A stretch of 64,000 nt of DNA from Melioribacter sp. (GCA_003155655.1 PMDS01000026.1:88161-152160); one strand, 5' to 3'; shown: positions 1 through 64,000, numbered from the stretch's first letter. Notes: generated by a model from the letters alone, not told the origin. Made by a program: numbers and translations.

Positions 1-257
1 AATAATTTTTTCCCGCCTCCAAATGGAAAGGAATAGGCAAGGTCTAGAACCTGCCGCAAGTTTTGACTTTTCTCCGCATTAATCACTTCTTTATCAAAAT
101 CTGACAGAACAAGCGGTATTATAGTTTTTTCAATTGTTTCAACCGCTAGTTCAATAGTGTATTGATCCTCTCCACACAAAAAAAAGACAGGAAGAGATTT
201 ATCTTTTGAGAGATATTTAGAAATATCAGTTATGAAAGGAATTTCTTTTTTTGCCAT
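1..257 (-). CDS. holA: DNA polymerase III delta subunit, N-terminal part (cut by window edge)
   Basis: The first 85 residues of a minus-strand protein lie here; the rest is outside the window. It starts MAKKEIPFITDISKYLSK and contains PVFFLCGEDQYTIELA at about residues 24-39, then AYSFPFGGGKKL near the cut end. That layout is the N-terminal nucleotide-binding-like fold of the clamp-loader delta subunit, where a yLLyGeExylieea segment is followed by a tlPffgekrlv segment. The family opens the beta clamp for loading at replication forks. The start is the ATG at 257, 11 bases after the stop of the upstream cyclophilin gene, so the two are probably co-transcribed. The identification rests on pattern only, since the C-terminal two thirds cannot be seen. 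Confidence 0.72.
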   Translation of the reverse strand, partial: MAKKEIPFITDISKYLSKDKSLPVFFLCGEDQYTIELAVETIEKTIIPLVLSDFDKEVINAEKSQNLRQVLDLAYSFPFGGGKKL

Positions 258-268
258 ATAATAAAGAA

Positions 269-883
269 TTATCCGGCTCTTTTTTCAATAATAACTTTTT
301 GCATTACTACTTTTTCTAACGGTTTATCATTTTTGTCGGTTTTTACTTTGCCAATGTCATTAATCACGTTCATTCCGCTGGTTACAATGCCAAAAATAGT
401 GTGCTTTCCATCTAACCAGGGCGTAGGAACAGTTGTAATAAAAAATTGACTTCCATTTGTATTGGGTCCTGCATTTGCCATCGAGACAACGCCGGGGTCA
501 TCGTGATGCAGAGTTGGTACAATTTCGTCCTCAAATGTTTTTCCGTAAATGCTTTCTCCGCCGGAACCTGTGCCGGTCGGATCTCCGCCTTGAATCATAA
601 AATCTTTTATTACTCTGTGAAATATCAATCCATTGTAGTATCCTTTGGCTGCAAGCTGAACAAAATTTTGTACGGTTTTCGGAGTTTGTTTTGTAAAAAA
701 TTCTATGTCAAATGTTCCTATGTTTGTTTCAATAACTGCTGCTAATTTTTCCCCATCTTTTAAGTTCATAAGCTGATCCACAGTTGCTCCTTCTTCTGAT
801 GATTGAATTACCTTTGGTTTACATCCGGTAATTAATATTAATGCAATAATAAAAAGTGTTATAATATATTTTCTTGAATCCAT
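269..883 (-). CDS. Cyclophilin-type peptidyl-prolyl cis-trans isomerase lipoprotein
   Basis: This 204-residue protein catalyses proline isomerisation in protein folding. A lipoprotein signal peptide with lipobox LITGC (Cys21) predicts lipid anchoring facing the periplasm. The cyclophilin domain covers about residues 46-200 and shows the family signatures [22 protein letters not shown] (positions about 88-109, with the catalytic Arg), FEDE and [22 protein letters not shown]. The length is normal for a single-domain bacterial cyclophilin plus signal and linker. It lies 9 bases after uppP and 11 bases before holA, and is probably part of that transcript. The domain call is firm; the exact substrates cannot be inferred. 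Confidence 0.93.
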
Positions 884-892
884 AACATCCTC

Positions 893-1741
893 CTAAGGCA
901 GAATAAGACCTTTTGCAATCAACACTAAAATCAAAGCACCAATTACTATCCTGTAGATAATGAAAATAAATGTAGTATTCGTCTTTAAGTAACGTAAAAG
1001 AAATCCAATGGTGGCATATCCAACAATAGCCGCGGCAATTGTTCCAATAGCCATATTTATCAGACCATGTTTATCAAGAAATTTAAGCGATTGGTAAAAT
1101 TCAAGTAATCCGCTGGCAGCTACTGCGGGAATGCTTATCAAGAAAGAAAAACGCGCGGCAGTCTCTCTGTTAAATCCTAAAAATAATCCGGCAGTAATAG
1201 TAGTTCCGGATCTGGAAGACCCGGGTATTAAAGCCATTGCCTGTGCAATTCCAACAATTAAGGCATCATACCATTTCAAATTCTTCAATTCACGATTAAA
1301 TCTTCCGGTTTTTTCTGCTGCAGCTAAAATAACTGCAAGGATAATCAGACTTGCAGCAATAACATATAAATTTTTTGTAAATACTCCTTCAATTTGATGT
1401 CTGAATGCTAGTCCAATTACTGCAACCGGAATTGTAGCAATAATTATAAACCATCCCATTTTTGAATTCAAATTTTGAGATGAAAAACTTTTTCTTTGTA
1501 ATAGATTTTCATTAAAAAAGTCAATAATAATATTTAACAAATCCTTCCAGAAATAAATAATTACAGCCATCAGTGTTCCAAGCTGGATTACTGCAATAAA
1601 TGCAGTCCAATGTTCAGGATTATCTAATGAAATTAAATTCATCAGTTTGCCTGCAACCGTCAAATGACCGGTGCTGCTTATTGGAAGAAATTCCGTTATT
1701 CCCTGGATGATTCCCAAAATAATTGCATCAAGTGTGTTCAA
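893..1741 (-). CDS. uppP: Undecaprenyl-diphosphatase
   Basis: The 282-residue integral membrane enzyme dephosphorylates undecaprenyl diphosphate to recycle the lipid carrier of peptidoglycan and O-antigen synthesis. The two conserved motifs of the BacA/UppP family are present: the glutamate-rich GIIQGITEFLPISSTGHL near residues 10-27 and ALIPGSSRSGTTITAG near 170-185, with several hydrophobic helices between and after them. The length matches the family (about 270-290). It follows the outer-membrane barrel gene by 9 bases and precedes the cyclophilin gene by 9 bases, so it sits mid-operon. Resistance to bacitracin is a known side effect of high dosage of this family, but nothing here shows elevated expression. 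Confidence 0.96.
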   Translation of the reverse strand: MNTLDAIILGIIQGITEFLPISSTGHLTVAGKLMNLISLDNPEHWTAFIAVIQLGTLMAVIIYFWKDLLNIIIDFFNENLLQRKSFSSQNLNSKMGWFIIIATIPVAVIGLAFRHQIEGVFTKNLYVIAASLIILAVILAAAEKTGRFNRELKNLKWYDALIVGIAQAMALIPGSSRSGTTITAGLFLGFNRETAARFSFLISIPAVAASGLLEFYQSLKFLDKHGLINMAIGTIAAAIVGYATIGFLLRYLKTNTTFIFIIYRIVIGALILVLIAKGLILP

Positions 1742-1750
1742 GTTTTTCTC

Positions 1751-2392
1751 CTAAAATGTGTATGTAACGCCAAGATAAATTCCAAAAGAGATTGAATTAA
1801 TATTTAAATTCTCTCCAATTGAGTTATTAACAAGTTTACTACTGCCGTTGGATACTTCTCCCGGTGCATCATATCTTGCATCAAGGCCAATCAGGGCATA
1901 GAAATTTTTTGACAATTGTGTGTTACCCACAGCACAAAGAAGAAGACCAACACCTGAAGCGGTATAATTAGAACTCGAATAAACTTTTTCATTAAGTGAA
2001 ACATATCTAAAGCCGATTCCTCCGCCAAATTTAAATTGGTAACCGGGGCCCGGTATAACATAATATGCCAATAAACTTGGACGATGGTGATTATACGAAA
2101 TTTCGTAAGTGCCGGCAATTCCTACCGGTGTGGTGTATGAATCAATAAGAAGATCATATTGTAAACCTATCTCAAAATTTTCCTGAATTTTATAGTCAGC
2201 CTCTAATGAAAATGAAGCCGCACTTTTAAACGTTTGGAGCGAATTACCCTGGGAAGGATAATTAGAATTAATGTAATCCCTGAATGATGGAGCAGATCTG
2301 AAATCCAAACCCATTGCAGCATTAACAGACCATTGTGCACTTACCGTGTGAGAAAGTATGAACAAAAAAAACAGAATTAATAATTTTTTCAT
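1751..2392 (-). CDS. Outer-membrane beta-barrel protein of unknown role
   Basis: The 213-residue protein starts with a cleavable signal peptide (MKKLLILFFLFILSHTVSAQ). The mature part alternates polar and hydrophobic residues with many Tyr and Phe, for example FEIGLQYDLLIDSYTTP and FKFGGGIGFRYVSL, and ends in a terminal aromatic after GIYLGVTYTF. This is the signature of a small eight- to ten-stranded outer-membrane barrel. No specific family could be named. Its start overlaps the stop of the flippase-like gene by four bases (ATGA type), which suggests translational coupling, and it is followed 9 bases later by uppP. Confidence 0.75.
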   Translation of the reverse strand: MKKLLILFFLFILSHTVSAQWSVNAAMGLDFRSAPSFRDYINSNYPSQGNSLQTFKSAASFSLEADYKIQENFEIGLQYDLLIDSYTTPVGIAGTYEISYNHHRPSLLAYYVIPGPGYQFKFGGGIGFRYVSLNEKVYSSSNYTASGVGLLLCAVGNTQLSKNFYALIGLDARYDAPGEVSNGSSKLVNNSIGENLNINSISFGIYLGVTYTF

Positions 2393-3462
2393 TTTTCACC
2401 CGGATTAATTTTAAACACTGAAAGAAAGGTCTCCTTAGAAAGACCATTCTTGTGTCTTTGATGGTTAATATAATATATTATTATTATTGTAGAGGCTACA
2501 AATGCAACTATCGAAATGAAATTAGTTAGTATTGCATATGCTGCACTCGACTCTTTATCAAATTTGTAAAGCTGTGTTAGTACAAGAATAGATATAGCAT
2601 GATAAGAACCAACGCCTCCTGGTGTTGGAATCATTGCGCTGAATGAGCTTATTGTCATCACAATCCAGGCCATTTCAAATGAAACCTTGCCGGTCGATTC
2701 CATCCCAAGCATATAAAACCCTACCTGTGCATTGATTCCATAAATCAACATCATTACAACCGACCAGAAAATTATCATAGCAGCATTCTTTTTCCCTTTA
2801 ATGCTGGCGAACCCATGAATTAGCGTATCGATAATATTTTTCAGCCGGTTCGAGTATTTTTCACTAAACTTTGAAAATAAATTTACTAGTTTGTTTCTAA
2901 ATTTTTCTTTGAAGCGAATAATAAAAATTAAAAATACTGTAACCAAAAAAATAAATGTAAATCCGATTATAAGTGATGCTCTGAGCCAGACAATTTCATT
3001 GTAAAGATTTCCAGAATAGATGCTAACGCTTATCAGGGCGGCAAAAGCAAATGAAAACATGTCAATAATTCTTTCAACTACAATTGTACCTATGACTGTT
3101 GTACGGGATATTCCCTCCCACCTTCCTAAAAATAATCCACGGTAAACTTCTCCTAAACGCGGAATTACACAATTAACACCATACCCAACCATAACAGAAC
3201 CAAAAAGATGATCTGAGGAAACATCTTTTTTCACAGATTCAAGCATTAATTTCCATCTTAAAGCTCTTACATAATGAGAGATAAAGAAAACAATTATGTA
3301 AAGAAAAATTGCAATAATTGATGAATGAGCTATTAAATAAAAAGAAGTATTTAAATCAACTCCTTTAAATGCAAATAGAAGAAACAATACAGTTAAAATT
3401 ACGGGAAAAGAATACCCTACAACTTTAGCAAGTTCATTATTATGTTGCTTATCTGATATCAA
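2389..3462 (-). CDS. Lysylphosphatidylglycerol synthetase-type/UPF0104 membrane protein
   Basis: This 357-residue multi-pass membrane protein has about eight hydrophobic segments. It has the hallmark region of the flippase-like domain shared by AglD, MprF N-terminal domains and UPF0104 proteins: HYVRALRWKLML near residue 64, GYGVNCVIPRLGEVYRGLFLGRWEGISRTTVIGTIVVERIID near 93-135, and IPTPGGVGSYHA near 278. Members move or help move lipid-linked substrates across the inner membrane; the substrate here is unknown. The start overlaps the lolA 3' end by 14 bases and its stop overlaps the barrel gene start, so it is translationally coupled on both sides. This context of envelope genes (lolA, barrel, uppP) fits a lipid or envelope role. 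Confidence 0.85.
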   Translation of the reverse strand: MISDKQHNNELAKVVGYSFPVILTVLFLLFAFKGVDLNTSFYLIAHSSIIAIFLYIIVFFISHYVRALRWKLMLESVKKDVSSDHLFGSVMVGYGVNCVIPRLGEVYRGLFLGRWEGISRTTVIGTIVVERIIDMFSFAFAALISVSIYSGNLYNEIVWLRASLIIGFTFIFLVTVFLIFIIRFKEKFRNKLVNLFSKFSEKYSNRLKNIIDTLIHGFASIKGKKNAAMIIFWSVVMMLIYGINAQVGFYMLGMESTGKVSFEMAWIVMTISSFSAMIPTPGGVGSYHAISILVLTQLYKFDKESSAAYAILTNFISIVAFVASTIIIIYYINHQRHKNGLSKETFLSVFKINPGEK

Positions 3463-4069
3463 TAATCTGCATCCCTTTTGGCGGATAATAAATAAACTTC
3501 GAATCCGGTAAGTCTTGATTTAATTTTAAATCTGTAAACTGGAATAGATATCGTACATCACCCCTGTCGGTAACTTCTAATTTGCTTATCATTCCATCAC
3601 GGTTAACCCAGATTTTTGCGTCATCAAAAGCCATGTCCTGGTCCTTGGGCGTTAATTCAAGTACACTTTCACCAGGGGCTGAAAGTTCATTCTTTAAAAT
3701 TTTTATTTTACACAAAGGCGGATAATCAAAAATAAAACGTTCAAGTGAAAATGAAGTGGGATCGTCCGAAAAAGTACTTACTACTACCCTGTTAAATTTT
3801 TTGTCGCTGTTCCATATTGTTGTTCCATCAGAAACAATAACCTGGGTTTTCAATTCAACAAAGAATTTATTTTTCCTTTTATAAAAAAACTTGCCGGAAG
3901 TTTTTCCTGTACCCTGCCCCTGTAAGCTGTAATAAACCTGAGAATAATTTGCTGTAAAATTATCAATTGAATTAAATTTATTTTGAATCTTCTGTAACAG
4001 TTCCTTAGGCGCCTGGGCAATTGCCAAAGTAGAAACTAAAAAAACAGATAAAAACAATTTCGCTTTCAT
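3449..4069 (-). CDS. lolA: Outer-membrane lipoprotein carrier protein LolA
   Basis: The 206-residue periplasmic protein has a signal peptide ending at about Ala18 (VSTLAIAQA). The mature part has the LolA half-barrel pattern: an early helix LLQKIQNKFNSIDNFTANYSQ, then strands including GKFFYKRKNKFFVEL, QVIVSDGTTIWNSDKKFNRVVV and MISKLEVTDRGDVRYLFQFTDLKLN. LolA carries lipoproteins released by LolCDE across the periplasm. It lies one base downstream of ftsK; an ftsK-lolA pair is a frequent arrangement in Bacteroidota. The family is divergent in this phylum, but length, signal peptide and context all agree. Confidence 0.88.
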   Translation of the reverse strand: MKAKLFLSVFLVSTLAIAQAPKELLQKIQNKFNSIDNFTANYSQVYYSLQGQGTGKTSGKFFYKRKNKFFVELKTQVIVSDGTTIWNSDKKFNRVVVSTFSDDPTSFSLERFIFDYPPLCKIKILKNELSAPGESVLELTPKDQDMAFDDAKIWVNRDGMISKLEVTDRGDVRYLFQFTDLKLNQDLPDSKFIYYPPKGMQIIDIR

Positions 4070-4070
4070 A

Positions 4071-6548
4071 TTATAATGATCTTAGAATAGTTTCAAGTTG
4101 TTCTTCATTATCAACAATTACTTCTCTTGCCTTGCTTCCTTCCGATGGTCCTACAATTCCTGCCTGTTCTAACTGATCAACAATCCTAGCAGCACGAGAA
4201 TAACCAAGTTTCAGTCTTCTCTGTAACAAAGAAACTGAGCCTTGCTGATGGCGTACAATTACTCGCGCTGCTTCTTCAAACATTGGATCAAGATCATTCA
4301 GAAAATTACCCATCGCTTCTTTCTTTTTATCATATAACGACGGAAGAAAATATCTTTTTGAGAATCCTTTTTGCAGATAAATAAAATTAGTAATTTTTTC
4401 AACTTCTTCTGTGGAGATAAAAGCATTTTGAATGCGAATAGGTTTTGGCATTCCTCCCGGTAAAAATAGCATGTCTCCTTGACCCAGCAACTGCTCTGCT
4501 CCATTCATATCCAATATTGTACGTGAATCAATTTTTGTAGCAACCTGGTAAGCTAGCCGGGCACTAAAGTTTGCCTTAATAACTCCCGTTATAACATTAA
4601 CAGAAGGACGCTGAGTTGCAAGGATTAAATGAATACCCACAGCACGCGCCAATTGAGCAAGACGGGCCAATGGTTCTTCTACTTCCTTTCCTGAAGTAAT
4701 CATCAAGTCTGCCAATTCATCAATTACTATTACTATATACGGAAGTTTATAAAATTTCATCTCGTCCGTGTCTTTTGGCCGTGATTTTGGAGTAGAAACT
4801 TTCTTGTTGAAATCAACAATATTGCGTACTCCGAGTTTTGCCAGTTTATCATACCGTTTTTCCATCTCGTATTCAACTGCTTTAAGCGCAAGTAATGCAT
4901 TTGATGGATTGGTAATAATTTCTTCTTCAAGATCGGGAGAAACTGCCAGAAAATGTTTGCTCAGTTTTTTATAGAATGACAACTCGATTTTCTTAGGGTC
5001 AATAATAACAAATTTTACGTCAGATGGATGTTTTGAATAAATCAAACTATTCAATATCATGTTAATGCCAACACTTTTACCGGAACCGGTTGAACCGGCA
5101 ATTAACATGTGAGGCATCTTTGCAAGATCAGCTATAAAAATATCACCGGCAATTGTTTTACCAAGAGCCATTGGCAGTTCATATTTGGATTCACCGATTT
5201 TTTTTAGAACAGAACTTGCTCTTACAATAGTTGCGTGGGCATTTGGTATTTCTACGCCAATTGCACTTTTGCCAGGTATTGGCGCTATAATTCTTATACC
5301 GCGTGCAGCTAGTGCCAGCGCTATATCATGCTCAAGGCTTACAATCCTGCTGATTTTTACACCTGGTGCGGGCACAATTTCATATAATGTCACAACTGGT
5401 CCGGGTGTTACGGTAATATCGTCTATCTGAATATCGAATAATGCTAATTTATCTTTCAGGAGTGCAGCATTTTTTTTCAGTTCACCTTCATTAACTTTTA
5501 TTTCCTCGTCTCCAGGCGGAATAAGTAAATCTAATGTTGGATATTTATAATCAATTTGCTCTTCCCACTGGTCAGGCATTTCAGCTTCTGCATTCTTGTC
5601 AATCAGAGGAAAATCATCTTCATCATCTTTAAGCTTAACATCGGCTTTCCTCAACTTAACCGGCTCACTACTTTTTCCCAAAGATGGTAAAATAGTTTTT
5701 TCCGGTTGTTCTTTTTTTACGATCGTTATTTTTGTCTCAGGAATTTGTTCATCATTTTCCTCTTCTTTTTTGAACAACGATTTCAACCGGCTCTCATCGC
5801 GTAAATTTTTGATCTTGGCAAGATTATCATCTGTTTTATCTTCAACAGGCGCTTTAACTTTTATTCCGCTGTCTTCTTTAAAAAGCTTTTTAATAACATC
5901 CAGCAAATTGCTTAATTTGAAATCAAAAGCAATTATCACTGTAACAAGCATTGCAGTCAGGAGAAATATAATACTGCCAAGCCCCCCTAATAACCGGCTT
6001 ATTATTGTTCCAAGAAAATCACCAATCTTTCCAGAAAAGCCATCATAATCTTTAAGAAGAGAAATTTCAGGTGTAAATCGAAGCATTCCAAAAAAAGTAG
6101 AGAGCAGAACTCCCATTATTAAAAGAAAATTGGAGATGTAAAGCGCAACCTTGTAATCTTTTTCTTTTCGCGTTATTGAGTAACCCCAGATAAAAATTAT
6201 TGCAGGAAAAATAATCGAGAAATATCCAATTGTTGAGTGAATAAAAAAGAAAGAGACAAAGGCACCAAAAAGTCCAAGCCAATTATGGGTAGTTGCAGCT
6301 CTTTCTTTAAGCTGAGGGTTATCACTAAAAATATTCAATAGCTCTTGCGACTTGTAAGAAAAAGAAGATTCGTCATAACCTGAGAAAGAAAGAATACTCA
6401 AAAATATAAATAACGCAAAAACTACAAGCAGAATGCCAAGAAGCTTCTTTTTTTTCTCAGGAGAAATAACAAAAAAATTTTCTCCAAATGAAGTTGAATT
6501 CTCTTTTGATTTACTTTTCTTCCGCATCCTCAGAAATTTTAGTTTCAT
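4071..6548 (-). CDS. ftsK: DNA translocase FtsK/SpoIIIE
   Basis: This 825-residue ATP-driven DNA pump acts at the division septum and helps resolve chromosome dimers. The N-terminus carries four hydrophobic segments (about 34-58, 92-122, 137-157, 186-208), followed by a charged linker to about 330. The motor has Walker A GSTGSGKS at 485-492, Walker B IVIVIDELADLM at 605-616 and ATQRPSVNVITG after it. A C-terminal winged-helix gamma domain (GSVSLLQRRLKLGYSRAARIVDQLE) would read polar DNA motifs. The chosen ATG at 6548 lies inside comB and gives a 38-base overlap; a second ATG at 6527 would give 818 residues and a 17-base overlap. Either way the two genes are coupled. The short linker is normal for Bacteroidota. 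Confidence 0.97.
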   Translation of the reverse strand: MKLKFLRMRKKSKSKENSTSFGENFFVISPEKKKKLLGILLVVFALFIFLSILSFSGYDESSFSYKSQELLNIFSDNPQLKERAATTHNWLGLFGAFVSFFFIHSTIGYFSIIFPAIIFIWGYSITRKEKDYKVALYISNFLLIMGVLLSTFFGMLRFTPEISLLKDYDGFSGKIGDFLGTIISRLLGGLGSIIFLLTAMLVTVIIAFDFKLSNLLDVIKKLFKEDSGIKVKAPVEDKTDDNLAKIKNLRDESRLKSLFKKEEENDEQIPETKITIVKKEQPEKTILPSLGKSSEPVKLRKADVKLKDDEDDFPLIDKNAEAEMPDQWEEQIDYKYPTLDLLIPPGDEEIKVNEGELKKNAALLKDKLALFDIQIDDITVTPGPVVTLYEIVPAPGVKISRIVSLEHDIALALAARGIRIIAPIPGKSAIGVEIPNAHATIVRASSVLKKIGESKYELPMALGKTIAGDIFIADLAKMPHMLIAGSTGSGKSVGINMILNSLIYSKHPSDVKFVIIDPKKIELSFYKKLSKHFLAVSPDLEEEIITNPSNALLALKAVEYEMEKRYDKLAKLGVRNIVDFNKKVSTPKSRPKDTDEMKFYKLPYIVIVIDELADLMITSGKEVEEPLARLAQLARAVGIHLILATQRPSVNVITGVIKANFSARLAYQVATKIDSRTILDMNGAEQLLGQGDMLFLPGGMPKPIRIQNAFISTEEVEKITNFIYLQKGFSKRYFLPSLYDKKKEAMGNFLNDLDPMFEEAARVIVRHQQGSVSLLQRRLKLGYSRAARIVDQLEQAGIVGPSEGSKAREVIVDNEEQLETILRSL

Positions 6549-7293
6549 TATTGATATTATTCACTATCTCAGCATCATATTTTTTGATTGATCCCGAAAC
6601 ATAGTAAGGAATCAAATTAGATATTCCATAACCGGAACAAATTTTGAGATCATCAGCAAATCCGTTTTCAATAAGCAACTTACCATGTTCCGAATTTCTT
6701 AACATCTTTAGAATATTTTTTCCAAAAGATTTGTTTAAGTTCAAACTGGCTTTGCCTTCATCACTAATTTCAATTGTATTATCAAAATTCATCATTTCAT
6801 TAATTAGTCTACCGGCACAAATTGCATCTTCCATATTAAAATTGCCGTTCGTACCCGCACAATTAATTTCAACATCTTTGTTCAGCAGACAAAGATGATT
6901 TGCAATTGCTGGTAAATTATTAAAACAGCATATATATTGAATTTCAGAAAATTTAGCTTTTACAATCGCTTTTGATCCATTAGTTGTATATAAAACAACA
7001 GATTTACCTGCTACAATTTCAGGTGTATATTCTAAAGGTGAATTTCCAAGAGTAAACCCTTCAATCATTTTTGTATTACGTTCACCGCCAAGAATTGTTT
7101 GACCCCCAAAAGTATTACCTGAAATTTTCATGGCAAAATCGACACTGTTAACAGGAATAACTTCACGGGCACCATTTACCAGTGCTGTAACAATTACAGT
7201 TGTTGCCCGCAAAACATCAATTGCTACTGACGTTTTGCCTGTGAAATACATGTCATCAAAATGATGATTCGTAAAATGTACATTTATTTTCAT
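6511..7293 (-). CDS. comB: 2-phosphosulfolactate phosphatase family protein (ComB)
   Basis: The 260-residue protein matches the ComB family through VAIDVLRATTVIVTALVNGAREVIPV (about 22-48), GERNTKMIEGFTLGNSPLEY (68-87), LYTTNGSKAI (101-110) and NCAGTNGNFNMEDAICAG (143-160). In archaea ComB dephosphorylates phosphosulfolactate on the way to coenzyme M; in bacteria the family is widespread with sulfolactate-related or unestablished roles. No other coenzyme M or sulfolactate gene is visible nearby. It follows gcvT by one base, and its 3' end overlaps the ftsK start by 38 bases, so it is part of the gcvT-comB-ftsK-lolA transcript. The family call is strong but the physiological substrate is uncertain. 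Confidence 0.9.
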   Translation of the reverse strand: MKINVHFTNHHFDDMYFTGKTSVAIDVLRATTVIVTALVNGAREVIPVNSVDFAMKISGNTFGGQTILGGERNTKMIEGFTLGNSPLEYTPEIVAGKSVVLYTTNGSKAIVKAKFSEIQYICCFNNLPAIANHLCLLNKDVEINCAGTNGNFNMEDAICAGRLINEMMNFDNTIEISDEGKASLNLNKSFGKNILKMLRNSEHGKLLIENGFADDLKICSGYGISNLIPYYVSGSIKKYDAEIVNNINNETKISEDAEEK

Positions 7294-7294
7294 T

Positions 7295-8377
7295 TTAATC
7301 TTTTACAAATGGTAGTTTTGTTATTATTGCCGGTATTTCTTTGCCTCTGATCAGAAAATTTACTTTGCTGCCTTCCATTGCGTGTTTATAATCAACATAT
7401 CCAAGTGCAATAGCTTTATCTAAAATCGGGCTAACAGTACCGCTGGTTATTGTTCCTACTATTTCACCATTAACCGAAATTGGATAACCATGGCGCGGGA
7501 ATGCTTTTTCTTGTGAAAGCATCGGCACTAATTTCCGTTTTAATCCCTCTTCTTTAACTTTAAGAAGAACATCTTTTGCAATAAAATTTTCTTTCTTCAG
7601 CTTGGTAATCCAGCCAAGACCAGCCTCAAGTGTGTTTGTATTCTGATCAATATCATTCCCATAAAGACAAAAACCCATCTCTAGACGCAGGGAATCTCTT
7701 GCACCAAGTCCGACAGGCTGAATATCAAATTCCTTGCCTGAGTTGAAAAGCGCATCCCAAATTTTTTCAGCATCACTTTCTGATCCTTTAAAATAAATCT
7801 CATAACCAAGCTCTCCAGTATAGCCGGTACGCGAAAGCAAAGTATCAATCCCTGCTACTTTTGCAAAAAAGAAATGGTAGTATTCAAGATCTATTGTTTT
7901 ATCACAAATTTTTTGTATAACTTCTTTTGATTTTGGACCCTGTACTGCCAGCAAAGAATATTCATCACTTTCGTCTGCTATTTCTACTCCAAAGATGTTA
8001 TTCTCTTTCATCCAGTTATAATCTTTATCTTTATTTGAAGCATTTACAACAAGCATGAATTCATTTTTATCAATTCTATAAACTAAAAGATCATCGACAA
8101 TTCCGCCATTGGGATAACACATTGCAGAATACTGAACCCTACCGTTTGTAAGCTGCGATGCATCATTTACTGTAATGTACTGAACAAAGTCCAGGGCTTT
8201 TTCGCCCCTTATAAAAATTTCACCCATGTGAGAAACATCAAAGACACCAACAGAATTGCGTACTGCTTTATGTTCAGCAATTATTGAAGAATATTGAACG
8301 GGCATATAGAAACCAACAAAGTCAACTAACTTAGCACCAAGTTTTTCATGAATTGAATAAAATTTTGTCTTTTTCAT
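7295..8377 (-). CDS. gcvT: Glycine cleavage system aminomethyltransferase (T protein)
   Basis: The 360-residue enzyme transfers the methylene group from lipoyl-H protein to tetrahydrofolate and releases ammonia. Signatures include the N-terminal GFYMPVQYSSIIAEHKAVRNS, VGVFDVSHMGEI, GGIVDDLLVYR, SRTGYTGELGYEIYF and GLGARDSLRLEMGFCLYG, then the C-terminal beta-barrel with GYPISVNGEIVGTITSGTVSPILDKAIALGYV. The length is that of a standalone GcvT (about 360-375), which separates it from longer dehydrogenase fusions. It follows the transaldolase gene by two bases. No gcvH or gcvP is present in the window and no glycine riboswitch is seen upstream; the rest of the cleavage system must lie elsewhere. 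Confidence 0.95.
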   Translation of the reverse strand: MKKTKFYSIHEKLGAKLVDFVGFYMPVQYSSIIAEHKAVRNSVGVFDVSHMGEIFIRGEKALDFVQYITVNDASQLTNGRVQYSAMCYPNGGIVDDLLVYRIDKNEFMLVVNASNKDKDYNWMKENNIFGVEIADESDEYSLLAVQGPKSKEVIQKICDKTIDLEYYHFFFAKVAGIDTLLSRTGYTGELGYEIYFKGSESDAEKIWDALFNSGKEFDIQPVGLGARDSLRLEMGFCLYGNDIDQNTNTLEAGLGWITKLKKENFIAKDVLLKVKEEGLKRKLVPMLSQEKAFPRHGYPISVNGEIVGTITSGTVSPILDKAIALGYVDYKHAMEGSKVNFLIRGKEIPAIITKLPFVKD

Positions 8378-8379
8378 AA

Positions 8380-9027
8380 TTATTTTTGATTAGATTTTTT
8401 CCAATCACTCAAGAATTTTTCAAGACCAATATCAGTGAGCGGGTGTTTAAATAATTTTTCTATTACTTCAAAAGGCATTGTTGCAACATGTGCGCCCATC
8501 ATTGCAGCTTCAACCAAATGAAGAGGGTGGCGTACACTTGCAACTAGAACTTCAGTTTTATAATCATAATTTTTATATATCTGCAAAATCTGCTGGATTA
8601 GTGCCATTCCATCAATGCTTATATCGTCAAGACGCCCTACAAACGGACTTATATATGTTGCACCGGCTTTGGCAGCTAATAATGCCTGCGAAGGAGAAAA
8701 GCATAACGTAACATTTGTTTTGATTCCCTCCCCGCTGAGAGTTTTAACAGCTTTTATTCCTTCTTTAATAAGTGGCACTTTGACAACAATATTCTTGTGA
8801 ATTTTTGCCAGTTCGTGTGCTTCTTTTAAGATGCCATCATATTCCGTAGAGACAACTTCCGCACTTACCGGGCCATCAACAATTTTAAGAATTTCATTTA
8901 ACAGCTCTATAAAATTCCTACTCTCTTTGGCAACAAGAGAAGGATTTGTTGTTACACCATCCAATAAACCGTAGGATGCAGCTTCTTTAATTTGCTGAAG
9001 GTTTGCTGTGTCAATAAAGAATTTCAT
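8380..9027 (-). CDS. Transaldolase, small TalC/FSA-type
   Basis: The 215-residue class I aldolase-fold enzyme belongs to the short transaldolase / fructose-6-phosphate aldolase subfamily. It has [16 protein letters not shown] at the start, [15 protein letters not shown] (21-35), the Schiff-base lysine Lys83 in [42 protein letters not shown] and a C-terminal [15 protein letters not shown]. It would exchange three-carbon units between sugar phosphates in the non-oxidative pentose phosphate pathway. Sequence alone cannot decide firmly between transaldolase and F6P aldolase activity. A gap of 90 bases separates it from RNase G upstream, so it may begin a new transcript with gcvT, comB and ftsK. 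Confidence 0.93.
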
Positions 9028-9117
9028 ATAAACACCTTTCTCTTTCTCAAAGAAATTAATTATGGAAAGTTAAGAAAAAACAAATACAATTATTTGCACA
9101 TTAATTTTGCTGTGATC

Positions 9118-10740
9118 TTATGCAAAATCGTGTGTAATTTCATTTCCCGTCTTTACAGAAATAAAATGAAAAATCTGAGGACTGATTTTCTCATCTTCAA
9201 CAAGTTTGATCCGAATGAAATATTTGAGTTTGTATTTGAATAAAGGAGAGATTATTCCTTCTTTAAGCTTATCACCAAGCGAAGGATGGACTTTTAATAC
9301 TAATGCAGAGCCATTTCCTTCTGTTCTATATCTCTTCAACCAATGTTCTATTTCATGCATTAAATTTGATTTTTTTGTTAAAAGCCCGGTGCCGCCGCAA
9401 TAAGGGCAAGCATCATTCATGGATTGCATTATGTTTTCACGGATTCTTTCGCGGGTAATCTGCATCAAACCAAACTCAGTCATTGGAAGCATTGCAATTT
9501 TTGCACGGTCCTTCTTGAATTCTTTTTTCAACTCATCATAAATCTTTTTTCTATTTTTTTCATCTTCAAGATCAATGAAGTCAACAACAATTAATCCGCC
9601 AATATCGCGCAGGCGCAACTGGCGCACAATTTCTCTCGCTGCCTCAAGATCGGTCTTAAGAGAATTAAGCTCTTGTTCTTTCTTTGCTGCATAGCGTCCG
9701 CTGTTAACATCAATAACAACCATCGCCTCGGTATGCTCAATTACAATATGACCACCGCTGTGAAGAGAAACTTTTCTTCCCATTAATTCTTTTATTTGTT
9801 CATTTATTTTAAATGCCGCAAAGATTGGTTCATTGCCTTTATACAACTCTATTCTATCTAATAATGCAGGCTGTATGAATTGAACGTAATTGCGTATTTC
9901 CTTATATAATTTTTTTGAATCGACAAATACTTTTGAAACATCCGGCGTAAATAAATCACGAATAACACTAATTGTTGTGCTCAAATCTTTATAAAGAAGT
10001 GCCGGCGGCTCTTCTTTTTTTGCTTCTTCGTGCATATCCTCCCAAATTTTAACCAGGTAACGCAAATCACCAGACATTGCTTCTTCTGATTGATCTTTTG
10101 CTGCAGTCCGGATTATAAGACCACAATTTTGGGGAAGAATACCACGAGCGATTCTGCGCAATCTTTTGCGTTCTCTAAAATCATAAATCTTTTTAGATAC
10201 TCCAATTTTATTATCAAGAGGAAGTAAGACGCAAAATCTGCCGGGAAGGGAAATGGATGATGTACATCTAACACCTTTATCTTTCACAGGCTCTTTAATA
10301 ATCTGGATTAGGATCTCTTCTCCCTTATGAAGCTTCGGTATTTGACGCTCCCTGGGTTCAACCCTTTCCTTTAATTGCGGTTTGAGATCAATTGCTGCGG
10401 CATCTTCTGCTATAGGCTGTTGAACCGGTGGGATATTTTTATCATCCTTTATTTCATCTTCATTAGCATCTGAATCATCATCCTCAACAAGCAAATCCTG
10501 TAAAGCTTCAGTACGGTCTCCAATATCAGAGAAGTGAAGAAATGCGTCATGCTTTTGACCAATATCTATAAATGCTGCGCGAATGCCTGGTAATACTCTT
10601 GCAACCCTGCCAAGGTAAACATCGCCAACCATCCTTCTTTTTTCCGGATGGTCAACGAAAAAATCAACAAGATTTCCATCTTCTGTAATTGCAACATGAT
10701 TCTGAGAAGTGGAAGATCCAATAATTATTTCTTTATTCAT
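9118..10740 (-). CDS. rng: Ribonuclease E/G family endoribonuclease
   Basis: The 540-residue endonuclease would process rRNA and initiate mRNA decay. The N-terminal S1 domain is at about 35-160 with a long acidic insertion (about 80-130, rich in Asp and Glu). The catalytic core shows VVIDVNSGR (Asp344) and GGLIVVDFIDLEDEKNR (Asp387 and Asp390 region), and the Zn-link CPYCGGTG (Cys445, Cys448) supports tetramer formation. It lacks a long C-terminal scaffold, so it is RNase G-like in size. The start ATG at 10740 is followed by an EIIIGSS segment typical of the family start. It lies 18 bases after dusB and in the same direction as pnp and rpsO, forming an RNA-metabolism neighbourhood. Confidence 0.95.
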   Translation of the reverse strand: MNKEIIIGSSTSQNHVAITEDGNLVDFFVDHPEKRRMVGDVYLGRVARVLPGIRAAFIDIGQKHDAFLHFSDIGDRTEALQDLLVEDDDSDANEDEIKDDKNIPPVQQPIAEDAAAIDLKPQLKERVEPRERQIPKLHKGEEILIQIIKEPVKDKGVRCTSSISLPGRFCVLLPLDNKIGVSKKIYDFRERKRLRRIARGILPQNCGLIIRTAAKDQSEEAMSGDLRYLVKIWEDMHEEAKKEEPPALLYKDLSTTISVIRDLFTPDVSKVFVDSKKLYKEIRNYVQFIQPALLDRIELYKGNEPIFAAFKINEQIKELMGRKVSLHSGGHIVIEHTEAMVVIDVNSGRYAAKKEQELNSLKTDLEAAREIVRQLRLRDIGGLIVVDFIDLEDEKNRKKIYDELKKEFKKDRAKIAMLPMTEFGLMQITRERIRENIMQSMNDACPYCGGTGLLTKKSNLMHEIEHWLKRYRTEGNGSALVLKVHPSLGDKLKEGIISPLFKYKLKYFIRIKLVEDEKISPQIFHFISVKTGNEITHDFA

Positions 10741-10758
10741 TTAAAACCTTTTTTGTTC

Positions 10759-11826
10759 TTATCCGAAAACCTCGGCACTTTCTTCCGCCAGCCAGAAAAG
10801 AACCTTCTTTTGAAATTTTTTATTTATTTCCGTTTGTTCATCAACGTTCAAATTTTTATTTAAAATATTTTCTGTATGCTCATCGATCAATTTGCGCAGA
10901 TCATCCAGATTTTTAATAGAAAAGATTCTATCCAATAAAAAATTAATACTGCCATAAAATCTGAAATACCAGATTGAATGTTTTTTGGCTTTATCTAATG
11001 CAAGCAAATCACCGAATTCATTTTTCAAACTGTTGATTTGCTGCAAAATTGTATCCCGAACAATTAAAACATCGGGCATGCCGGGATCATTTCCTGTTTC
11101 CATTAACTTATTGAAACGTGAAAAAATAAACGGATTACCAAGTGCTCCGCGCGCTATCATTGCAGAATCGCACCCCGTTGTCTCAAGCATTTCTTTAATT
11201 TCTGCGGGTGTAAACATTGATCCATTTCCCACAACAGGAATTTTTACAGCCTGTTTCACTTTTTTTAGCCAGGTCCAATCCACCGGTGCATCATATCTAT
11301 CAGCGCGCGTTCTTGCATGAACAAAAACTAATGAAGCGCCATTATCATCAACTGCCTTGGCAGTATCTAAAACATTTATACGTGATTTATCTTTACCCAA
11401 TCTCAATTTAACAGAAACCGGAACACCGTTAGCATTATCAACTAGTTTACGAACCAGCTTACCAATTGCTTTCGGATCTTCCAGCAAGGAAGCGCCCATG
11501 TTTTTAGAACATACCTTATCAACAGGGCAGCCGCAGTTTAGATCGATTAAATCAGGTTTTTGTTTAGAAATTTCTTTGGCTGCTTCGCCAAGTATATTAG
11601 GGTTATTACCAAGTACCTGAACACCAATTGGTTTTTCTGAACGGTTAAATGAAAAATGCCGGAGTGTTTCAAAATTATTTCTTATTACGCCTTCTGCACT
11701 AACCATTTGAGTAAATGTTAACCCTGCCCCCAGGTCTCTACATATTTTTCTGAAAGAAGAGTCGGTTACTTCAGCCATTGGGGCTAAAAATAATTTATTT
11801 CCTATATCAAGATTTCCAACTTTCAT
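10759..11826 (-). CDS. dusB: tRNA-dihydrouridine synthase B
   Basis: This 355-residue FMN-dependent enzyme reduces uridines in the D-loop of tRNAs. The N-terminus LFLAPMAEVTDSSFRKICRDLGAGLTFTQMVSAEGV and the NCGCP motif (Cys100 as the catalytic acid, positions 97-101) identify the Dus family. VPVSVKLRLG, FVHARTRADRYDAPVDWTWLKKVKQAVKIPVVGNGSMFTPAE and a C-terminal helical domain support subtype B. The length is slightly above the usual 320-340 because of an extended C-terminal helix. It is 99 bases downstream of pnp, with a weak hairpin between, and 18 bases upstream of RNase G. Confidence 0.95.
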   Translation of the reverse strand: MKVGNLDIGNKLFLAPMAEVTDSSFRKICRDLGAGLTFTQMVSAEGVIRNNFETLRHFSFNRSEKPIGVQVLGNNPNILGEAAKEISKQKPDLIDLNCGCPVDKVCSKNMGASLLEDPKAIGKLVRKLVDNANGVPVSVKLRLGKDKSRINVLDTAKAVDDNGASLVFVHARTRADRYDAPVDWTWLKKVKQAVKIPVVGNGSMFTPAEIKEMLETTGCDSAMIARGALGNPFIFSRFNKLMETGNDPGMPDVLIVRDTILQQINSLKNEFGDLLALDKAKKHSIWYFRFYGSINFLLDRIFSIKNLDDLRKLIDEHTENILNKNLNVDEQTEINKKFQKKVLFWLAEESAEVFG

Positions 11827-11871
11827 ACAAAAACTTTCTCAGCAGAGGTTTTACTCTGTCTTTTATTATTG

Positions 11872-11900
11872 TGCGGGTTAAAAATATAAATAATAACCCG
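11872..11900 (-). terminator. Weak hairpin after pnp
   Basis: An inverted repeat with arms GCGGGTTA and TAACCCGC and an A/T loop of about 13 bases lies between the pnp stop and dusB. On the minus strand it is not followed by a clear T-run, so it may be only a partial terminator or an mRNA-stabilising structure that separates pnp from dusB-rng. Confidence 0.4.
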
Positions 11901-11925
11901 CAGCTAAAAAATTACTGCTGAAAAG

Positions 11926-14040
11926 TTATTCAGCATTGGTTTCTGATGTCTCTTCAGCAGGCTGGCCTTCTTTCATTATAGCCTTTCTTGATAAAGATAA
12001 TTTACCTCCTTCGATAGAAAGTAATTTAACCTTTATAATCTCACCTTCTTTGAGCACATCAGTAACTTTATTAATGCGTTTAGTATCAACTTGTGAAATA
12101 TGAAGTAAACCTTGAACTCCCGGAATAATTTCAACAAAAGCTCCAAAATCAGTTATCTTCATAATTTTACCGGAATAAATTTTTCCTATTTCCGGTTCAG
12201 CAGTTAACCATTTTATATATTCTTTTGCTTCTTTGGCAAGTGCAGCATCCTGTCCTGCAATACTAACCGTTCCATCTTCTTCAATGTTTATTTCAACACT
12301 AAAATCTTTTTGCATTTTCTGAATAATTTTTCCGCCTGGCCCTATTACCGCTCCGATTTTATCGGTTGGAATCTTTGTAGTAAAAATTCGTGGTGCAAAA
12401 TTGGAGATGTTTGGCCTTGCTTCTTTAATTGCTTCATTCATAATACCAAGTATATGAAGTCTTCCCTCTTTAGCTTGCGCTAATGCTTTTTCCATTATCT
12501 CGTATGAGATTCCCTGGATTTTAATATCCATCTGCAGCCCTGTAATTCCATTCTCGGAACCGGCAACCTTAAAATCCATATCGCCAAGATGATCTTCATT
12601 TCCAAGAATGTCTGTAAGGATTGCAAATTTATCGCCTTCTTTAACAAGTCCCATAGCAATCCCTGCTATTGCATTTTTAATTGCAATACCGCCATCCATA
12701 AGCGCAAGTGAACCGGCGCAGACAGTTGCCATTGATGATGACCCGTTAGATTCAAGAATGTCTGAATTAAGACGGACGATATATGGAAACTTATCTTCAG
12801 GAGGGATCATATTTTTAAGAGAACGCTCTGCTAAATTTCCATGACCGACCTCTCTTCTGCCAACACCTGAAAATCTACCAACTTCGCCAACACTGAACGG
12901 CGGGAAATTGTAGTGAAGCAGAAATCTCTTCTTATACTCTGTCTGAAGTCCATCTATAATCTGCTCATCACCTTTGGAGCCCAAAGTTAAAGTTGTCAAA
13001 CTTTGAGTTTCACCACGCGTAAAAAGAGCAGAGCCATGAACACGCGGAAGAATTCCAAGTTCTATAGTAATTGGTCTTACCTGTTTAGTGTTTCTTCCGT
13101 CAAGGCGCAATCCCTCATCAAGGATTCTATTGCGCATTAAATCTTTTTCCATATCATGGAGAATTTCTTTAATGACAACTTCCTGTTCAGGATATTTTTC
13201 TGCTAACGCAGTAAGAACATCGACTTCTAACTCTTTGTTCTTTTCTGCCCTTTCTTCTTTTGCAAGAACAGAGGCAACTATAATTTTGAATTTTTCGAGC
13301 GCAAGAGCTTTGACGTCACTCAGAAGATTTTCATCTATTACTTTAGGTGTAACTTCCATCTTAGGTTTGCCGCAAAGCGCTTGTAATTCTTTTTGGACTT
13401 CCACTATTTTTTTAATTTCAGCATGAGCAAATTTCAAAGCGTCAAGCATATCATTTTCGCTTACTTCTTTTGACTCGCCTTCAACCATCATGATTGAGCT
13501 TTCCGTACCAGCGACAACTAATTCAATATCACTGGCTTCAAGTTCTTGAAACGTAGGATTAACGATAAATTTGCCATTGATTCTTCCAACCCTTACTTCC
13601 CCAATTGGTTCCAGGTAAGGAATGTTTGAAACAACAAGAGCAGCAGACGCAGCACAGGCGGCAATAACATCCGAGTCGTTTTCGTTATCAAACGAATAAA
13701 CAAAAGCTGCCACTTGTGTGTCATTGCGGTATTGATCAGCAAACAATGGGCGGATGGGTCGATCAATTAAGCGCGAGCTCAAAACTTCTTTGTCGGTTGG
13801 TTTTCCTTCACGTTTAAAAAACCCACCTGGAATTTTTCCAGCAGCAAAAGATTTTTCCCTGTATTCAACACTAAGGGGGAAAAAATCTAATTCCTCGCGC
13901 AACCCCCCGGCAACAGCAGTAACAAGAACCATTGTATCACCATACCGTGCAACAACAGCCCCGTTTGCCTGTTTAGCAAGTTTCCCTGTTTCAAAAATTA
14001 ATTTTTGTTTCCCAATTTGTACTTCTTTGGTATAAACCAT
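11926..14040 (-). CDS. pnp: Polyribonucleotide nucleotidyltransferase (PNPase)
   Basis: The 704-residue phosphorolytic 3'-5' exoribonuclease degrades mRNA and can add tails. It shows two RNase PH domains (about 10-220 and 310-540, the second with GRREVGHGNLAERSL and SDILESNGSSSMATVCAGSLALMDGG), a helical linker, a KH domain with KIGAVIGPGGKIIQKMQ (about 560-577) and a C-terminal S1 domain (YSGKIMKITDFGAFVEIIPGVQGLLHISQV). The length is standard. The start ATG at 14040 follows rpsO by 12 bases; rpsO-pnp is an ancient conserved pair. The C-terminal tail after the S1 domain is short (about 12 residues, rich in Glu). Confidence 0.98.
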   Translation of the reverse strand: MVYTKEVQIGKQKLIFETGKLAKQANGAVVARYGDTMVLVTAVAGGLREELDFFPLSVEYREKSFAAGKIPGGFFKREGKPTDKEVLSSRLIDRPIRPLFADQYRNDTQVAAFVYSFDNENDSDVIAACAASAALVVSNIPYLEPIGEVRVGRINGKFIVNPTFQELEASDIELVVAGTESSIMMVEGESKEVSENDMLDALKFAHAEIKKIVEVQKELQALCGKPKMEVTPKVIDENLLSDVKALALEKFKIIVASVLAKEERAEKNKELEVDVLTALAEKYPEQEVVIKEILHDMEKDLMRNRILDEGLRLDGRNTKQVRPITIELGILPRVHGSALFTRGETQSLTTLTLGSKGDEQIIDGLQTEYKKRFLLHYNFPPFSVGEVGRFSGVGRREVGHGNLAERSLKNMIPPEDKFPYIVRLNSDILESNGSSSMATVCAGSLALMDGGIAIKNAIAGIAMGLVKEGDKFAILTDILGNEDHLGDMDFKVAGSENGITGLQMDIKIQGISYEIMEKALAQAKEGRLHILGIMNEAIKEARPNISNFAPRIFTTKIPTDKIGAVIGPGGKIIQKMQKDFSVEINIEEDGTVSIAGQDAALAKEAKEYIKWLTAEPEIGKIYSGKIMKITDFGAFVEIIPGVQGLLHISQVDTKRINKVTDVLKEGEIIKVKLLSIEGGKLSLSRKAIMKEGQPAEETSETNAE

Positions 14041-14052
14041 TTATAAACTCCA

Positions 14053-14322
14053 TTACTTTCTAATGTTCAATTCTTTAATTATACTGCGGTATCTCTCAAT
14101 ATTTTTATCGGCAAGATAATCCAGCAGCCTTCTTCTCTTTCCAACCATTTGCATCAGCCCGCGCCTTGATGAGTGATCCTTTTTATGTGCTTCAAAATGT
14201 TCAGTAAGACGGTTAATTCTTTCAGTAAGAAGAGCAACCTGAACTTCTGCAGTTCCGCTGTCTTTATCCCCTTTGCCGAATTTTTTAATGATTGTTAGTT
14301 TGTCATCTTTAGTTAATAACAT
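14053..14322 (-). CDS. rpsO: Small ribosomal subunit protein uS15
   Basis: The 89-residue protein binds the central domain of 16S rRNA early in 30S assembly. It has the S15 signature [48 protein letters not shown] and the usual length. The 69-base gap to ribF upstream contains a short inverted repeat (arms TAATCC and GGATTA at 14350-14373), which could take part in the S15 autoregulation known in other bacteria. That link is inference, as the fold was not modelled. An SD-like AAGGAG precedes the ATG. pnp follows 12 bases downstream. Confidence 0.98.
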
Positions 14323-14391
14323 TGTGTAACTCCTTTTTATTGTTCGATGTAATCCCAGAATTAACCAGGATTAATTATTTAAATTAAAATC

Positions 14392-15324
14392 TTATAACGA
14401 ATTTATTATTCTTTGTGCAACATTTTTGTCATATTCAATTTGATGAATCAAAGCATCTCTTGATTCAAATTTCTTTTCATCACGCAGACGCTTTAGAAAT
14501 TCAATTTTTAGTGTTCTTCCGTATATATCGCTGTTAAAATTTAATATATGTGTTTCAAGAACAAGTTCATGTTTATTTTCAAATGTCGGTCTATAACCAA
14601 TATTCATGATTCCATAATATTTTTTATCATCAAGAAAGCAATCAACAACATAAACACCATTTGCAGGAAGAGCCTTTTTTTCTTCAAACAATTTAATATT
14701 AGCAGTCGGAAATCCAAGCACACGACCGCGTTGGGCGCCAAAAACAATTTCTCCGGAAATTGAGTATTTCCTCCCAAGCATACGGTTCGCTTTTTCAACA
14801 TCTCCTTCTATTAATGCTCTTCTAACTTTTGTGCTGCTTATAATCTCGTCGTTTAAATTTTCCGGTGCAACGGCTGTAACATCAAAATTATTAAGCCTGC
14901 CCACATCACGAAGTTTTTGTTCATCACCCAAACGGTCTTTGCCAAATTTGTGGTCATGACCTATAACCATATGTGAAGCATTAATTTTCTGTACAATAAA
15001 TTTACTTATGAATTCATCTGATGTCATTTGAGAAAATTCTTTTGTGAAATTGATTACAACCAGTAAATCGATGCCTTCTTTTTCAAAAATTACCTTTTTC
15101 TCATTTAATGGCGCCAGAACTTTCATGTCATAATTTTGAGAAAGAACAATCCGCGGATGCGGCTCAAACGTTACAACAACACTAGATCCGTTTGATGCCC
15201 GGGCTAATTCGTTAACCTTATTCAAAATTTTTATATGCCCAAGATGCAGACCATCAAAAGAACCAACGGTTACAACAGCATTTTTGTTATTTTTAATTTC
15301 TTCAGTTTCTGTAAAAACTTTCAT
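14392..15324 (-). CDS. ribF: Bifunctional riboflavin kinase / FAD synthetase
   Basis: The 310-residue enzyme makes FMN from riboflavin and FAD from FMN. The N-terminal FAD synthetase domain shows VTVGSFDGLHLGHIKIL (nucleotidyltransferase HxGH, about 19-35), FEPHPRIVL and VIGHDHKFGKDRLGD. The C-terminal riboflavin kinase domain has GEIVFGAQRGRVLGFPTANI (about 191-210), NGVYVVDCF and FLKRLRDEKKFES. The length is normal. It follows truB by one base and is separated from rpsO by 69 bases, the usual truB-ribF-rpsO arrangement. Confidence 0.97.
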   Translation of the reverse strand: MKVFTETEEIKNNKNAVVTVGSFDGLHLGHIKILNKVNELARASNGSSVVVTFEPHPRIVLSQNYDMKVLAPLNEKKVIFEKEGIDLLVVINFTKEFSQMTSDEFISKFIVQKINASHMVIGHDHKFGKDRLGDEQKLRDVGRLNNFDVTAVAPENLNDEIISSTKVRRALIEGDVEKANRMLGRKYSISGEIVFGAQRGRVLGFPTANIKLFEEKKALPANGVYVVDCFLDDKKYYGIMNIGYRPTFENKHELVLETHILNFNSDIYGRTLKIEFLKRLRDEKKFESRDALIHQIEYDKNVAQRIINSL

Positions 15325-15325
15325 T

Positions 15326-16048
15326 TCAATTTATTTCGGAACTAACAAGAGAAAATCTTTGAGCAAATTCCTTGAACTCATCAATTGTGAGGGCATCATC
15401 AACGTGCAAGTTGCCCACTTTTGTTCTTCTCAACGTTTTTAGATAAGCGCCGCAGCCAAGCTCAGCGCCAAAATCAAATGCAATTACTCTTATATAAGTT
15501 CCCTTTGAACATGTTATTTCAAAATGGATATTTGGTAAATCAATTTTTGTTATTTCAAAGTTTAATATAAAAACTTCCCTGGGTTTCCGTTCAACATCAA
15601 CACCTTTACGGGCAAAATGATAAAGCGCTTTTCCGTTCTTCTTTATTGCAGAGTACATCGGCGGAATTTGATTTATACTGCCAATAAATTTATACCGTGT
15701 TTTTAGTACCTGCTCTTCTGTTACAAATTCACAACTTTTCTCCGAAATAAACTCAGTCTCTGCATCATAAGACGAAGTTGTTTTTCCAAGAGTGATAATT
15801 CCCGTATAAGTTTTTTCAAGGCACTGAATCTGTGAAATTTCCTTAGTCATCTTTCCGGTACAAACAATTACCAATCCCGTAGCATTGGGATCGAGAGTGC
15901 CTGTATGACCAACTTTAGCTGCACCAGTAGCTTTTCTAACTTTATACACACAATCAAATGAACTTTTACGAACTGATTTATCAATCAGAATAATTTCGCC
16001 AGCTTCGAAATCAGGTTCAATATCAGATATTGTCTTTTTCGTTATCAT
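15326..16048 (-). CDS. truB: tRNA pseudouridine(55) synthase
   Basis: The enzyme makes the universal pseudouridine 55 in the T-loop of tRNAs. Recognisable segments are GEIILIDKSVRKSSFDCVYKVRK, KVGHTGTLDPNATGLVIVCTGKMTK (with the catalytic Asp in GTLDP), TYTGIITLGKTTSSYDAE and the C-terminal SKGTYIRVIAFDFGAELGCGAYLKTLRRTKVG. The frame is open to an ATG at 16078 (250 residues), but the internal ATG at 16048 (240 residues, MITKKTISD) is preferred because the family begins close to the GEIILIDK segment. With that start, truB still overlaps the rbfA 3' end by 26 bases, which suggests coupling. The start choice is moderately sure, the function very sure. Confidence 0.95.
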   Translation of the reverse strand: MITKKTISDIEPDFEAGEIILIDKSVRKSSFDCVYKVRKATGAAKVGHTGTLDPNATGLVIVCTGKMTKEISQIQCLEKTYTGIITLGKTTSSYDAETEFISEKSCEFVTEEQVLKTRYKFIGSINQIPPMYSAIKKNGKALYHFARKGVDVERKPREVFILNFEITKIDLPNIHFEITCSKGTYIRVIAFDFGAELGCGAYLKTLRRTKVGNLHVDDALTIDEFKEFAQRFSLVSSEIN

Positions 16049-16382
16049 TTTCATGAATCTTTTTAAAAAGTCCTTCAATCTTTTCTACATAATCCATAGT
16101 ATCATCAATAAAAAAATGAAGCTCCGGTACATAACGGATTTGTATTCTTCCAGCCAGCTGGGTTCTAATCCAGCCATTAAGATCATTTACTTTTTTGAGA
16201 ACTGATTCTCTTTTCTCTTTATTAAATACAGATAAATAAACTTTTGTATGTTTTAAATCAGGACTAACAATTACATTAGTAACAGTAATTAAACTTAGAC
16301 CAGGATCTTGAATTTTGTGAAGAAAAATCAAGCTAAGTTCTTCTTTTATAAGACTTGAAACTTTATCTATTCTATGCGACAT
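16023..16382 (-). CDS. rbfA: 30S ribosome-binding factor A
   Basis: The 119-residue KH-fold protein helps mature the 16S rRNA 5' end and is important in the cold. It begins MSHRIDKVSSLIKEELSLIF and has LSLITVTNVIVSPDLKHTKVYLSVF and LAGRIQIRYVPELHFFIDDTMDY, all typical of the family. The length is standard. It lies two bases after infB and overlaps truB, in the classical nusA-infB-rbfA-truB order. Confidence 0.96.
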   Translation of the reverse strand: MSHRIDKVSSLIKEELSLIFLHKIQDPGLSLITVTNVIVSPDLKHTKVYLSVFNKEKRESVLKKVNDLNGWIRTQLAGRIQIRYVPELHFFIDDTMDYVEKIEGLFKKIHENDNEKDNI

Positions 16383-16384
16383 TA

Positions 16385-19036
16385 TTACTCAAGCTTCTTT
16401 CTAGTTTCAATCATTTTAAATGCTTCAATAACATCACCAACTTTAATGTCGTTAAAATTGGCAATGCTTAGTCCGCACTCATAACCTTTCTCCACTTCAC
16501 GCACATCATCTTTAAATCTTTTTAAAGAACCAATATCACCTTCATAAACAGCAATGCCATCCCTGAAAAGACGCAGTTTGTTGCCGCGAGTAATTTTTCC
16601 TTCTTGAACAGAACAACCCGCAACCATACCAGCTTTTGGCACCTTGAAAGTTTCTCTAACTTCAAGAGTAGCAACAACCTCTTCAGAAACAACAGGCGAT
16701 AATAATCCTTCAAGCGCAGATTTGACTTCGTTGATTGCATCGTAAATAACATTGTAAAGACGAATATCAACTTTTTCAGATTCAGCAAGTTTTCGTGCAT
16801 TAGTATTAGGACGAACATGGAATCCAATAATAATCGCACCGGAAGCGGCAGCCAGAAGAACATCTCCTTCAGAAATTGCGCCAACGGCTTTATGTATTAC
16901 ACGTACAGAAACTTCCTGGTTGGACAGCTTCATTAAAGAATCAGATAAAGCTTCAATTGAACCGTCAACATCGCCTTTAACTATTATTGGAAGTTCTTTA
17001 ACTCCACCAAAGCTTATCTGGCTTGCAATTTCATCAAGCGTAATATGGTGGATTTGCCGATGGTCCTGTTCACGCTTTAACTGCATTCGTTTCAAACTTA
17101 TTTCGCGTGCGTCACGTTCCGAAGCTGCAACAGTAAAATTATCTCCTGCCTGCGGGGCGGATTCAAAACCAAGAACCAATACCGGTGTTGAAGGTTTAGC
17201 CTCAAAAACTTTTTTATTACGTTCATCGAACATTGCACGAACACGGCCATGAACAACACCAGCAATAAACGGATCGCCAATTTTCAAAGTTCCTTTTTGA
17301 ACCAATACTGTTGCTGTAACACCTTTTCCTTTATCAAGCTGTGATTCAATAATTGTACCGCGTGCTTGCCTATCGGGATTAGCTTTCAATTCAAGCAATT
17401 CAGCTTCAAGGGCAATTTTTTCGAGTAGAACATCAACATTCTTACCAAGCTTAGCGGAAATTTCGACGCATTGATATTTTCCACCCCATTCTTCAACTAG
17501 AATATTTCTTTCAGCAAGCTGCTGTTTAATTTTTTCAATATTTGAATTTGGTTTATCAATTTTATTGATGGCAATTATGATTGGAACGCTTGCGGCCAAG
17601 GCATGGTTGATTGCTTCAATTGTTTGAGGCATAACCGCATCATCTGCAGCAACAATTAAAACAACAATATCAGTAACTTTTGCACCGCGTGCACGCATTG
17701 CAGTAAAAGCTTCGTGACCCGGTGTATCTAAGAAAGTTATTTGTTTACCATCTTCAAGAATTACTTTGTAAGCACCTATATGCTGTGTAATTCCACCAGC
17801 TTCACCGGCAACAACATTTGCGCGGCGGATGTAATCCAACAATGATGTTTTACCGTGATCAACGTGTCCCATAATGGTTACTACAGGGGGACGAAATTTT
17901 AGTGTTTCAGGTGCGTCCGGAACATCAGAATCAATTTCTGATTGATACTCTTCCTGGAGTTCAATTTCAAAACCAAATTCATCTGCAACCAGAGTAATTG
18001 TTTCAACATCCAACCGTTGATTTATAGAAACCATCAATCCAAGTGATATACATTTGGAAATTACATCGGCAACGGAAACACCCATTAAATTTGCAAGTTC
18101 ATTCACAGCAATATATTCAGTAACAGTAATTTTTGATTTATCTAATTCTTTCTGCTGCAGGATTTGTTCCTGAATATCCTGTTTTTCTTTTCTTTTTCTT
18201 TTACGTGTGGAAGCCCTGTCTCCAACGGCAGATTCATCCATAGAAAGAAGAGTTCTTTTAATTGCATCTTCAACTTCGCGTTTGTCAATTTCCAGTCTTT
18301 TAATTTTTCTCTTCTTTTTAGCTACACCAACCTCTTCCGGACTATCACCAGTTCCAGGAACTTTCTTTTTTGTCTTAAGAATTTTCTTTTTCTTTTTGTC
18401 TTTCTTATCAGCTTCTGACTGGGTGGTTGCAGCAACAGGCTGTTTTTCAGTTTTAGATTGAGCAGATTCTTGAATAGCCTCACCCTTTTCAGCTTTCTCT
18501 TTCTTCTCTCTGAGATCCAGCTTTCCAACAATCGTTAAGCCTTTTTTCCGCGCGTCAAGGGCGATCTCTGTTTCAGTACGGTAAGATTTTGATTCTTCTG
18601 GTAATTCCTCAACAATTTCTATAGGCATTTCAACGGGAGAAGCCGGGACTTCAACAACAGGTTCATTAACTTTTTCTACAAGACCAGGAGATTCTTTAAC
18701 GGCTGTTGTAGTTTCAACCGGTAATTCAACAACAATTTTTTCAATAGGTAGTTCTACCGGTTTTGTTTGAACTTCGGAAACTGCCTCTGGCTCATCATGT
18801 TCGCTTCTTTTTTTCTGGAAATCAGAAATTTTCTTGTAGTGTTTCTCAGCTTTTTCAATATCTTTTTTGAATGACGATTTGATATCTGCAATCATTTCGT
18901 CGGTAAGTAGCGACATGTGAGATTTTACATCGTAACCTTTCTTAGAAAGAAATTCTACTAAAGATTCCGTAGCAAGATTATACTCAGTAGCAAATTTGTA
19001 GAGGCGCAACTTTTTATCTTTTGCTTGTTCCGGCAT
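16385..19036 (-). CDS. infB: Translation initiation factor IF-2
   Basis: The 883-residue GTPase places initiator fMet-tRNA on the 30S subunit. The N-terminus has an IF2N-type domain (LRLYKFATEYNLATESLVEFLSKKGYDV) and a long Lys/Glu/Pro-rich linker to about 290. A second IF2N-type segment follows (NELANLMGVSVADVISKCISLGLMV). The G domain, near residue 390, has GHVDHGKTS (G1), DTPGHEAF (G3) and NKIDKPN (G4). Domains II-IV run to the C-terminus with FKVPKAGMVAGCSVQEGKITRGNKLRLFRDG. The length is normal for this phylum. It lies 27 bases after nusA. Its partner, an initiator tRNA gene, also lies in this window at 29.3 kb. Confidence 0.98.
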   Translation of the reverse strand: MPEQAKDKKLRLYKFATEYNLATESLVEFLSKKGYDVKSHMSLLTDEMIADIKSSFKKDIEKAEKHYKKISDFQKKRSEHDEPEAVSEVQTKPVELPIEKIVVELPVETTTAVKESPGLVEKVNEPVVEVPASPVEMPIEIVEELPEESKSYRTETEIALDARKKGLTIVGKLDLREKKEKAEKGEAIQESAQSKTEKQPVAATTQSEADKKDKKKKKILKTKKKVPGTGDSPEEVGVAKKKRKIKRLEIDKREVEDAIKRTLLSMDESAVGDRASTRKRKRKEKQDIQEQILQQKELDKSKITVTEYIAVNELANLMGVSVADVISKCISLGLMVSINQRLDVETITLVADEFGFEIELQEEYQSEIDSDVPDAPETLKFRPPVVTIMGHVDHGKTSLLDYIRRANVVAGEAGGITQHIGAYKVILEDGKQITFLDTPGHEAFTAMRARGAKVTDIVVLIVAADDAVMPQTIEAINHALAASVPIIIAINKIDKPNSNIEKIKQQLAERNILVEEWGGKYQCVEISAKLGKNVDVLLEKIALEAELLELKANPDRQARGTIIESQLDKGKGVTATVLVQKGTLKIGDPFIAGVVHGRVRAMFDERNKKVFEAKPSTPVLVLGFESAPQAGDNFTVAASERDAREISLKRMQLKREQDHRQIHHITLDEIASQISFGGVKELPIIVKGDVDGSIEALSDSLMKLSNQEVSVRVIHKAVGAISEGDVLLAAASGAIIIGFHVRPNTNARKLAESEKVDIRLYNVIYDAINEVKSALEGLLSPVVSEEVVATLEVRETFKVPKAGMVAGCSVQEGKITRGNKLRLFRDGIAVYEGDIGSLKRFKDDVREVEKGYECGLSIANFNDIKVGDVIEAFKMIETRKKLE

Positions 19037-19063
19037 TTTATAATTACCTGTATTTATGCGTTT

Positions 19064-20311
19064 TTATTCTTCTTCTTCAAACTGATTCTCAAGAATCTCA
19101 ATTATTTGTTTTGCTTTATCTTCATCAATTCCTTCAATCTCCTTAAGCTTATCAATACCAGCGCCAAGAACTTCCAGGGCAGTATCCAACCTGTTATTAA
19201 TTAATAGATCAACAACCTCTGATCCAAGCTCTTCACGCAGCTCAACAAGTTCAATATCTTCTTCATATTCTTCAAAAGGTTTTTCTTGCCGGATAACTTC
19301 AATTTCGTAACCGCTCAATTTAATTGCCAGGCGTATGTTTACACCGTTACGTCCAACAATCAAAGAAACCTGGTCACTATCTGCAGTTACAGTACATTTT
19401 TTTGTTTCTTCGTCAACTTCAATTTGTTTTAGCTTTGCAGGTGCTAGGCATCTTTGTATAAAAACAATCGGATCGTCAGAATAGTTTATGACATCAATAT
19501 TTTCATTGTTCAATTCGCGTACTATTGCATGGATGCGAACACCCTTCATACCAACGCATGCTCCTACAGCATCAATTCTCGAGTCTGAAGATTCTACCGT
19601 TACTTTAGCTCTTTCACCGGGCTCCCGGGCAATTCCCTTTATCTCTATAACCCCGTCATAAATTTCAGGGATTTCGATCTCAAATAATCTTCGCAGGAAT
19701 AAATTATCCCCTCTTGAAATTACAATTACAGGACCATTAGGTGTTTTCTTAACATCTTTAACAACAGCACGAATTGTATCACCTTTTCTATATTTTTCTC
19801 TTGGAATCTGTTCGTTCCGGGGCAGAATTAATTCATTTTTATTATGATTAACCAATACGTCATTTCTTCTAACCTGATAAATATCTCCGACAACAATCTC
19901 ACCGAGCATTTCATTGTATTCATTGTAAATAATATCTTTTTCAATTTCGCGTATTTTCTGATTTAAACTTTGGCGGGCAAGATTTATTAATCTTCTTCCA
20001 AATTCTTTAAGTTCTATTTTTTCAACAAAGTCTTCACCAACTTCAAGTTCATCTGCATTTCCTTTTTCATTAACATCCTCAATGCTGATTTCCGTGCTAG
20101 GATCGTTCACCACGGCAACTATATTTCTTTCAAGGAAAATTTCTATATCGCCTTTATCCATATTAACCACGACATCATATTTTGCATCCAGACCAAATTT
20201 TTTCTTTACCATTATTCCAAAAATTTCTTCTATGATACCGCCAAGAACGTCTTTATCAAGACTTTTCTCGCGTACCATTTGGGCAAACGATTCTACTATC
20301 TCGGTGTTCAT
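19064..20311 (-). CDS. nusA: Transcription termination/antitermination protein NusA
   Basis: The 415-residue protein binds RNA polymerase and nascent RNA and modulates pausing and termination. It has the N-terminal polymerase-binding domain, an S1 domain (GEIVVGDIYQVRRNDVLVNHNKNELILPRNEQIPREKYRKGD, about 134-175), and two KH domains including AVGACVGMKGVRIHAIVRELNNENIDVI and VSLIVGRNGVNIRLAIKLSGYEIEV. A short acidic C-terminal helix-hairpin-helix segment ends in FEEEE. The long acidic repeats of enterobacterial NusA are absent, as is usual here. It lies 17 bases after rimP and 27 before infB. Confidence 0.97.
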   Translation of the reverse strand: MNTEIVESFAQMVREKSLDKDVLGGIIEEIFGIMVKKKFGLDAKYDVVVNMDKGDIEIFLERNIVAVVNDPSTEISIEDVNEKGNADELEVGEDFVEKIELKEFGRRLINLARQSLNQKIREIEKDIIYNEYNEMLGEIVVGDIYQVRRNDVLVNHNKNELILPRNEQIPREKYRKGDTIRAVVKDVKKTPNGPVIVISRGDNLFLRRLFEIEIPEIYDGVIEIKGIAREPGERAKVTVESSDSRIDAVGACVGMKGVRIHAIVRELNNENIDVINYSDDPIVFIQRCLAPAKLKQIEVDEETKKCTVTADSDQVSLIVGRNGVNIRLAIKLSGYEIEVIRQEKPFEEYEEDIELVELREELGSEVVDLLINNRLDTALEVLGAGIDKLKEIEGIDEDKAKQIIEILENQFEEEE

Positions 20312-20328
20312 TTATTCATTCTCCGTGA

Positions 20329-20775
20329 TTAAAAACTAATTAATACTTTTGCTTTAATAATGTTTTGAAAATTTATTTTAACTTCGAAATTCTTTTCTTC
20401 AAAGTACAGCTGATCGCCTTCAATTCTAAGCAGTTTTGCAATCAATTTTTTTGTTTCTTCCAACTCTATATACTCCAATTCAAACTTTCTTCCTATATGT
20501 TTGCTAAATTGAACAAGATACTTTAGCGGGCGTTCTACCCCGGGTGAGGAAACTTCCAGCCTGTAATTTTCTTCAATTAAATTATCCGCCAGGAATGCTT
20601 CGTTTATAGCCCGGCTAACATTCGAACAATCTGTAGTAGTAATTCCTTTTTCACCATCAATAAAAATCTCAAGAACACGCAAATGCTGATCGCCGCGGAA
20701 GATTATATCAATTAACAAAAACCCAAGTGAAGAAACAATTTCTTCAATTTTTATTTTAATTTGCAGTTTATCCAT
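20329..20775 (-). CDS. rimP: Ribosome maturation factor RimP
   Basis: The protein supports 30S maturation. Starting at the ATG at 20775 it has 148 residues and begins MDKLQIKIKIEEIVSSLGF; LLIDIIFRGDQHLRVLEIFIDGEKGITTTDCSNVSRAINEAF and YRLEVSSPGVERPL are the family signatures. The frame is open further to 20850, but that extension crosses the hairpin and predicted promoter in the leader and does not resemble RimP, so the shorter start is chosen. It is the first gene of the nusA-infB operon, 17 bases before nusA. Confidence 0.93.
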   Translation of the reverse strand: MDKLQIKIKIEEIVSSLGFLLIDIIFRGDQHLRVLEIFIDGEKGITTTDCSNVSRAINEAFLADNLIEENYRLEVSSPGVERPLKYLVQFSKHIGRKFELEYIELEETKKLIAKLLRIEGDQLYFEEKNFEVKINFQNIIKAKVLISF

Positions 20776-20792
20776 ATTATAGAAATAAAAAT

Positions 20793-20807
20793 CGCCCACT
20801 AGGGGCG
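20793..20807 (-). promoter_or_regulatory. Leader hairpin before rimP
   Basis: A compact hairpin with arms CGCCC and GGGCG and loop CTAGT sits in the predicted 5' leader of the rimP-nusA-infB transcript, 18 bases before the rimP ATG. On the minus strand it is followed by ATTTTTATTT, so it resembles a small attenuator as much as a stabiliser. Whether NusA acts on it is unknown. Confidence 0.45.
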
Positions 20808-20819
20808 AATAAGATGATC

Positions 20820-20851
20820 CAAAATTATACATAATATGCTGAAATTGCAAA
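20820..20851 (-). promoter_or_regulatory. Bacteroidota-type promoter of the rimP-nusA-infB operon
   Basis: On the minus strand TTTG (20848-20851) is followed by exactly 20 bases and then TAATTTTG (20820-20827). This matches the -33/-7 consensus known for Bacteroidota (TTTG, 19-21 bases, TAnnTTTG) at every defined position. Transcription would begin near 20815, about 40 bases before the rimP start. Confidence 0.6.
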
Positions 20852-20890
20852 AGGAATTATAATTTAATACTGAAACTCTTAAAATTAACC

Positions 20891-21244
20891 TTAATTGTTC
20901 TTTTTTGCGTTTTTTTCAACATTTCCGAAAAGCACGGTAAGATTGTCAGCTTCTTCTAAAAGAGAATGAATTTGATCCGGGTATTTGAAAGGCAATTCGT
21001 TCAATAGTTCGAGCCAATAAGCAGATTCATCAATTTCCTGTTCAACTTCCTGGATTTTTTTTATAAAATTGATTTTTGACTTGAATTTAATGGCGAGCCT
21101 ATATTTAGCACCCGCTAAAGTAGCGGATTTCATTAATTGTTTTGAGATAATTTCCACCGTTGGATTATTAGGAAGGGCACTAACAAAATTAATTACATCC
21201 AATGCAAATTTTTTTGTCCTATTTTGAAGTTCTGATTTGATCAT
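20891..21244 (-). CDS. Four-helix-bundle protein (S23/TIGR02436-like)
   Basis: The 117-residue protein (from ATG 21244; the frame is open to 21259) has the pattern LQNRTKKFALDVINFVSALPNNPTVEIISKQLMKSATLAGAKYRLA followed by FIKKIQEVEQEIDESAYWLELL and a Leu-rich last helix. This is the four-helix-bundle family first found inside 23S rRNA intervening sequences but also common as single genes. The family's role is unproven. It lies between the SIMPL gene and the promoter of the rimP operon, so it may be the last gene of the SIMPL transcript. No rRNA is present near it. The start at 21244 (MIKSELQN) fits the family N-terminus best. Confidence 0.85.
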   Translation of the reverse strand: MIKSELQNRTKKFALDVINFVSALPNNPTVEIISKQLMKSATLAGAKYRLAIKFKSKINFIKKIQEVEQEIDESAYWLELLNELPFKYPDQIHSLLEEADNLTVLFGNVEKNAKKNN

Positions 21245-21286
21245 TATTATACCATCCAATTTAACTAATTAAAAGTAAACCTCATT

Positions 21287-22018
21287 TTATTTAATTTCAA
21301 ATGAAGCACTTATAACAGCAGTAATTTCCTTCTCTATTGAAGTTGCGTCATTCATTCCAAGATCGGATATAACGTTAGAATTATGCGGGGTAATTTGAAT
21401 TACACCCATCCGCGCACTTCTTAGTGTGCCAAGATTTCTTCCAGTAGCTTCAGCAATTTTAGCAGCGCGTTCCATTGCATTTTTAGATGCTGCAGCCTGC
21501 ACTTCAATTTTCAGGTCATCTAATTTAGTATAGAGATATTCAGGCTGTTCAACATTAATATCTAATCCTTTTTCCACCAGGGAACTCAGAGAAAGAGAAA
21601 GCTCCTTTATTTTCGAGACATCCTGAGACTTAATTTCAAACCTCTGATTGTAAACATAACGGGCAACGTTTTGTGTAGGAGTTCCATTTGATGCAACTTC
21701 AAAAACCGGATAACCGTTAATTCCAAAAACTTCGATCTGCTCTTTAGCAAATCCTTTATCACTTAGAAATTTTAGGACAACCGGCATCTGCTGCTGAACA
21801 ATTTGATAGGCAGATTTACGTTCCTGACCGGCAGCCTGTAGTGTTGCGCGCAAAATTCCAAGATCGGAAGTGGTTGCTTTCTTGGCAGAACCTGTAACAG
21901 TAATTGTCTGATCAGCATTCCTGGCAGATTTCCAAACTAGAGAGAAAATGATTACAGATAAAACCAGCGCACCGGCTAATACTGAAACAGGGATTAAATA
22001 TTTAGATTTTTCATTCAT
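21287..22018 (-). CDS. SIMPL-domain (DUF541) envelope protein
   Basis: The 243-residue protein has one N-terminal hydrophobic segment (about 8-30, uncleaved anchor or signal). The SIMPL/DUF541 domain follows, with ITVTGSAKKATTSDLGILRATLQAAG near 38-63, KFLSDKGFAKEQIEVFGINGYPVFE, VYNQRFEIKSQDVSKIKELS and a long helical region NAMERAAKIAEATGRNLGTLRSA. It is probably periplasmic or membrane-anchored. SIMPL proteins occur in many bacteria, with oxidative-stress and signalling links reported in some; the role here is unknown. The 28-base gap to the four-helix-bundle gene suggests co-transcription. Confidence 0.85.
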   Translation of the reverse strand: MNEKSKYLIPVSVLAGALVLSVIIFSLVWKSARNADQTITVTGSAKKATTSDLGILRATLQAAGQERKSAYQIVQQQMPVVLKFLSDKGFAKEQIEVFGINGYPVFEVASNGTPTQNVARYVYNQRFEIKSQDVSKIKELSLSLSSLVEKGLDINVEQPEYLYTKLDDLKIEVQAAASKNAMERAAKIAEATGRNLGTLRSARMGVIQITPHNSNVISDLGMNDATSIEKEITAVISASFEIK

Positions 22019-22069
22019 TTTTACACCATTAACTTAACATCGTCGCAAAAATATAAATGAAATATCAAT

Positions 22070-24670
22070 CTAATACCAGTCCTGAACTACTTGTTCTTGA
22101 ATAATAGCCAGTTTCAAAATCTTTGTTTTGCCAAGATCGGACATATCAATATATACTATATAAACTCCGCTCGGGGCAAGAAATCTGTTTTCGTTCAGGA
22201 GGTCCCAATTTAAAAATTGATCTGAGGAATTTTTTTCAAGAGTACGTACAAGCTGACCTGCTAAATTAAAAATTCTAATTGTCGCTCTTTGCGGAAGATG
22301 AGTAAATGTTACTATTCTTTCATACTTACTTGTTTCATTCCTATTATAACCATAATAAGGATTTGGAAATACATTTATATTATCAACATCTTCCTTAGCA
22401 AGACTTTGATTTTGTACAACTCCAGCTATCTTGAATCGGTAGACATCTTTTTCCGTTAAAGAATTGGAAGCATTATCGTTTACTCTCAGAATGAATCCAT
22501 CAGTAACAACGTAATTGTTATCACCAAGAAAATTGTTCTGTCCGCTTAATAACTTAAAACCGGTTTGCAGATTTGTAACAGAAAAAGTTTTAAAACCACT
22601 AGCATTTTGAATGGCAACTTCATAATCAGCGCTTAACAGTTTTGATGGATCTACAACAAAGGCAGTAACTATAGCTGTTGAATTTCCTGAAACATGTTGA
22701 GACGGTTGGATAATATCTCCATATTTATTTCCATAGCGGGCACCTGGCGGTGGTGTTTGAGGTTTAATCTTAATAATTTTAAACCCGCTTTCATACGTAA
22801 CCGGGAAATATTGTGCTGCGTTGTAACTGTACTGAGATACTCCAAAAAAATAATCACTTCCATTATAGAGGGGTTCATTTCTTATATAATCTTTTGTTAA
22901 AGAAAAAAATCTTTGAATATCGGAATCCGCTCCAAATTGAACAATTTTGTGAACTAAAGACTGCGAAGCTGAATCATAAACCATGTCATAGATTTTTCCC
23001 ACACCGTCAACTATGTCAAAAGTTGCTATTAATTTACCACCGTTCAATTTAGAATTAAAATTGGGAAACTGGTATACATTATAACCCTGGAATTTGTAAA
23101 TGTAATTCCCTTTCTCAATGCTATTGATTTGGATTGAATTACTTCCCCAGTTAAGCACTACCTGGTTATCAAATCCGGTTGCTGCTGCCACCGGAATATT
23201 AAAATTCACCGATGGAGTAGTTTGATAATAAAGATTTTTAATATTAACTGAATAGGCTTTCATCAATGTTATAGCGTTTAAATAGTCAACCCCATATTCA
23301 GCTCCGCCGGCAACCTCTGCGAAAATAACCTCCTGTGTGTCTGAAGGAGCCATATTAAATGGACCGGAACACACCATTAATCTTTGGTCGAAAGGTCTAC
23401 TCATGTCTGCATTCGGAAAGACTGCAATCTTTTGAATAAAACCAGTTCCGTTTACAGGATCACCCGAATAAGGAAATTTTGTAGTCCCATTACCCATTGA
23501 AACAGGAAGGGGTTGAGGCTTACCATCATTTAAGTTACCCTGCAAATAATTGTAAAGACTCAGTGTGCCGGAGTAACTTCCCCTAATTGGGTCTCCATAA
23601 TCATCCAACTCAATCCGAAAAACGTCACTGAAAGCCGTCATAGGCAGATTTTTTTTGCCGTTTATCAACCGGTTTTTAAAATGTCCCTTATCATTTGCAT
23701 TTCCGTTTACAACCGGACCCTGTATCAAACAAAATCCTACTGACGGTGGACTCAACGGTGTATAAACTGCATCAAAAGGTTCACTGTTGTACACATAACC
23801 CAAATTCAAAGTAGTATCACATCCTATATAATCATTTTGCGCATCACCAAGATCAGGATCAGACCAGATTCCAAGATACATATCCTTAAAATCTTTCTTA
23901 CTTTTATTAATTATAAGGTAACGTTTGAAAATTGTATTACCAAAAGGTGCCTGATTTATGTTATAGCCCCAAACTGATACTTGTACCTCAATTCCAAACG
24001 GTAGTGAACCATACATATTTTTTGTTTGCACTGAATCCAAATCATTTGCAATATACCATAAAGTTTGATCTGCACCGGGAATGCCGGGAATGTCAATACC
24101 CAGATCATAAACACCGTTACTGTTTACATCTTCAAACGGTGCGCCATCATTAGCAGGCCATTCATTCCAATCCTTGTCATATTGAGCATAAATTTCCTGT
24201 TTGGATTTATTTTCATCATTGGCTTCCATGCTCAGATCGGCAGTTTTATAATCCCTTCTTACTCTAAAAACTCTTACACTTGTTGAATATGGGTCTTCAG
24301 CTGTACCATCATTTAATATTCTGCCTGGATTTAACCCCGAATAATATGTTGACCCACCAGTTCTTACCTGTCCGTCAACTTTACCGCCCCAGCATAATCC
24401 TGAGGAAAAAACTGCTGTTTTTTGAGTTCCTTTTGGAAATTCAAAACCTGAATTACCATTAGGAGCATTATCTGCCCAGCCGTTGTTACAAATGAAAGTA
24501 GAAATTTTGTTGATGTTAAATTTACTATAGCTTTGTGTTACTGAAAGCAGATTAGATTTTCCAGCGGATGATTTTTCTTTTCCCTTTGCATAGTACAGCT
24601 TAAAACCCAACATTATTATTAAGAAAATAATTGAATTGCATAATAATTTTTTAAGACCTAGAACTCTCAT
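22070..24670 (-). CDS. Large secreted protein with C-terminal T9SS sorting domain
   Basis: The 866-residue protein has an N-terminal hydrophobic signal segment (about 10-26). The long middle part has no domain recognised by eye but is rich in Gly, Asn, Tyr and Asp, with DVNSNGVYDLGID and YLGIWSDPDLGDAQNDYIG, a style common to exported Ignavibacteria proteins. The last 90 residues form a type A sorting domain: VDNINVFPNPYYGYNRNE, RATIRIFNLAGQLVRTLEKN, FLAPSGVYIVYIDMSDLGKTKILKLAII. Such domains route the protein through the outer membrane by T9SS and are then removed. The gene stands alone, with 81 bases to hemW upstream. Its function is unknown. Confidence 0.85.
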   Translation of the reverse strand: MRVLGLKKLLCNSIIFLIIMLGFKLYYAKGKEKSSAGKSNLLSVTQSYSKFNINKISTFICNNGWADNAPNGNSGFEFPKGTQKTAVFSSGLCWGGKVDGQVRTGGSTYYSGLNPGRILNDGTAEDPYSTSVRVFRVRRDYKTADLSMEANDENKSKQEIYAQYDKDWNEWPANDGAPFEDVNSNGVYDLGIDIPGIPGADQTLWYIANDLDSVQTKNMYGSLPFGIEVQVSVWGYNINQAPFGNTIFKRYLIINKSKKDFKDMYLGIWSDPDLGDAQNDYIGCDTTLNLGYVYNSEPFDAVYTPLSPPSVGFCLIQGPVVNGNANDKGHFKNRLINGKKNLPMTAFSDVFRIELDDYGDPIRGSYSGTLSLYNYLQGNLNDGKPQPLPVSMGNGTTKFPYSGDPVNGTGFIQKIAVFPNADMSRPFDQRLMVCSGPFNMAPSDTQEVIFAEVAGGAEYGVDYLNAITLMKAYSVNIKNLYYQTTPSVNFNIPVAAATGFDNQVVLNWGSNSIQINSIEKGNYIYKFQGYNVYQFPNFNSKLNGGKLIATFDIVDGVGKIYDMVYDSASQSLVHKIVQFGADSDIQRFFSLTKDYIRNEPLYNGSDYFFGVSQYSYNAAQYFPVTYESGFKIIKIKPQTPPPGARYGNKYGDIIQPSQHVSGNSTAIVTAFVVDPSKLLSADYEVAIQNASGFKTFSVTNLQTGFKLLSGQNNFLGDNNYVVTDGFILRVNDNASNSLTEKDVYRFKIAGVVQNQSLAKEDVDNINVFPNPYYGYNRNETSKYERIVTFTHLPQRATIRIFNLAGQLVRTLEKNSSDQFLNWDLLNENRFLAPSGVYIVYIDMSDLGKTKILKLAIIQEQVVQDWY

Positions 24671-24752
24671 TTAGTCCCCTGAATTAATAAATAAATGTGG
24701 AAAGAATTATTAAAAGAAGCAATACAAAAGAAAGTATATTGTGGATTAGATC

Positions 24753-25886
24753 TTACGACTCAAATTTAGTTAGTATCTCATCACAGACGGCATAACCTTT
24801 AGGTGTAAATGAAAGCATTTCATTTACTTTTATAAGAAAACCTTCATTACAAAGATGATCCAAAAAAATTTTGTTTTTTCTCAGCCAGTTTTTGCCAAAA
24901 CGCTGTATAAATTCGCTCATTTTAAGTCCATTACTGCGCAATGCAAGCATAATGTATTCATTCAGCATTTCATTTTCAGTTAGAATTTCATGAGAAGCAA
25001 CCGCGCAGTTATTTTTTTCAACTGCCGAATTGTAAAAATTCAACGATGAAAAATTCCACCAGCGTTTGCCGTCAATAAACGAGTGGGCAGAAGTTCCAAA
25101 TCCCAAATAATCCTTATAACGCCAGTATGCATTATTATGAATGCATTCAAAACCGGGATGTGAGAAATTTGAAACTTCATACTGGCTGAAATTATTTTTG
25201 GTCAGGTATTCAATTGTTTTCTCATATAGATCAGCGTCATAATCCTCATCCTGAATTTTAACTTTTCCGTCAAGTACCATTTTATTCAAGATAGTCCCAT
25301 GTTCAAGTATCAAGCTGTACGTGGAAATATGTTTTATTGGAAGCTGTATTGCCTTTTCCAAATTTGACTGCCACATTTCTTTTGACTGTCCGGGCAGGTT
25401 AAATATTAAATCAATGCTGATATTTTCAAACCCGCTTTCAGCCGCATCATAAACAGTTTTAACTGCCGTTTGTGAATTGTGAATGCGTGTAAGAAAATTT
25501 AATTCATTATCATTAAAAGATTGAATGCCGATGCTTATCCTGTTTATACCTGCATTATTGAATTCAATTAATTTATTTTTATCAACAGTGCCCGGATTTG
25601 TTTCCATTGTTATTTCAGCATTTTCAACAACAAAAAATTTCTTTTTTACATACTCTATAATCTCCGAGATATATTGCGGTTCCATAAATGAGGGGGTCCC
25701 GCCTCCAAAAAAGATGGAAATTATTTTTCTACCGCTGGAATATTCTTGAGCATAATAATCAATCTCTTTTTTAAGCGCGGCAAGATAAGATGAGACATTT
25801 TTGTAAGATACTATAGAATAAAAATCGCAGTAAATGCATTTGTGATCACAGAAAGGTATATGTATGTAAATTGCAGTTTCTTTCAA
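24753..25886 (-). CDS. hemW: Radical SAM heme chaperone HemW
   Basis: The 377-residue protein has the radical SAM cluster motif CDHKCIYC with Cys13, Cys17 and Cys20 close to the N-terminus in HIPFCDHKCIYCDFYS. It continues with IFFGGGTPSFM, ITMETNPGTVD, GINRISIGIQSFNDNEL and SIDLIFNLPGQSKEMWQ, the HemW/HemN-like core. A C-terminal winged-helix-like region is present. HemW-type proteins insert or shuttle heme; older annotation calls them oxygen-independent coproporphyrinogen oxidase. The residues that define HemN proper were not checked in detail, so HemW is preferred on its short N-terminus and length. A terminator separates it from the upstream gene. Confidence 0.92.
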   Translation of the reverse strand: MKETAIYIHIPFCDHKCIYCDFYSIVSYKNVSSYLAALKKEIDYYAQEYSSGRKIISIFFGGGTPSFMEPQYISEIIEYVKKKFFVVENAEITMETNPGTVDKNKLIEFNNAGINRISIGIQSFNDNELNFLTRIHNSQTAVKTVYDAAESGFENISIDLIFNLPGQSKEMWQSNLEKAIQLPIKHISTYSLILEHGTILNKMVLDGKVKIQDEDYDADLYEKTIEYLTKNNFSQYEVSNFSHPGFECIHNNAYWRYKDYLGFGTSAHSFIDGKRWWNFSSLNFYNSAVEKNNCAVASHEILTENEMLNEYIMLALRSNGLKMSEFIQRFGKNWLRKNKIFLDHLCNEGFLIKVNEMLSFTPKGYAVCDEILTKFES

Positions 25887-25895
25887 AACGTGTTA

Positions 25896-25924
25896 ATAAA
25901 AAAGGGGGCTAAACAGCCCCCTTT
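25896..25924 (-). terminator. Intrinsic terminator of the 25944-26981 gene
   Basis: The hairpin has arms AAGGGGGCT and AGCCCCCTT with a four-base loop, followed on the minus strand by a run of six T. It ends the minus-strand gene that stops at 25944, just before hemW starts. Confidence 0.9.
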
Positions 25925-25943
25925 ATCCTTTCGTAAAAATTAT

Positions 25944-26981
25944 TTAAAAGCCAAAAGAAATTCCTGCGCTTGCAGTACTTGTTTTTGCAAATTTATAATC
26001 TGCATTAATGTTAATTATAGCAAGATTCAAATTAAAGCCGACTACGGCACCTGCAGTATTTTCTGCGTCCATTTTAAAAGTAATAGTGGATCCATTCGCA
26101 GTTGAATTTGTCTGATAAGTATAATTAACGCTTGTGCTTGAGGTTTCGGTAGTAATTCCTCCATATACTGTTAATATACTAACAGATTTGCTTACGTAGG
26201 CACCGATTTGCGAAGCATCTGTCTCTAAAATACTGCCAAGTTTAAGTTTCTGATAAAAATAACCAACACTAATATCAACCGGCAGAGGATTTGGGAACCA
26301 GACTCCAATATTATGAATTATACCAACACCCCAAAAAGTTAGTTTTCCCATGTCTTGAATATTAATTTCCGGTAGATATCTGACCGCTACATTTGTTCCG
26401 AAAACCGTTCCAACAGTAAGTTGTGCGGTTGCAGTAGGAACTGCCGGTAAATTTCCCATTAATCCTTTTGCCTCAGTATTAACCGTAGTTTGAGGAATTA
26501 TGTACCCGGTATTTCCAATTGCCTGTGAAGGTAACAGAAGTTTCACATGATCGTCTTTGCTGCCTACAATTGTAGGGCCTGAGAAATTAACGTTAACCGG
26601 GTTATTTTGTAAAGCAGTTTTATATGAATTGTAATTTTGAGTTCCGGGTTGAAGTCCGGCTCCTTGCAGTACCAGGTCAATTAGACTATTACTTAAAATT
26701 ACATTACCGCTCTGCGAAAACGTTTTCTTATCGTCTGAGAAAAAAGAGCCTGTTGCCGTAATCTTAAGATCAAGATGAAAGTCTAATTTTGTTGTAGAAG
26801 GAAATTGTGACACCCACCCTGAATTTAAGTTTGAACCGAATGAATTAATAACAGTTTTTAAATATGGCTTGGCTGCAACGTCCGCAAGACCTGACAAAGA
26901 CGCATCAAGACTTTGAGCTTTTGTATATGAAGTGAAAATTAATCCAAAAACAATGATTATTGATAGAAGCTTTTTATTCAT
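25944..26981 (-). CDS. Exported protein, DUF6588-like, probable outer-membrane barrel
   Basis: The 345-residue protein has a signal peptide (MNKKLLSIIIVFGLIFTSYTKAQ). It contains PYLKTVINSFGSNLNSGWVSQ near 38-58 and later GKLTFWGVGIIHNIGVWFPNPLPVDISVGYFYQKLKLG. It ends with alternating strands (NLAIININADYKFAKTSTASAGISFGF) and a terminal Phe. These features suggest a barrel in the outer membrane, and the early GxxLNSGW segment resembles the DUF6588 family, as far as I recall it. It is monocistronic, with its own strong terminator, and lies 108 bases after recN. No function is proposed. Confidence 0.65.
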   Translation of the reverse strand: MNKKLLSIIIVFGLIFTSYTKAQSLDASLSGLADVAAKPYLKTVINSFGSNLNSGWVSQFPSTTKLDFHLDLKITATGSFFSDDKKTFSQSGNVILSNSLIDLVLQGAGLQPGTQNYNSYKTALQNNPVNVNFSGPTIVGSKDDHVKLLLPSQAIGNTGYIIPQTTVNTEAKGLMGNLPAVPTATAQLTVGTVFGTNVAVRYLPEINIQDMGKLTFWGVGIIHNIGVWFPNPLPVDISVGYFYQKLKLGSILETDASQIGAYVSKSVSILTVYGGITTETSSTSVNYTYQTNSTANGSTITFKMDAENTAGAVVGFNLNLAIININADYKFAKTSTASAGISFGF

Positions 26982-27089
26982 ACCTTCCTCCGGGGAAATG
27001 GTTTATTATCTTAAATAAATTTAAACAACTAAAAATTCATCACAAAGGAAATAATAGAGACGCCAGATTGTTGTGCTTGAGAACAAACA

Positions 27090-28802
27090 CTAATTTTTCT
27101 GCAATCCCATTAATTCACGGGCGCTTTTCAATGCTGATTCGGTAATATTTTCTCCGCTTAACAGTTTTGCAACCTCACTAATTTTTTCTTCCCCGTTTAA
27201 TTTTCTAATAGAACTTACAATGCGTTCAGCAGATTTTTTCTTTTCAACAGCAAAATGATTATCAGATAAACCGGCAATCTGCGGCAGATGTGTTATAGCA
27301 ATAATCTGGTGAAATGAAGCTAATGACTTCAGAACCATGCCCACTTTTTGCGCTATCCTTCCGCTTACACCTGTATCAATTTCATCAAAGATAAGAACCG
27401 GCAGACGGTCGGACTTTGCCAGAATAGATTTCAATGCAAGCATTATTCTTGAAACTTCTCCGCCTGAAGCAACTTTTACAAGAGGCTTGGGGTCTTCTCC
27501 CGCATTGGTAGAAATAAAAAATTCTACTACATCATACCCGCGGGCATTGGAAATATATTTTTTGTTATCAACAATGATAAAGTTTTCACTTCCGGCGCCA
27601 GCCTGTACATTTTCCACTTTTACTTCAAAGATTGAGTCTGCTATTCCAAGATATTTAAGAGCCTCTTCAACTTCCTTTTTAATTTTCTTTGATACAGTTT
27701 TTCTTTCCAGCGAAAGTTTTTTAGCAGCTACACCGCACTCTTTACGCGAGAGATCAATTTGATTTCCAAGTTCAGAAATTTTTTGAGAGAAATTTTCAGA
27801 AAGCGCAAATTCCTCACCTATTTTTTCGCGGTGGGCAAACACTGCTTTTAATGAACCGCCGTACTTTTTCTTCAACAAATTTATAGAATTTAAACGCTCA
27901 CGCATTGAGTTCAATCTTTGAGGATCTAAATCCACTCTTTCCTTATAACTTCTTATAAAAGAAGATATATCATTCAGTATTGCAAGGGCAGATTCGCACT
28001 CACCCAGCTTTTCAAAGAATAATTTATCTATCTGAGAAAGTTCTGTCAGCTTGTTTTTTGTTTCCCCAAGCCTGTCCTGAATTGAATCTTCGCCATCGTA
28101 AAGACTTTCATAAATTTCATTTGCCGTTAAAAGCAGCCTTTCAGAGTTCTCAAGAATTTTCAATTCTTCTTCAAGCTTTTCGTCTTCATTTTCGAGAGGA
28201 CCAACATTATCAATTTCTTTGATCTGGTATTCGTAAACTTCCCTTTTCTCTTTAAGCAGATTTTCTTTATCGGAAAGGTTTTTCAGTTCTTTCTGAAGCA
28301 GGTTCAGTTTTGAATAAGCTTCTCCATATTCAGAAAGTAATATTTCAAGATCTGCAAAAACGTCAAGCATCTCAATGTGAGTGTCGGTTCTTAGCAAAGA
28401 CTGGTGTTCATGCTGCCCGTGAAGATCTACAAGCAGGTCTCCCGCTTCTTTAATTAAATTCAGAGTAACTGGACTATCGCATAAAAAGCATCGGCTGGTT
28501 CCTTTCAAGGAAATTTCCCTGCGGACAATCAGCTCGTCACTAAATTCTATTTCGTTATCGGTAAGCAGTTTCTGAATTTTTTTATTGCCGGCAACATCAA
28601 AGATTCCCTCTACAATAGATTTTTCCGAACCTTTGCGCACAACCTCCGTAGAGGCTCGCTCACCAAGCAGCAGACCCATTGCGTCAATCAATATTGATTT
28701 ACCTGCGCCGGTTTCGCCAGTTATAATATTAAGTCCTTTACCGAACTCAATTTCAATATTTTCTATGAGTGCGTAATCTTTGATGAAAAGGGATTTTAGC
28801 AT
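27090..28802 (-). CDS. recN: DNA repair protein RecN
   Basis: The 570-residue SMC-like ATPase acts in double-strand-break repair. It has Walker A GETGAGKSILIDAMGLLLGERAS (near 30-52), the long coiled-coil arms (about 155-350, rich in Glu, Lys and Leu), the ABC signature VASGGEVSRIMLALK (near 435-450), Walker B LIFDEIDTGVSGRIAQKVG, and QIIAITHLPQIAGLSDNHF. The length is standard. It starts at ATG 28802 and is the last minus-strand core gene before the accessory region. Confidence 0.97.
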   Translation of the reverse strand: MLKSLFIKDYALIENIEIEFGKGLNIITGETGAGKSILIDAMGLLLGERASTEVVRKGSEKSIVEGIFDVAGNKKIQKLLTDNEIEFSDELIVRREISLKGTSRCFLCDSPVTLNLIKEAGDLLVDLHGQHEHQSLLRTDTHIEMLDVFADLEILLSEYGEAYSKLNLLQKELKNLSDKENLLKEKREVYEYQIKEIDNVGPLENEDEKLEEELKILENSERLLLTANEIYESLYDGEDSIQDRLGETKNKLTELSQIDKLFFEKLGECESALAILNDISSFIRSYKERVDLDPQRLNSMRERLNSINLLKKKYGGSLKAVFAHREKIGEEFALSENFSQKISELGNQIDLSRKECGVAAKKLSLERKTVSKKIKKEVEEALKYLGIADSIFEVKVENVQAGAGSENFIIVDNKKYISNARGYDVVEFFISTNAGEDPKPLVKVASGGEVSRIMLALKSILAKSDRLPVLIFDEIDTGVSGRIAQKVGMVLKSLASFHQIIAITHLPQIAGLSDNHFAVEKKKSAERIVSSIRKLNGEEKISEVAKLLSGENITESALKSARELMGLQKN

Positions 28803-28892
28803 AGATTTTTCATTAATTCGTTCGCTAATATTGTGATTGAGTAATTAAGTATCAAGTAAAGAATGAAGAGGAAAGCATAAAAGGGGCTAATT

Positions 28893-28990
28893 TGATCCCG
28901 ATTAAGTTTCATCCCGATTTCGTCCCGATCTTCGTTCCACTCAGTCCGGGCATTCGACCGGCAATAGCCGGGCTCAGCTTATCGGGATGC
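28893..28990. repeat. Cluster of REP-like palindromes between recN and the tRNA
   Basis: This stretch has several short inverted repeats with TCCCGAT / ATCGGGA cores: GATCCCGATTAAG at 28893 pairs with CTTATCGGGAT at 28979. Between them lie ATCCCGAT, GTCCCGAT and a tight CCGGC-AATA-GCCGG hairpin (28958-28971). The same cores recur at 29726-29970. No gene is visible in 28803-29268 apart from these repeats, the tRNA promoter and a leader hairpin. Confidence 0.7.
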
Positions 28991-29141
28991 CGCTCATTTC
29001 ATTCGCTTCGCATATAAAAAAAAACTGCATCCTGTACATTTGTTTTTAGTAGCAAGGATAGTCGGCCAACTTTTCTTTTATTAGAATAATATTCCAACTT
29101 TACAGTATAAATCCACCAAAATTCTTTAAAAAGACCTTAAT

Positions 29142-29170
29142 TTGACATTCGCTCACTGCTTAGATATATT
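29142..29170 (+). promoter_or_regulatory. Consensus promoter upstream of the initiator tRNA
   Basis: TTGACA (29142-29147), 17 bases, then TATATT (29165-29170) matches the housekeeping promoter almost exactly. Transcription would begin near 29177, about 92 bases before the tRNA. Confidence 0.6.
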
Positions 29171-29224
29171 GCTTGCTCGAATAAATTATTATTGAAATAA
29201 TTACAGACATTCACGATAGATTAA

Positions 29225-29251
29225 AGTTTATCCGTCTAAGTCGGATAAACT
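29225..29251 (+). other. Leader hairpin before the tRNA
   Basis: A perfect 10-bp stem (AGTTTATCCG / CGGATAAACT, loop of 7) lies 18 bases before the tRNA 5' end. It could guide 5' processing or be another inserted palindrome. Confidence 0.5.
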
Positions 29252-29268
29252 GAAAAACAAGTTTACAT

Positions 29269-29341
<73 letters not shown>

Positions 29342-29349
29342 CTAAAAAG

Positions 29350-29385
29350 AAGGTTCTTTTTGATTTTCAGAAAGAACCTTTTTTA
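29350..29385 (+). terminator. Terminator of the initiator tRNA
   Basis: Arms AAGGTTCTTT and AAAGAACCTT form a 10-bp stem with an 11-base loop, followed by TTTTATTTT. It lies 8 bases after the tRNA. Confidence 0.85.
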
Positions 29386-29403
29386 TTTTCCATTAGAGAT
29401 ATA

Positions 29404-29667
29404 ATGAACTATTACGTATACATAATAAAAAGTATTGAAGGGTTTCATTACACTGGTCAGACTTCGGATTTGGAGAAAAGACTTTTTGAGCACAATCATC
29501 AACTTTCTCATTCTACCAAACACGGGCATAACTGGGAAATTATTTTTAAGGAAGAATACACAACACGTTCAGAGGCAATGAAAAGAGAGAAATGGTTAAA
29601 ATCAGGTGCAGGTAGAAATTGGCTCGTAAGAAATTTACCTGGGTGGAGTCCGCCAAGGGCGGAGTAG
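29404..29667 (+). CDS. Small GIY-YIG nuclease-domain protein
   Basis: From ATG 29404 the protein has 87 residues: NYYVYIIKSIEGFHYTGQTSDLEKRL carries the GIY-YIG motifs (YVY and YTG) and the conserved Arg, and TTRSEAMKREKWLKSGAGRNW holds the later Glu. This is the UPF0213-like single-domain family often found next to tRNA genes in Bacteroidota. The frame is open upstream through the tRNA (to 29275), but that extension is only tRNA sequence read as protein. The last eight codons (GWSPPRAE and stop) are coded by the decayed second tRNA copy and its inserted palindrome, so the original C-terminus has been replaced. It may be a mobile nuclease cassette; activity is not shown. Confidence 0.85.
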   Translation: MNYYVYIIKSIEGFHYTGQTSDLEKRLFEHNHQLSHSTKHGHNWEIIFKEEYTTRSEAMKREKWLKSGAGRNWLVRNLPGWSPPRAE

Positions 29668-29783
29668 CTCGTCGGGCTCATAACCCGAAGGTTCTAGGTT
29701 CAATCCGTTAGCTAACGGACTAGCCCTCCCCGACAAAAAACATCGGGACAAGAATGCCCGCAGAGCGGGACAGGCTGCTACTA
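29638..29783 (+). pseudogene. Decayed second copy of the initiator tRNA, broken by palindromes
   Basis: Forty bases (29664-29703) are identical to 29287-29326 of the intact tRNA, covering the D-arm 3' side, the whole anticodon arm and half of the T-arm. GGGTGGAG before them matches the tRNA 5' side, and CTAGCC and GCTACTAA after them match its 3' side. Between these pieces lie extra palindromes: TCCGCCAAGGGCGGA in the D-loop (29649-29663), TCCGTTAGCTAACGGA in the T-loop (29704-29719), and a longer stretch ending in CCCGCAGAGCGGG (29757-29769) in the acceptor strand. The copy cannot fold as a functional tRNA. It follows the GIY-YIG gene and has its own terminator. Confidence 0.8.
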
Positions 29784-29788
29784 AGAAA

Positions 29789-29818
29789 AAATCCTCAACT
29801 TTTAGTTGGGGATTTTTT
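29789..29818 (+). terminator. Terminator after the decayed tRNA copy
   Basis: Arms AATCCTCAACT and AGTTGGGGATT (one wobble pair), loop TTT, then a T-run of six. Its sequence differs from the first tRNA terminator, so the unit was not simply copied whole. Confidence 0.8.
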
Positions 29819-29869
29819 ATTTGTGGTGGTCTGAATAAGAATTGATTGCAAGCTGAGGAGTTCCGGCGA

Positions 29870-30006
29870 AAGTCGGAACGACGAAGTCCCGATAAGTGAA
29901 ACGCAATCGGGACTGAGAATGGCGAAATCGAAACGAAGTCCCGCGACGAGTTTACGAGTCAGCGGGATCCTAGCCTTCCCGCAGAGCGGGATAAACTGCT
30001 ACTAAA
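29870..30006 (+). repeat. REP-like palindromes with a third tRNA 3'-end remnant
   Basis: The stretch has an inverted repeat GTCCCGAT...ATCGGGAC (29886-29913), then CCCGC...GCGGG (29940-29965), then TCCTAGCC and GCTACTAAAA. The last two match the 3' end of the initiator tRNA and its flank, split by TTCCCGCAGAGCGGG and a few more bases (29976-29996). It therefore looks like the end of a third, more decayed tRNA unit. No gene is present between 29668 and 30048. Confidence 0.6.
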
Positions 30007-30048
30007 ACTTAGAAGCCACCTTGACAGGTAGCTTCTAAGTTATATTCT
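30007..30048 (-). terminator. Terminator of the AIPR gene (probably bidirectional)
   Basis: The stem ACTTAGAAGC / GCTTCTAAGT extends inward with one wobble. On the minus strand it is followed by TTTTAG and ends the AIPR gene one base after its stop. On the plus strand it follows the third tRNA remnant as the other two terminators follow their units. Confidence 0.7.
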
Positions 30049-31245
30049 TTAAGATTGCGTTGCAAATAATTTTTTATAAATTGAAGTTATTTGATACAAC
30101 GCTGAATAGCATGCTTTACTTTTTCCCATATTCCAAGGATTATGAAATGCTATTTCCATATAAACTGATTTTGCTGCTTGTATCAACTCAGCTTCATTGA
30201 ATTGTTTAGGAGCTTCAATAATCCATCCTTTTTTGGTTTTTCTTGCAAAAGCAGAGAGGGAAGCTAAAATAGGAAAGATAATACCATCTGGAACTTCTTC
30301 AATATTATTGCCTTCATCTCTCTTAATAGAACGTAATTTAGTCCCAGAAAATCCCTGATGGGTTTTCCATTTTTCATAAAGGTCTTGAGCTTGTGATGCA
30401 ATATCTAAATAGAATTGATATAATTCCAAATATCTTGAATGATCAATGGCTTTGGGATCCTTTGCCTTTTCAAAAATTTCCTGAAAATCTTTCAGACATT
30501 TAGTTTTCATACTATAAGTGTACACTTTATTCATTTCGCCAGGCTTTAACCAAAGTTCCTCTGGTGCTAATGCAGCTATAACTTGCAAAAGTCTTTCTGT
30601 TTTTATGTAGTCTTCTGATAACTTTGTTTCAGATTTCTGTAGCTGGGAGCCTGGCTTTTTTACTTGCAAATATTTTTCAAGTTCATCAAGTTGGCCTAAC
30701 CTTCCAGCTATAGATATGGTCATAACATCATTCTGAAAATTTCTTGCGATTGAAATTTCGGCAATTAGATCTTCATCATCAGTAACAATTATTTCAAATT
30801 TGATGTGAAAAGGGAAATGTTCGGCTTCGAACTTTTCTGACTTAAGAGAATCATAAAAATCTTTTATTACCCCTTGTGTTTGAGAACCATTAATAATGCT
30901 TGGTTTGTGTAGTAATACTTTTTTTTCTTTCTCGTCAATTTCACATCTTCTTGCTACTATTACGATTCCGCTATTCAAGGCAGAAAAGTTTTGGGGATTA
31001 TTTCGAATAGTATCCTCAATTGCTTTGTGAACTTGAGTTGGCCGTCTTCTTTTTTTCCCTTCTGCTTCCAACATATAGTCTCTAACATTTTCGTCTGTTG
31101 GTAGACCAATTATATTTTTAGCCTCAGTTTGGCCTACATAAACTTTCCTGCTATTATCAAGATCCTCAGGAGAAGTTATGTTTCTAATTGAATGATAAGA
31201 AATGGAAAAAGTTTGATTGGGGTGATGCACTTTTGAAGTGTTCAT
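30049..31245 (-). CDS. AIPR-family protein (abortive infection phage resistance)
   Basis: The 398-residue protein has the AIPR core: NNPQNFSALNSGIVIVARR at about 82-100 and LLHKPSIINGSQTQGVI at 111-127, then ISIARNFQNDV at about 165-175. AIPR proteins were first named from plasmid-borne abortive infection; some relatives sit in restriction or defence islands, and their mechanism is not established. The start ATG at 31245 has a strong AAAGGAG seven bases upstream. About 100 bases before it a dyad (TTACTT TTC AAGTAA, 31345-31359) could be an operator. It lies between the tRNA array and the integrase relic, a typical place for imported defence genes, with no partner on its strand. Confidence 0.8.
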   Translation of the reverse strand: MNTSKVHHPNQTFSISYHSIRNITSPEDLDNSRKVYVGQTEAKNIIGLPTDENVRDYMLEAEGKKRRRPTQVHKAIEDTIRNNPQNFSALNSGIVIVARRCEIDEKEKKVLLHKPSIINGSQTQGVIKDFYDSLKSEKFEAEHFPFHIKFEIIVTDDEDLIAEISIARNFQNDVMTISIAGRLGQLDELEKYLQVKKPGSQLQKSETKLSEDYIKTERLLQVIAALAPEELWLKPGEMNKVYTYSMKTKCLKDFQEIFEKAKDPKAIDHSRYLELYQFYLDIASQAQDLYEKWKTHQGFSGTKLRSIKRDEGNNIEEVPDGIIFPILASLSAFARKTKKGWIIEAPKQFNEAELIQAAKSVYMEIAFHNPWNMGKSKACYSALYQITSIYKKLFATQS

Positions 31246-31612
31246 TTTGAACTCCTTTGTTAACTGTTTAGGCCATCCATTTATTGCCGCCAGAAACTTT
31301 CTGAGGCTGAATGAACCAACTATTTAAAAATAATAAAATTTGAATTACTTTTCAAGTAACTTAATTACTTCTGTTTATACATACTGGGAGTGAAAGTTTG
31401 GCTTAAATTTCCATAATCTATCCGCCCGTTGTCATTGTTTTGTCTGTTGTCATTCTTTCAGTTTAAGTTTGTTTGATTTAAAATAAATGGGTAAGCTACA
31501 AAAAGTAAAAAAGAAAAAGTTATTACAATGAGTGGAAAAGTAAAGTCGGTTCTTATAATTCCTTTTAAGCTAAGCGTAGACCAACCAGTGAAGTTATATT
31601 CTATCTTATTAA

Positions 31613-31804
31613 ACTAGAATACTAAATCAAAAACCAATCATCAAGCAATTCAAAGAAGCTAAAAGAAAATCTAATTTAAATGAAAAAAATCGTTTACATT
31701 TTTCACGTCATTCCATTGTTCCTGTCATAACTCGGGAAGTAGTTTCTCTATATATTATAAAAGAGTTATTGGGTCACGAGGATCTGTCTATGACTAAAAT
31801 TTAA
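31613..31804 (+). pseudogene. C-terminal relic of a tyrosine recombinase/integrase
   Basis: This frame reads KQFKEAKRKSNLNEKNRLHF, then SRHSIVPVITREVVSLYIIK, then ELLGHEDLSMTKI and stop. That is the C-terminal half of the phage/XerC-type integrase domain: the HxLRH box (here shortened to SRHS), the SLYxIKELLGHEDLSxT box with the second His, and then a stop where the TxxY nucleophile should be. A stop at 31610 closes the frame upstream, and no N-terminal half is recognisable in 31246-31612. The gene is dead but shows that an integrating element once sat beside the tRNA. The rest of the 31246-31857 gap holds nothing I recognise. Confidence 0.8.
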
Positions 31805-31857
31805 AGCAATTTCAATACAGTGGACTTAAAAAGTGCAATAATTCTTTAAAAGAATAT

Positions 31858-32085
31858 TTAATATTTGATAATGAAGAAACTTTTTGTTTTTGGTGAATAT
31901 TTAATAAATCCACTCTTTTCATAATAATTTAAATAATTGTCTAGGGTCTGTGTTGTAGAAATGCGTAGAACCCCACCATCATTTAATATTTTATTTTGCA
32001 GTTCATCGTATGAAAAACAATCTTTTTCAACGATAAAACTAACAACAGTATTTCGTGCAATTTCAAATTTTTTGCACATTTTCAA
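31858..32085 (-). CDS. Small winged-helix-like protein coupled to the HD gene
   Basis: The 75-residue protein reads CKKFEIARNTVVSFIVEKDC, then a DELQNKILNDGGVLRIS segment, then TQTLDNYLNYYEKSGFIKYS. The helix-turn-helix spacing, and the final LNYYEKSGFIKYSPKTKSFFII pattern of recognition helix followed by a beta-hairpin wing, resemble a winged-helix domain. No family name is offered. Its ATG overlaps the stop of the HD gene by four bases, so the two are translationally coupled. It could be a repressor, an antitoxin or a DNA/RNA-binding subunit of the HD enzyme. Confidence 0.65.
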   Translation of the reverse strand: MKMCKKFEIARNTVVSFIVEKDCFSYDELQNKILNDGGVLRISTTQTLDNYLNYYEKSGFIKYSPKTKSFFIIKY

Positions 32086-34088
32086 CCTCTTTGTTTTATA
32101 TCTAATTTATTTATAAAAATTGTATACAATTGTTCAATTATCATTTTTTGTAATTCTGTTGGTTCAAACTCTTCTTTATAATATACAAAGAATTGTACCG
32201 AATTATTTCTATCCAAAAATAAATAATCAGGGACCCCAGAAACTTCTCCAAATTTGTATTCTTTCCTTTCAAATCCATTGTCTTTTATGTCAATTAAAGA
32301 CATGTTAAAATTAGCAATCTTTAGATTTGTTGGACGACAAAGTACTAATTTTCCAATTAATCGGAAATGTTCAAATATTTTCTCTGTCCATTCATCTATA
32401 TTTTGATTCATAAACTCAACAACACATTTGCCAAGATCATTTACTTTTTTCGTAAAATCCATTTTCCCTAATGAGTCATTATCGAATTTTCCAGACAAAG
32501 ATAAAGTTTTATAAAACAATTTTTGGTATTTATTTTGAGAAAGGTCATTGTTTTGAAGGATTTCGTATACTTTTTGACCTAATAGTTCTGAAAATGCAGA
32601 ATATTCGTAATCTTTTTTCCAGAGACTTTTTATTTCCTTAGAATTAGTAAAGAATTCATTAAGAAGTATTTTTAAAACATTAAAGTCTTTTTTCCCTGCC
32701 GAGAGAATTAACTCTAGCATTTTCCCATTTAATAAAGTTACTAACCAAAAATCATTTAATTGTGCAAATTGATAAAATAGCTTTTCAATATCATCTTTAT
32801 TTTCAGTTATTACATCCGTATATGATATTATTTCAAAGATCGTATTAACCATGTTTTCAAGGCTATATTGCCTTACTGATAAATTTATTCTCTTTTTACT
32901 TTTAAATTCTTCATGTAAAAGTAATTCAATGCATTTTTGTAAAATATAATCAAATCTTTTAACTTTATGATGATTGATCATGAATTTATATATTCTATAA
33001 CGGTCAATGAATAGTTCTTGAATATCATTAATGGTTTGTAAGGAAGGGTAAAAGCAAAATTTATCAAGTTTCTCAGTTTCATTATCCTTTTCTTTGTCTC
33101 TTGTTGCAAGACAGAAAAGTTTAACTATTCTTTCTATATCTCCACTTTTATCAAATAAACCAGAAGCATGCCCATCTCTAATTGAGTATTCCATTTTATC
33201 AGCATCAAAATTGCCGTCTATTATTTCGAAAATTGATAATAATTTACTATCCACTCCTTTGAAAACTTCATCTAAAATATTTATGATAATTTGATATGTG
33301 AAGATTTCATAAATTTTTTGATTTTCATCTTGAGTATCACACGTATAGCTACAATATGTTAACAAAACCTTTATTAGTTTTTTCCCAACCGCTTCATGAA
33401 TTTCTTTATTAGTGCTTTTGAAAAATTTATGGAATTTTTCAGTATAATCCTTTTCTTTTTGTGTTTTCTTCACTTTATTTGGTAAAGAATTACCATTTAG
33501 CTTATTGTATACTTCCGACAAAGCAAATTCGGTTAGGTGGCTAAAAGGAAGGTGTCCGAAGTCGTGTAAAAGAGCAAAAAGTCTTAATGATTGAAGTAAC
33601 AATAAGTATGTAGAATGTAAACTAGTGTCTGTAAATAAATAATTATTGATTGTAGTATGATTGCAAAAGTTCCATCCCATAATATTATATAAATATTTCA
33701 GATAATCATCATTTTTTAATAAAGATTTTTGCACCTTACTTTTATTTATTTTTTTTAAATAATTTTCTTTTTCAACACCATGTACAATTGGTAAATCAGT
33801 ACTGTTCACTATCAAATCAATAATATTTTTACATTGCTTTAAATACTTTTCTAATACATTTGGGTCCGCATTTGAAATGCCGTAATTAAATAAATTAGTT
33901 GCAATATTCATGACGCCAAGACTATGCGTAAATCTTGAAGTTTTATTTGAAGGGTAAACTAGATATGCACAAGAATTCTGAAGCACATGATGTAAGCGAT
34001 TATATAATGGACTATCCAATACTTTTTCTTCAATATTAGAAAAAGTAGTATTTCCGTGTAGTGGATCTTTAATTAATTTTATTGCCAT
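32082..34088 (-). CDS. Large HD-domain phosphohydrolase (dGTPase/SAMHD1-like superfamily)
   Basis: The 668-residue protein begins LIKDPLHGNTTFSNIEEKVLDSPLYNRLHHV, the start typical of YdhJ/SAMHD1-type HD proteins. The metal ligands are visible: RFTHSLGVM (His55), LLHDFGHLPFSHLTE (His175-Asp176) and FDADKMEYSIRDG (Asp at about residue 305). The C-terminal half (about 350-668) is not recognised. Known relatives hydrolyse dNTPs or other nucleotides, and some act in phage defence by nucleotide depletion. The protein is longer than the usual 400-500 residues. It is coupled to the small gene downstream and driven by a copy of the repeated promoter with a leader of about 270 bases. Confidence 0.85.
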   Translation of the reverse strand: MAIKLIKDPLHGNTTFSNIEEKVLDSPLYNRLHHVLQNSCAYLVYPSNKTSRFTHSLGVMNIATNLFNYGISNADPNVLEKYLKQCKNIIDLIVNSTDLPIVHGVEKENYLKKINKSKVQKSLLKNDDYLKYLYNIMGWNFCNHTTINNYLFTDTSLHSTYLLLLQSLRLFALLHDFGHLPFSHLTEFALSEVYNKLNGNSLPNKVKKTQKEKDYTEKFHKFFKSTNKEIHEAVGKKLIKVLLTYCSYTCDTQDENQKIYEIFTYQIIINILDEVFKGVDSKLLSIFEIIDGNFDADKMEYSIRDGHASGLFDKSGDIERIVKLFCLATRDKEKDNETEKLDKFCFYPSLQTINDIQELFIDRYRIYKFMINHHKVKRFDYILQKCIELLLHEEFKSKKRINLSVRQYSLENMVNTIFEIISYTDVITENKDDIEKLFYQFAQLNDFWLVTLLNGKMLELILSAGKKDFNVLKILLNEFFTNSKEIKSLWKKDYEYSAFSELLGQKVYEILQNNDLSQNKYQKLFYKTLSLSGKFDNDSLGKMDFTKKVNDLGKCVVEFMNQNIDEWTEKIFEHFRLIGKLVLCRPTNLKIANFNMSLIDIKDNGFERKEYKFGEVSGVPDYLFLDRNNSVQFFVYYKEEFEPTELQKMIIEQLYTIFINKLDIKQRG

Positions 34089-34367
34089 ATGTAGGTGGCT
34101 ATATTTTTGATGAGTTCTTTGTTAATAGAAAATTAATATTAACAAAATGATTTATTATTATAAAAAACAATTTTGTGGACGTTTATCCTCACATATTCCA
34201 ATCAAGCAAACTACTTTCTTTAAATCGTTAAAGATTATATGATTGGCTGATCGAACAATTATGTTTATAGCAATTTTTATAAATTTAAATTCGAAAGTAA
34301 TTGCTGAAATGAAATTGTAATTACTGACTTGGTGCCCCATAAATGAAATTACCCTTATATCATTTGC

Positions 34368-34396
34368 AACTTAAATGAATCGAATAAGATTGTCAA
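34368..34396 (-). promoter_or_regulatory. Repeated promoter, copy 1 (drives the HD operon)
   Basis: On the minus strand TTGACA (34391-34396), 17 bases beginning ATCTTATTCG, then TAAGTT (34368-34373) followed by GCAA. The leader carries TTTCATTTATGGGG, shared with copy 2. The HD start is at 34088. The rest of 34089-34770 shows no gene; 34397-34770 holds nothing I can identify. Confidence 0.65.
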
Positions 34397-34770
34397 GAAA
34401 TAATTTGTACTTCTTTCCCTATTATTTTGATCTAACCCTATCCGCTACTTGTTCAATTCTGCTTTATAGACCAGTCACTATGACATTTAATGAAGGTGAT
34501 AATTAATAACTTACTAGCTTAGGATTTAGCATTCATAAAACCTATTAAAACAACCTCGCAAAATTGTATGTGTATTAAGAAATACTAATGCTAAATTGTT
34601 GATTGTCATACATTTAAGAATTACGCCTATCTCCTCTATGTAACCATTTTTCGCTGTTTAGTTTGTCATCAATTCATATAAATAGTTACATTATTTTATA
34701 GATTTTTTTAGATGTATTATTTAATATATTACTTAAATAATTCTTTATAAAATTTTGAAGAGATGTTACA

Positions 34771-35241
34771 ATGGGAAAAGAAATTGAAAGAAAATTCTTA
34801 GTCAAGAATGATGATTGGAAAAACAGGGCTGAGGCATATACATATAAACAAGGATATCTATCTATCGAGGAAGCGAGAAATGTAAGAATCAGAATTATTG
34901 GGACTAAAGGTTTTCTAACACTCAAAGGAAAATCCATCGGTGCTGAAAGATTGGAATTTGAGTATGAGATTCCACTTGAAGATGCAAAAACTATCTTAGG
35001 AAAATTATGTATCCTACCATTGATTGAAAAAACTAGATATAAATTATGTGAGAATAATCTTCTGTGGGAGATTGATGTTTTTGAAGGAATTAACAAGGGA
35101 TTAATTCTTGCTGAAGTTGAATTAACAAATGAAAACCAAAAATTTAAGAAGCCGGAATGGCTAGGGGAGGAAGTAACATACGATCCCAAATATTATAATT
35201 CAAATCTGGTGAACAAGTCGTGTTCATCATGGGACAAATAG
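34771..35241 (+). CDS. CYTH-domain protein (triphosphate tunnel metalloenzyme)
   Basis: The 156-residue protein starts MGKEIERKFLVKNDDW with the diagnostic EIERKFL (residues 4-10). The alternating charged strands of the tunnel fold follow: RNVRIRIIGTKGFLTLKGKS, RLEFEYEIPLEDA, EKTRYKLCENNLLWEIDVFEG and LILAEVELTNE. Enzymes of this group hydrolyse inorganic triphosphate or act on other triphosphates; the short bacterial form is usually a triphosphatase. It is the only plus-strand gene in this part of the accessory region. The start has no strong SD. It does not appear to be in an operon. Confidence 0.92.
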   Translation: MGKEIERKFLVKNDDWKNRAEAYTYKQGYLSIEEARNVRIRIIGTKGFLTLKGKSIGAERLEFEYEIPLEDAKTILGKLCILPLIEKTRYKLCENNLLWEIDVFEGINKGLILAEVELTNENQKFKKPEWLGEEVTYDPKYYNSNLVNKSCSSWDK

Positions 35242-35400
35242 TATTATTCTGATTCTGAAATTAAATATTCAACTTAGAAAAATAACTACTTGCCCGGCTT
35301 TGAATGGAACCACCCCTTGTCCGAACAATTCTCATTTGTCGAGGAATGGCCCTTACCTGAGGCAGGCTCAACAAAAAGTAAAATTATTTTTTATATAAAA

Positions 35401-35524
35401 ATCCCTGCGAACCGAAATTCGATTTAAAGTAAAAGAAAAGAAAATGTTACTGATAATTTGAATCCCCATAAATGAAAACACCCTAGTTCTATAGCAACAT
35501 AATTTAATCGGATAAGATTGTCAA
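35401..35524 (-). promoter_or_regulatory. Repeated promoter, copy 2, with orphan leader
   Basis: On the minus strand TTGACA (35519-35524), 17 bases beginning ATCTTATCCGATTAAAT, then TATGTT (35496-35501) and GC. The leader has TTTTCATTTATGGGG and, farther down, CGAATTTCGGTTCGCAGG (35403-35422), both shared with the leader of copy 5. No minus-strand gene follows before the plus-strand CYTH gene, so the transcript either serves a lost gene or is a small RNA. Apart from this, 35242-35597 holds no gene. Confidence 0.6.
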
Positions 35525-35597
35525 TAATATATTATAGGCCTATATTTCTTTTATTTCATTCCAGACTGTAAGTAAAATTTTCTATTTGAAATAATTT

Positions 35598-36131
35598 TCA
35601 TCCTTCGATACAATAATGAAATGAATAACTGGTATCTATCTTTACATTAAACCTACCATTACTAAATACGGCGGACTTAGTTGTATCTTTTTCAAATTTG
35701 AATTTTAGATTAAATTCCCCGCTGATTATATTCGTCTTTACATCATAAGATTTTATTTCAATATAATTACCTGCATCATTTGTTAGCAGATATTTATTGA
35801 ATGGAATGCACAGTCCTAAATCCCAATAACCTGTCATATCCTTGTTAATTTGGGTGTTGCCGCTCTGAGCAAGTTTAAATGTGAGCATAAGTGTATTTTT
35901 CAATCCTACTCCGGAACCCCTGGTAACAACTTCATTTTCAGTATAACCATTTTTGTTGGTCATTAAAGAAATTTTATAATCGTTTCCGTTATAAGTAAAT
36001 GTCATCCAATTAGAGTTTGCTATTGGATTTATAGGTATAAGTTGCGGCTGTGGTTCAGGTAATGGTTCTGAAGATTTTTCACATCCTATCAATAAAGCAA
36101 TCAACACCAGAATAATTATCCTTATTCTCAA
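35598..36131 (-). CDS. Small lipoprotein of unknown function
   Basis: The protein has a signal segment RIIILVLIALLIGC whose lipobox Cys predicts lipid anchoring, then a Pro-rich stretch (EPLPEPQPQLIP) and a beta-rich body (NWMTFTYNGNDYKISLMTNKNGYT). The frame is open to a TTG at 36155, but that codon abuts the -10 of promoter copy 3. I therefore choose the TTG at 36131 (177 residues), which has AGGA eight bases upstream and lies about 18 bases after the predicted transcription start. TTG starts are uncommon, so this start is moderately sure. No family is recognised. Confidence 0.65.
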   Translation of the reverse strand: MRIRIIILVLIALLIGCEKSSEPLPEPQPQLIPINPIANSNWMTFTYNGNDYKISLMTNKNGYTENEVVTRGSGVGLKNTLMLTFKLAQSGNTQINKDMTGYWDLGLCIPFNKYLLTNDAGNYIEIKSYDVKTNIISGEFNLKFKFEKDTTKSAVFSNGRFNVKIDTSYSFHYCIEG

Positions 36132-36155
36132 CGTATCTTTTCCTGTTTTATTCAA

Positions 36156-36184
36156 AATTTAATTTAATCGGATAAGATTGTCAA
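36156..36184 (-). promoter_or_regulatory. Repeated promoter, copy 3 (drives the 36131 lipoprotein)
   Basis: TTGACA (36179-36184), 17 bases ATCTTATCCGATTAAAT identical to copy 2, then TAAATT (36156-36161), all on the minus strand. Transcription would start near 36149. Confidence 0.65.
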
Positions 36185-36355
36185 TATTAATACAGGGGCA
36201 AGCGAATTACAGAATATTGATGTTTCTAATTAATTTAATTAGTTTTAACATTATAAGTGATGGACTATTCCATTACTGATGTTTTTCTTTCGAATAAAAT
36301 CCATAGGCATTAAAATGCAGACATTGATGTATTTCTTTTCAATAAAGGTAACATT

Positions 36356-36772
36356 ATGAAAAAACTTATTACACTATTATTTCTATTAATTGCAGCCTGT
36401 TCTTCAATACAAACTGGGAATAGTGGTTACCGGTCCAAAACATTTCAGGCAGATTATTCTATCGCATTTACAGCAATTGAAGATTTTTGTAAAGATAGTA
36501 ATTTAAAAATAATTTCGGCTGACAAAGAGCATGGATTAATTAAAACTGATTATGTAGAGTTTGTATCAACTGCTAAAAACTCCAATGGCAACTTACGAAG
36601 CAAGATTAATTTTAATTTATCAAAAGTTGATGAAAATAAAACTAAAGTTACGATAACAATGATAGTCGAAAGGCAAAGCAATAGCTTATGGATGGAGACT
36701 ACGATGGCTGAGGACTGGTCAATGCAGACATACAGAAATTTATGGTATACTATCGGCAGCAAATTAAAATAA
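36356..36772 (+). CDS. Small lipoprotein of unknown function
   Basis: The 138-residue protein has a lipoprotein signal peptide (MKKLITLLFLLIAACSS, lipobox Cys15). Its mature part of about 120 residues has FQADYSIAFTAIEDFCKDSNLKIISADKEHGLIKTDYVEF, then two strands with KTKVTITMIVERQ. The helix-then-strands order recalls small periplasmic or outer-membrane lipoproteins of the BamC/DUF3568 type, but no specific family can be given. It stands alone on the plus strand between two minus-strand genes. Confidence 0.75.
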   Translation: MKKLITLLFLLIAACSSIQTGNSGYRSKTFQADYSIAFTAIEDFCKDSNLKIISADKEHGLIKTDYVEFVSTAKNSNGNLRSKINFNLSKVDENKTKVTITMIVERQSNSLWMETTMAEDWSMQTYRNLWYTIGSKLK

Positions 36773-36842
36773 TTCTTTACCAGGTTATCCCGACAAAATA
36801 AAAGTTATAGAAGAATAGTACTCATCTATAATTAAAAAACTT

Positions 36843-37253
36843 TCATGTCCTTTTGAAAAACAATTCACGGGCATTCTTTATCCGTTCTCTATGACCCAAA
36901 TATGGCCGGGCATAATTATCAAATTCTACAGTTGAAATTTTATTGATGAAATTTGGAACGTCATCCCATACGGATTGGGCTTTTTCTAAATCCGGACAAG
37001 ATTCAAATGAACATTCCGCGCAACTATTCAATTCTTTATTGCGGCAGCAATTACGCGCTTTGCATCCAATACTTGAATGAAATATTTTTTCATCAGGTCC
37101 AAGACAACCGCCGCATGAAATGTGATCAGCAGTCTCATGCAAGTCATAAATTCTCTGCCATGCTTCTACCGTACGCTGCTGATGTTCAAATCCTTTTTCA
37201 CGGCCAAAATACGCCGGGCATTCAGAACATAATACTCCGCAAGCAGACATCAT
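36843..37253 (-). CDS. Cysteine-rich DUF3795 protein
   Basis: The 136-residue protein begins MMSACGVLCSECPAYFGRE, with Cys5, Cys9 and Cys12, and continues HISCGGCLGPDEKIFHSSIGCKARNCCRNKELNSCAECSFESCPDL. In all it has about 13 cysteines in pairs, as in DUF3795 proteins, which probably bind zinc or another metal cluster. The function is unknown. It is a soluble protein without a signal peptide. Upstream there is a TTGACAAT box near the start, but without the rest of the repeated promoter. Confidence 0.88.
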   Translation of the reverse strand: MMSACGVLCSECPAYFGREKGFEHQQRTVEAWQRIYDLHETADHISCGGCLGPDEKIFHSSIGCKARNCCRNKELNSCAECSFESCPDLEKAQSVWDDVPNFINKISTVEFDNYARPYLGHRERIKNARELFFKRT

Positions 37254-37336
37254 AATAGCTCCGTGCTTTAATAAAAATTGTCAAGATTCATTAGCAAACA
37301 GATTTAAACCATGTTCAATTAGAAATATAACTATAC

Positions 37337-38029
37337 TCATTTTAGTTTGAAGATATGCTTGATGCTTTTACCAATACATCCACCAAGTACGCCCAGCAAT
37401 CCGCCCATAATGAAGCCGAGTACAATTAGATGTCCAAAGGCTCCGGCGAATGTTTCAAAAGCAAAATAAGCAGCCATACTTGGGGCGTTACTGTTTGATG
37501 CACGCGCTGCCCACTCAGTAACATTGAGTGGATCTGAGAGGATAAAGTGCATCCCGAATACTATAACTGTTAGAGCCATACAACAAGCAAATAAGCTGCT
37601 AATAAACCCGTTCCATATTCCAACTTTTATTCCGGTGACAAGACTGTCTTTCCGGAAAGCATGTACCGATGAAAATATCAAAATTGAAAAAGCTATAACA
37701 GCCCAGAAAATGTTGTCTATGATATCACGTGCAGGAAGAGGCGGGGCTATGAAATTGTTGATGCTGATTTCGATTGTCCATAATACGCCGAGGGCAATTC
37801 CAAAAATGATGATTCCATTTTTCATTAATAAATTTTCAGGCTTGCTGAACCGGCTGTTGTAAAGCCAAAGAGACATGCCAATGACAACCAAAATTAGAAG
37901 CCCAATGCCGGATTCGATAAGAGTAAATGAAGTATAGCTATAGCGCAGCGCAACAACTCCGGCGAGAAGCGCACCGATGAAAGAAATTATAATTAGCAAA
38001 ATGTAGAGATTTGTTTTTCGTGAATTCAT
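37337..38029 (-). CDS. Multi-pass membrane protein of unknown function
   Basis: From ATG 38029 the protein has 230 residues and about six hydrophobic segments: YILLIIISFIGALLAGVVAL, IGLLILVVIGMSLWLY, NGIIIFGIALGVLWTIEISI, IFWAVIAFSILIFSSVHAF, a segment around FISSLFACCMALTVIVFGMHF, and a last one with FGHLIVLGFIMGGLLGVLGG. The frame is open to 38086, but promoter copy 4 lies in that extension and its -10 covers the ATG at 38059, so the shorter start is chosen. No family is recognised. It follows the alpha/beta hydrolase, with the promoter inside the hydrolase 3' end. Confidence 0.75.
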   Translation of the reverse strand: MNSRKTNLYILLIIISFIGALLAGVVALRYSYTSFTLIESGIGLLILVVIGMSLWLYNSRFSKPENLLMKNGIIIFGIALGVLWTIEISINNFIAPPLPARDIIDNIFWAVIAFSILIFSSVHAFRKDSLVTGIKVGIWNGFISSLFACCMALTVIVFGMHFILSDPLNVTEWAARASNSNAPSMAAYFAFETFAGAFGHLIVLGFIMGGLLGVLGGCIGKSIKHIFKLK

Positions 38030-38054
38030 AGTAGGAACAATATTGTTCTTTTGC

Positions 38055-38083
38055 AACATAAATTTACCGGATAAGATTGTCAA
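38055..38083 (-). promoter_or_regulatory. Repeated promoter, copy 4 (drives the 38029 membrane protein)
   Basis: TTGACA (38078-38083), 17 bases beginning ATCTTATCCGGTAAATT, then TATGTT (38055-38060) and GC, on the minus strand. The -35 box overlaps the stop codon of the upstream hydrolase gene. Confidence 0.65.
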
Positions 38084-39141
38084 CATTTAATTTCCGGCAA
38101 TATCTTCTCAACTAATATTTGGTTGAATAGATCGCGCTCTTCTGTATTTGGCAAATGAGAGGAATTCTCAAACCAATATAAAGTCTTATCAGGTGCTTTC
38201 AGAAAATCAAAATACTTGGCTGATAACAAGGACGGCACTTCGTAATCATGCCTTCCCAGCATAAACCATACAGGCACCTTCAGCTCCGGCACCTGCTCAA
38301 ATAAATTTACATTTAATAATTCCGGGAATAATAATTCCAATGAATCGAATATTCCTCTAAAAAAGTTTATCCGGTCCAGAAAAGTATATTCTGTGGACAA
38401 TACAAGATTCATTATAACATGACCGAATGCGCCAATTTTACTTCCATAATACTCACCGCCATACTTGCCAAGTATATGGCGTTGCGCTATAAATTTCTTA
38501 CTCCACTCGCCTTGATACGGCGGACTACCCATATCAATTAACTTCTTTACAGATTTCACATCGTTGGCTAATTCAGCCTGCTGCAGTGTCCACTCATAAG
38601 AGATTTTTTCGCTTTCCATCACATTGGACATCTGACCAATACCAATATATGCGCTATACAATTCTGGTTTTTGAGAGACAGCAAGTATGCCAATAACACT
38701 GCCCCATGAATGCCCGGCAAGAATTATTTTGTTTTTATTGAACCGCTTCGCCAGGTATTCAGATAGTTCGTTTATATCAGAAACAAATTGATTGATATTC
38801 ATTTTGCTTTTATCGTGTATAGCAGAAAATGATTTGCCGGCGCCGCGCTGATCCCAATTAACAACAGTGAAATATTTTTCAATTGGTTTAGTATTATTTT
38901 TCATCTGGGTCAACTGCGAAGTGCCTGGACCTCCATGTACAAACAGCAGGATAGGGTTATCAATATTTTCTGAACGGATCATAATCCATTGGAATGAATC
39001 ACCGATTTTAATCTTCTTGAGTTCAGCAATACTTTTTTGCCCTTGCGCATCTCCCGCCTTTTTAATTTTCTGTGTATAGCCGGGCATTAATAGAACTACT
39101 AAGATTATCACAATAATGATTACTAAAACAATATACATCAT
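38080..39141 (-). CDS. Alpha/beta hydrolase, proline iminopeptidase-like (S33)
   Basis: The 353-residue protein has an N-terminal membrane anchor (YIVLVIIIVIILVVLLMPG, residues 3-21). The oxyanion motif is HGGPGTSQ (69-76) and WDQRGAGKS follows (96-104). The nucleophile elbow is GHSWGS with Ser145, and the likely acid and base are in LGRHDYEVP and NSSHLPN. The HGGPG and GxSWG pattern is that of prolyl aminopeptidases and related S33 hydrolases; the substrate is not certain. It lies 49 bases after the 1,382-residue gene in the same direction. Confidence 0.88.
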   Translation of the reverse strand: MMYIVLVIIIVIILVVLLMPGYTQKIKKAGDAQGQKSIAELKKIKIGDSFQWIMIRSENIDNPILLFVHGGPGTSQLTQMKNNTKPIEKYFTVVNWDQRGAGKSFSAIHDKSKMNINQFVSDINELSEYLAKRFNKNKIILAGHSWGSVIGILAVSQKPELYSAYIGIGQMSNVMESEKISYEWTLQQAELANDVKSVKKLIDMGSPPYQGEWSKKFIAQRHILGKYGGEYYGSKIGAFGHVIMNLVLSTEYTFLDRINFFRGIFDSLELLFPELLNVNLFEQVPELKVPVWFMLGRHDYEVPSLLSAKYFDFLKAPDKTLYWFENSSHLPNTEERDLFNQILVEKILPEIKC

Positions 39142-39190
39142 TCACCTTTTTTCAATTTTTGTTTACATAGGTATAAATTGATATAACTGT

Positions 39191-42100
39191 TTATCTTAAA
39201 TCTTTTTCTACCAAATAAACTCCATTACCCTTAAGAACAAGAAAGTGAAGACTATAGTTAGTATCAAAAATTATTTTACTACCTTTTATAAAAGCATCAT
39301 ACTGTTGTTCTTCTTTTTTCCCATTTATTACTACAAACCATTTGTCTTCCAATTTGGCGCCATAAGCAAAATGCCTGCTATCGGAACTGAAAATCATACT
39401 TACTCCAATACCATCAAATAGTTTTTCCTCTTTCCTATCTAATATAATTAATCTTTTATTTCCCATCTTAGCGCCATAGGCAACATGCTTGCTATCGGGA
39501 CTGAAAACCGGGGCAGCCGAAGTACCATCATACTGTTTTTCCTCATTCCCATCTAATACAACAAACTCTTTATTTCCTGATTTAACACCATAAGCAACGC
39601 GCTTACTATCAGGACTGAAAATTGGAGTATCTTCCAAAATGGCGTCATACATTTTTTCCTCTTTTCCATCAACAACAACAAATTTTTTATCACCCAACAC
39701 AACAGAATAAGCAAGATGTTTTCCATCAGCGCTGAAAATTGGAGAACCTTTCAAAATGGCGTCATACTGTTTTTCCTCTTTTCCGTCTACTACCACAAAC
39801 CTTCTATCACCCAATCCAGCCGCATATGCCATATGTGCCCCATCGGGGCTGAAAACCGGAGAAGAAAAAATAATATCATACTGTTTTCCCTCTTTCCCAT
39901 CTAATACAACAAACACTTTATCACCCAATTCTGCAGCATAAGCCAAATGTTTTCCATCAGAGCTAAAACTCAGAGCGCCTAAAATACCATCATACCATTT
40001 TTCTTCATTGCCATCAACAACAACGAACCATTTATTTTCAACTTTTGCACCATAAGCCAATCGATTGCCGGATGGACTAAAAATTGGGGTACCTGACAAA
40101 ATGCCGTCATATTGTTTTTCCTCTTTTCCATCTACTACTACACACCTTCTATCGCCCAATCCAGCCGCATATGCCAAATGTTTACTATCCTTGCTAAACT
40201 GTGGAGCACAAAAAATACTATCATACTGTGTTTCTTCTTTCCCATCCACTACTATAAAATTTTTACCTCCAGCTGCAGCACCATACGCGAAACGCTTTCC
40301 ATCTTCACTGAAATTTAGCGTGCCTTTTAAAATGCCATCAAACTGTTTTTCCTCTTTCCCATCAATTGTTACAAACATTTTATCTCCAGATTTTATAGCA
40401 AAAGCCACATGCCTGCTATCCGGGCTAACTTCAAAACTTAACCATGAATTGTCAACTGTTGCAATAAATTTTTCCGATGTTTTTGGTGAAAAAGAATTGA
40501 TTTGATTCGTCACATCTTTTTCTTTGTTCTTTATTCCGGATAACTCATTATTCTTTTGATCATTTTCCGCAGTATTTATTTTATTTGGCGCTTCTTTTTT
40601 ATTTGTTTTTAATTCTGTCTTATTATTTTGAACCGGTTCTTTTGTTTTGGTCTTATTTGTTCCTTCATTTTCATTAACCGCTAATTTAGATTTTACAATT
40701 AACTCAACCCTGTTGTTTTTTGCCCTGCCTTCGTAGAACTTATTATCTGCTATTGGATTAACTTCACCATAACCGACTGATGTCAACCGGCCGGCATCTA
40801 TTCCTTTTGAGATAAGATAATCTTTAAAAATATCAGCCCTTTTTTTGGATATAGTTTGATTATAAGTATCCGCGCCGACATTATCTGTATAACCGCGAAT
40901 CTCAGCATTCAAATTTGGATTTTTCAGTAATGTATCAACTACCTTAATTAGAAATGGATAAGCTTCCGGTGAAAATGCTGAATTATTTAATCCCAACCTG
41001 ACATTAAATACTGTCCATTTAGTTACAGGCGTTTCAATAACCGGCAAAGGTTTTTCTACAACAGGTTCTTTCTTTGTTTCGTTTGCAGCATTTTTATTAA
41101 TTATTTTTTCATTGGCTTTTTTAGGTTCTTTAGATGTGCCTGCAGAAGGTAAAGGTTTTTGGCGGTTTTCAGTTGGTTCTTTCCTATCAGCATTATCATT
41201 AAATCCGGATGATTTAGAAACTCCAGCAGGTAAATTAAATTTTATTAATGCATCTCCTTCTTTAGAAAATGTTTCTACATTAAAACCTAATCCTCCATAG
41301 TAGTAAAAAGAATTATAACCATATTTAACACCAGCCTGAAAATTCAAAGAACCCAGGTTAAAATTCAGATCCCCGCCTGCTTCAATATTTGTATTAAACC
41401 ATTTTATTTTTTCATCATTCTGGTATTTATTTAGAATTTCTATGTTACCGGCATAAATTCTAAAATTTACATTTGATTGATCTTTCCCGGTTAAATAGAT
41501 TGAACTATTATCAGTGGTTATTCCCAGTTTTTTCTCTTCGAAAGAGTCAGTAAGAGGCAGAACCATTCCAAGGCCAAAAGCATAGAAAGTGAAATAACTC
41601 GCATCCTTATTATTCGGGAAGTAGCGGTATCTAACAGCATTTGATGTTAAAGGAATTCCGTACATTGTTCCTATTCCATCTCCTATTTCACATTCAATAA
41701 ATGTTTTATTCTTATCCTTTGCTGACGAAAAGTATTTAGCAGTAAAAATATTTGTAAAAGTATTTGAGGATTTTTTTTCATTAAAACTAAAAGCGGGATA
41801 TTTATCCTTTACCTGTAGTGATTGAAGTTGAAGGCATTGCACCTTTTCGTTTTCCGGAAACGGGGATGATAATATACAAACTGCCGGATTGAGCATTTTA
41901 TCCTCTGCAGCGTCAGATAATACTTTTGCAGTTATCCATTCGGCATATTTTCTTTTTGCTTCGAAAGAATGTGAAATTTCCACAACACTAGTTGAATCTA
42001 AGTATTTATATTGCTTGTGACGGAATTGACTATTTTTTATCAATTCTTCCATGTCCTCAGCCGTAATCCTGGTGGAGGCATCCATGCTTTTTTGACGGTA

Positions 42101-43339
42101 TTCTTCTAAATATGTGATTGCATAAAGCAATAAATAATAATTGTAATTAAAATTTCTATCGGTTTTATAAATTCCGTTTTTATTTAATTGTTCTTCAGCA
42201 TATTTCTTCAGAATGGTATCCTTTTCCAAATACAATTCAACAGATTGTTTATAACTATTTATTAAAAAATTATTTTTGACTCTGACTGCAAATTCATTTT
42301 GCATATTTTCCCAGTTTATGGCCAGATCTTTTTTGCGGTTAAAGAGAGAAACATAAAATTGTGATTCCAAAAACTTTTTAGTGCTTGTAGCCTCTTCCTG
42401 CGCAGATAATTTGGCAATTGATTCATTCCCAGTATTCTGATTTTCCTGTTCAGGTTTTTCAACCGCTGATTCTTTTGGAACATTTTGATCTTCCTGTACA
42501 GATTTTTCAACCTTTGATTCTTTGTTAACATTTTGCGGCGCCTGTGCTGGTTTTTCAATAGCATATCCCTTTGAAGTTTTACCCGGGGTAATATTTAATT
42601 CAATTACTTTCCTGATAAATTTTTCAGAAATATTCTGTATACAATTAAAAAAACAATACTTACATATTGATTCCAGATCCTGATGCGTAGTAAATGTTTT
42701 AACGCCGCTCAGAAAGCCGGAAGGAGTCATTTCCCCTCCATAAGAATATGTTTCGGCTTCATCAAAAATTAATCTTATCGAATGAGAAAATTCCTCTGTA
42801 TATATACTTTTCCCGGTCCGGGCATCAATCATTTGAAATTCCACAGCCAAATCGTAATCATGGTAATAGAAATGCTTATCAATTAAAGATTCTAAAGCAA
42901 ATGCAAAAGCTCCTGCTTCAGTTAAGTAACCATAGATCATTATTTCGGGATTGCTGAAAAGAAATAATCCACCAATAGCAGTGAGAAGCGGAAGTGTGAA
43001 GGTTCCAATTGTTACACCGCGGTCATAATTTATTTTAGTTACACGCCCCTGAACGATATAATCAACATCCTTCGCTTCAGACTTATTATCAAATGCATGA
43101 ATATCTTCAAATGCCGATGTATTATATGCAACTGCCGCAAATAAATCCCTGAATTCATTATTGAACTTACCTGCGAATGAATAATTTGAAGGTTCATTTT
43201 TGAACGGCAAAATTCCTACTTTAATTTTACTCGTTTCAAATTGAGGATATTTATAAACCGGTAAGTTTGGCCCGCAACCGGTGAGGAAAAGAAATAATAA
43301 AACAGTAATAGATAGACAAAATGATCTGATTAATTTCAC
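39191..43339 (-). CDS. Giant lipoprotein: OmpA-like domain plus ten tandem propeller repeats
   Basis: The 1,382-residue protein has a lipoprotein signal (LFLFLTGC). A region with LGILPF-like KVGILPFKNEPSNYSF and Asp/Tyr-rich strands follows, then a short Glu/Gln/Asn repeat (KSVQEDQNVPKES and variants, about 255-310) and a possible barrel-like segment (about 560-720). Next come an OmpA-family peptidoglycan-binding domain (AEIRGYTDNVGADTYNQTISKKRADIFKDYLISKGI, RAKNNRVEL) and a low-complexity Lys/Asn linker. Ten tandem repeats of about 38 residues fill the last 400 residues, each of the form DGKHLAYAAxxGDKxFVVVDGKEEKQYD, like WD40-like PD40 blades. It probably links the outer membrane to peptidoglycan and displays a propeller. 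A shared promoter lies about 270 bases upstream. No single known protein has this order of parts. Confidence 0.85.
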   Translation of the reverse strand: MKLIRSFCLSITVLLFLFLTGCGPNLPVYKYPQFETSKIKVGILPFKNEPSNYSFAGKFNNEFRDLFAAVAYNTSAFEDIHAFDNKSEAKDVDYIVQGRVTKINYDRGVTIGTFTLPLLTAIGGLFLFSNPEIMIYGYLTEAGAFAFALESLIDKHFYYHDYDLAVEFQMIDARTGKSIYTEEFSHSIRLIFDEAETYSYGGEMTPSGFLSGVKTFTTHQDLESICKYCFFNCIQNISEKFIRKVIELNITPGKTSKGYAIEKPAQAPQNVNKESKVEKSVQEDQNVPKESAVEKPEQENQNTGNESIAKLSAQEEATSTKKFLESQFYVSLFNRKKDLAINWENMQNEFAVRVKNNFLINSYKQSVELYLEKDTILKKYAEEQLNKNGIYKTDRNFNYNYYLLLYAITYLEEYRQKSMDASTRITAEDMEELIKNSQFRHKQYKYLDSTSVVEISHSFEAKRKYAEWITAKVLSDAAEDKMLNPAVCILSSPFPENEKVQCLQLQSLQVKDKYPAFSFNEKKSSNTFTNIFTAKYFSSAKDKNKTFIECEIGDGIGTMYGIPLTSNAVRYRYFPNNKDASYFTFYAFGLGMVLPLTDSFEEKKLGITTDNSSIYLTGKDQSNVNFRIYAGNIEILNKYQNDEKIKWFNTNIEAGGDLNFNLGSLNFQAGVKYGYNSFYYYGGLGFNVETFSKEGDALIKFNLPAGVSKSSGFNDNADRKEPTENRQKPLPSAGTSKEPKKANEKIINKNAANETKKEPVVEKPLPVIETPVTKWTVFNVRLGLNNSAFSPEAYPFLIKVVDTLLKNPNLNAEIRGYTDNVGADTYNQTISKKRADIFKDYLISKGIDAGRLTSVGYGEVNPIADNKFYEGRAKNNRVELIVKSKLAVNENEGTNKTKTKEPVQNNKTELKTNKKEAPNKINTAENDQKNNELSGIKNKEKDVTNQINSFSPKTSEKFIATVDNSWLSFEVSPDSRHVAFAIKSGDKMFVTIDGKEEKQFDGILKGTLNFSEDGKRFAYGAAAGGKNFIVVDGKEETQYDSIFCAPQFSKDSKHLAYAAGLGDRRCVVVDGKEEKQYDGILSGTPIFSPSGNRLAYGAKVENKWFVVVDGNEEKWYDGILGALSFSSDGKHLAYAAELGDKVFVVLDGKEGKQYDIIFSSPVFSPDGAHMAYAAGLGDRRFVVVDGKEEKQYDAILKGSPIFSADGKHLAYSVVLGDKKFVVVDGKEEKMYDAILEDTPIFSPDSKRVAYGVKSGNKEFVVLDGNEEKQYDGTSAAPVFSPDSKHVAYGAKMGNKRLIILDRKEEKLFDGIGVSMIFSSDSRHFAYGAKLEDKWFVVINGKKEEQQYDAFIKGSKIIFDTNYSLHFLVLKGNGVYLVEKDLR

Positions 43340-43473
43340 TTTAGTCTCACAATTAACAAGTTAGAATATGTTTTTGCCTTTATTCCGCAGGTTCATCAAA
43401 TTTCATTCTGATAAACTATTGGCTGTATACATTTTGAAATTTATTTGAATGAGTATGAACATTTTTATTTTAT

Positions 43474-43644
43474 ATTCCTGTGAACCGAAATTCGAATTTA
43501 TCAGCAGATTTATAGCCGCCTTGTCCGCCTTTTTTTTTGCGGACTATAGTTGAGAAAAGAAAAATATAATTATTGATTTGTGACCCCAAGATAGAAACTG
43601 TCCATGTTTGTTGGCAACTTAACCGAAACGTTTAAGATTGTCAA
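43474..43644 (-). promoter_or_regulatory. Repeated promoter, copy 5, with long leader (drives the giant lipoprotein)
   Basis: TTGACA (43639-43644), 17 bases beginning ATCTTAAACG, TAAGTT (43616-43621) and GC, on the minus strand. The leader has TTTCTATCTTGGGGTCA, a hairpin with arms GTCCGC and GCGGAC (43523-43544), and TTCGGTTCACAGG (43477-43489), matching the orphan leader of copy 2. The start codon of the gene is at 43339. Confidence 0.65.
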
Positions 43645-43812
43645 TATTCATAAGATAGTTTCGTTTTTGAGTGTAATAACTCTTTAGAAATGTCAGTAAT
43701 TCGACTCAATAGAAATGTCAGTAAAAATTAGTTTAGGTATCTCAAAAAAGAGGGATACTTGACATGGAAGGAATATTGACAATGAGCGCAAAAGAAGTAG
43801 ACCGATTATAAA
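43640..43812 (+). mobile_element. Remnant of an ISNCY (IS1202-like) insertion sequence, left end
   Basis: The segment has TGTCAATATTC at its edge, two direct repeats of TAGAAATGTCAGTAA (about 43681-43695 and 43710-43725) as in transposase-binding ends, then ATGGAAGGAATATTGACAATGAGC. That reads MEGILTMSAKEVDRL and then stops at 43809. MSxKExxRL is the start of ISNCY-family transposases as I know them. Only the first 15 codons remain. The following 43813-44131 holds no gene and no clear structure. Confidence 0.55.
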
Positions 43813-44143
43813 CAATAAGTTAAATTAAATAATAAAATTTTCTTTTTTATTAGGGCTTAAATTTCAAAAAAAAAGGGTTTACATTAATAGTAAAATAGTG
43901 CATTTATTTTTCTCTGTGCGCTGTATCTCTAAATTGGATAGGATGGTTGCCTTAATGGCTAAAGTTTTGTAATATACTTTTTGGAAATAACTGAATTATA
44001 GTTTTTTTGATCTAATAAAATACTTTTAATGTAAGTTGGAACTAATTCAGAAATAATAATTTAAAACTTTGGTACGGGGAAATTTAGTGTGCTGCTAATA
44101 ATTTAAATTGGGAAAATTTTTTTAATAATTATTGGAGTCTAAC

Positions 44144-47100
44144 ATGAAGGATAAGATCATAACTTCTTTTAAATCCTGTCATATTTTTGTTTTCTTTTTT
44201 GCACTATTATTATTATCATTCAGCACGCTAAGTGCGCAAACAGTAACAGCAGCTACAGGCGGCACGAACGTATCTCTCGATACACATTCATCTTCAGCTT
44301 CAGCTTCCTGGACAACACTTACTGGCTTAGTAGTAACAGAAGCTAGTGTTGGGCAGTTTACCGTTGGTAATTATACACTTATTCTACCGACAGGCTGGCA
44401 ATTTGATATTACACAGACAGTTACGGTAGCAGCAAGCGCAGGCGGAGGTACATTTGCAGTTAGTAGTTCAACTTATACACCAACTGCAAGTACATTAACA
44501 ATACATGTTTCTGCTGTTTCAACAGTTGCTGCAGGTACCCTGACATTTGGAAATTTAAAAGTGCAACCGTCAGGTACTACTGCACCTTCTACAGGTGACA
44601 TGAGTTCAACTTTAAAGGGCTCTACTAGTTTTGGTAGTTTAAGTACAGTTGTTGGCGCTGCAAATGCAAATATCTCAACATTAACTCCAACAAGTTCAAG
44701 CATAATTGCTAATGGATCTTCTACCCGGGTATTAACAGTTACAGCAAAAGATCAATTTGGCAATAATTTAACTTCCGGTGGTCCTGTAGGAGTAATATCT
44801 AATTTATCAGGAACAGGTACAATTAGTGGGACTACTAATAACGGAAATGGAACTTATACTGCAACAGTAACATCTCCTACTTCAATTGGCAGTGGAATAT
44901 TTATTGCTACGCTTGGTGGAAACCCGGTTAAGAGCAATACAGGCTCTCAAACACAGGCAACTGTTACTTATATAGCCGGTGCTGCAACAAAATTTATTGT
45001 TACAACAACTGGTCCTTATCCTGCAGGAACAAGTATTACAGCAACCGCACAACTTGCAGACGTTAACAATAATCCTATTAATACTTCAGGAATATCAGTT
45101 TATTGGAGTAAAACAGGAACAGGAGGTGCATTCACAGCTTCACCAACAAGTACTAATGGAAGCGGTATTGCGACTGCAACTTTTACAATGGCTAATACTA
45201 TTGGAACTCCATATACAATAACTGCAGCAGATGATCCTACAACTCCGGTAAAGACAGGAACTTCAGCCACCTTCACGACTGTTGTTGGTGTCGGAAGTGC
45301 TTATAGAATTACTGCGGCTAATCCCACACCTACTGCAGGCTCAAATGATTTGTTAACAATATCAATTGTAGATCAACTTCAAAACGTAGTAGCGTATACA
45401 GGTACAAAAAGTATTACTTTTAGCGGTTTGGCGATTGCCCCTGACGGCGTATCAATACCAAGTGTAGCAGATAACAGCGGTTTACCGGTTAACTTTGGCA
45501 CGGCAACAACAATACATTTTACAAACGGCGTTAGTGATGTTGGCGGCACTTTAACGGCATACAAAGCAGAGGGACCTGTTACTTTGACTGCAACTGATGG
45601 CGCTATTTCAACATCTTCTACAGGCGGTACAGGTGTTTCATTAACAGTTGGAAAAACAGCTTTTAGTAATGCAGTAACATCGGTAAGTGTATCCCAGGCT
45701 ATAATAAATGTTGCCGGGACTTCAACTATAACATTACAGGCAAAAGATTCTTTTGGAAATAATATAACAACCGGTGGTGTTACAGTAGGTTTCACCAATA
45801 CTACAGGTGCAGGAGTAAGTACAGGTACAATTACTCCCACAACAGATGTTGGAAATGGATCTTATACTGCAACATTTACAGGCACTGCCGCCGGTACGGC
45901 AACTACAATAAATGCCACTTACAATTCTACATCAATTACATCAACATTACCGACAATAACTGTTACATCTTCAACAGCAATTTCAGCTGCAACATCTACA
46001 GTTAGTGTGTCTTCTCCAACGGTAGTTTCCGGTTCGCTGGTAACGGTTACGTTGCAAGCAAAAAATGCGGCAGGCACTAATATAACCACAGGCGGCGCCG
46101 CAGTACTCTTCTCAAATATCGGTGGAACAAGTACAGGTACTTTCAGTACTGTAATAGATCATAGTGATGGAACATACACAACATTTTTTACAGGCGTATT
46201 AGCAGGAACTGCTACAACAATAAATGCGACAATCGGCGGCGTTAATGTAACTACTGCTATGCCAACAGTTACAGTTCTTACATCCGGCGCTATTTCGCCG
46301 GCAACTTCTACAGTTAGCGTATCTGCTGGAACAGTAGTTTCAGGTCTATCAGTTACGGTTACATTACAAGCAAAAAATTCTGCAGGTAATAATTTAACAA
46401 CTTCAAGTGGTGCCGCAATACTTTTCTCCTATACGGGAGGAACAAGTACAGGTACTTTCAGTTCTGTGGTAGATCATAATGATGGGACGTATACTGCAAC
46501 TTTTACAGGTGTATTATCGGGAACTGCTACAAGTATTAATGCCACAATTAATAGTAATGCAGTTTCAACTACATTGCCCACAGTTACAGTAACTCCGGCT
46601 GCAGTTGCTTACTTAAAAGCCACACCAGCCTCTACAACCATGTTAGCGGGGAATACTAATGAGATAACGCTTACGGCAAGGGATTTGAATGGAAACATTG
46701 TAACCTCATACGTTGGAAGTAAAACCATTACCTTCACAGGTTTGCAAACGGATGGTACAAATGTTGAAACTATAGAAGGTGCAACGATGATTACTCCACT
46801 TGCGGTTAGTTTCGCTGGTGGTGTTTCCGCATCAGGTGCAGTAACATTTCAGTCTTATGTTGCAAGAAGTGCTGCTTTAAATTTTTCTGATGGAACTTAC
46901 ACAACAACAGGTGATGCTTCTTATGCTGCAAATATTACAATAGTTAGCAGCGTCGGCGCTTTACAAAACTTTTTAGTTGAAGCATCCGGCGGAAGCATTA
47001 TTGGTACACAGGTTGCCGGAACGCCAATTAATATCACTATAACCGCCAGGGATGCTAATAATATAATACTTACCAGTTTCACCGGGTCGGTTACTTTTTC

Positions 47101-49159
47101 AACAAACGCAGGTACAATAACACCACTTGTCTCTGCAGCCTTTGTGGGCGGAGTTTTAACAACCTCTGTAACAGTCACACAAGCCAGAACACTAGCTACT
47201 ATAACAGTTACTAAAACTAGTGGATCTGGTGAGACGGGCACTAGCAGTGCTTTTACAGTTAACGCCGGACCAGTTGTTTATCTAACAGCTGTCCCTGTAA
47301 ATGCATCAATGCTTGTAGGTCAAACAGACGGAATAATAATTACAGCCCGGGATTTAAATGGCAACGTTGCAACTTCATACGCAGGTAGTAAATCGATTAC
47401 ATTTACCGGTCTTGAAACAGCCGGTGGAGCTAATATTGAAACTATACAAGGTGTACAAATGGGAACACCTGTTTTAGTTAATTTCACAAATGGTATCTCT
47501 CAAGCAGGTTCATTAACATTTCAGGCATATGTTGTAAGAAGTGCTGTAATACATTTTACTGATGGAACACACAACACATGGTCGAGAGGTATATATGCAG
47601 ATGCAGCAAATATTACAATTGTGAGTAGTGCAGGAGCTTTGCAGAACTTTTTAGTTGAAGCAGCAGCCGGTGGTGATATAGGCACACAGGTTGCAGGATC
47701 TCCAATCAGCATAAAAATAACGGCTAGAGATGTTAATAATATAACACTTACCGGTTTTACCGGTACGGTTAATTTTTCGACAAATGCCGGAACAATAACT
47801 CCAAGTGTCTCTTCAGCGTTTGCGAATGGAGTTTTAACAACCTCTGTTACAGTATCTCAAATAAGAACTCTTGCAACTATAACAGTTACAAAAACAAGTG
47901 GAGCTGGTGAAACAGGTACAAGCAATACTTTTACAGTTACTGCCGGACCAGTATCTTATTTGACAGCTACTCCTGCAAGTACAACAATGCTTGTAGGTCA
48001 AACAAATGAAATAACAATTACAGCCCGTGATTTGGGAGGCAACGTAGCAACTTCATATAGTGGAATAAAAACTATTTTATTTACAGGTTTGCAATCAGTT
48101 GGTGGAAATGCTGAAACAATTGAAGGTTCAGTAACATCCGATACTGTTACATTCACAGGTGGTGTATCAAGAGCAGGCGGATTAACATTTCAGGCATATG
48201 TTGCAAGAAATGCTGTATTAAATTTCAATGACGGTACATATTCAACAGCCGGAAGTAGTTCTTATGCTGCTAATATTACAATAGCATCCCTTATTCCAAG
48301 TGCACCGGTTGCAACCGCAGCTTCCGGTATTACAGATATAGCATTCAATGCAAACTGGGCAGTTTCTTCAGGTGCTACAGGATATTATCTGGATGTTGCA
48401 ACGGATTCATTATTTACTATACCTGTTTCCGGGTTTATCAATAAGAGTGTTGGTAACGTAACCACATACCAGGTAATTGGTTTATCACCCAACACGAAAT
48501 ATTACTACCGTGTAAGGGCAAACAATTCAAACGGTACCAGCCCCAGTTCAAACGTAGTTTCTGTAACAACATTACTTTTAGCGCCGCTTGCACCTGTAGC
48601 AACTGCTGCAACAGGTGTAACAGATAGATCATTCAATGCAAATTGGAATGCTTCTATCGGAGCAACAGGATATTTCTTAGATGTTTATAAAGATTTATCA
48701 TTTACAATTCCGGTATCAGGATATATAAGAATACCTGTTGGTAACGTAACAACTTACCCGGTTACAGGTTTGACGGCATTCACTATCTATTATTACAGGG
48801 TAAGAGCTTACAATTCTTTAGGAGAGAGTTCTAATTCAAATACAATAACAACTAACACTCTTGTTGGTATAGATAAATTTGGCGAGGAAATACCAACAAC
48901 CTATAAGTTGTTGCAGAACTACCCAAATCCATTTAACCCATCAACATTAATTACATATGGACTACCTAAGGACGGCAATGTAACTATTATTGTTTATAAC
49001 ATAGTTGGAAGTGAAATAGCCACTCTTGTTAATGGTTATGAAAGCAGCGGTTATCATCAAGTTACTTTTAACGCCACTAATCTTGCCAGCGGAATGTATA
49101 TCTATAAAATTAATGCCGGCGGAATGACAATAGCTAAAAAGATGTTATTAATGAAATAA
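44144..49159 (+). CDS. Giant adhesin-like secreted protein with T9SS sorting domain
   Basis: From ATG 44144 (GGAG seven bases upstream; the frame also has a TTG at 44132) the protein has 1,671 residues and a signal peptide to about residue 33 (LSAQ). Ig-like/invasin-type modules of about 100 residues follow, with VTLQAKNxxGxNxTTxGA and DGTYTATFTGxxAGTATTINATI repeated four times. Next a second module alternates (TMLxGxTNEITxTARDLxGNxxTSYxGxKxIxFTGL and LQNFLVEAxxGxxIGTQVAGxPIxIxITARDxNNI). Two fibronectin type III-like domains follow (SAPVATAA...YYYRVRANNSNG and the same again). The C-terminus is a type A sorting domain (YKLLQNYPNPFNPSTLITYGLPKDG...ASGMYIYKINAGG). It is probably a surface adhesin or stalk protein. 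Composition is very Thr/Ser/Gly rich. A terminator follows. Confidence 0.88.
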   Translation: MKDKIITSFKSCHIFVFFFALLLLSFSTLSAQTVTAATGGTNVSLDTHSSSASASWTTLTGLVVTEASVGQFTVGNYTLILPTGWQFDITQTVTVAASAGGGTFAVSSSTYTPTASTLTIHVSAVSTVAAGTLTFGNLKVQPSGTTAPSTGDMSSTLKGSTSFGSLSTVVGAANANISTLTPTSSSIIANGSSTRVLTVTAKDQFGNNLTSGGPVGVISNLSGTGTISGTTNNGNGTYTATVTSPTSIGSGIFIATLGGNPVKSNTGSQTQATVTYIAGAATKFIVTTTGPYPAGTSITATAQLADVNNNPINTSGISVYWSKTGTGGAFTASPTSTNGSGIATATFTMANTIGTPYTITAADDPTTPVKTGTSATFTTVVGVGSAYRITAANPTPTAGSNDLLTISIVDQLQNVVAYTGTKSITFSGLAIAPDGVSIPSVADNSGLPVNFGTATTIHFTNGVSDVGGTLTAYKAEGPVTLTATDGAISTSSTGGTGVSLTVGKTAFSNAVTSVSVSQAIINVAGTSTITLQAKDSFGNNITTGGVTVGFTNTTGAGVSTGTITPTTDVGNGSYTATFTGTAAGTATTINATYNSTSITSTLPTITVTSSTAISAATSTVSVSSPTVVSGSLVTVTLQAKNAAGTNITTGGAAVLFSNIGGTSTGTFSTVIDHSDGTYTTFFTGVLAGTATTINATIGGVNVTTAMPTVTVLTSGAISPATSTVSVSAGTVVSGLSVTVTLQAKNSAGNNLTTSSGAAILFSYTGGTSTGTFSSVVDHNDGTYTATFTGVLSGTATSINATINSNAVSTTLPTVTVTPAAVAYLKATPASTTMLAGNTNEITLTARDLNGNIVTSYVGSKTITFTGLQTDGTNVETIEGATMITPLAVSFAGGVSASGAVTFQSYVARSAALNFSDGTYTTTGDASYAANITIVSSVGALQNFLVEASGGSIIGTQVAGTPINITITARDANNIILTSFTGSVTFSTNAGTITPLVSAAFVGGVLTTSVTVTQARTLATITVTKTSGSGETGTSSAFTVNAGPVVYLTAVPVNASMLVGQTDGIIITARDLNGNVATSYAGSKSITFTGLETAGGANIETIQGVQMGTPVLVNFTNGISQAGSLTFQAYVVRSAVIHFTDGTHNTWSRGIYADAANITIVSSAGALQNFLVEAAAGGDIGTQVAGSPISIKITARDVNNITLTGFTGTVNFSTNAGTITPSVSSAFANGVLTTSVTVSQIRTLATITVTKTSGAGETGTSNTFTVTAGPVSYLTATPASTTMLVGQTNEITITARDLGGNVATSYSGIKTILFTGLQSVGGNAETIEGSVTSDTVTFTGGVSRAGGLTFQAYVARNAVLNFNDGTYSTAGSSSYAANITIASLIPSAPVATAASGITDIAFNANWAVSSGATGYYLDVATDSLFTIPVSGFINKSVGNVTTYQVIGLSPNTKYYYRVRANNSNGTSPSSNVVSVTTLLLAPLAPVATAATGVTDRSFNANWNASIGATGYFLDVYKDLSFTIPVSGYIRIPVGNVTTYPVTGLTAFTIYYYRVRAYNSLGESSNSNTITTNTLVGIDKFGEEIPTTYKLLQNYPNPFNPSTLITYGLPKDGNVTIIVYNIVGSEIATLVNGYESSGYHQVTFNATNLASGMYIYKINAGGMTIAKKMLLMK

Positions 49160-49185
49160 TAAATTATTCTGCAATAAAATAAAAG

Positions 49186-49213
49186 AAGCTGCCTCAAAAG
49201 GGCAGCTTTTTTT
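49186..49213 (+). terminator. Terminator of the giant adhesin gene
   Basis: Arms AAGCTGCC and GGCAGCTT with loop TCAAAAG, followed by a T-run of seven. It is 27 bases after the stop at 49159. Confidence 0.9.
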
Positions 49214-49297
49214 ATTATTCAAGGTATGTGCTATTTCCATTTGCCCCAACAATTTTCTAAAATAAAAATCATTTGATACAAAGATATTTCTCAGGTA

Positions 49298-49315
49298 ATT
49301 TCACATTTGTGAAAT
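49298..49315 (+). promoter_or_regulatory. Palindromic operator candidate upstream of the GH8 gene
   Basis: ATTTCACA TT TGTGAAAT is a perfect 8-bp dyad with a two-base centre, 58 bases before the GH8 start. A second half-site TTTGTGAATT follows at about 49331-49340. It has the spacing of a dimeric transcription factor site, reminiscent of CRP/FNR-type half-sites (TGTGA) in inverted order. Nothing else shows which factor binds. Confidence 0.45.
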
Positions 49316-49373
49316 TTAGATTTATGGCATTTGTGAATTCATGTTTTTATCTTACACAAAAAAGGAGTTTAAT

Positions 49374-50681
49374 ATGAAAAAATGGCTTTGCTTAATTATG
49401 TTCTTTGTTACCGGTTTAATTGTATCTGCGCAGAACTTATCTGACTGCAATCAAGATATTGACGATAAACGCGGCAAAATGGCGCCATGGGAAAAAGGCG
49501 CTCATGAATCAGGCAAATACCGCAATGTGTTCCTGGAGGCAGGCTATAAGCAAGTTGATATTGACGCAAAGCTGGCTAAAGCTTATTACGATACATTTGA
49601 AGGACCCAGCAAAGTATACTTTGAAGTGGGCGACACAATGGCTTACGTCTCAGATTTGAAGAATCATGATGCTAGAACTGAAGGACTTTCTTATGGAATG
49701 ATGGTAGCCGTTCAATTAAATAAAAAAGATGTATTTGACAGGCTTTGGAGATGGACAAAAAATACAATGCAGCATCATGGAGGCGCACGCGACGCATATT
49801 TTGCCTGGAGTGTTAAGCCTGAAACAGGCAAGCATAATTCAGAAGGTTCTGCATCTGATGGAGAATTATATTTTATTACTGACCTTTTATTTGCATCCAA
49901 CCGGTGGGGTAATAAAACAAGTATAAATTATTATGCCGAAGCAAGAAGAATTCTTGATGCTATGTGGAAAAAAGATGGAACCGATGGCGTAATGAATGTA
50001 ATAAATGTTGAGCAAAAGAAAATTACATTTACTCCGGATAAAGGCGGTTACACCTGGACAGATCCGTCATATTATTTACCCGCTTTTATGGAAATCTGGT
50101 CGGAATATGCTAAAGACGGTCACGAAAAATTTTATAAAGAGTGCGCCGATTCTGCCCGTGTTTTTTTACACCGTGCATGCGATTCACAAACGGGTCTTAA
50201 TTCGGATGCGACCGACTTCATCGGTAAGCCAAGAGGATTCGGTAATAGACCAAACCCCGGTTCATTCCATTTTGATTCATGGCGTGTACCAATGAATATA
50301 GCTATGGATTATTCATGGTACGGTAAAGATAAAGAATGGCAAAAAGATTACAGTAAACGAATTCAGAATTTCCTGTTTTGTAAAGGCATAAATACTTTTG
50401 ATGACCAGTTCAACTTAGATGGATCAAAACCGGCTTTTATTATGCCCGCTGGTGGATTTAGAAAACTGCGTCACTCATTAGGATTTGTTGCTACTTCTGC
50501 AGCTGCATCTATTATGGGCACACAGGCTAAAAGCTGGAAATTTGTTGATGCTGTCTGGAATGCAAAATTAGAACCTTACGAAGATGGTTATTTTGATCCT
50601 TATTATGATGGTTTGTTATACCTGTTTAGTTTAATGCATCTCAGCGGAAATTATAGAATCATTTTACCAGGTACGAAATAG
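49374..50681 (+). CDS. Secreted glycoside hydrolase family 8 enzyme (xylanase/oligoxylanase-like)
   Basis: From ATG 49374 (AAAGGAG eight bases upstream; an earlier ATG at 49341 lacks it) the protein has 435 residues and a signal peptide ending VSAQ. The GH8 signatures are clear: ARTEGLSYGMMVAVQL with the general acid Glu at about residue 103, DAYFAWS, EGSASDGELYFITDLLFASNRWG with the catalytic-site Asp, and YTWTDPSYYLPAF, then GFVATSAAASIMGT. GH8 enzymes cut beta-1,4 glucans, xylans or chitosan; the SASDGELYF and PSYYLPAF pattern is closest to reducing-end xylose-releasing exo-oligoxylanases. The choice between xylan and glucan is not certain. It follows the adhesin gene by 214 bases and has its own terminator and operator candidate. 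Confidence 0.88.
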   Translation: MKKWLCLIMFFVTGLIVSAQNLSDCNQDIDDKRGKMAPWEKGAHESGKYRNVFLEAGYKQVDIDAKLAKAYYDTFEGPSKVYFEVGDTMAYVSDLKNHDARTEGLSYGMMVAVQLNKKDVFDRLWRWTKNTMQHHGGARDAYFAWSVKPETGKHNSEGSASDGELYFITDLLFASNRWGNKTSINYYAEARRILDAMWKKDGTDGVMNVINVEQKKITFTPDKGGYTWTDPSYYLPAFMEIWSEYAKDGHEKFYKECADSARVFLHRACDSQTGLNSDATDFIGKPRGFGNRPNPGSFHFDSWRVPMNIAMDYSWYGKDKEWQKDYSKRIQNFLFCKGINTFDDQFNLDGSKPAFIMPAGGFRKLRHSLGFVATSAAASIMGTQAKSWKFVDAVWNAKLEPYEDGYFDPYYDGLLYLFSLMHLSGNYRIILPGTK

Positions 50682-50696
50682 ATAGCTGATAAATAA

Positions 50697-50750
50697 AATT
50701 AGGGACAATCTGCACATACAAGGAATTTTAACAGGTTGTCCCTTAATTTA
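50697..50750. terminator. Bidirectional terminator candidate after GH8
   Basis: AATTAGGGACAA pairs with TTGTCCCTTAATT across a loop of about 27 bases, and A/T runs flank both sides. It lies between the convergent ends of GH8 (plus) and the outer-membrane receptor gene (minus). Confidence 0.6.
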
Positions 50751-50787
50751 TTTATGAGAAGGACTATACCCGAATTCGAAAACTATA

Positions 50788-53214
50788 TCATTGCGGTCCA
50801 TAATTAACATCAACATTCTCTGTCTGCTTGGCAGGACGTTTAAAGTTATTAAAGTTGTAGCTTACATTAAAACTTACTACAGGTATTTCAGATCTTACAT
50901 ACATTTCGCTGGTAAAATTATTTCCGGTAGTAAGAGCATCATAAGCAGAAGTTTTTAAAAGATTTCTTGCCTGAAGCGTCAAACTCAATTTTTTATCAAA
51001 CAAATCCTGTCTTAATGTAACATTTAAAATGAACATTGCTTTTATCGCGGATTGCGGGTCAATCTGTTTGGACGCATAATAACCAAGCACCTGAATTCTT
51101 GAATCCTGCGAGAAGAACATCATTGCACTTAAACGTGCCGTCCATGTAAACTGACTCGATTCAACATTCATATTGTTTATTACACCGGTTGCGCTGTAAT
51201 TAAATAGATTAATTGCAGGATCAAATCTTAAATATACAACTGGAGTAAAACTTGATGAAATTTCCGCTCCCAAAGTTTTGGATTGTTCAAAATTGCTCAT
51301 AATTGTTATATACTTACCATTCTGATCAATGTTAATTGCCTGCAGTATTCCATCGGTTCTAAGCCTGTAATATGTCTGTACTGAAAGAAATGTTTTATCA
51401 ATCATTTTTTGGTAATTCAATTCGTAAGAATCTATAAATTCCGGTTTGAGATCCGGATTCCCGTAAATTGAAGCTACTGAAGTATTCCAAAATGGATACG
51501 GATTCAACAGACCGTCATTAGGCCTGTTAATTCTTCTGCTGTAGCTTAATTGAATCTGGTGATCTGTAAATATTTTTGCTGATAAACTCGCGCTGGGGAA
51601 AAGATCAAATTTTTGGTATTTAAAATCTTTTCCCAAAGTTTTTTGCGTTAAAACCCTGTCGTTATATTCGCCTCTTAATCCAAGCTGGAAGTCTACGTCA
51701 GAGATTGAATTATTATATTTAATATATCCCGCGTAAATGTTATTTCTGAAATCATAATTATTTGTATACACAGGGTCATCAATCCATGCTAGTGAGTCCC
51801 AGCTATAATTTTTGTTAAGATTATCTATAGTTCTTGAATTAAGGTTAGCCTGCAAGCCTGATTCCAATTTGCTTTTTTCTCCATAAGTATGTGAATAATC
51901 TAATTTCATCCTGCCCTCACTTCTTGTAACTCCATTACTAAATGCAGCCATAGAAGGTGTTAAGCTGCGGTTCTGAAAATTAGGATCGGTTGGATATTCA
52001 TCTGTATACTGATCAGTTGGATTGTTAACATTAGTGTAAAGAGCTTCAAAATTTAATTCATCGACCTTAGGAACCATCTTTAGATTATAGAAGAAAACAG
52101 CATTGTAATAATTTGCGTAAAGATTTACGCGGTTACTTATTATTGAATAGGAATTAATATTGCGGTCCAGCTTATTCATTAGCCAATCATAATCACGGTC
52201 AAACTCAACACGTCCTATATTTGCACTTAAAGAAATAGTGCTTTTATCATTTAAATCGTATTCAAAACCAAGCCTGCCGTCATACTGGTTCCTAGCATCT
52301 CTTTGTATCATATCCGCACCGCCGTCATAAATTCCTGTCTGCAGATTTGATAATACAGTCACATTCTGGTATGAATAACTTATATTTCTTTTTAGGTTCA
52401 CATTCCCATTTAATCTAAATTCGCCCATGTTATTGTTTATTGTAAAATCTCCGCTGTATTTATCTTTGGAGCCAAGACTAGCGTTTGCCACACCGCTAAG
52501 GTTATAAACCGAGGATCTCTTAAGTTCAATATTAATAATACCGGCTGCACCTTCAGCATCAAACTTGGAAGAGGGATTTGTTATTATTTCAATTTTATCA
52601 ATTGTGTTTGCGGCAATTTGTCTTAGTGCATCGTTGCCCTGCAAGATTCCCGGGCGTCCGTTAATTAGAACTGTAAAACTTGTACTTCCTCTCAAAGAAA
52701 TATTTCCATCTGCGTCAACCCTTACAGAAGGCTGGTTTTGGAGCACGTCTAACGCCGTTCCGCCTGATGAGTTAATATCCTGGGATACATTAATAACTTT
52801 TTTATCGAGCTTGAATTCTTCCATCATTTTCTGCCCGGTCACTTGAGTCTCCTTCATTTCAATGTTCTGCTGCTCAAGCTTTATAGCGCCAATTGTCTTT
52901 TCCTGATCGCTCTGGCTTACTGTAATATTCTCAACTGTTTTCTTCTTGTAGCCTATATAAGTAACCACCAGGTAATATTTTCCTTCAGGAATATTAGGAA
53001 GAATGAACTCGCCATTGTTCCCCGTTACTGTTCCGGCTACAAGTGAAGAATCCTTAACCTGCTTTAACAAAACATTTGCATATTGTACCGGTTCGCTGCT
53101 TTTTGAATCTACTATTGTTCCTTTCAAGTGTCCCTTTGGAGCGTTATACTCCATAGCTGCGGAAATACCTGCTGTCAGTAGAAATAAAACCAACACACAA
53201 ATTTTCTTATACAT
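50788..53214 (-). CDS. TonB-dependent-type outer-membrane beta-barrel receptor
   Basis: The 808-residue protein has a signal peptide (VLVLFLLTAGISAAM). A CarboxypepD_reg-like domain follows (LKGTIVDSKSSEPVQYANVLLKQV...GNNGEFILPNIPEGKYYLVVTYIGY, about 29-90), then a plug-like segment (NSSGGTALDVLQNQPSVRVDADGNISLRGSTSFTVLINGRP, IDKIEIITNPSSKFDAEGAAGIINIELKR) and a large C-terminal barrel. The barrel is of the outer-membrane beta-barrel family 3 type common in Bacteroidota. A TonB box was not located with confidence. The ligand is unknown. It stands alone with 350 bases of repeats upstream. Confidence 0.88.
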   Translation of the reverse strand: MYKKICVLVLFLLTAGISAAMEYNAPKGHLKGTIVDSKSSEPVQYANVLLKQVKDSSLVAGTVTGNNGEFILPNIPEGKYYLVVTYIGYKKKTVENITVSQSDQEKTIGAIKLEQQNIEMKETQVTGQKMMEEFKLDKKVINVSQDINSSGGTALDVLQNQPSVRVDADGNISLRGSTSFTVLINGRPGILQGNDALRQIAANTIDKIEIITNPSSKFDAEGAAGIINIELKRSSVYNLSGVANASLGSKDKYSGDFTINNNMGEFRLNGNVNLKRNISYSYQNVTVLSNLQTGIYDGGADMIQRDARNQYDGRLGFEYDLNDKSTISLSANIGRVEFDRDYDWLMNKLDRNINSYSIISNRVNLYANYYNAVFFYNLKMVPKVDELNFEALYTNVNNPTDQYTDEYPTDPNFQNRSLTPSMAAFSNGVTRSEGRMKLDYSHTYGEKSKLESGLQANLNSRTIDNLNKNYSWDSLAWIDDPVYTNNYDFRNNIYAGYIKYNNSISDVDFQLGLRGEYNDRVLTQKTLGKDFKYQKFDLFPSASLSAKIFTDHQIQLSYSRRINRPNDGLLNPYPFWNTSVASIYGNPDLKPEFIDSYELNYQKMIDKTFLSVQTYYRLRTDGILQAINIDQNGKYITIMSNFEQSKTLGAEISSSFTPVVYLRFDPAINLFNYSATGVINNMNVESSQFTWTARLSAMMFFSQDSRIQVLGYYASKQIDPQSAIKAMFILNVTLRQDLFDKKLSLTLQARNLLKTSAYDALTTGNNFTSEMYVRSEIPVVSFNVSYNFNNFKRPAKQTENVDVNYGPQ

Positions 53215-53375
53215 CTTATCTCCGGGTTAATGTTTTATGGAATTATCAATTTGGACGTAAAGGTTTTATTAAAAGTTACATGAAAGAAATATTAAAGAAT
53301 GTAATAAATTGTAATAAAGTGTCATAGAGAAAGGAGTTAAAAAACTGAAGGAGTACCAAATTATATGATTCGTAA

Positions 53376-53405
53376 AGACGATGCGGTGCATCGTCTCTTT
53401 TTTTA
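53376..53405 (+). repeat. Hairpin upstream of RAYT, terminator-like
   Basis: AGACGATGC GGT GCATCGTCT is a perfect 9-bp stem followed by C and a T-run of seven. No plus-strand gene ends here, so it is more likely one of the GCATCGTC-type palindromes scattered in Bacteroidota than a true terminator. Confidence 0.6.
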
Positions 53406-53414
53406 TTTCTTCGG

Positions 53415-53438
53415 CTGTCAGGGACCATTCCCTGACAG
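53415..53438 (+). repeat. REP hairpin, left of RAYT
   Basis: CTGTCAGGGA and TCCCTGACAG form a perfect 10-bp stem with loop CCAT. Its core is the reverse complement of the hairpin at 54123-54146, so the pair brackets the transposase gene in inverted orientation. Confidence 0.85.
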
Positions 53439-53467
53439 AAAAAAGCAGGGGTTTTTTTCAACAATAG

Positions 53468-53510
53468 TCGAGAACCTGTTTTTCTCCAATAATCAAAAAC
53501 CGGTTCTTGA
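53468..53510 (+). repeat. Imperfect inverted repeat before RAYT
   Basis: TCGAGAACCTGTTTTT pairs with AAAAACCGGTTCTTGA (two mismatches) across a loop of 11. It lies 55 bases before the RAYT start and may belong to the same REP system. The rest of 53215-53565 has no gene. Confidence 0.6.
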
Positions 53511-53565
53511 CTGATTATTAATATTTATATAGATTCAACCCTCAGCAAACGTATGAGGGGTAAGA

Positions 53566-54120
53566 ATGGGACTAAGAGGACGAAGTAATTTAGAAGGAGA
53601 ACATTTCTTTTTTGTAACAACAACAGTTGTCAACTTCAATAACGTTTTCACGAATGATTTATATTGTGATATCCTAGTTAAGAATATCAAACATTACCAG
53701 GAAAGTTATAATTTCGAGATTATCGCATACTGCATAATGCCATCACATTTTCATTGGATAGTAAAAACTGATCCAGTCAGTGGAACAATCTCATCAATCA
53801 TGAGAGACATTAAGAAGTACAGTGCATGGGATATTATGGATCAGTTAAAAAAGGAAGCATCTCCGTTAATTAAGAATTTTACTTGTTATATAAAAGAGTG
53901 TCAAAAACACCGGTTCTGGATGCCCAGGTTTGATGATGATGTAATTAGAGATCAAAAAATGTTATGGACAAAGATAAAGTACATTCATAACAATCCGGTC
54001 GAAGCTGGTATTGTAGGGAATCCGAAAGATTTTAAATATTCAAGTGCAAGAAATTATATCCTTAATGATCAATCAGTTTTGTATGTAGAGAAAAGCTGGG
54101 TGGGAATAGAAATAATATAA
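53566..54120 (+). CDS. REP-associated tyrosine transposase (RAYT, Y1/TnpA_REP)
   Basis: The 184-residue protein has the Y1 transposase (IS200-like HUH) fold: FFFVTTTVVNFNNVF, AYCIMPSHFHWIVKT with the HUH-type His61 and His63, and a likely catalytic Tyr in SIMRDIKKYSAWDI (Tyr85). FWMPRFDDDVIRDQKMLWTKIKYIHNNPVEAGIVGNPKDFKYSSARNYI is the C-terminal signature of the family. RAYTs are single-copy domesticated relatives of IS200 that mobilise REP hairpins rather than themselves. Matching inverted REPs flank this gene at both ends. The start ATG at 53566 is preceded by GAGGGGTAAG. Confidence 0.92.
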   Translation: MGLRGRSNLEGEHFFFVTTTVVNFNNVFTNDLYCDILVKNIKHYQESYNFEIIAYCIMPSHFHWIVKTDPVSGTISSIMRDIKKYSAWDIMDQLKKEASPLIKNFTCYIKECQKHRFWMPRFDDDVIRDQKMLWTKIKYIHNNPVEAGIVGNPKDFKYSSARNYILNDQSVLYVEKSWVGIEII

Positions 54121-54122
54121 TT

Positions 54123-54146
54123 CCGTCAGGGAATGGTCCCTGACGG
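54123..54146 (+). repeat. REP hairpin, right of RAYT
   Basis: CCGTCAGGGA and TCCCTGACGG form a perfect 10-bp stem with loop ATGG, two bases after the RAYT stop. Its core is the exact reverse complement of the left REP core. Confidence 0.85.
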
Positions 54147-54170
54147 CCAAGTCAATTTTAACACAGTCTC

Positions 54171-54388
54171 TTTATCGCGGGGACATAAAAACAAAAACAC
54201 GGCCGGGCCCCGATTTCACCTAAAGGTTCATCGGGGTAAACTTTACAGAAGGGATGGCTATGCCAATCCCAAGGAGACAAAATTGTCTATATCGGTACTT
54301 CCATTTTGGCTAAAGCCATGTTTAAGGGAAGGTTGCGTATTCTCCGTCATAAATGACGGAGTTATTACAGTAACATAGCAGATTCTTA
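54171..54388. repeat. Dispersed hairpin-rich repeat, copy A
   Basis: This 218-base element matches 58780-58943 over most of its length. Shared parts include TTTATCGCGGGGACATAA, CCAAGGAGACAAAATTGTCT, ACTTCCATTTTGGCTAAAGCC and TGACGGAGTTAT. It holds several small palindromes: AGACAA AA TTGTCT, GGCT AA AGCC, and a perfect 9-bp stem CTCCGTCAT AA ATGACGGAG (54343-54362). Copy A also carries an extra CCCCGAT...ATCGGGG hairpin (about 54209-54235) that copy B lacks. No open reading frame of note is shared by the two copies. Confidence 0.8.
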
Positions 54389-54458
54389 TCAATCAAAATA
54401 AAATATGCAGTTTATCAAATCATGAAATCATTTTTTCAACAACCTTATAATTAACCCA

Positions 54459-56843
54459 TTACTTTACTTTCTTTGAAACAACACTATCGTTCCATTTCCA
54501 ATTTTTTATTTCCGGCATATCCTCACCGTATTTATTAATGTAGCTCTTATGATCCAGTAATTTATCACGTAAAGCTTGTTTTACATATGCAGCGCGCGCT
54601 CCTTTACCCGGTACACGGTCTATAACATCGTTTACTAAATGGAAGCGGTCGAGTTCATTCAACACTACCATATCGAATGGAGTTGTTGTTGTTCCTTCCT
54701 CTTTATACCCGCGCACATGTATATTTTTATGATTAGCTCTACGGTAAGTTAAACGGTGAATCAACCACGGGTAACCATGAAATGCGAAGATTACCGGCTT
54801 GTCTTCTGTGAATAACAAATTGAAATCGTTATCGCTCAAACCGTGCGGGTGTTCACTTCTCGGCTGCAGTGTCATTAAATCAACTACATTAATTACGCGG
54901 ACTTTCAGATCTGGAAAATATTGTTTTAACAGATCAACAGCCGCCAAAGTCTCTAATGTAGGAGTATCGCCTGCACAAGCCATAATTACATCCGGATTAC
55001 TTCCGTTATCATTGCTAGCCCATTCCCAAATTCCAAGACCGGCCGTACAATGTTTAATAGCGGAATCCATATCCAGCCATTGAAGCGCCGGCTGCTTGCC
55101 CGCTATAATAACGTTTACATAATTTTTACTGCGCATGCAGTGATCGGTAACCGATAACAAAGTATTTGCATCCGGCGGAAGATAAATACGAATAATATCC
55201 GCTTTCTTATTTGCAACATGATCTATGAATCCCGGATCCTGATGACTAAATCCGTTGTGATCCTGCCTCCAGACGTGCGAAGTAAGCAAATAATTTAATG
55301 ATGCAATCGGACGGCGCCAAGGAATATGATCCGTAACCTTAAGCCATTTAGCGTGCTGGTTAAACATTGAATCAATAATATGAATGAAAGCTTCGTAACA
55401 TGAAAACAATCCGTGCCTTCCGGTAAGTAAATAACCTTCAATCCAGCCCTGGCATAAATGTTCGCTCAGAACTTCTACAACCCTTCCGTCAAAAGAAATA
55501 TGATCGTCGCCTTTTAATATTTCACCTATAAGAACTCTGTCTGTAATATCAAATAAAGCTGTTAAACGGTTCGATGCTGTTTCATCCGGCCCGAATATTC
55601 TTAAATTGCGGGCGTCCCAATTTAATTTCATAATGTCTCGGAGAAAATTTCCCATGATACGTGTTGCTTCGCTTTCTGTTGTACCAGGCTTAGGAACAGC
55701 AACCGCATAATCACGGAAGTCCGGCATCTTCAAATCGCGTAAAAGTAATCCGCCGTTCGCGCTTGGGTTAGCGCCCATTCTTTTTTCACCTTTAGGCGCA
55801 AGCTCCGCAAGTTCCGGTTTTAGTTTTCCATTCTTATCAAAAAGTTCAGCCGGTTTATAACTCTTCATCCATTTTTCCAGCAGCTTTAAATGCCCGGGTT
55901 TGGTAGAAAGTTCTGCAAGCGGAACCTGGTGTGAGCGGAATGTTCCTTCAACCTGAACTCCGTCAACCTTGTCTGGTCCGGTCCAGCCTTTTGGAGTAAT
56001 AAAACAAATCATTGGCCAGACAGGACGTTTCTTCAACCCGTTAGTCCGAGCATCACGTTGAATCTCTTTAATCTCAGCGAAAATTTTATCGAGAGTTGAC
56101 GCCATCAATTGATGCATCTTTTCCGGATCGTCACCTTCAACAAAATATGGTTTATAACCGTAACCCTTAAATAACTGTTCCAGCTCTTCCCTGTCAATAC
56201 GGGCAAGTATTGTTGGATTGGAAATTTTATATCCGTTTAAATGTAGAATAGGAAGGACCGCTCCGTCATGAACGGGGTTAAGAAATTTGTTTGAATGCCA
56301 GCTAGTTGCAAGAGCGCCGGTTTCTGCCTCGCCGTCGCCAACAACGCATGCAACAATTAAATCGGGGTTATCGAACGCTGCGCCGTAAGCGTGAGCAAGA
56401 GAATAACCAAGTTCTCCGCCTTCATTAATTGAACCAGGTGTTTCCGGAGCTACATGACTTGGTATTCCGCCCGGAAATGAAAACTGTGTGAATAATTTTT
56501 TTAATCCGGCTTCATCCTGTGTTATGTTCGGATAAAATTCGCTGTAGGTTCCTTCAAGATAAGTGTTGGCTACCAATCCGGGTCCGCCGTGTCCAGGACC
56601 CGTTACGTAGATCATGCTAAGATTATTTTCATTTATGATGCGGTTAAGATGAACATAAATGAAATTTAAACCCGGCGTTGTACCCCAATGACCCAGCAGT
56701 CTCGGTTTAACGTGTTTTAATTGTAACGGCTCTTTAAGAAGAGGGTTATCGAATAAATAAATCTGCCCGACAGATAAATAGTTGGCTGCCCGCCAATAAG
56801 CGTGCATTTTCTTTAACATTTCTTTTGATAACGGTCCGTTCAT
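54459..56843 (-). CDS. xfp: Phosphoketolase (xylulose-5-P / fructose-6-P)
   Basis: The 794-residue thiamine-diphosphate enzyme splits xylulose 5-phosphate (and often fructose 6-phosphate) into acetyl phosphate and a triose or tetrose phosphate. It shows [49 protein letters not shown], the TPP motif [22 protein letters not shown] (169-190), [10 protein letters not shown] and [16 protein letters not shown], all typical of the family. The length is standard. An SD-like GAGGAAAT precedes the ATG at 56843. It stands alone; no acetate kinase gene is near. It gives acetyl phosphate for energy or acetyl-CoA, and complements the transaldolase of the same pathway at 8.4 kb. Confidence 0.96.
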
Positions 56844-57211
56844 ATTTCCTCATAATTTTTTATTTAGAATAATAAAGATTTTATTTGCGTTTTGCCCTGT
56901 TTCAGTCCAACAATATCTATATAACGCTTAAAGTTAGGGGTTTGTTTCAAAAAAAAAGAGGAGACATGATGGAAAAAGTAGAATTATTCGTAGACCTGCC
57001 TGACGCTTGCTGCAATGCCGGTAGACAGGGGCGAAGGCTGTACATTGTCTTCTTTTTAATTACCAATACCTGAGACTACCCGGCGGATTATCTCTAATGT
57101 AGATTAATATTTAGGTGCTTAAAATTTGCGTTGAATTATTCTTCCAAATATTTATCTTAATATTAGTTTTAAAGTGGATTGTTTAGACTTATCAATTTTA
57201 TAATATAGATA
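56844..57211. other. Intergenic gap with one possible 35-codon ORF
   Basis: The only signal in this 368-base gap is AGAGGAG followed by ATG at 56966, a strong SD with a reading frame of 35 codons to 57073 (MMEKVELFVDLPDACCNAG and on). The middle of it contains REP-like GTAGAC...GTAGACAGGGG repeats, so it may be a chance frame through a palindrome. No promoter was recognised. Confidence 0.25.
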
Positions 57212-58687
57212 ATGAACATAGGGAGAAAATTTAATTATTTAATTATTTCTTTATCCATTCTTCTTACACTTGCATCCTGTGATAAAGAGGTATTTACAGG
57301 AATACCCGATCCGGCGCCTTCTAAATATTACCAAATATATATTCAATCTAAGCCTAATAGTGCTTCAATTTACTTGAACTCAAAAAACATGGGGATTAAA
57401 ACTCCTGATTCTTTAAAATGGATTCCGGAAGGCAATCAGTTAATCACTCTTAAATTGCCGTTATACCAGGATACAACTATCACTTTGAATTTAACAGGAG
57501 GAGGGACTAAAAATCTGTTTGTTGATTTTTCAATGAATTCAAAAAATGTGGGCAATTTAAATCTTGGTTCCGATCCTGTTGGAGCTGAATTATGGCTTAA
57601 TGATACTCATTTGGATAAAAAAACACCCTGTGTAATAAGCCGCCTTGTACCGGGCGATTACAAAGTAAAACTGACATCACCATTACACCGGGCGGATAGC
57701 ACCAATATAACAGTTCCCAGTTTTAAAACTACAGATCTTTTTATTACGCTTGAAGATACCAGCAAATGGGTTAGTTATAATACCCGCAATTCTCCAATGG
57801 TTAGTGATTATATATTTTCACTAGCCTGCGATAAAAACAACGTAGAGTGGATTGGAACAGCTAACGGACTAATGAGTCTATCGGGGAAAAAGTGGAATCT
57901 ATATAAAACATCCAATTCAATTTTACAGAGCGATTTTATAAGCTGTATTGGTGTTGATAGTTCAAACAAAAAATGGATAGGCACATCTGCAGGATTATTT
58001 ACTTATGACGGTACCACATGGCAGGATTATTCAAGCAATCTGCCCGACCCACATGTAACTGCAATCTTGTTCGATAAAGCCGGCAGCGTTTGGATCGGTA
58101 CTTATGGCGGACTTGTAAAATTTTCTACCAGTACCTGGTCTGTTTATAATATAAACAACAGCGGACTTAAGGAAAATCTTGTAACATGTCTTACTGAGGA
58201 TAATACAGGCAAAATTTGGATGGGAACGCCTCATAATTATATAAATATTTTTGACGGTAAAAACTGGAAGTATTATGATAACACAAACATCAACTCCAGG
58301 ATAAATGGTGTTGGCAAAGATGCGCTTTTAATTCAGGCTATGGCAATGGATAGTAAAGGAATTATTTGGGTGAGTATGGTGGGTCCTACAGGCGGAGCTA
58401 TTGTGCTAACTTTTGACGGCAGTACATGGAATATTATTACAGGCATGAGTTATTTTGGCGGGAGTTATCCATTGGCTATGTATTCTAAAGGTGATTTTTT
58501 AATCTTTGGTAATTATAACGGATTAAGTGTTCAGAATAATATCAAAAATAGTTTTTCGTATTTTAAAACCGCTAACTCCGCATTGCAGCTTTTCAGATTG
58601 CAGGCAGTTACAATGGATAACCAAAATAATATCTGGGTGGGATCATTTTTTTATGGAATCGGAAAATTCAAAAACGGGAATTTTTAG
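57212..58687 (+). CDS. PEGA-domain and regulator-propeller lipoprotein
   Basis: The 491-residue protein has a lipoprotein signal (LSILLTLASC, lipobox Cys). Two PEGA-like domains follow (QIYIQSKPNSASIYLNSKNMGIKTP and GNLNLGSDPVGAELWLNDTHLDKKTP, about 46-175). The rest is a beta-propeller of repeats with the Reg_prop form NVEWIGTANGLMSL, KKWIGTSAGLFTYDG, SVWIGTYGGLVKF, KIWMGTPHNYINIFDG and NIWVGSFFYGIG. Such propellers form the sensor part of hybrid two-component proteins in this phylum; here there is no transmembrane or kinase domain, so it is a free, lipid-anchored sensor or scaffold. The ligand is unknown. Confidence 0.85.
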   Translation: MNIGRKFNYLIISLSILLTLASCDKEVFTGIPDPAPSKYYQIYIQSKPNSASIYLNSKNMGIKTPDSLKWIPEGNQLITLKLPLYQDTTITLNLTGGGTKNLFVDFSMNSKNVGNLNLGSDPVGAELWLNDTHLDKKTPCVISRLVPGDYKVKLTSPLHRADSTNITVPSFKTTDLFITLEDTSKWVSYNTRNSPMVSDYIFSLACDKNNVEWIGTANGLMSLSGKKWNLYKTSNSILQSDFISCIGVDSSNKKWIGTSAGLFTYDGTTWQDYSSNLPDPHVTAILFDKAGSVWIGTYGGLVKFSTSTWSVYNINNSGLKENLVTCLTEDNTGKIWMGTPHNYINIFDGKNWKYYDNTNINSRINGVGKDALLIQAMAMDSKGIIWVSMVGPTGGAIVLTFDGSTWNIITGMSYFGGSYPLAMYSKGDFLIFGNYNGLSVQNNIKNSFSYFKTANSALQLFRLQAVTMDNQNNIWVGSFFYGIGKFKNGNF

Positions 58688-58771
58688 TTTTCACACAGCT
58701 TTATTTCATTGATTTAAAAAATTACAGTGGCGATGAGCTTGCCCAATGTTGTCATGGTTAATAGATATTAA

Positions 58772-58943
58772 CCCCGCGATTTATCGCGGGGACATAATAG
58801 CAAAAACACGGATGGGCTTTAGCCCAAGGAGACAAAATTGTCTATATCGTTACTTCCATTTTGGCTAAAGCCTTGTATAAAGGAAGGTTTAGTATTCTCC
58901 ATCATTAATGACGGAGTTATGACAGTTACATAACAGATTCTTT
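58772..58943. repeat. Dispersed hairpin-rich repeat, copy B
   Basis: The second copy of the element at 54171-54388. It begins with a perfect palindrome CCCCGCGA TTTA TCGCGGGG (58772-58791) and has GGGCTTTAGCCC where copy A has a longer insertion. It keeps AGACAA AA TTGTCT and GGCT AA AGCC, and the last stem is CTCCATCAT TA ATGACGGAG (one mismatch). The remaining sequence of 58688-59069 has no gene. Confidence 0.8.
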
Positions 58944-59069
58944 ATTGCATAGAAATAAAAACAACGTTATAAATGGACTTAATAATAGAGCTGCCAAAAA
59001 TTATTTTCCTAACCTGACAACATTTACCCGCCGGGTTGTCTCTACATAAAAAATAACCCCGCTTTAAAA

Positions 59070-59121
59070 TAAAAAAAGCCCCGCTCTGTTATCCGTTAGC
59101 TAACGGAGACGGAACGGGACT
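59070..59121 (-). terminator. Terminator of the cold-shock gene, with inserted palindrome
   Basis: AGTCCCGTTC and GAGCGGGGCT form a 10-bp stem (two wobble pairs) followed by seven T on the minus strand. The 25-base loop contains the perfect 16-bp palindrome TCCGTTAGCTAACGGA (59092-59107), which also occurs in the T-loop of the decayed tRNA at 29704. Confidence 0.75.
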
Positions 59122-59139
59122 CAAAGATCGAAATAATTA

Positions 59140-59352
59140 TTAGCTGATTAATTTAACATCAGATGCCTGAAGGCCTTTTGCGCCCTGGGTTACTGAAAAT
59201 TCAACTTTATCATTTTCTTCTAGAGATTTATAGCCATCACCAATAATTGACTTAAAATGTACAAATACATCTTCGCCGCTTGCTTGTTGAATGAAACCAA
59301 ATCCTTTAGTACTGTTGAACCATTTTACTGATCCTTGTTTGCGCTCTGCCAT
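59140..59352 (-). CDS. Cold-shock-domain protein
   Basis: From ATG 59352 (AAAAAGGAG eight bases upstream) the protein has 70 residues. [40 protein letters not shown] carries both RNA-binding motifs, KGFGFI (RNP1) and VFVHF (RNP2), of the cold-shock fold. It binds single-stranded nucleic acid and melts RNA structures. The frame is open to 59424, but the extension has no homology to the family. The predicted leader is about 170 bases, as in cspA-type thermosensing leaders. The exact paralogue type cannot be set. Confidence 0.95.
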
Positions 59353-59526
59353 AACAGATGCTCCTTTTTGTAATTGATTGTTAGTTTTTGACAGGGCTTG
59401 AAATCTACTGAAGGGATAGAACAAATTACGTCTACATCTACAATCACCCGGTTATTAGCCGGATTTTTACTTCTAAACTTACTGTCTTGCAAGAACAAAC
59501 ATACACTAACATTGTTCAGTAACCTA

Positions 59527-59555
59527 ATTATCTTTAAATTATTATTTGATGTCAA
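59527..59555 (-). promoter_or_regulatory. Consensus promoter of the cold-shock gene
   Basis: On the minus strand TTGACA (59550-59555), exactly 17 bases, then GATAAT (59527-59532). Transcription would begin near 59520, giving a 5' leader of about 168 bases before the ATG. Confidence 0.6.
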
Positions 59556-59593
59556 GACAAGGCAGTCTTGCTTAGATATGTTCAAGTGAATTA

Positions 59594-60964
59594 TTAATTA
59601 ATAATAATTTGCTTACCCGGTTCTGCTGAATGAAGTTTTATGTGTCCATACTTTTCAAGTATTTGATAACCAAGCCAGTCTTTTGATTTATGATCACCGT
59701 GTACCAAAACAACACTTTTGGGATTTACCTGCTTCACTATTTCCAGCAGCCCCTCTCTTCTTGAATGAGACGAAAAATAAAATCTTTCAATTTCGCAATT
59801 AACTTTATGATATTCTCCAATTTCACTCAACTGAATAAGTTCTCCTTTTGCTGAAGCCATTACACGGTAACCCGGAGTATCAGTATCCATATATCCAACT
59901 CCAAAGATTCCGAATGATTCCTGGCGAAGCCAGAAATCGAGAAGTTTATATGATGTTGTTCCTTGCAGCATCATACCGCTGGAAGCCAGTACAATTCCCG
60001 GATTTTTCTTGAAAAAATTAAAATCTTCTATATCATAAATATTGTATTGAGGAATGTCGTGCAGTTCAAGTTCTATTCTATTTCTGCGGACAAGAAAGCG
60101 GTTATTATCATACACCCTAGAAATATCCTTTCCAATTCCGCCTGTATAAATAATCGATTCGGTAAGAGAGCCTGATTTCATTAAAGAAAAAATTGTTGAA
60201 AGGATTTCCTGGGTTTTTCCGAGTGCAAAAACCGGCACAAGTATGGAACCGCCATTGTGCAAAATTTTGTTTGCTTTCGCTTCAAAACGTTTTGCTTCAC
60301 TTTGCCATACACCAATTTTCCCTGAATCGGTTCCTCCGTAAGTTGATTCTAATATTAATGTGTCAATATTTTTTATTTTACCCAGATCGGCTTCTATCAT
60401 AATTGACTGCCCGCCGGTATTTATATCGCCGGTATAAAATATCTTTTGCCCGTTGTGTTCAATCAATATCCCGGCAGAACCAAGAATATGTCCTGCATCA
60501 TAAAAAGAAAAATTGACAGGCAATTGAGAATTATGCCTGATTCCTTTAAGAGAAATTATTTCATTATATCCGGTTGCACGTATGCTTCGTACAAGCAAAT
60601 CAATTTCCTCGTGTGTATAAATTTTGTATTCATCTTGCTGTTCAAAATTTTCAACTATAATATTTGCAGCGTTGTGAAGCGTAATTTCTGCAATTTCTTT
60701 TGTTTGAGGAGTTGAATAAATAATTGTGTGGGGAAACTGATGTATTAAAAACGGAAGCGAGCCAATATGATCCTGATGTGCATGACTTATAAAGGCAAAA
60801 TCGAGGGGCAGATCATTAAGTAAATCAAATTTGGGAAGCGCATCTTTTCCTTTCTTGCGCGGGTGAATTCCACAATCTAAAAGGATTCCCGTTCCATTAA
60901 TATTTAGATAAAAACAACTCGCACCAATCTCATCAGCCCCGCCAAGTGGTATTAAGCTGTTCAT
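59594..60964 (-). CDS. Beta-CASP metallo-beta-lactamase-fold RNA nuclease
   Basis: The 456-residue protein begins IPLGGADEIGASCFYLNINGTGILLDCGIHPR. The metal-binding motif is HAHQDH (His61, His63, Asp65, His66), with more ligands in GHILGSAGILIEHNG and TGDIN. A beta-CASP insertion (ILVPVFALGKTQEIL and GIVLASSGMMLQG) and the C-terminal VVLVHGDHKSKDWL (last His) complete the RNA-specific family, related to archaeal CPSF-like nucleases and bacterial YsH1-like proteins. It would be an RNA endo- or exonuclease. It starts five bases after the YD-repeat gene stop and is followed by the cold-shock gene 240 bases on. Confidence 0.9.
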   Translation of the reverse strand: MNSLIPLGGADEIGASCFYLNINGTGILLDCGIHPRKKGKDALPKFDLLNDLPLDFAFISHAHQDHIGSLPFLIHQFPHTIIYSTPQTKEIAEITLHNAANIIVENFEQQDEYKIYTHEEIDLLVRSIRATGYNEIISLKGIRHNSQLPVNFSFYDAGHILGSAGILIEHNGQKIFYTGDINTGGQSIMIEADLGKIKNIDTLILESTYGGTDSGKIGVWQSEAKRFEAKANKILHNGGSILVPVFALGKTQEILSTIFSLMKSGSLTESIIYTGGIGKDISRVYDNNRFLVRRNRIELELHDIPQYNIYDIEDFNFFKKNPGIVLASSGMMLQGTTSYKLLDFWLRQESFGIFGVGYMDTDTPGYRVMASAKGELIQLSEIGEYHKVNCEIERFYFSSHSRREGLLEIVKQVNPKSVVLVHGDHKSKDWLGYQILEKYGHIKLHSAEPGKQIIIN

Positions 60965-60969
60965 TTATA

Positions 60970-61935
60970 TTACTTATAAAATTCATATACGTACTTTGTG
61001 TAGAAAGCAGGTTTGTCCTGGGTATCATACCTGATTTCCTCATTTTGCAGGCGGTTTGAATTATAATTGAAACAAACTCTAAACTGCCTGCTTCCGTCCG
61101 GAAGATATAATTTGTCTTCGAGAAGGTCGCCGTTTGTATTGTATGACATATATCTTTTCCACTGGTTATTAGCCATTTCAATCATGTTTCCGTTATTGTC
61201 ATATTTATACTTAGTAACCACACTGCCGGAACCATTTTTTTTCTCTTCTATTACAAGTCTTCCGGATGCGTCATATGAAGCATTTATCTCTTCAGCAACC
61301 TTGGAATTTGCATCTTTGGATATAACTTTGTTTTTCAACCCGTTAACGTAACTAATTGTTTGAATCGCTGTTACTTGATTATCTTTAGATATGATTTTTG
61401 TTTCTATTAAATTTCCATCTGTATCGTAAGTAAAAAGCATTTTTGTAAAGCCGGGATTTTTTCCGTCATCAATTTTTCTTTCAATCTCATTTCCATTTTT
61501 ATCAAAAACCGATTCACGTGTCGCTTTAGTCTTTTTTTGCGAATCAAACGTTGTTGAGGAGATCATATTTCCCATTGCATCATATGTATATGTAAATTTT
61601 GAATTTATAGCGCCCAAACTGCTGTACATAATATGTTCTTTGCATAAACCATTTGTTCCAAATGTAACTTTTTCAACAAGTGTTTTTTTATCCCATAGCT
61701 TTCCATCCCTTTTATAGAATGTAGCGTATTTATTTCTTGTTTTAACTTTTAGTTTGGCAGCTTTATCAAGCTCTTTTTGAGACTGGTCAGCAATTTCACC
61801 TTTATTCTTTAATTGACGTTTTGAAACTTGTGAAAATTCGCTGCCGGATGATATTATCAACACAAAAAATACTGCAAAAATCAAAAGTAGAATTGGATAT
61901 TTTTTTTCATAAGCGGTTGGCAAAACTTCATTCAT
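60970..61935 (-). CDS. Membrane-anchored YD-repeat protein
   Basis: The 321-residue protein has one hydrophobic N-terminal segment (PILLLIFAVFFVLIISSG, about 13-30). The rest is a series of YD-like repeats of about 22 residues: FTYTYDAMGNMISSTTFDS, ESVFDKNGNEIERKID, LFTYDTDGNLIETKI, NASYDASGRLVIEEKK, YKYDNNGNMIEMANNQ and MSYNTNGDLLEDKLY. These are the repeats of RHS/YD proteins, but the shell is short and there is no toxin domain. It may be a small periplasmic or surface scaffold. It is the first gene of a probable pair with the beta-CASP nuclease. Confidence 0.8.
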   Translation of the reverse strand: MNEVLPTAYEKKYPILLLIFAVFFVLIISSGSEFSQVSKRQLKNKGEIADQSQKELDKAAKLKVKTRNKYATFYKRDGKLWDKKTLVEKVTFGTNGLCKEHIMYSSLGAINSKFTYTYDAMGNMISSTTFDSQKKTKATRESVFDKNGNEIERKIDDGKNPGFTKMLFTYDTDGNLIETKIISKDNQVTAIQTISYVNGLKNKVISKDANSKVAEEINASYDASGRLVIEEKKNGSGSVVTKYKYDNNGNMIEMANNQWKRYMSYNTNGDLLEDKLYLPDGSRQFRVCFNYNSNRLQNEEIRYDTQDKPAFYTKYVYEFYK

Positions 61936-62017
61936 TGTCTTCTCCGATCAACATTAAAAGATTTATCTAATTAATTTTTTTTATATCAAACCGGGAAATG
62001 ATATAAAGGTCATTCTT

Positions 62018-62968
62018 TTACAACACGGAAGTACTTTTTTGTTTCCTTTTTGATTTAGATTCTTCGTGATGTTTTTCCCTATAAAGCTGCCCAATTTCTG
62101 CACCAATAAGGAATAAACATGCAGAGTAGTACACCCAGAACAAAATTGCTACGATTAATACAAATGCACCGTAAATGGGACTTGTCTTTAGCATATTATT
62201 AATATAATAACCAAATAGAATTCTTGCCAGTTCCCACAATAATGCAGACCAGAATGCGCTTATTGCTACAACTCTCTTGCCAAGTTGTTCGTAAGGAAGC
62301 AGGTAATAGAGTACAAAAAACATAGCAAACATTATAAGGAAAGAAAGCATATAAGCCCCAACGTTCCAAAAAATGCTTGCTCTAAAAGATTGTATAAATT
62401 GGTAATTTATTAACAGTCCGCTAAAATAATTTAACGATGGGAATACAAACGTTGAGAGAGTAATTAAAAACAAAACAAGAATAACCATAAGTATATCACG
62501 TACTAACCCGAAGAAAAATCCTTCTTTCGATTTTACGTGAAATATCTGGTTCAGAATTGTTCTTACGCTTGTAAAAATCCAGGAAGAAGTTAAGAGTAAA
62601 CCAAATGCGCCGATAACACCGGCTAATGTCCTTGATTCAATTACATCAGGCAGACGCGCAACAATTATACGCTTTACATAAGTTGCATATGCAGAGTAAG
62701 GAATTGCCTGGTCAATTGCCGTGTTAAATTGTGCTTCTATTGATGCCTGGTCGAAAATAATTCCCAGAAGTGAAAACACAAGAAGAATTAAGGGGATAAC
62801 TCCTATAAAAAGAGAAAATGAAATTCCTGCACCGGAAAATAAAATATTATGGTCATCTATTCTTTTAAATAAGCCAAAAATATAATGTTTAACAAAATCT
62901 AAAAATTTCCTTATTGTGGGAAGCGAGATTACTGCTCCAAGTTTTTTAAATATTTTAAACCTTATCAT
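62018..62968 (-). CDS. YihY/BrkB-family inner-membrane protein
   Basis: The 316-residue protein has about six hydrophobic segments and the family pattern: NILFSGAGISFSLFIGVIPLILLVFSLLG near residue 40-68, LAGVIGAFGLLLTSSWIFTSVRTILNQIF (110-140), a central long region, and YGAFVLIVAILFWVYYSACLFLIGAEIGQLY (265-295). The C-terminus is a basic tail (SKSKRKQKSTSVL). BrkB/YihY proteins were once called ribonuclease BN; the function is now thought to be membrane transport or envelope-related and is unproven. It starts directly after the purL stop, so it is co-transcribed with it. Confidence 0.92.
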   Translation of the reverse strand: MIRFKIFKKLGAVISLPTIRKFLDFVKHYIFGLFKRIDDHNILFSGAGISFSLFIGVIPLILLVFSLLGIIFDQASIEAQFNTAIDQAIPYSAYATYVKRIIVARLPDVIESRTLAGVIGAFGLLLTSSWIFTSVRTILNQIFHVKSKEGFFFGLVRDILMVILVLFLITLSTFVFPSLNYFSGLLINYQFIQSFRASIFWNVGAYMLSFLIMFAMFFVLYYLLPYEQLGKRVVAISAFWSALLWELARILFGYYINNMLKTSPIYGAFVLIVAILFWVYYSACLFLIGAEIGQLYREKHHEESKSKRKQKSTSVL

Positions 62969-64000
62969 TTATATGCCCGAAGAATGGTCCATTCTCTTGG
63001 ATATTACTGTGTAATACATATTTATTAAATGCGAGAGTGAAAAATCATACTGATCATTTACACTAAGAGTGTTACCGCCTGTATTTCCAAGCAACATAAA
63101 CGGAGTAAAACTTTTTGATATAATTTCTTCAAATTTTTCCTGGTTGTCCGGATTAACAGATACAATCACACGCGATTGACTTTCTGAAAAAAACGAGAAA
63201 TCTTCTCTTGTTTTAATCGGCAACTTCACTTTGGCGCCAACCGGCTTTTCGTCATCCATAATACAACATTCGGCAAGTGAACATAAAATTCCACCGTCTG
63301 ATACATCGTGAGCTGAATTAATTATATCACTCTCTATTAAATGAAGCAATAAAGTATGCAAATCTTTTTCAGTCTGCAGATCAATTTTCGGAATTTCTCC
63401 GGTTACAAGATTGTGAATAACTTTCATATACTCGCTGCCGCCAATTTCCTCGTAATCTTCTCCCAGTAGATAAATCAGGTCATCATCATTCTTGAACTGT
63501 GCTGTTGTAATATTCTCTAACTCTTCAATCAATCCAACCATGCCAATAACAGGTGTTGGATACACGGCAATATCAGGACTTTCATTATAAAAACTAACAT
63601 TGCCTCCGGTAACCGGAGTGCTAAAATATTTACAAGCCTCTCCCATTCCTTCAATTGCCTTTTTAAATGTCCAGTACATTTCCGGTTTGTACGGATTACC
63701 AAAGTTTAAGCAATTTGTAATTGCAAGAGGAATTGCACCGGTACAAACTACATTTCTTGCCGCTTCAGCTACAGCTATCTTAGTTCCTTCTTTGGGATTA
63801 AGATAAACATATCTACCGTTGCAATCAGTTTTAACAGAAAGCGCCTTATTTGTGCCTTTAATAAAAATTACAGCAGCATCTGAACCGCCGGGGCCTACAA
63901 TTGTATTTGTTCTAACCATAGAATCATATTGCTGATAGACCCAGCGTTTTGACGCAATATTAGGTGAAGAAAATACTTTTTCGAATGTCTCGCTGATACT
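62969..64000 (-). CDS. purL: Phosphoribosylformylglycinamidine synthase PurL, C-terminal part (cut by window edge)
   Basis: The frame is open to the window edge, so the N-terminal half is missing; 343 residues are visible, from SISETFEKVFSSPNIASKRWVYQQYDSMVRTNTIVGPGGSDAAVIF onward. The visible part has IPLAITNCLNFGNPYKPEMYW, VTGGNVSFYNES, IDLQTEKDLHTLLLHLIESDIINSAHDVSDGGI and SFFSESQSRVIVSVNP. These fit the ATP-dependent AIR-synthase-related C-terminal half of bacterial PurL (the large subunit of the PurLQS complex). The ATG at 63919 is internal, not the true start. It makes FGAM from FGAR in purine synthesis. Confidence 0.95.
   Translation of the reverse strand, partial: SISETFEKVFSSPNIASKRWVYQQYDSMVRTNTIVGPGGSDAAVIFIKGTNKALSVKTDCNGRYVYLNPKEGTKIAVAEAARNVVCTGAIPLAITNCLNFGNPYKPEMYWTFKKAIEGMGEACKYFSTPVTGGNVSFYNESPDIAVYPTPVIGMVGLIEELENITTAQFKNDDDLIYLLGEDYEEIGGSEYMKVIHNLVTGEIPKIDLQTEKDLHTLLLHLIESDIINSAHDVSDGGILCSLAECCIMDDEKPVGAKVKLPIKTREDFSFFSESQSRVIVSVNPDNQEKFEEIISKSFTPFMLLGNTGGNTLSVNDQYDFSLSHLINMYYTVISKRMDHSSGI

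Follow-up and report, generated by a model that had tools for sequence, protein, structure and literature searches.

In Vibrio and Treponema integrons, gene-less promoter cassettes carry sense-strand promoters that drive the next cassette (PMC11014356, PMC6557892). The class 1 integron platform (Pc/attI1) presents a promoter, the translation-enhancing small ORF-11, an att site, and the cassette gene (PMC8876359, PMC9410878), while the cmlA cassette has its own promoter and a 9-aa leader peptide, for which inducible attenuation was shown (PMC8876359). Chlorobi and Ignavibacteriae have already yielded complete integrons (PMC9024848).

The module family described here is probably a variant, not previously described, of such known cassette promoters. 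As in the promoter cassettes of Vibrio and Treponema, the promoter would serve the next gene in the array, and one integrase of the present data set (IntI of locus L185) lies on the cassette strand, as it does in Treponema. However, those promoter cassettes were found by assay rather than as one sequence family, whereas here a single homologous module, its leader ORF conserved, stands in front of one unrelated gene after another; on the left it is bounded by the -35 box rather than by an att core. The order of promoter, small ORF, att site, and cassette gene is that of the class 1 platform, but a class 1 integron has one platform, whereas here many dispersed copies occur without intI, and the leader (~24 codons) is not ORF-11. 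A cassette-borne promoter with a leader ORF is also found in cmlA, although there it belongs to one gene and here it is common to unrelated genes. Near-identical promoters before non-homologous genes of one genome are said to have been catalogued in 2012 by Matus-Garcia, Nijveen, and van Passel as putative mobile promoters. Their catalogue reportedly holds neither a leader ORF nor a link to att sites, and in both respects the present modules would differ from it.

The window (the whole analyzed stretch of DNA, 64,000 nucleotides) comes from a Melioribacter sp., whose T9SS sorting domains suggest a host near Chlorobi/Ignavibacteriae. Within the genus, recN, tRNA-Met, and the RMMBL metallohydrolase cluster show synteny. 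Since the gap between recN and the next conserved gene measures ~30 kb here vs. ~1.2-8.5 kb in relatives, the five copies sit in a variable island (29343-59593, between recN/tRNA-Met and the RMMBL metallohydrolase gene). At 29269-29720, the DNA behind tRNA-Met contains a GIY-YIG gene (29404-29667) as well as a partial tRNA copy with an insert (GCTCGTCGGGCTCATAACCCGAAGGTTCTAGGTTCAA), which marks the tRNA as a site of insertion. The island also holds the relic of a tyrosine-recombinase C-terminus, not IntI-like by eye (31640-31810, plus strand, ending in VVSLYIIKELLGHEDLSMTKI and a stop codon), and an IS200/Y1-type transposase gene (53566-54120). We consider it fairly probable that the five sites belong to an integron-type cassette array in this tRNA-Met island and are its promoter/leader modules, Pc-like and now decayed.

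The five promoters (c1 to c5) lie on the minus strand at 34368-34396, 35496-35524, 36156-36184, 38055-38083, and 43616-43644, spanning 9.3 kb, and the spacing from TTGACA to the -10 box is exactly 17 bases in all, as an earlier note on this DNA had reported. The pattern TTGACAATCTTA-N11-TAWRTT fits all five; its 12-mer TTGACAATCTTA is invariant, and the remaining spacer varies. The -10 box had been described as TAWGTT-like and mostly followed by GC, which holds in general, but copy c3 reads TAAATT without GC. Elsewhere in the window, the TTGACA-N17 layout was confirmed at the tRNA-Met promoter (29142) and the csp promoter (59555; same spacing, with GATAAT as -10), and TTGACA-N17-TANNTT has six matches, namely the five sites and the tRNA-Met promoter. 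A search of the whole genome (4.62 Mb) for the 12-mer with a -10 box, as had been proposed, recovered the five copies and only one weak extra copy (TTGACAATCTTA-N11-TA, n = 6, five in this locus; none for the reversed-pattern control). The sixth match, C58:26215, has no start codon in register. Genome-wide, TTGACA-N17-TAWNTT is enriched about 3-fold (70 vs. 23 in the reversed control) and is therefore probably a genuine promoter form in Melioribacter sp.; we infer from their sequence that the modules are active promoters.

The similarity exceeds the promoter. Copies c1, c2, and c5 can be aligned over more than 80-100 nt downstream, and each of the five has a start codon 53-56 nt downstream of the initial T of TTGACA (ATG 34340, ATG 35469, TTG 36131, ATG 38029, and TTG 43589, minus strand). 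The -35 and -10 boxes at 17-nt spacing are followed by GTTGC in c1, c2, c4, and c5, but not in c3. A leader ORF with an MGxQ-type N-terminus begins ~55 nt after the -35 box in c1, c2, and c5, while the start in c3 and c4 is that of the downstream gene itself; in these two copies the gene has apparently taken over the module's start codon as its own.

Homologous elements were sought with two profiles. Profile R1, built from four non-window elements taken from further sets of near-identical promoters in this genome, detected elements throughout the genus; its strongest window matches were c1 and c5, and c2 and c4 matched more weakly but in register. Profile R2 comprised 24 elements of other loci without any window copy and was used as a sequence profile, as RNAalifold found no conserved base pair in the 24 elements. 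With filters off, the four best R2 matches in positions 29000-60000 were c1, c2, c5, and c4, all in register (next match, 8.7 bits), and c3 was not distinguishable by R2 in this range. In an independent nhmmer run, with the reversed window and 20 shuffled windows as controls, c1 and c2 scored far above all controls, and c5 and c4 were in register near the control maximum. The nearest relatives of c1 to c5 are locus L183 and, in another family of the order, locus L184, both of which fall into one group with them (support 0.97); alignment scores of L184 to c1, c2, and c5 are 146, 155, and 105, vs. shuffle maxima of 74, 71, and 64. Sequence comparison places c1, c2, c4, and c5 in the promoter-leader module family.

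Among 196 relatives examined, the family is present in 11 of the 12 genus genomes, with 14 R2 matches in the genome studied here, and outside the genus convincing matches occur in two genomes only (G045 and G135). The exact window pattern had no match in GTDB contigs or IMG/VR, and a related pattern has a single GTDB match, inside a TonB-receptor gene. In 44 of 45 family copies the next gene lies on the same strand; in the remaining copy, a short antisense ORF precedes a same-strand gene at +310. The genes behind the modules are mostly unrelated to one another and include those for a cytidine deaminase, an AAA ATPase, HNH-like, methyltransferase-like, Gp49 toxin-like, TPR, and T9SS-secreted proteins, a phosphatase, and a dehydrogenase.

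The family consensus consists of TTGAYA, a 17-nt spacer, TTTAAGTT, often a dyad GTTGCANNNGCAAC, then AAAGGNNAACCCGCA, and then an ORF of ~24 codons that begins with ATGGGG (commonest form MGKQIQIILSCKHSRIISRKTLYI). A start codon occupies the leader position in 33 copies, and in 31 of these the frame runs without a stop over 19 codons or more, vs. 9 and 5 for the other two frames. Among codons with a single difference, synonymous changes reach 1.37 times the expectation in frame 0, whereas the other frames are depleted (0.69 and 0.88); the sequences are related, which makes this supporting evidence only. These features show a leader ORF conserved across the module family as a predicted coding frame, and the leader is presumably translated.

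Copying of the module is seen in genome G001, where two modules (L113 and L120) share ~97% identity along 170-180 nt; the similarity ends abruptly on the left at ATTTGACA, and their flanks are unrelated. Given this identity between unrelated neighbors on both sides, the copying was recent and local.

In the window, module c1 (34262-34397, minus strand) contains TTGACA/N17/TAAGTT at 34368-34396, a UTR with AAGGG, and the leader region (R2 over 31 kb: 36.3 bits and E = 8.9e-11; nhmmer, run against 20 shuffled controls: E = 3.7e-7). Its leader ORF (34158-34340, minus strand; 60 aa, beginning MGHQVSNYNFISAITFEFK) starts at the family position and has lost the family stop codon. Downstream, on the same strand, lie a gene for an HD/dGTPase-like protein of 668 aa (32082-34088; PADLOC dGTPase, 1.9e-5), a small ORF (31858-32085), and an AIPR/AbiU-like gene (30049-31245; Pfam AIPR, 2.4e-25; PADLOC AbiU, 3.4e-17), which together (30049-34088) form a probable candidate defense operon behind c1.

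Module c2 (35387-35525, minus strand; promoter 35496-35524) matches R2 with 34.7 bits (E = 2.9e-10; nhmmer E = 9.6e-6) and has a leader ORF of 33 aa (MGIQIISNIFFSFTLNRISVRRDFYIKNNFTFC, 35368-35469, minus strand), which shares the motif RISVR..F with L184. The earlier note saw all five promoters in front of genes or a leader; c1, c3, c4, and c5 do precede genes, but c2 has no convincing same-strand gene downstream, and the CYTH gene found there is antisense to its promoter. In c3 (36156-36184, minus strand), the promoter part alone is recognizable (R2: 3.2 bits), and its first 25 nt are identical to c2; its lipoprotein gene (35598-36131, minus strand) has a probable TTG start at 36131 (beginning MRIRIIILVLIALLIGC, with AGGAAAAG upstream). 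Module c4 (37987-38084, minus strand; promoter 38055-38083; R2: 17.8 bits, E = 5.1e-5) precedes a membrane protein gene (37337-38029, minus strand) with a probable ATG at 38029. The likeness of this protein's start (SRKTNLYI) to the leader C-terminus was discarded as evidence because every shared codon differs synonymously. Module c5 (43549-43645, minus strand; promoter 43616-43644 and leader; R2: 20.9 bits, E = 5.8e-6) has a leader ORF of 39 aa with a TTG start (43470-43589, minus strand; beginning MGSQINNYIFLFSTIVRKKK), in which NNYIFL is shared with L184, and lies upstream of a gene for a giant lipoprotein with OmpA and PD40 propeller repeats (39191-43339, minus strand; Pfam).

A possible link to integrons comes from the surroundings of other family members. 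An attC-like site follows about a third of the modules, while about two thirds have no recognized att site. Seven modules have a type-A site (ending TTAATTAATAGTTAGGC) within ~300 nt downstream on the same strand, vs. ~0.005 expected from site density (0.05 if there were ten times more sites), and a type-B site lies behind eight or so more. The seven type-A sites are training rows of the site profile R3, so a first count of attC sites beside modules was dropped as a measure of sensitivity for being circular, and the density argument alone was kept. In 16 of 20 type-A loci inspected, a gene starts 13-62 nt after the core (GTTANRY), as at cassette boundaries; a strict GTTRRRY is present in only part of the 20. 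Two stem subtypes fold individually, but RNAalifold gave no consensus fold and there is no clear R'' box, and the sites are therefore termed attC-like.

Locus L185 of G001 has a shortened module immediately ahead of an intact IntI (TIGR02249, 434.7 bits vs. a cut-off of 265), with a start codon of this integrase at the leader-ORF position; downstream, a hairpin site that ends in AGTAATAGTTATATGC separates the integrase gene from the next one. This IntI was found in one genome only. Some modules outside the window are, as judged from sequence, associated with att-like sites and an IntI. In the genome studied here, TIGR02249 had no match over the cut-off, and the better integrase matches on C34 and C33 were rejected as XerD-like and XerC-like. 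The same genome has an IntI relic of N- and C-terminal pieces at L059 (G000:C91), beside an att-like site and a paralogue of the giant lipoprotein's propeller part.

L184 and L183, the nearest relatives of the window copies, are each followed by a type-B site. In the window, the best R3 match has E = 1.3, the type-B profile gave no match, TWATAGTTANRY does not occur at c1 to c5, and a classical attC scan (RYYYAAC..GTTRRRY) found nothing near the five sites. An XerCD-dif/pdif-like module was considered and rejected by eye: TTATGTT is present, but there is no left arm at 6 bp. The window array would be old and decayed, with att sites that are no longer recognizable, and the window copies would be of integron origin.

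The most likely role of the module, comparable to the Pc/ORF-11/attI1 arrangement of class 1 and to the Vibrio and Treponema promoter cassettes, is that of a portable Pc-like promoter whose leader is translated. Its parts would be a promoter of the sigma-70 type (TTGACA-N17-TAWGTT), ~20 nt of UTR, and a short leader ORF that starts ~55 nt downstream of the -35 box, and it would supply transcription, and probably also translational help via the leader, to any gene downstream. In cassette arrays of the genus, it would be followed either by an attC-like site and a cassette gene or by an integron integrase and an att site. Copying would be local, with the -35 box as a sharp left boundary, so that neighboring copies in an array are near-identical and co-oriented. 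We propose more tentatively that, in this integron lineage, promoter and conserved leader peptide could be a replicating unit of their own, multiplied along arrays, with the leader as a translation starter or attenuator.

A mobile promoter/leader repeat could also have spread by ordinary duplication or gene conversion, with integron sites nearby since both gather in accessory DNA. This explanation is possible, if clearly less probable than decayed cassette-array modules. It would fit the many modules without an att-like site, the 15 independent R3 matches with no R2 module nearby, the window itself with modules but no att site found, and a left edge at -35 instead of the GTTRRRY core; against it stand the seven same-strand type-A sites at a density far above expectation, the further type-B sites, and the module that drives IntI directly.

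The earlier note had offered a shared operator or a duplicated module as the cause of the conserved spacer, and one regulon as a consequence. The duplicated module stands, with promoter, short UTR, leader ORF, and genus-wide homologues; the operator and the regulon find no support. An operator for a common transcription factor in the spacer would account for an invariant 12-mer within an otherwise variable spacer, yet arrays of this one family differ in their spacers (ATCTTATCCG in the window; CACTCAATTT, GATATCTC, and others elsewhere). The only dyad of the family, GTTGC-N4-GCAAC at the -10/start region, is intact in ~9 of the 24 copies from the genus but in none of the five in the window, and it was rejected as their common operator. 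The downstream genes are unrelated, the pattern is confined to one 9.3-kb locus, and the same genome has other near-identical promoter sets with conserved spacers before unrelated genes (C12, C68, C131, and C34). One regulon is thus improbable; the window spacer most likely owes its conservation to the five sites being copies of a single longer module, multiplied within this array.

Even less probable is that the transcripts begin with a structured regulatory RNA, as a riboswitch or an attenuator would be: the leader is conserved over ~100 nt and a first four-sequence model had weak hairpins, but no conserved pair was found by RNAalifold in the 24 elements, and Rfam had no relevant match. Least probable is the end of an insertion element or MITE. 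The earlier note had envisaged an insertion-element end with copies in random places, which is refuted by the 44 of 45 copies that face a same-strand gene; despite the sharp left edge and the dispersed copies, there is no inverted end or transposase, and IMG/VR gave no match to the exact pattern.

How cassettes far from Pc are expressed is an open question in integrons, to which the Vibrio promoter cassettes gave a first answer. A replicating promoter-leader unit, if confirmed, would make cassette expression independent of distance from the platform, and captured genes may arrive with their own on-switch, as modules lie in several cases beside integron-type gene-capture sites. A homologous, countable family with a defined left edge, near att-like sites and an intact integrase, would make cassette expression testable by sequence in a little-studied lineage, and the module could serve as a marker for recently captured accessory and defense genes. 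Should the integron link fail, the family would still be a clear multi-genome case of promoter copying before unrelated genes.

Further promoter copies were noted in the same genome. At L104 (G000:C48:149 and C48:4802, minus strand), two promoter modules 4.65 kb apart are 98% identical over 200 nt, but are not of the window-module family. A promoter pair with TTGACAAATTAC (L103 and L209; G000:C21:2593, 5857, and 6073) is 81% identical over 133 nt, with a type-A att-like site behind the second copy. Finally, a seventh, degenerate copy (TTGACAATCTTGCCTGCTTCGGTTATGTTGA) precedes a TlpA-like gene at L060 (G000:C111:15241), where its neighbors are a small HTH gene and one that probably encodes a restriction endonuclease (both assigned by eye).
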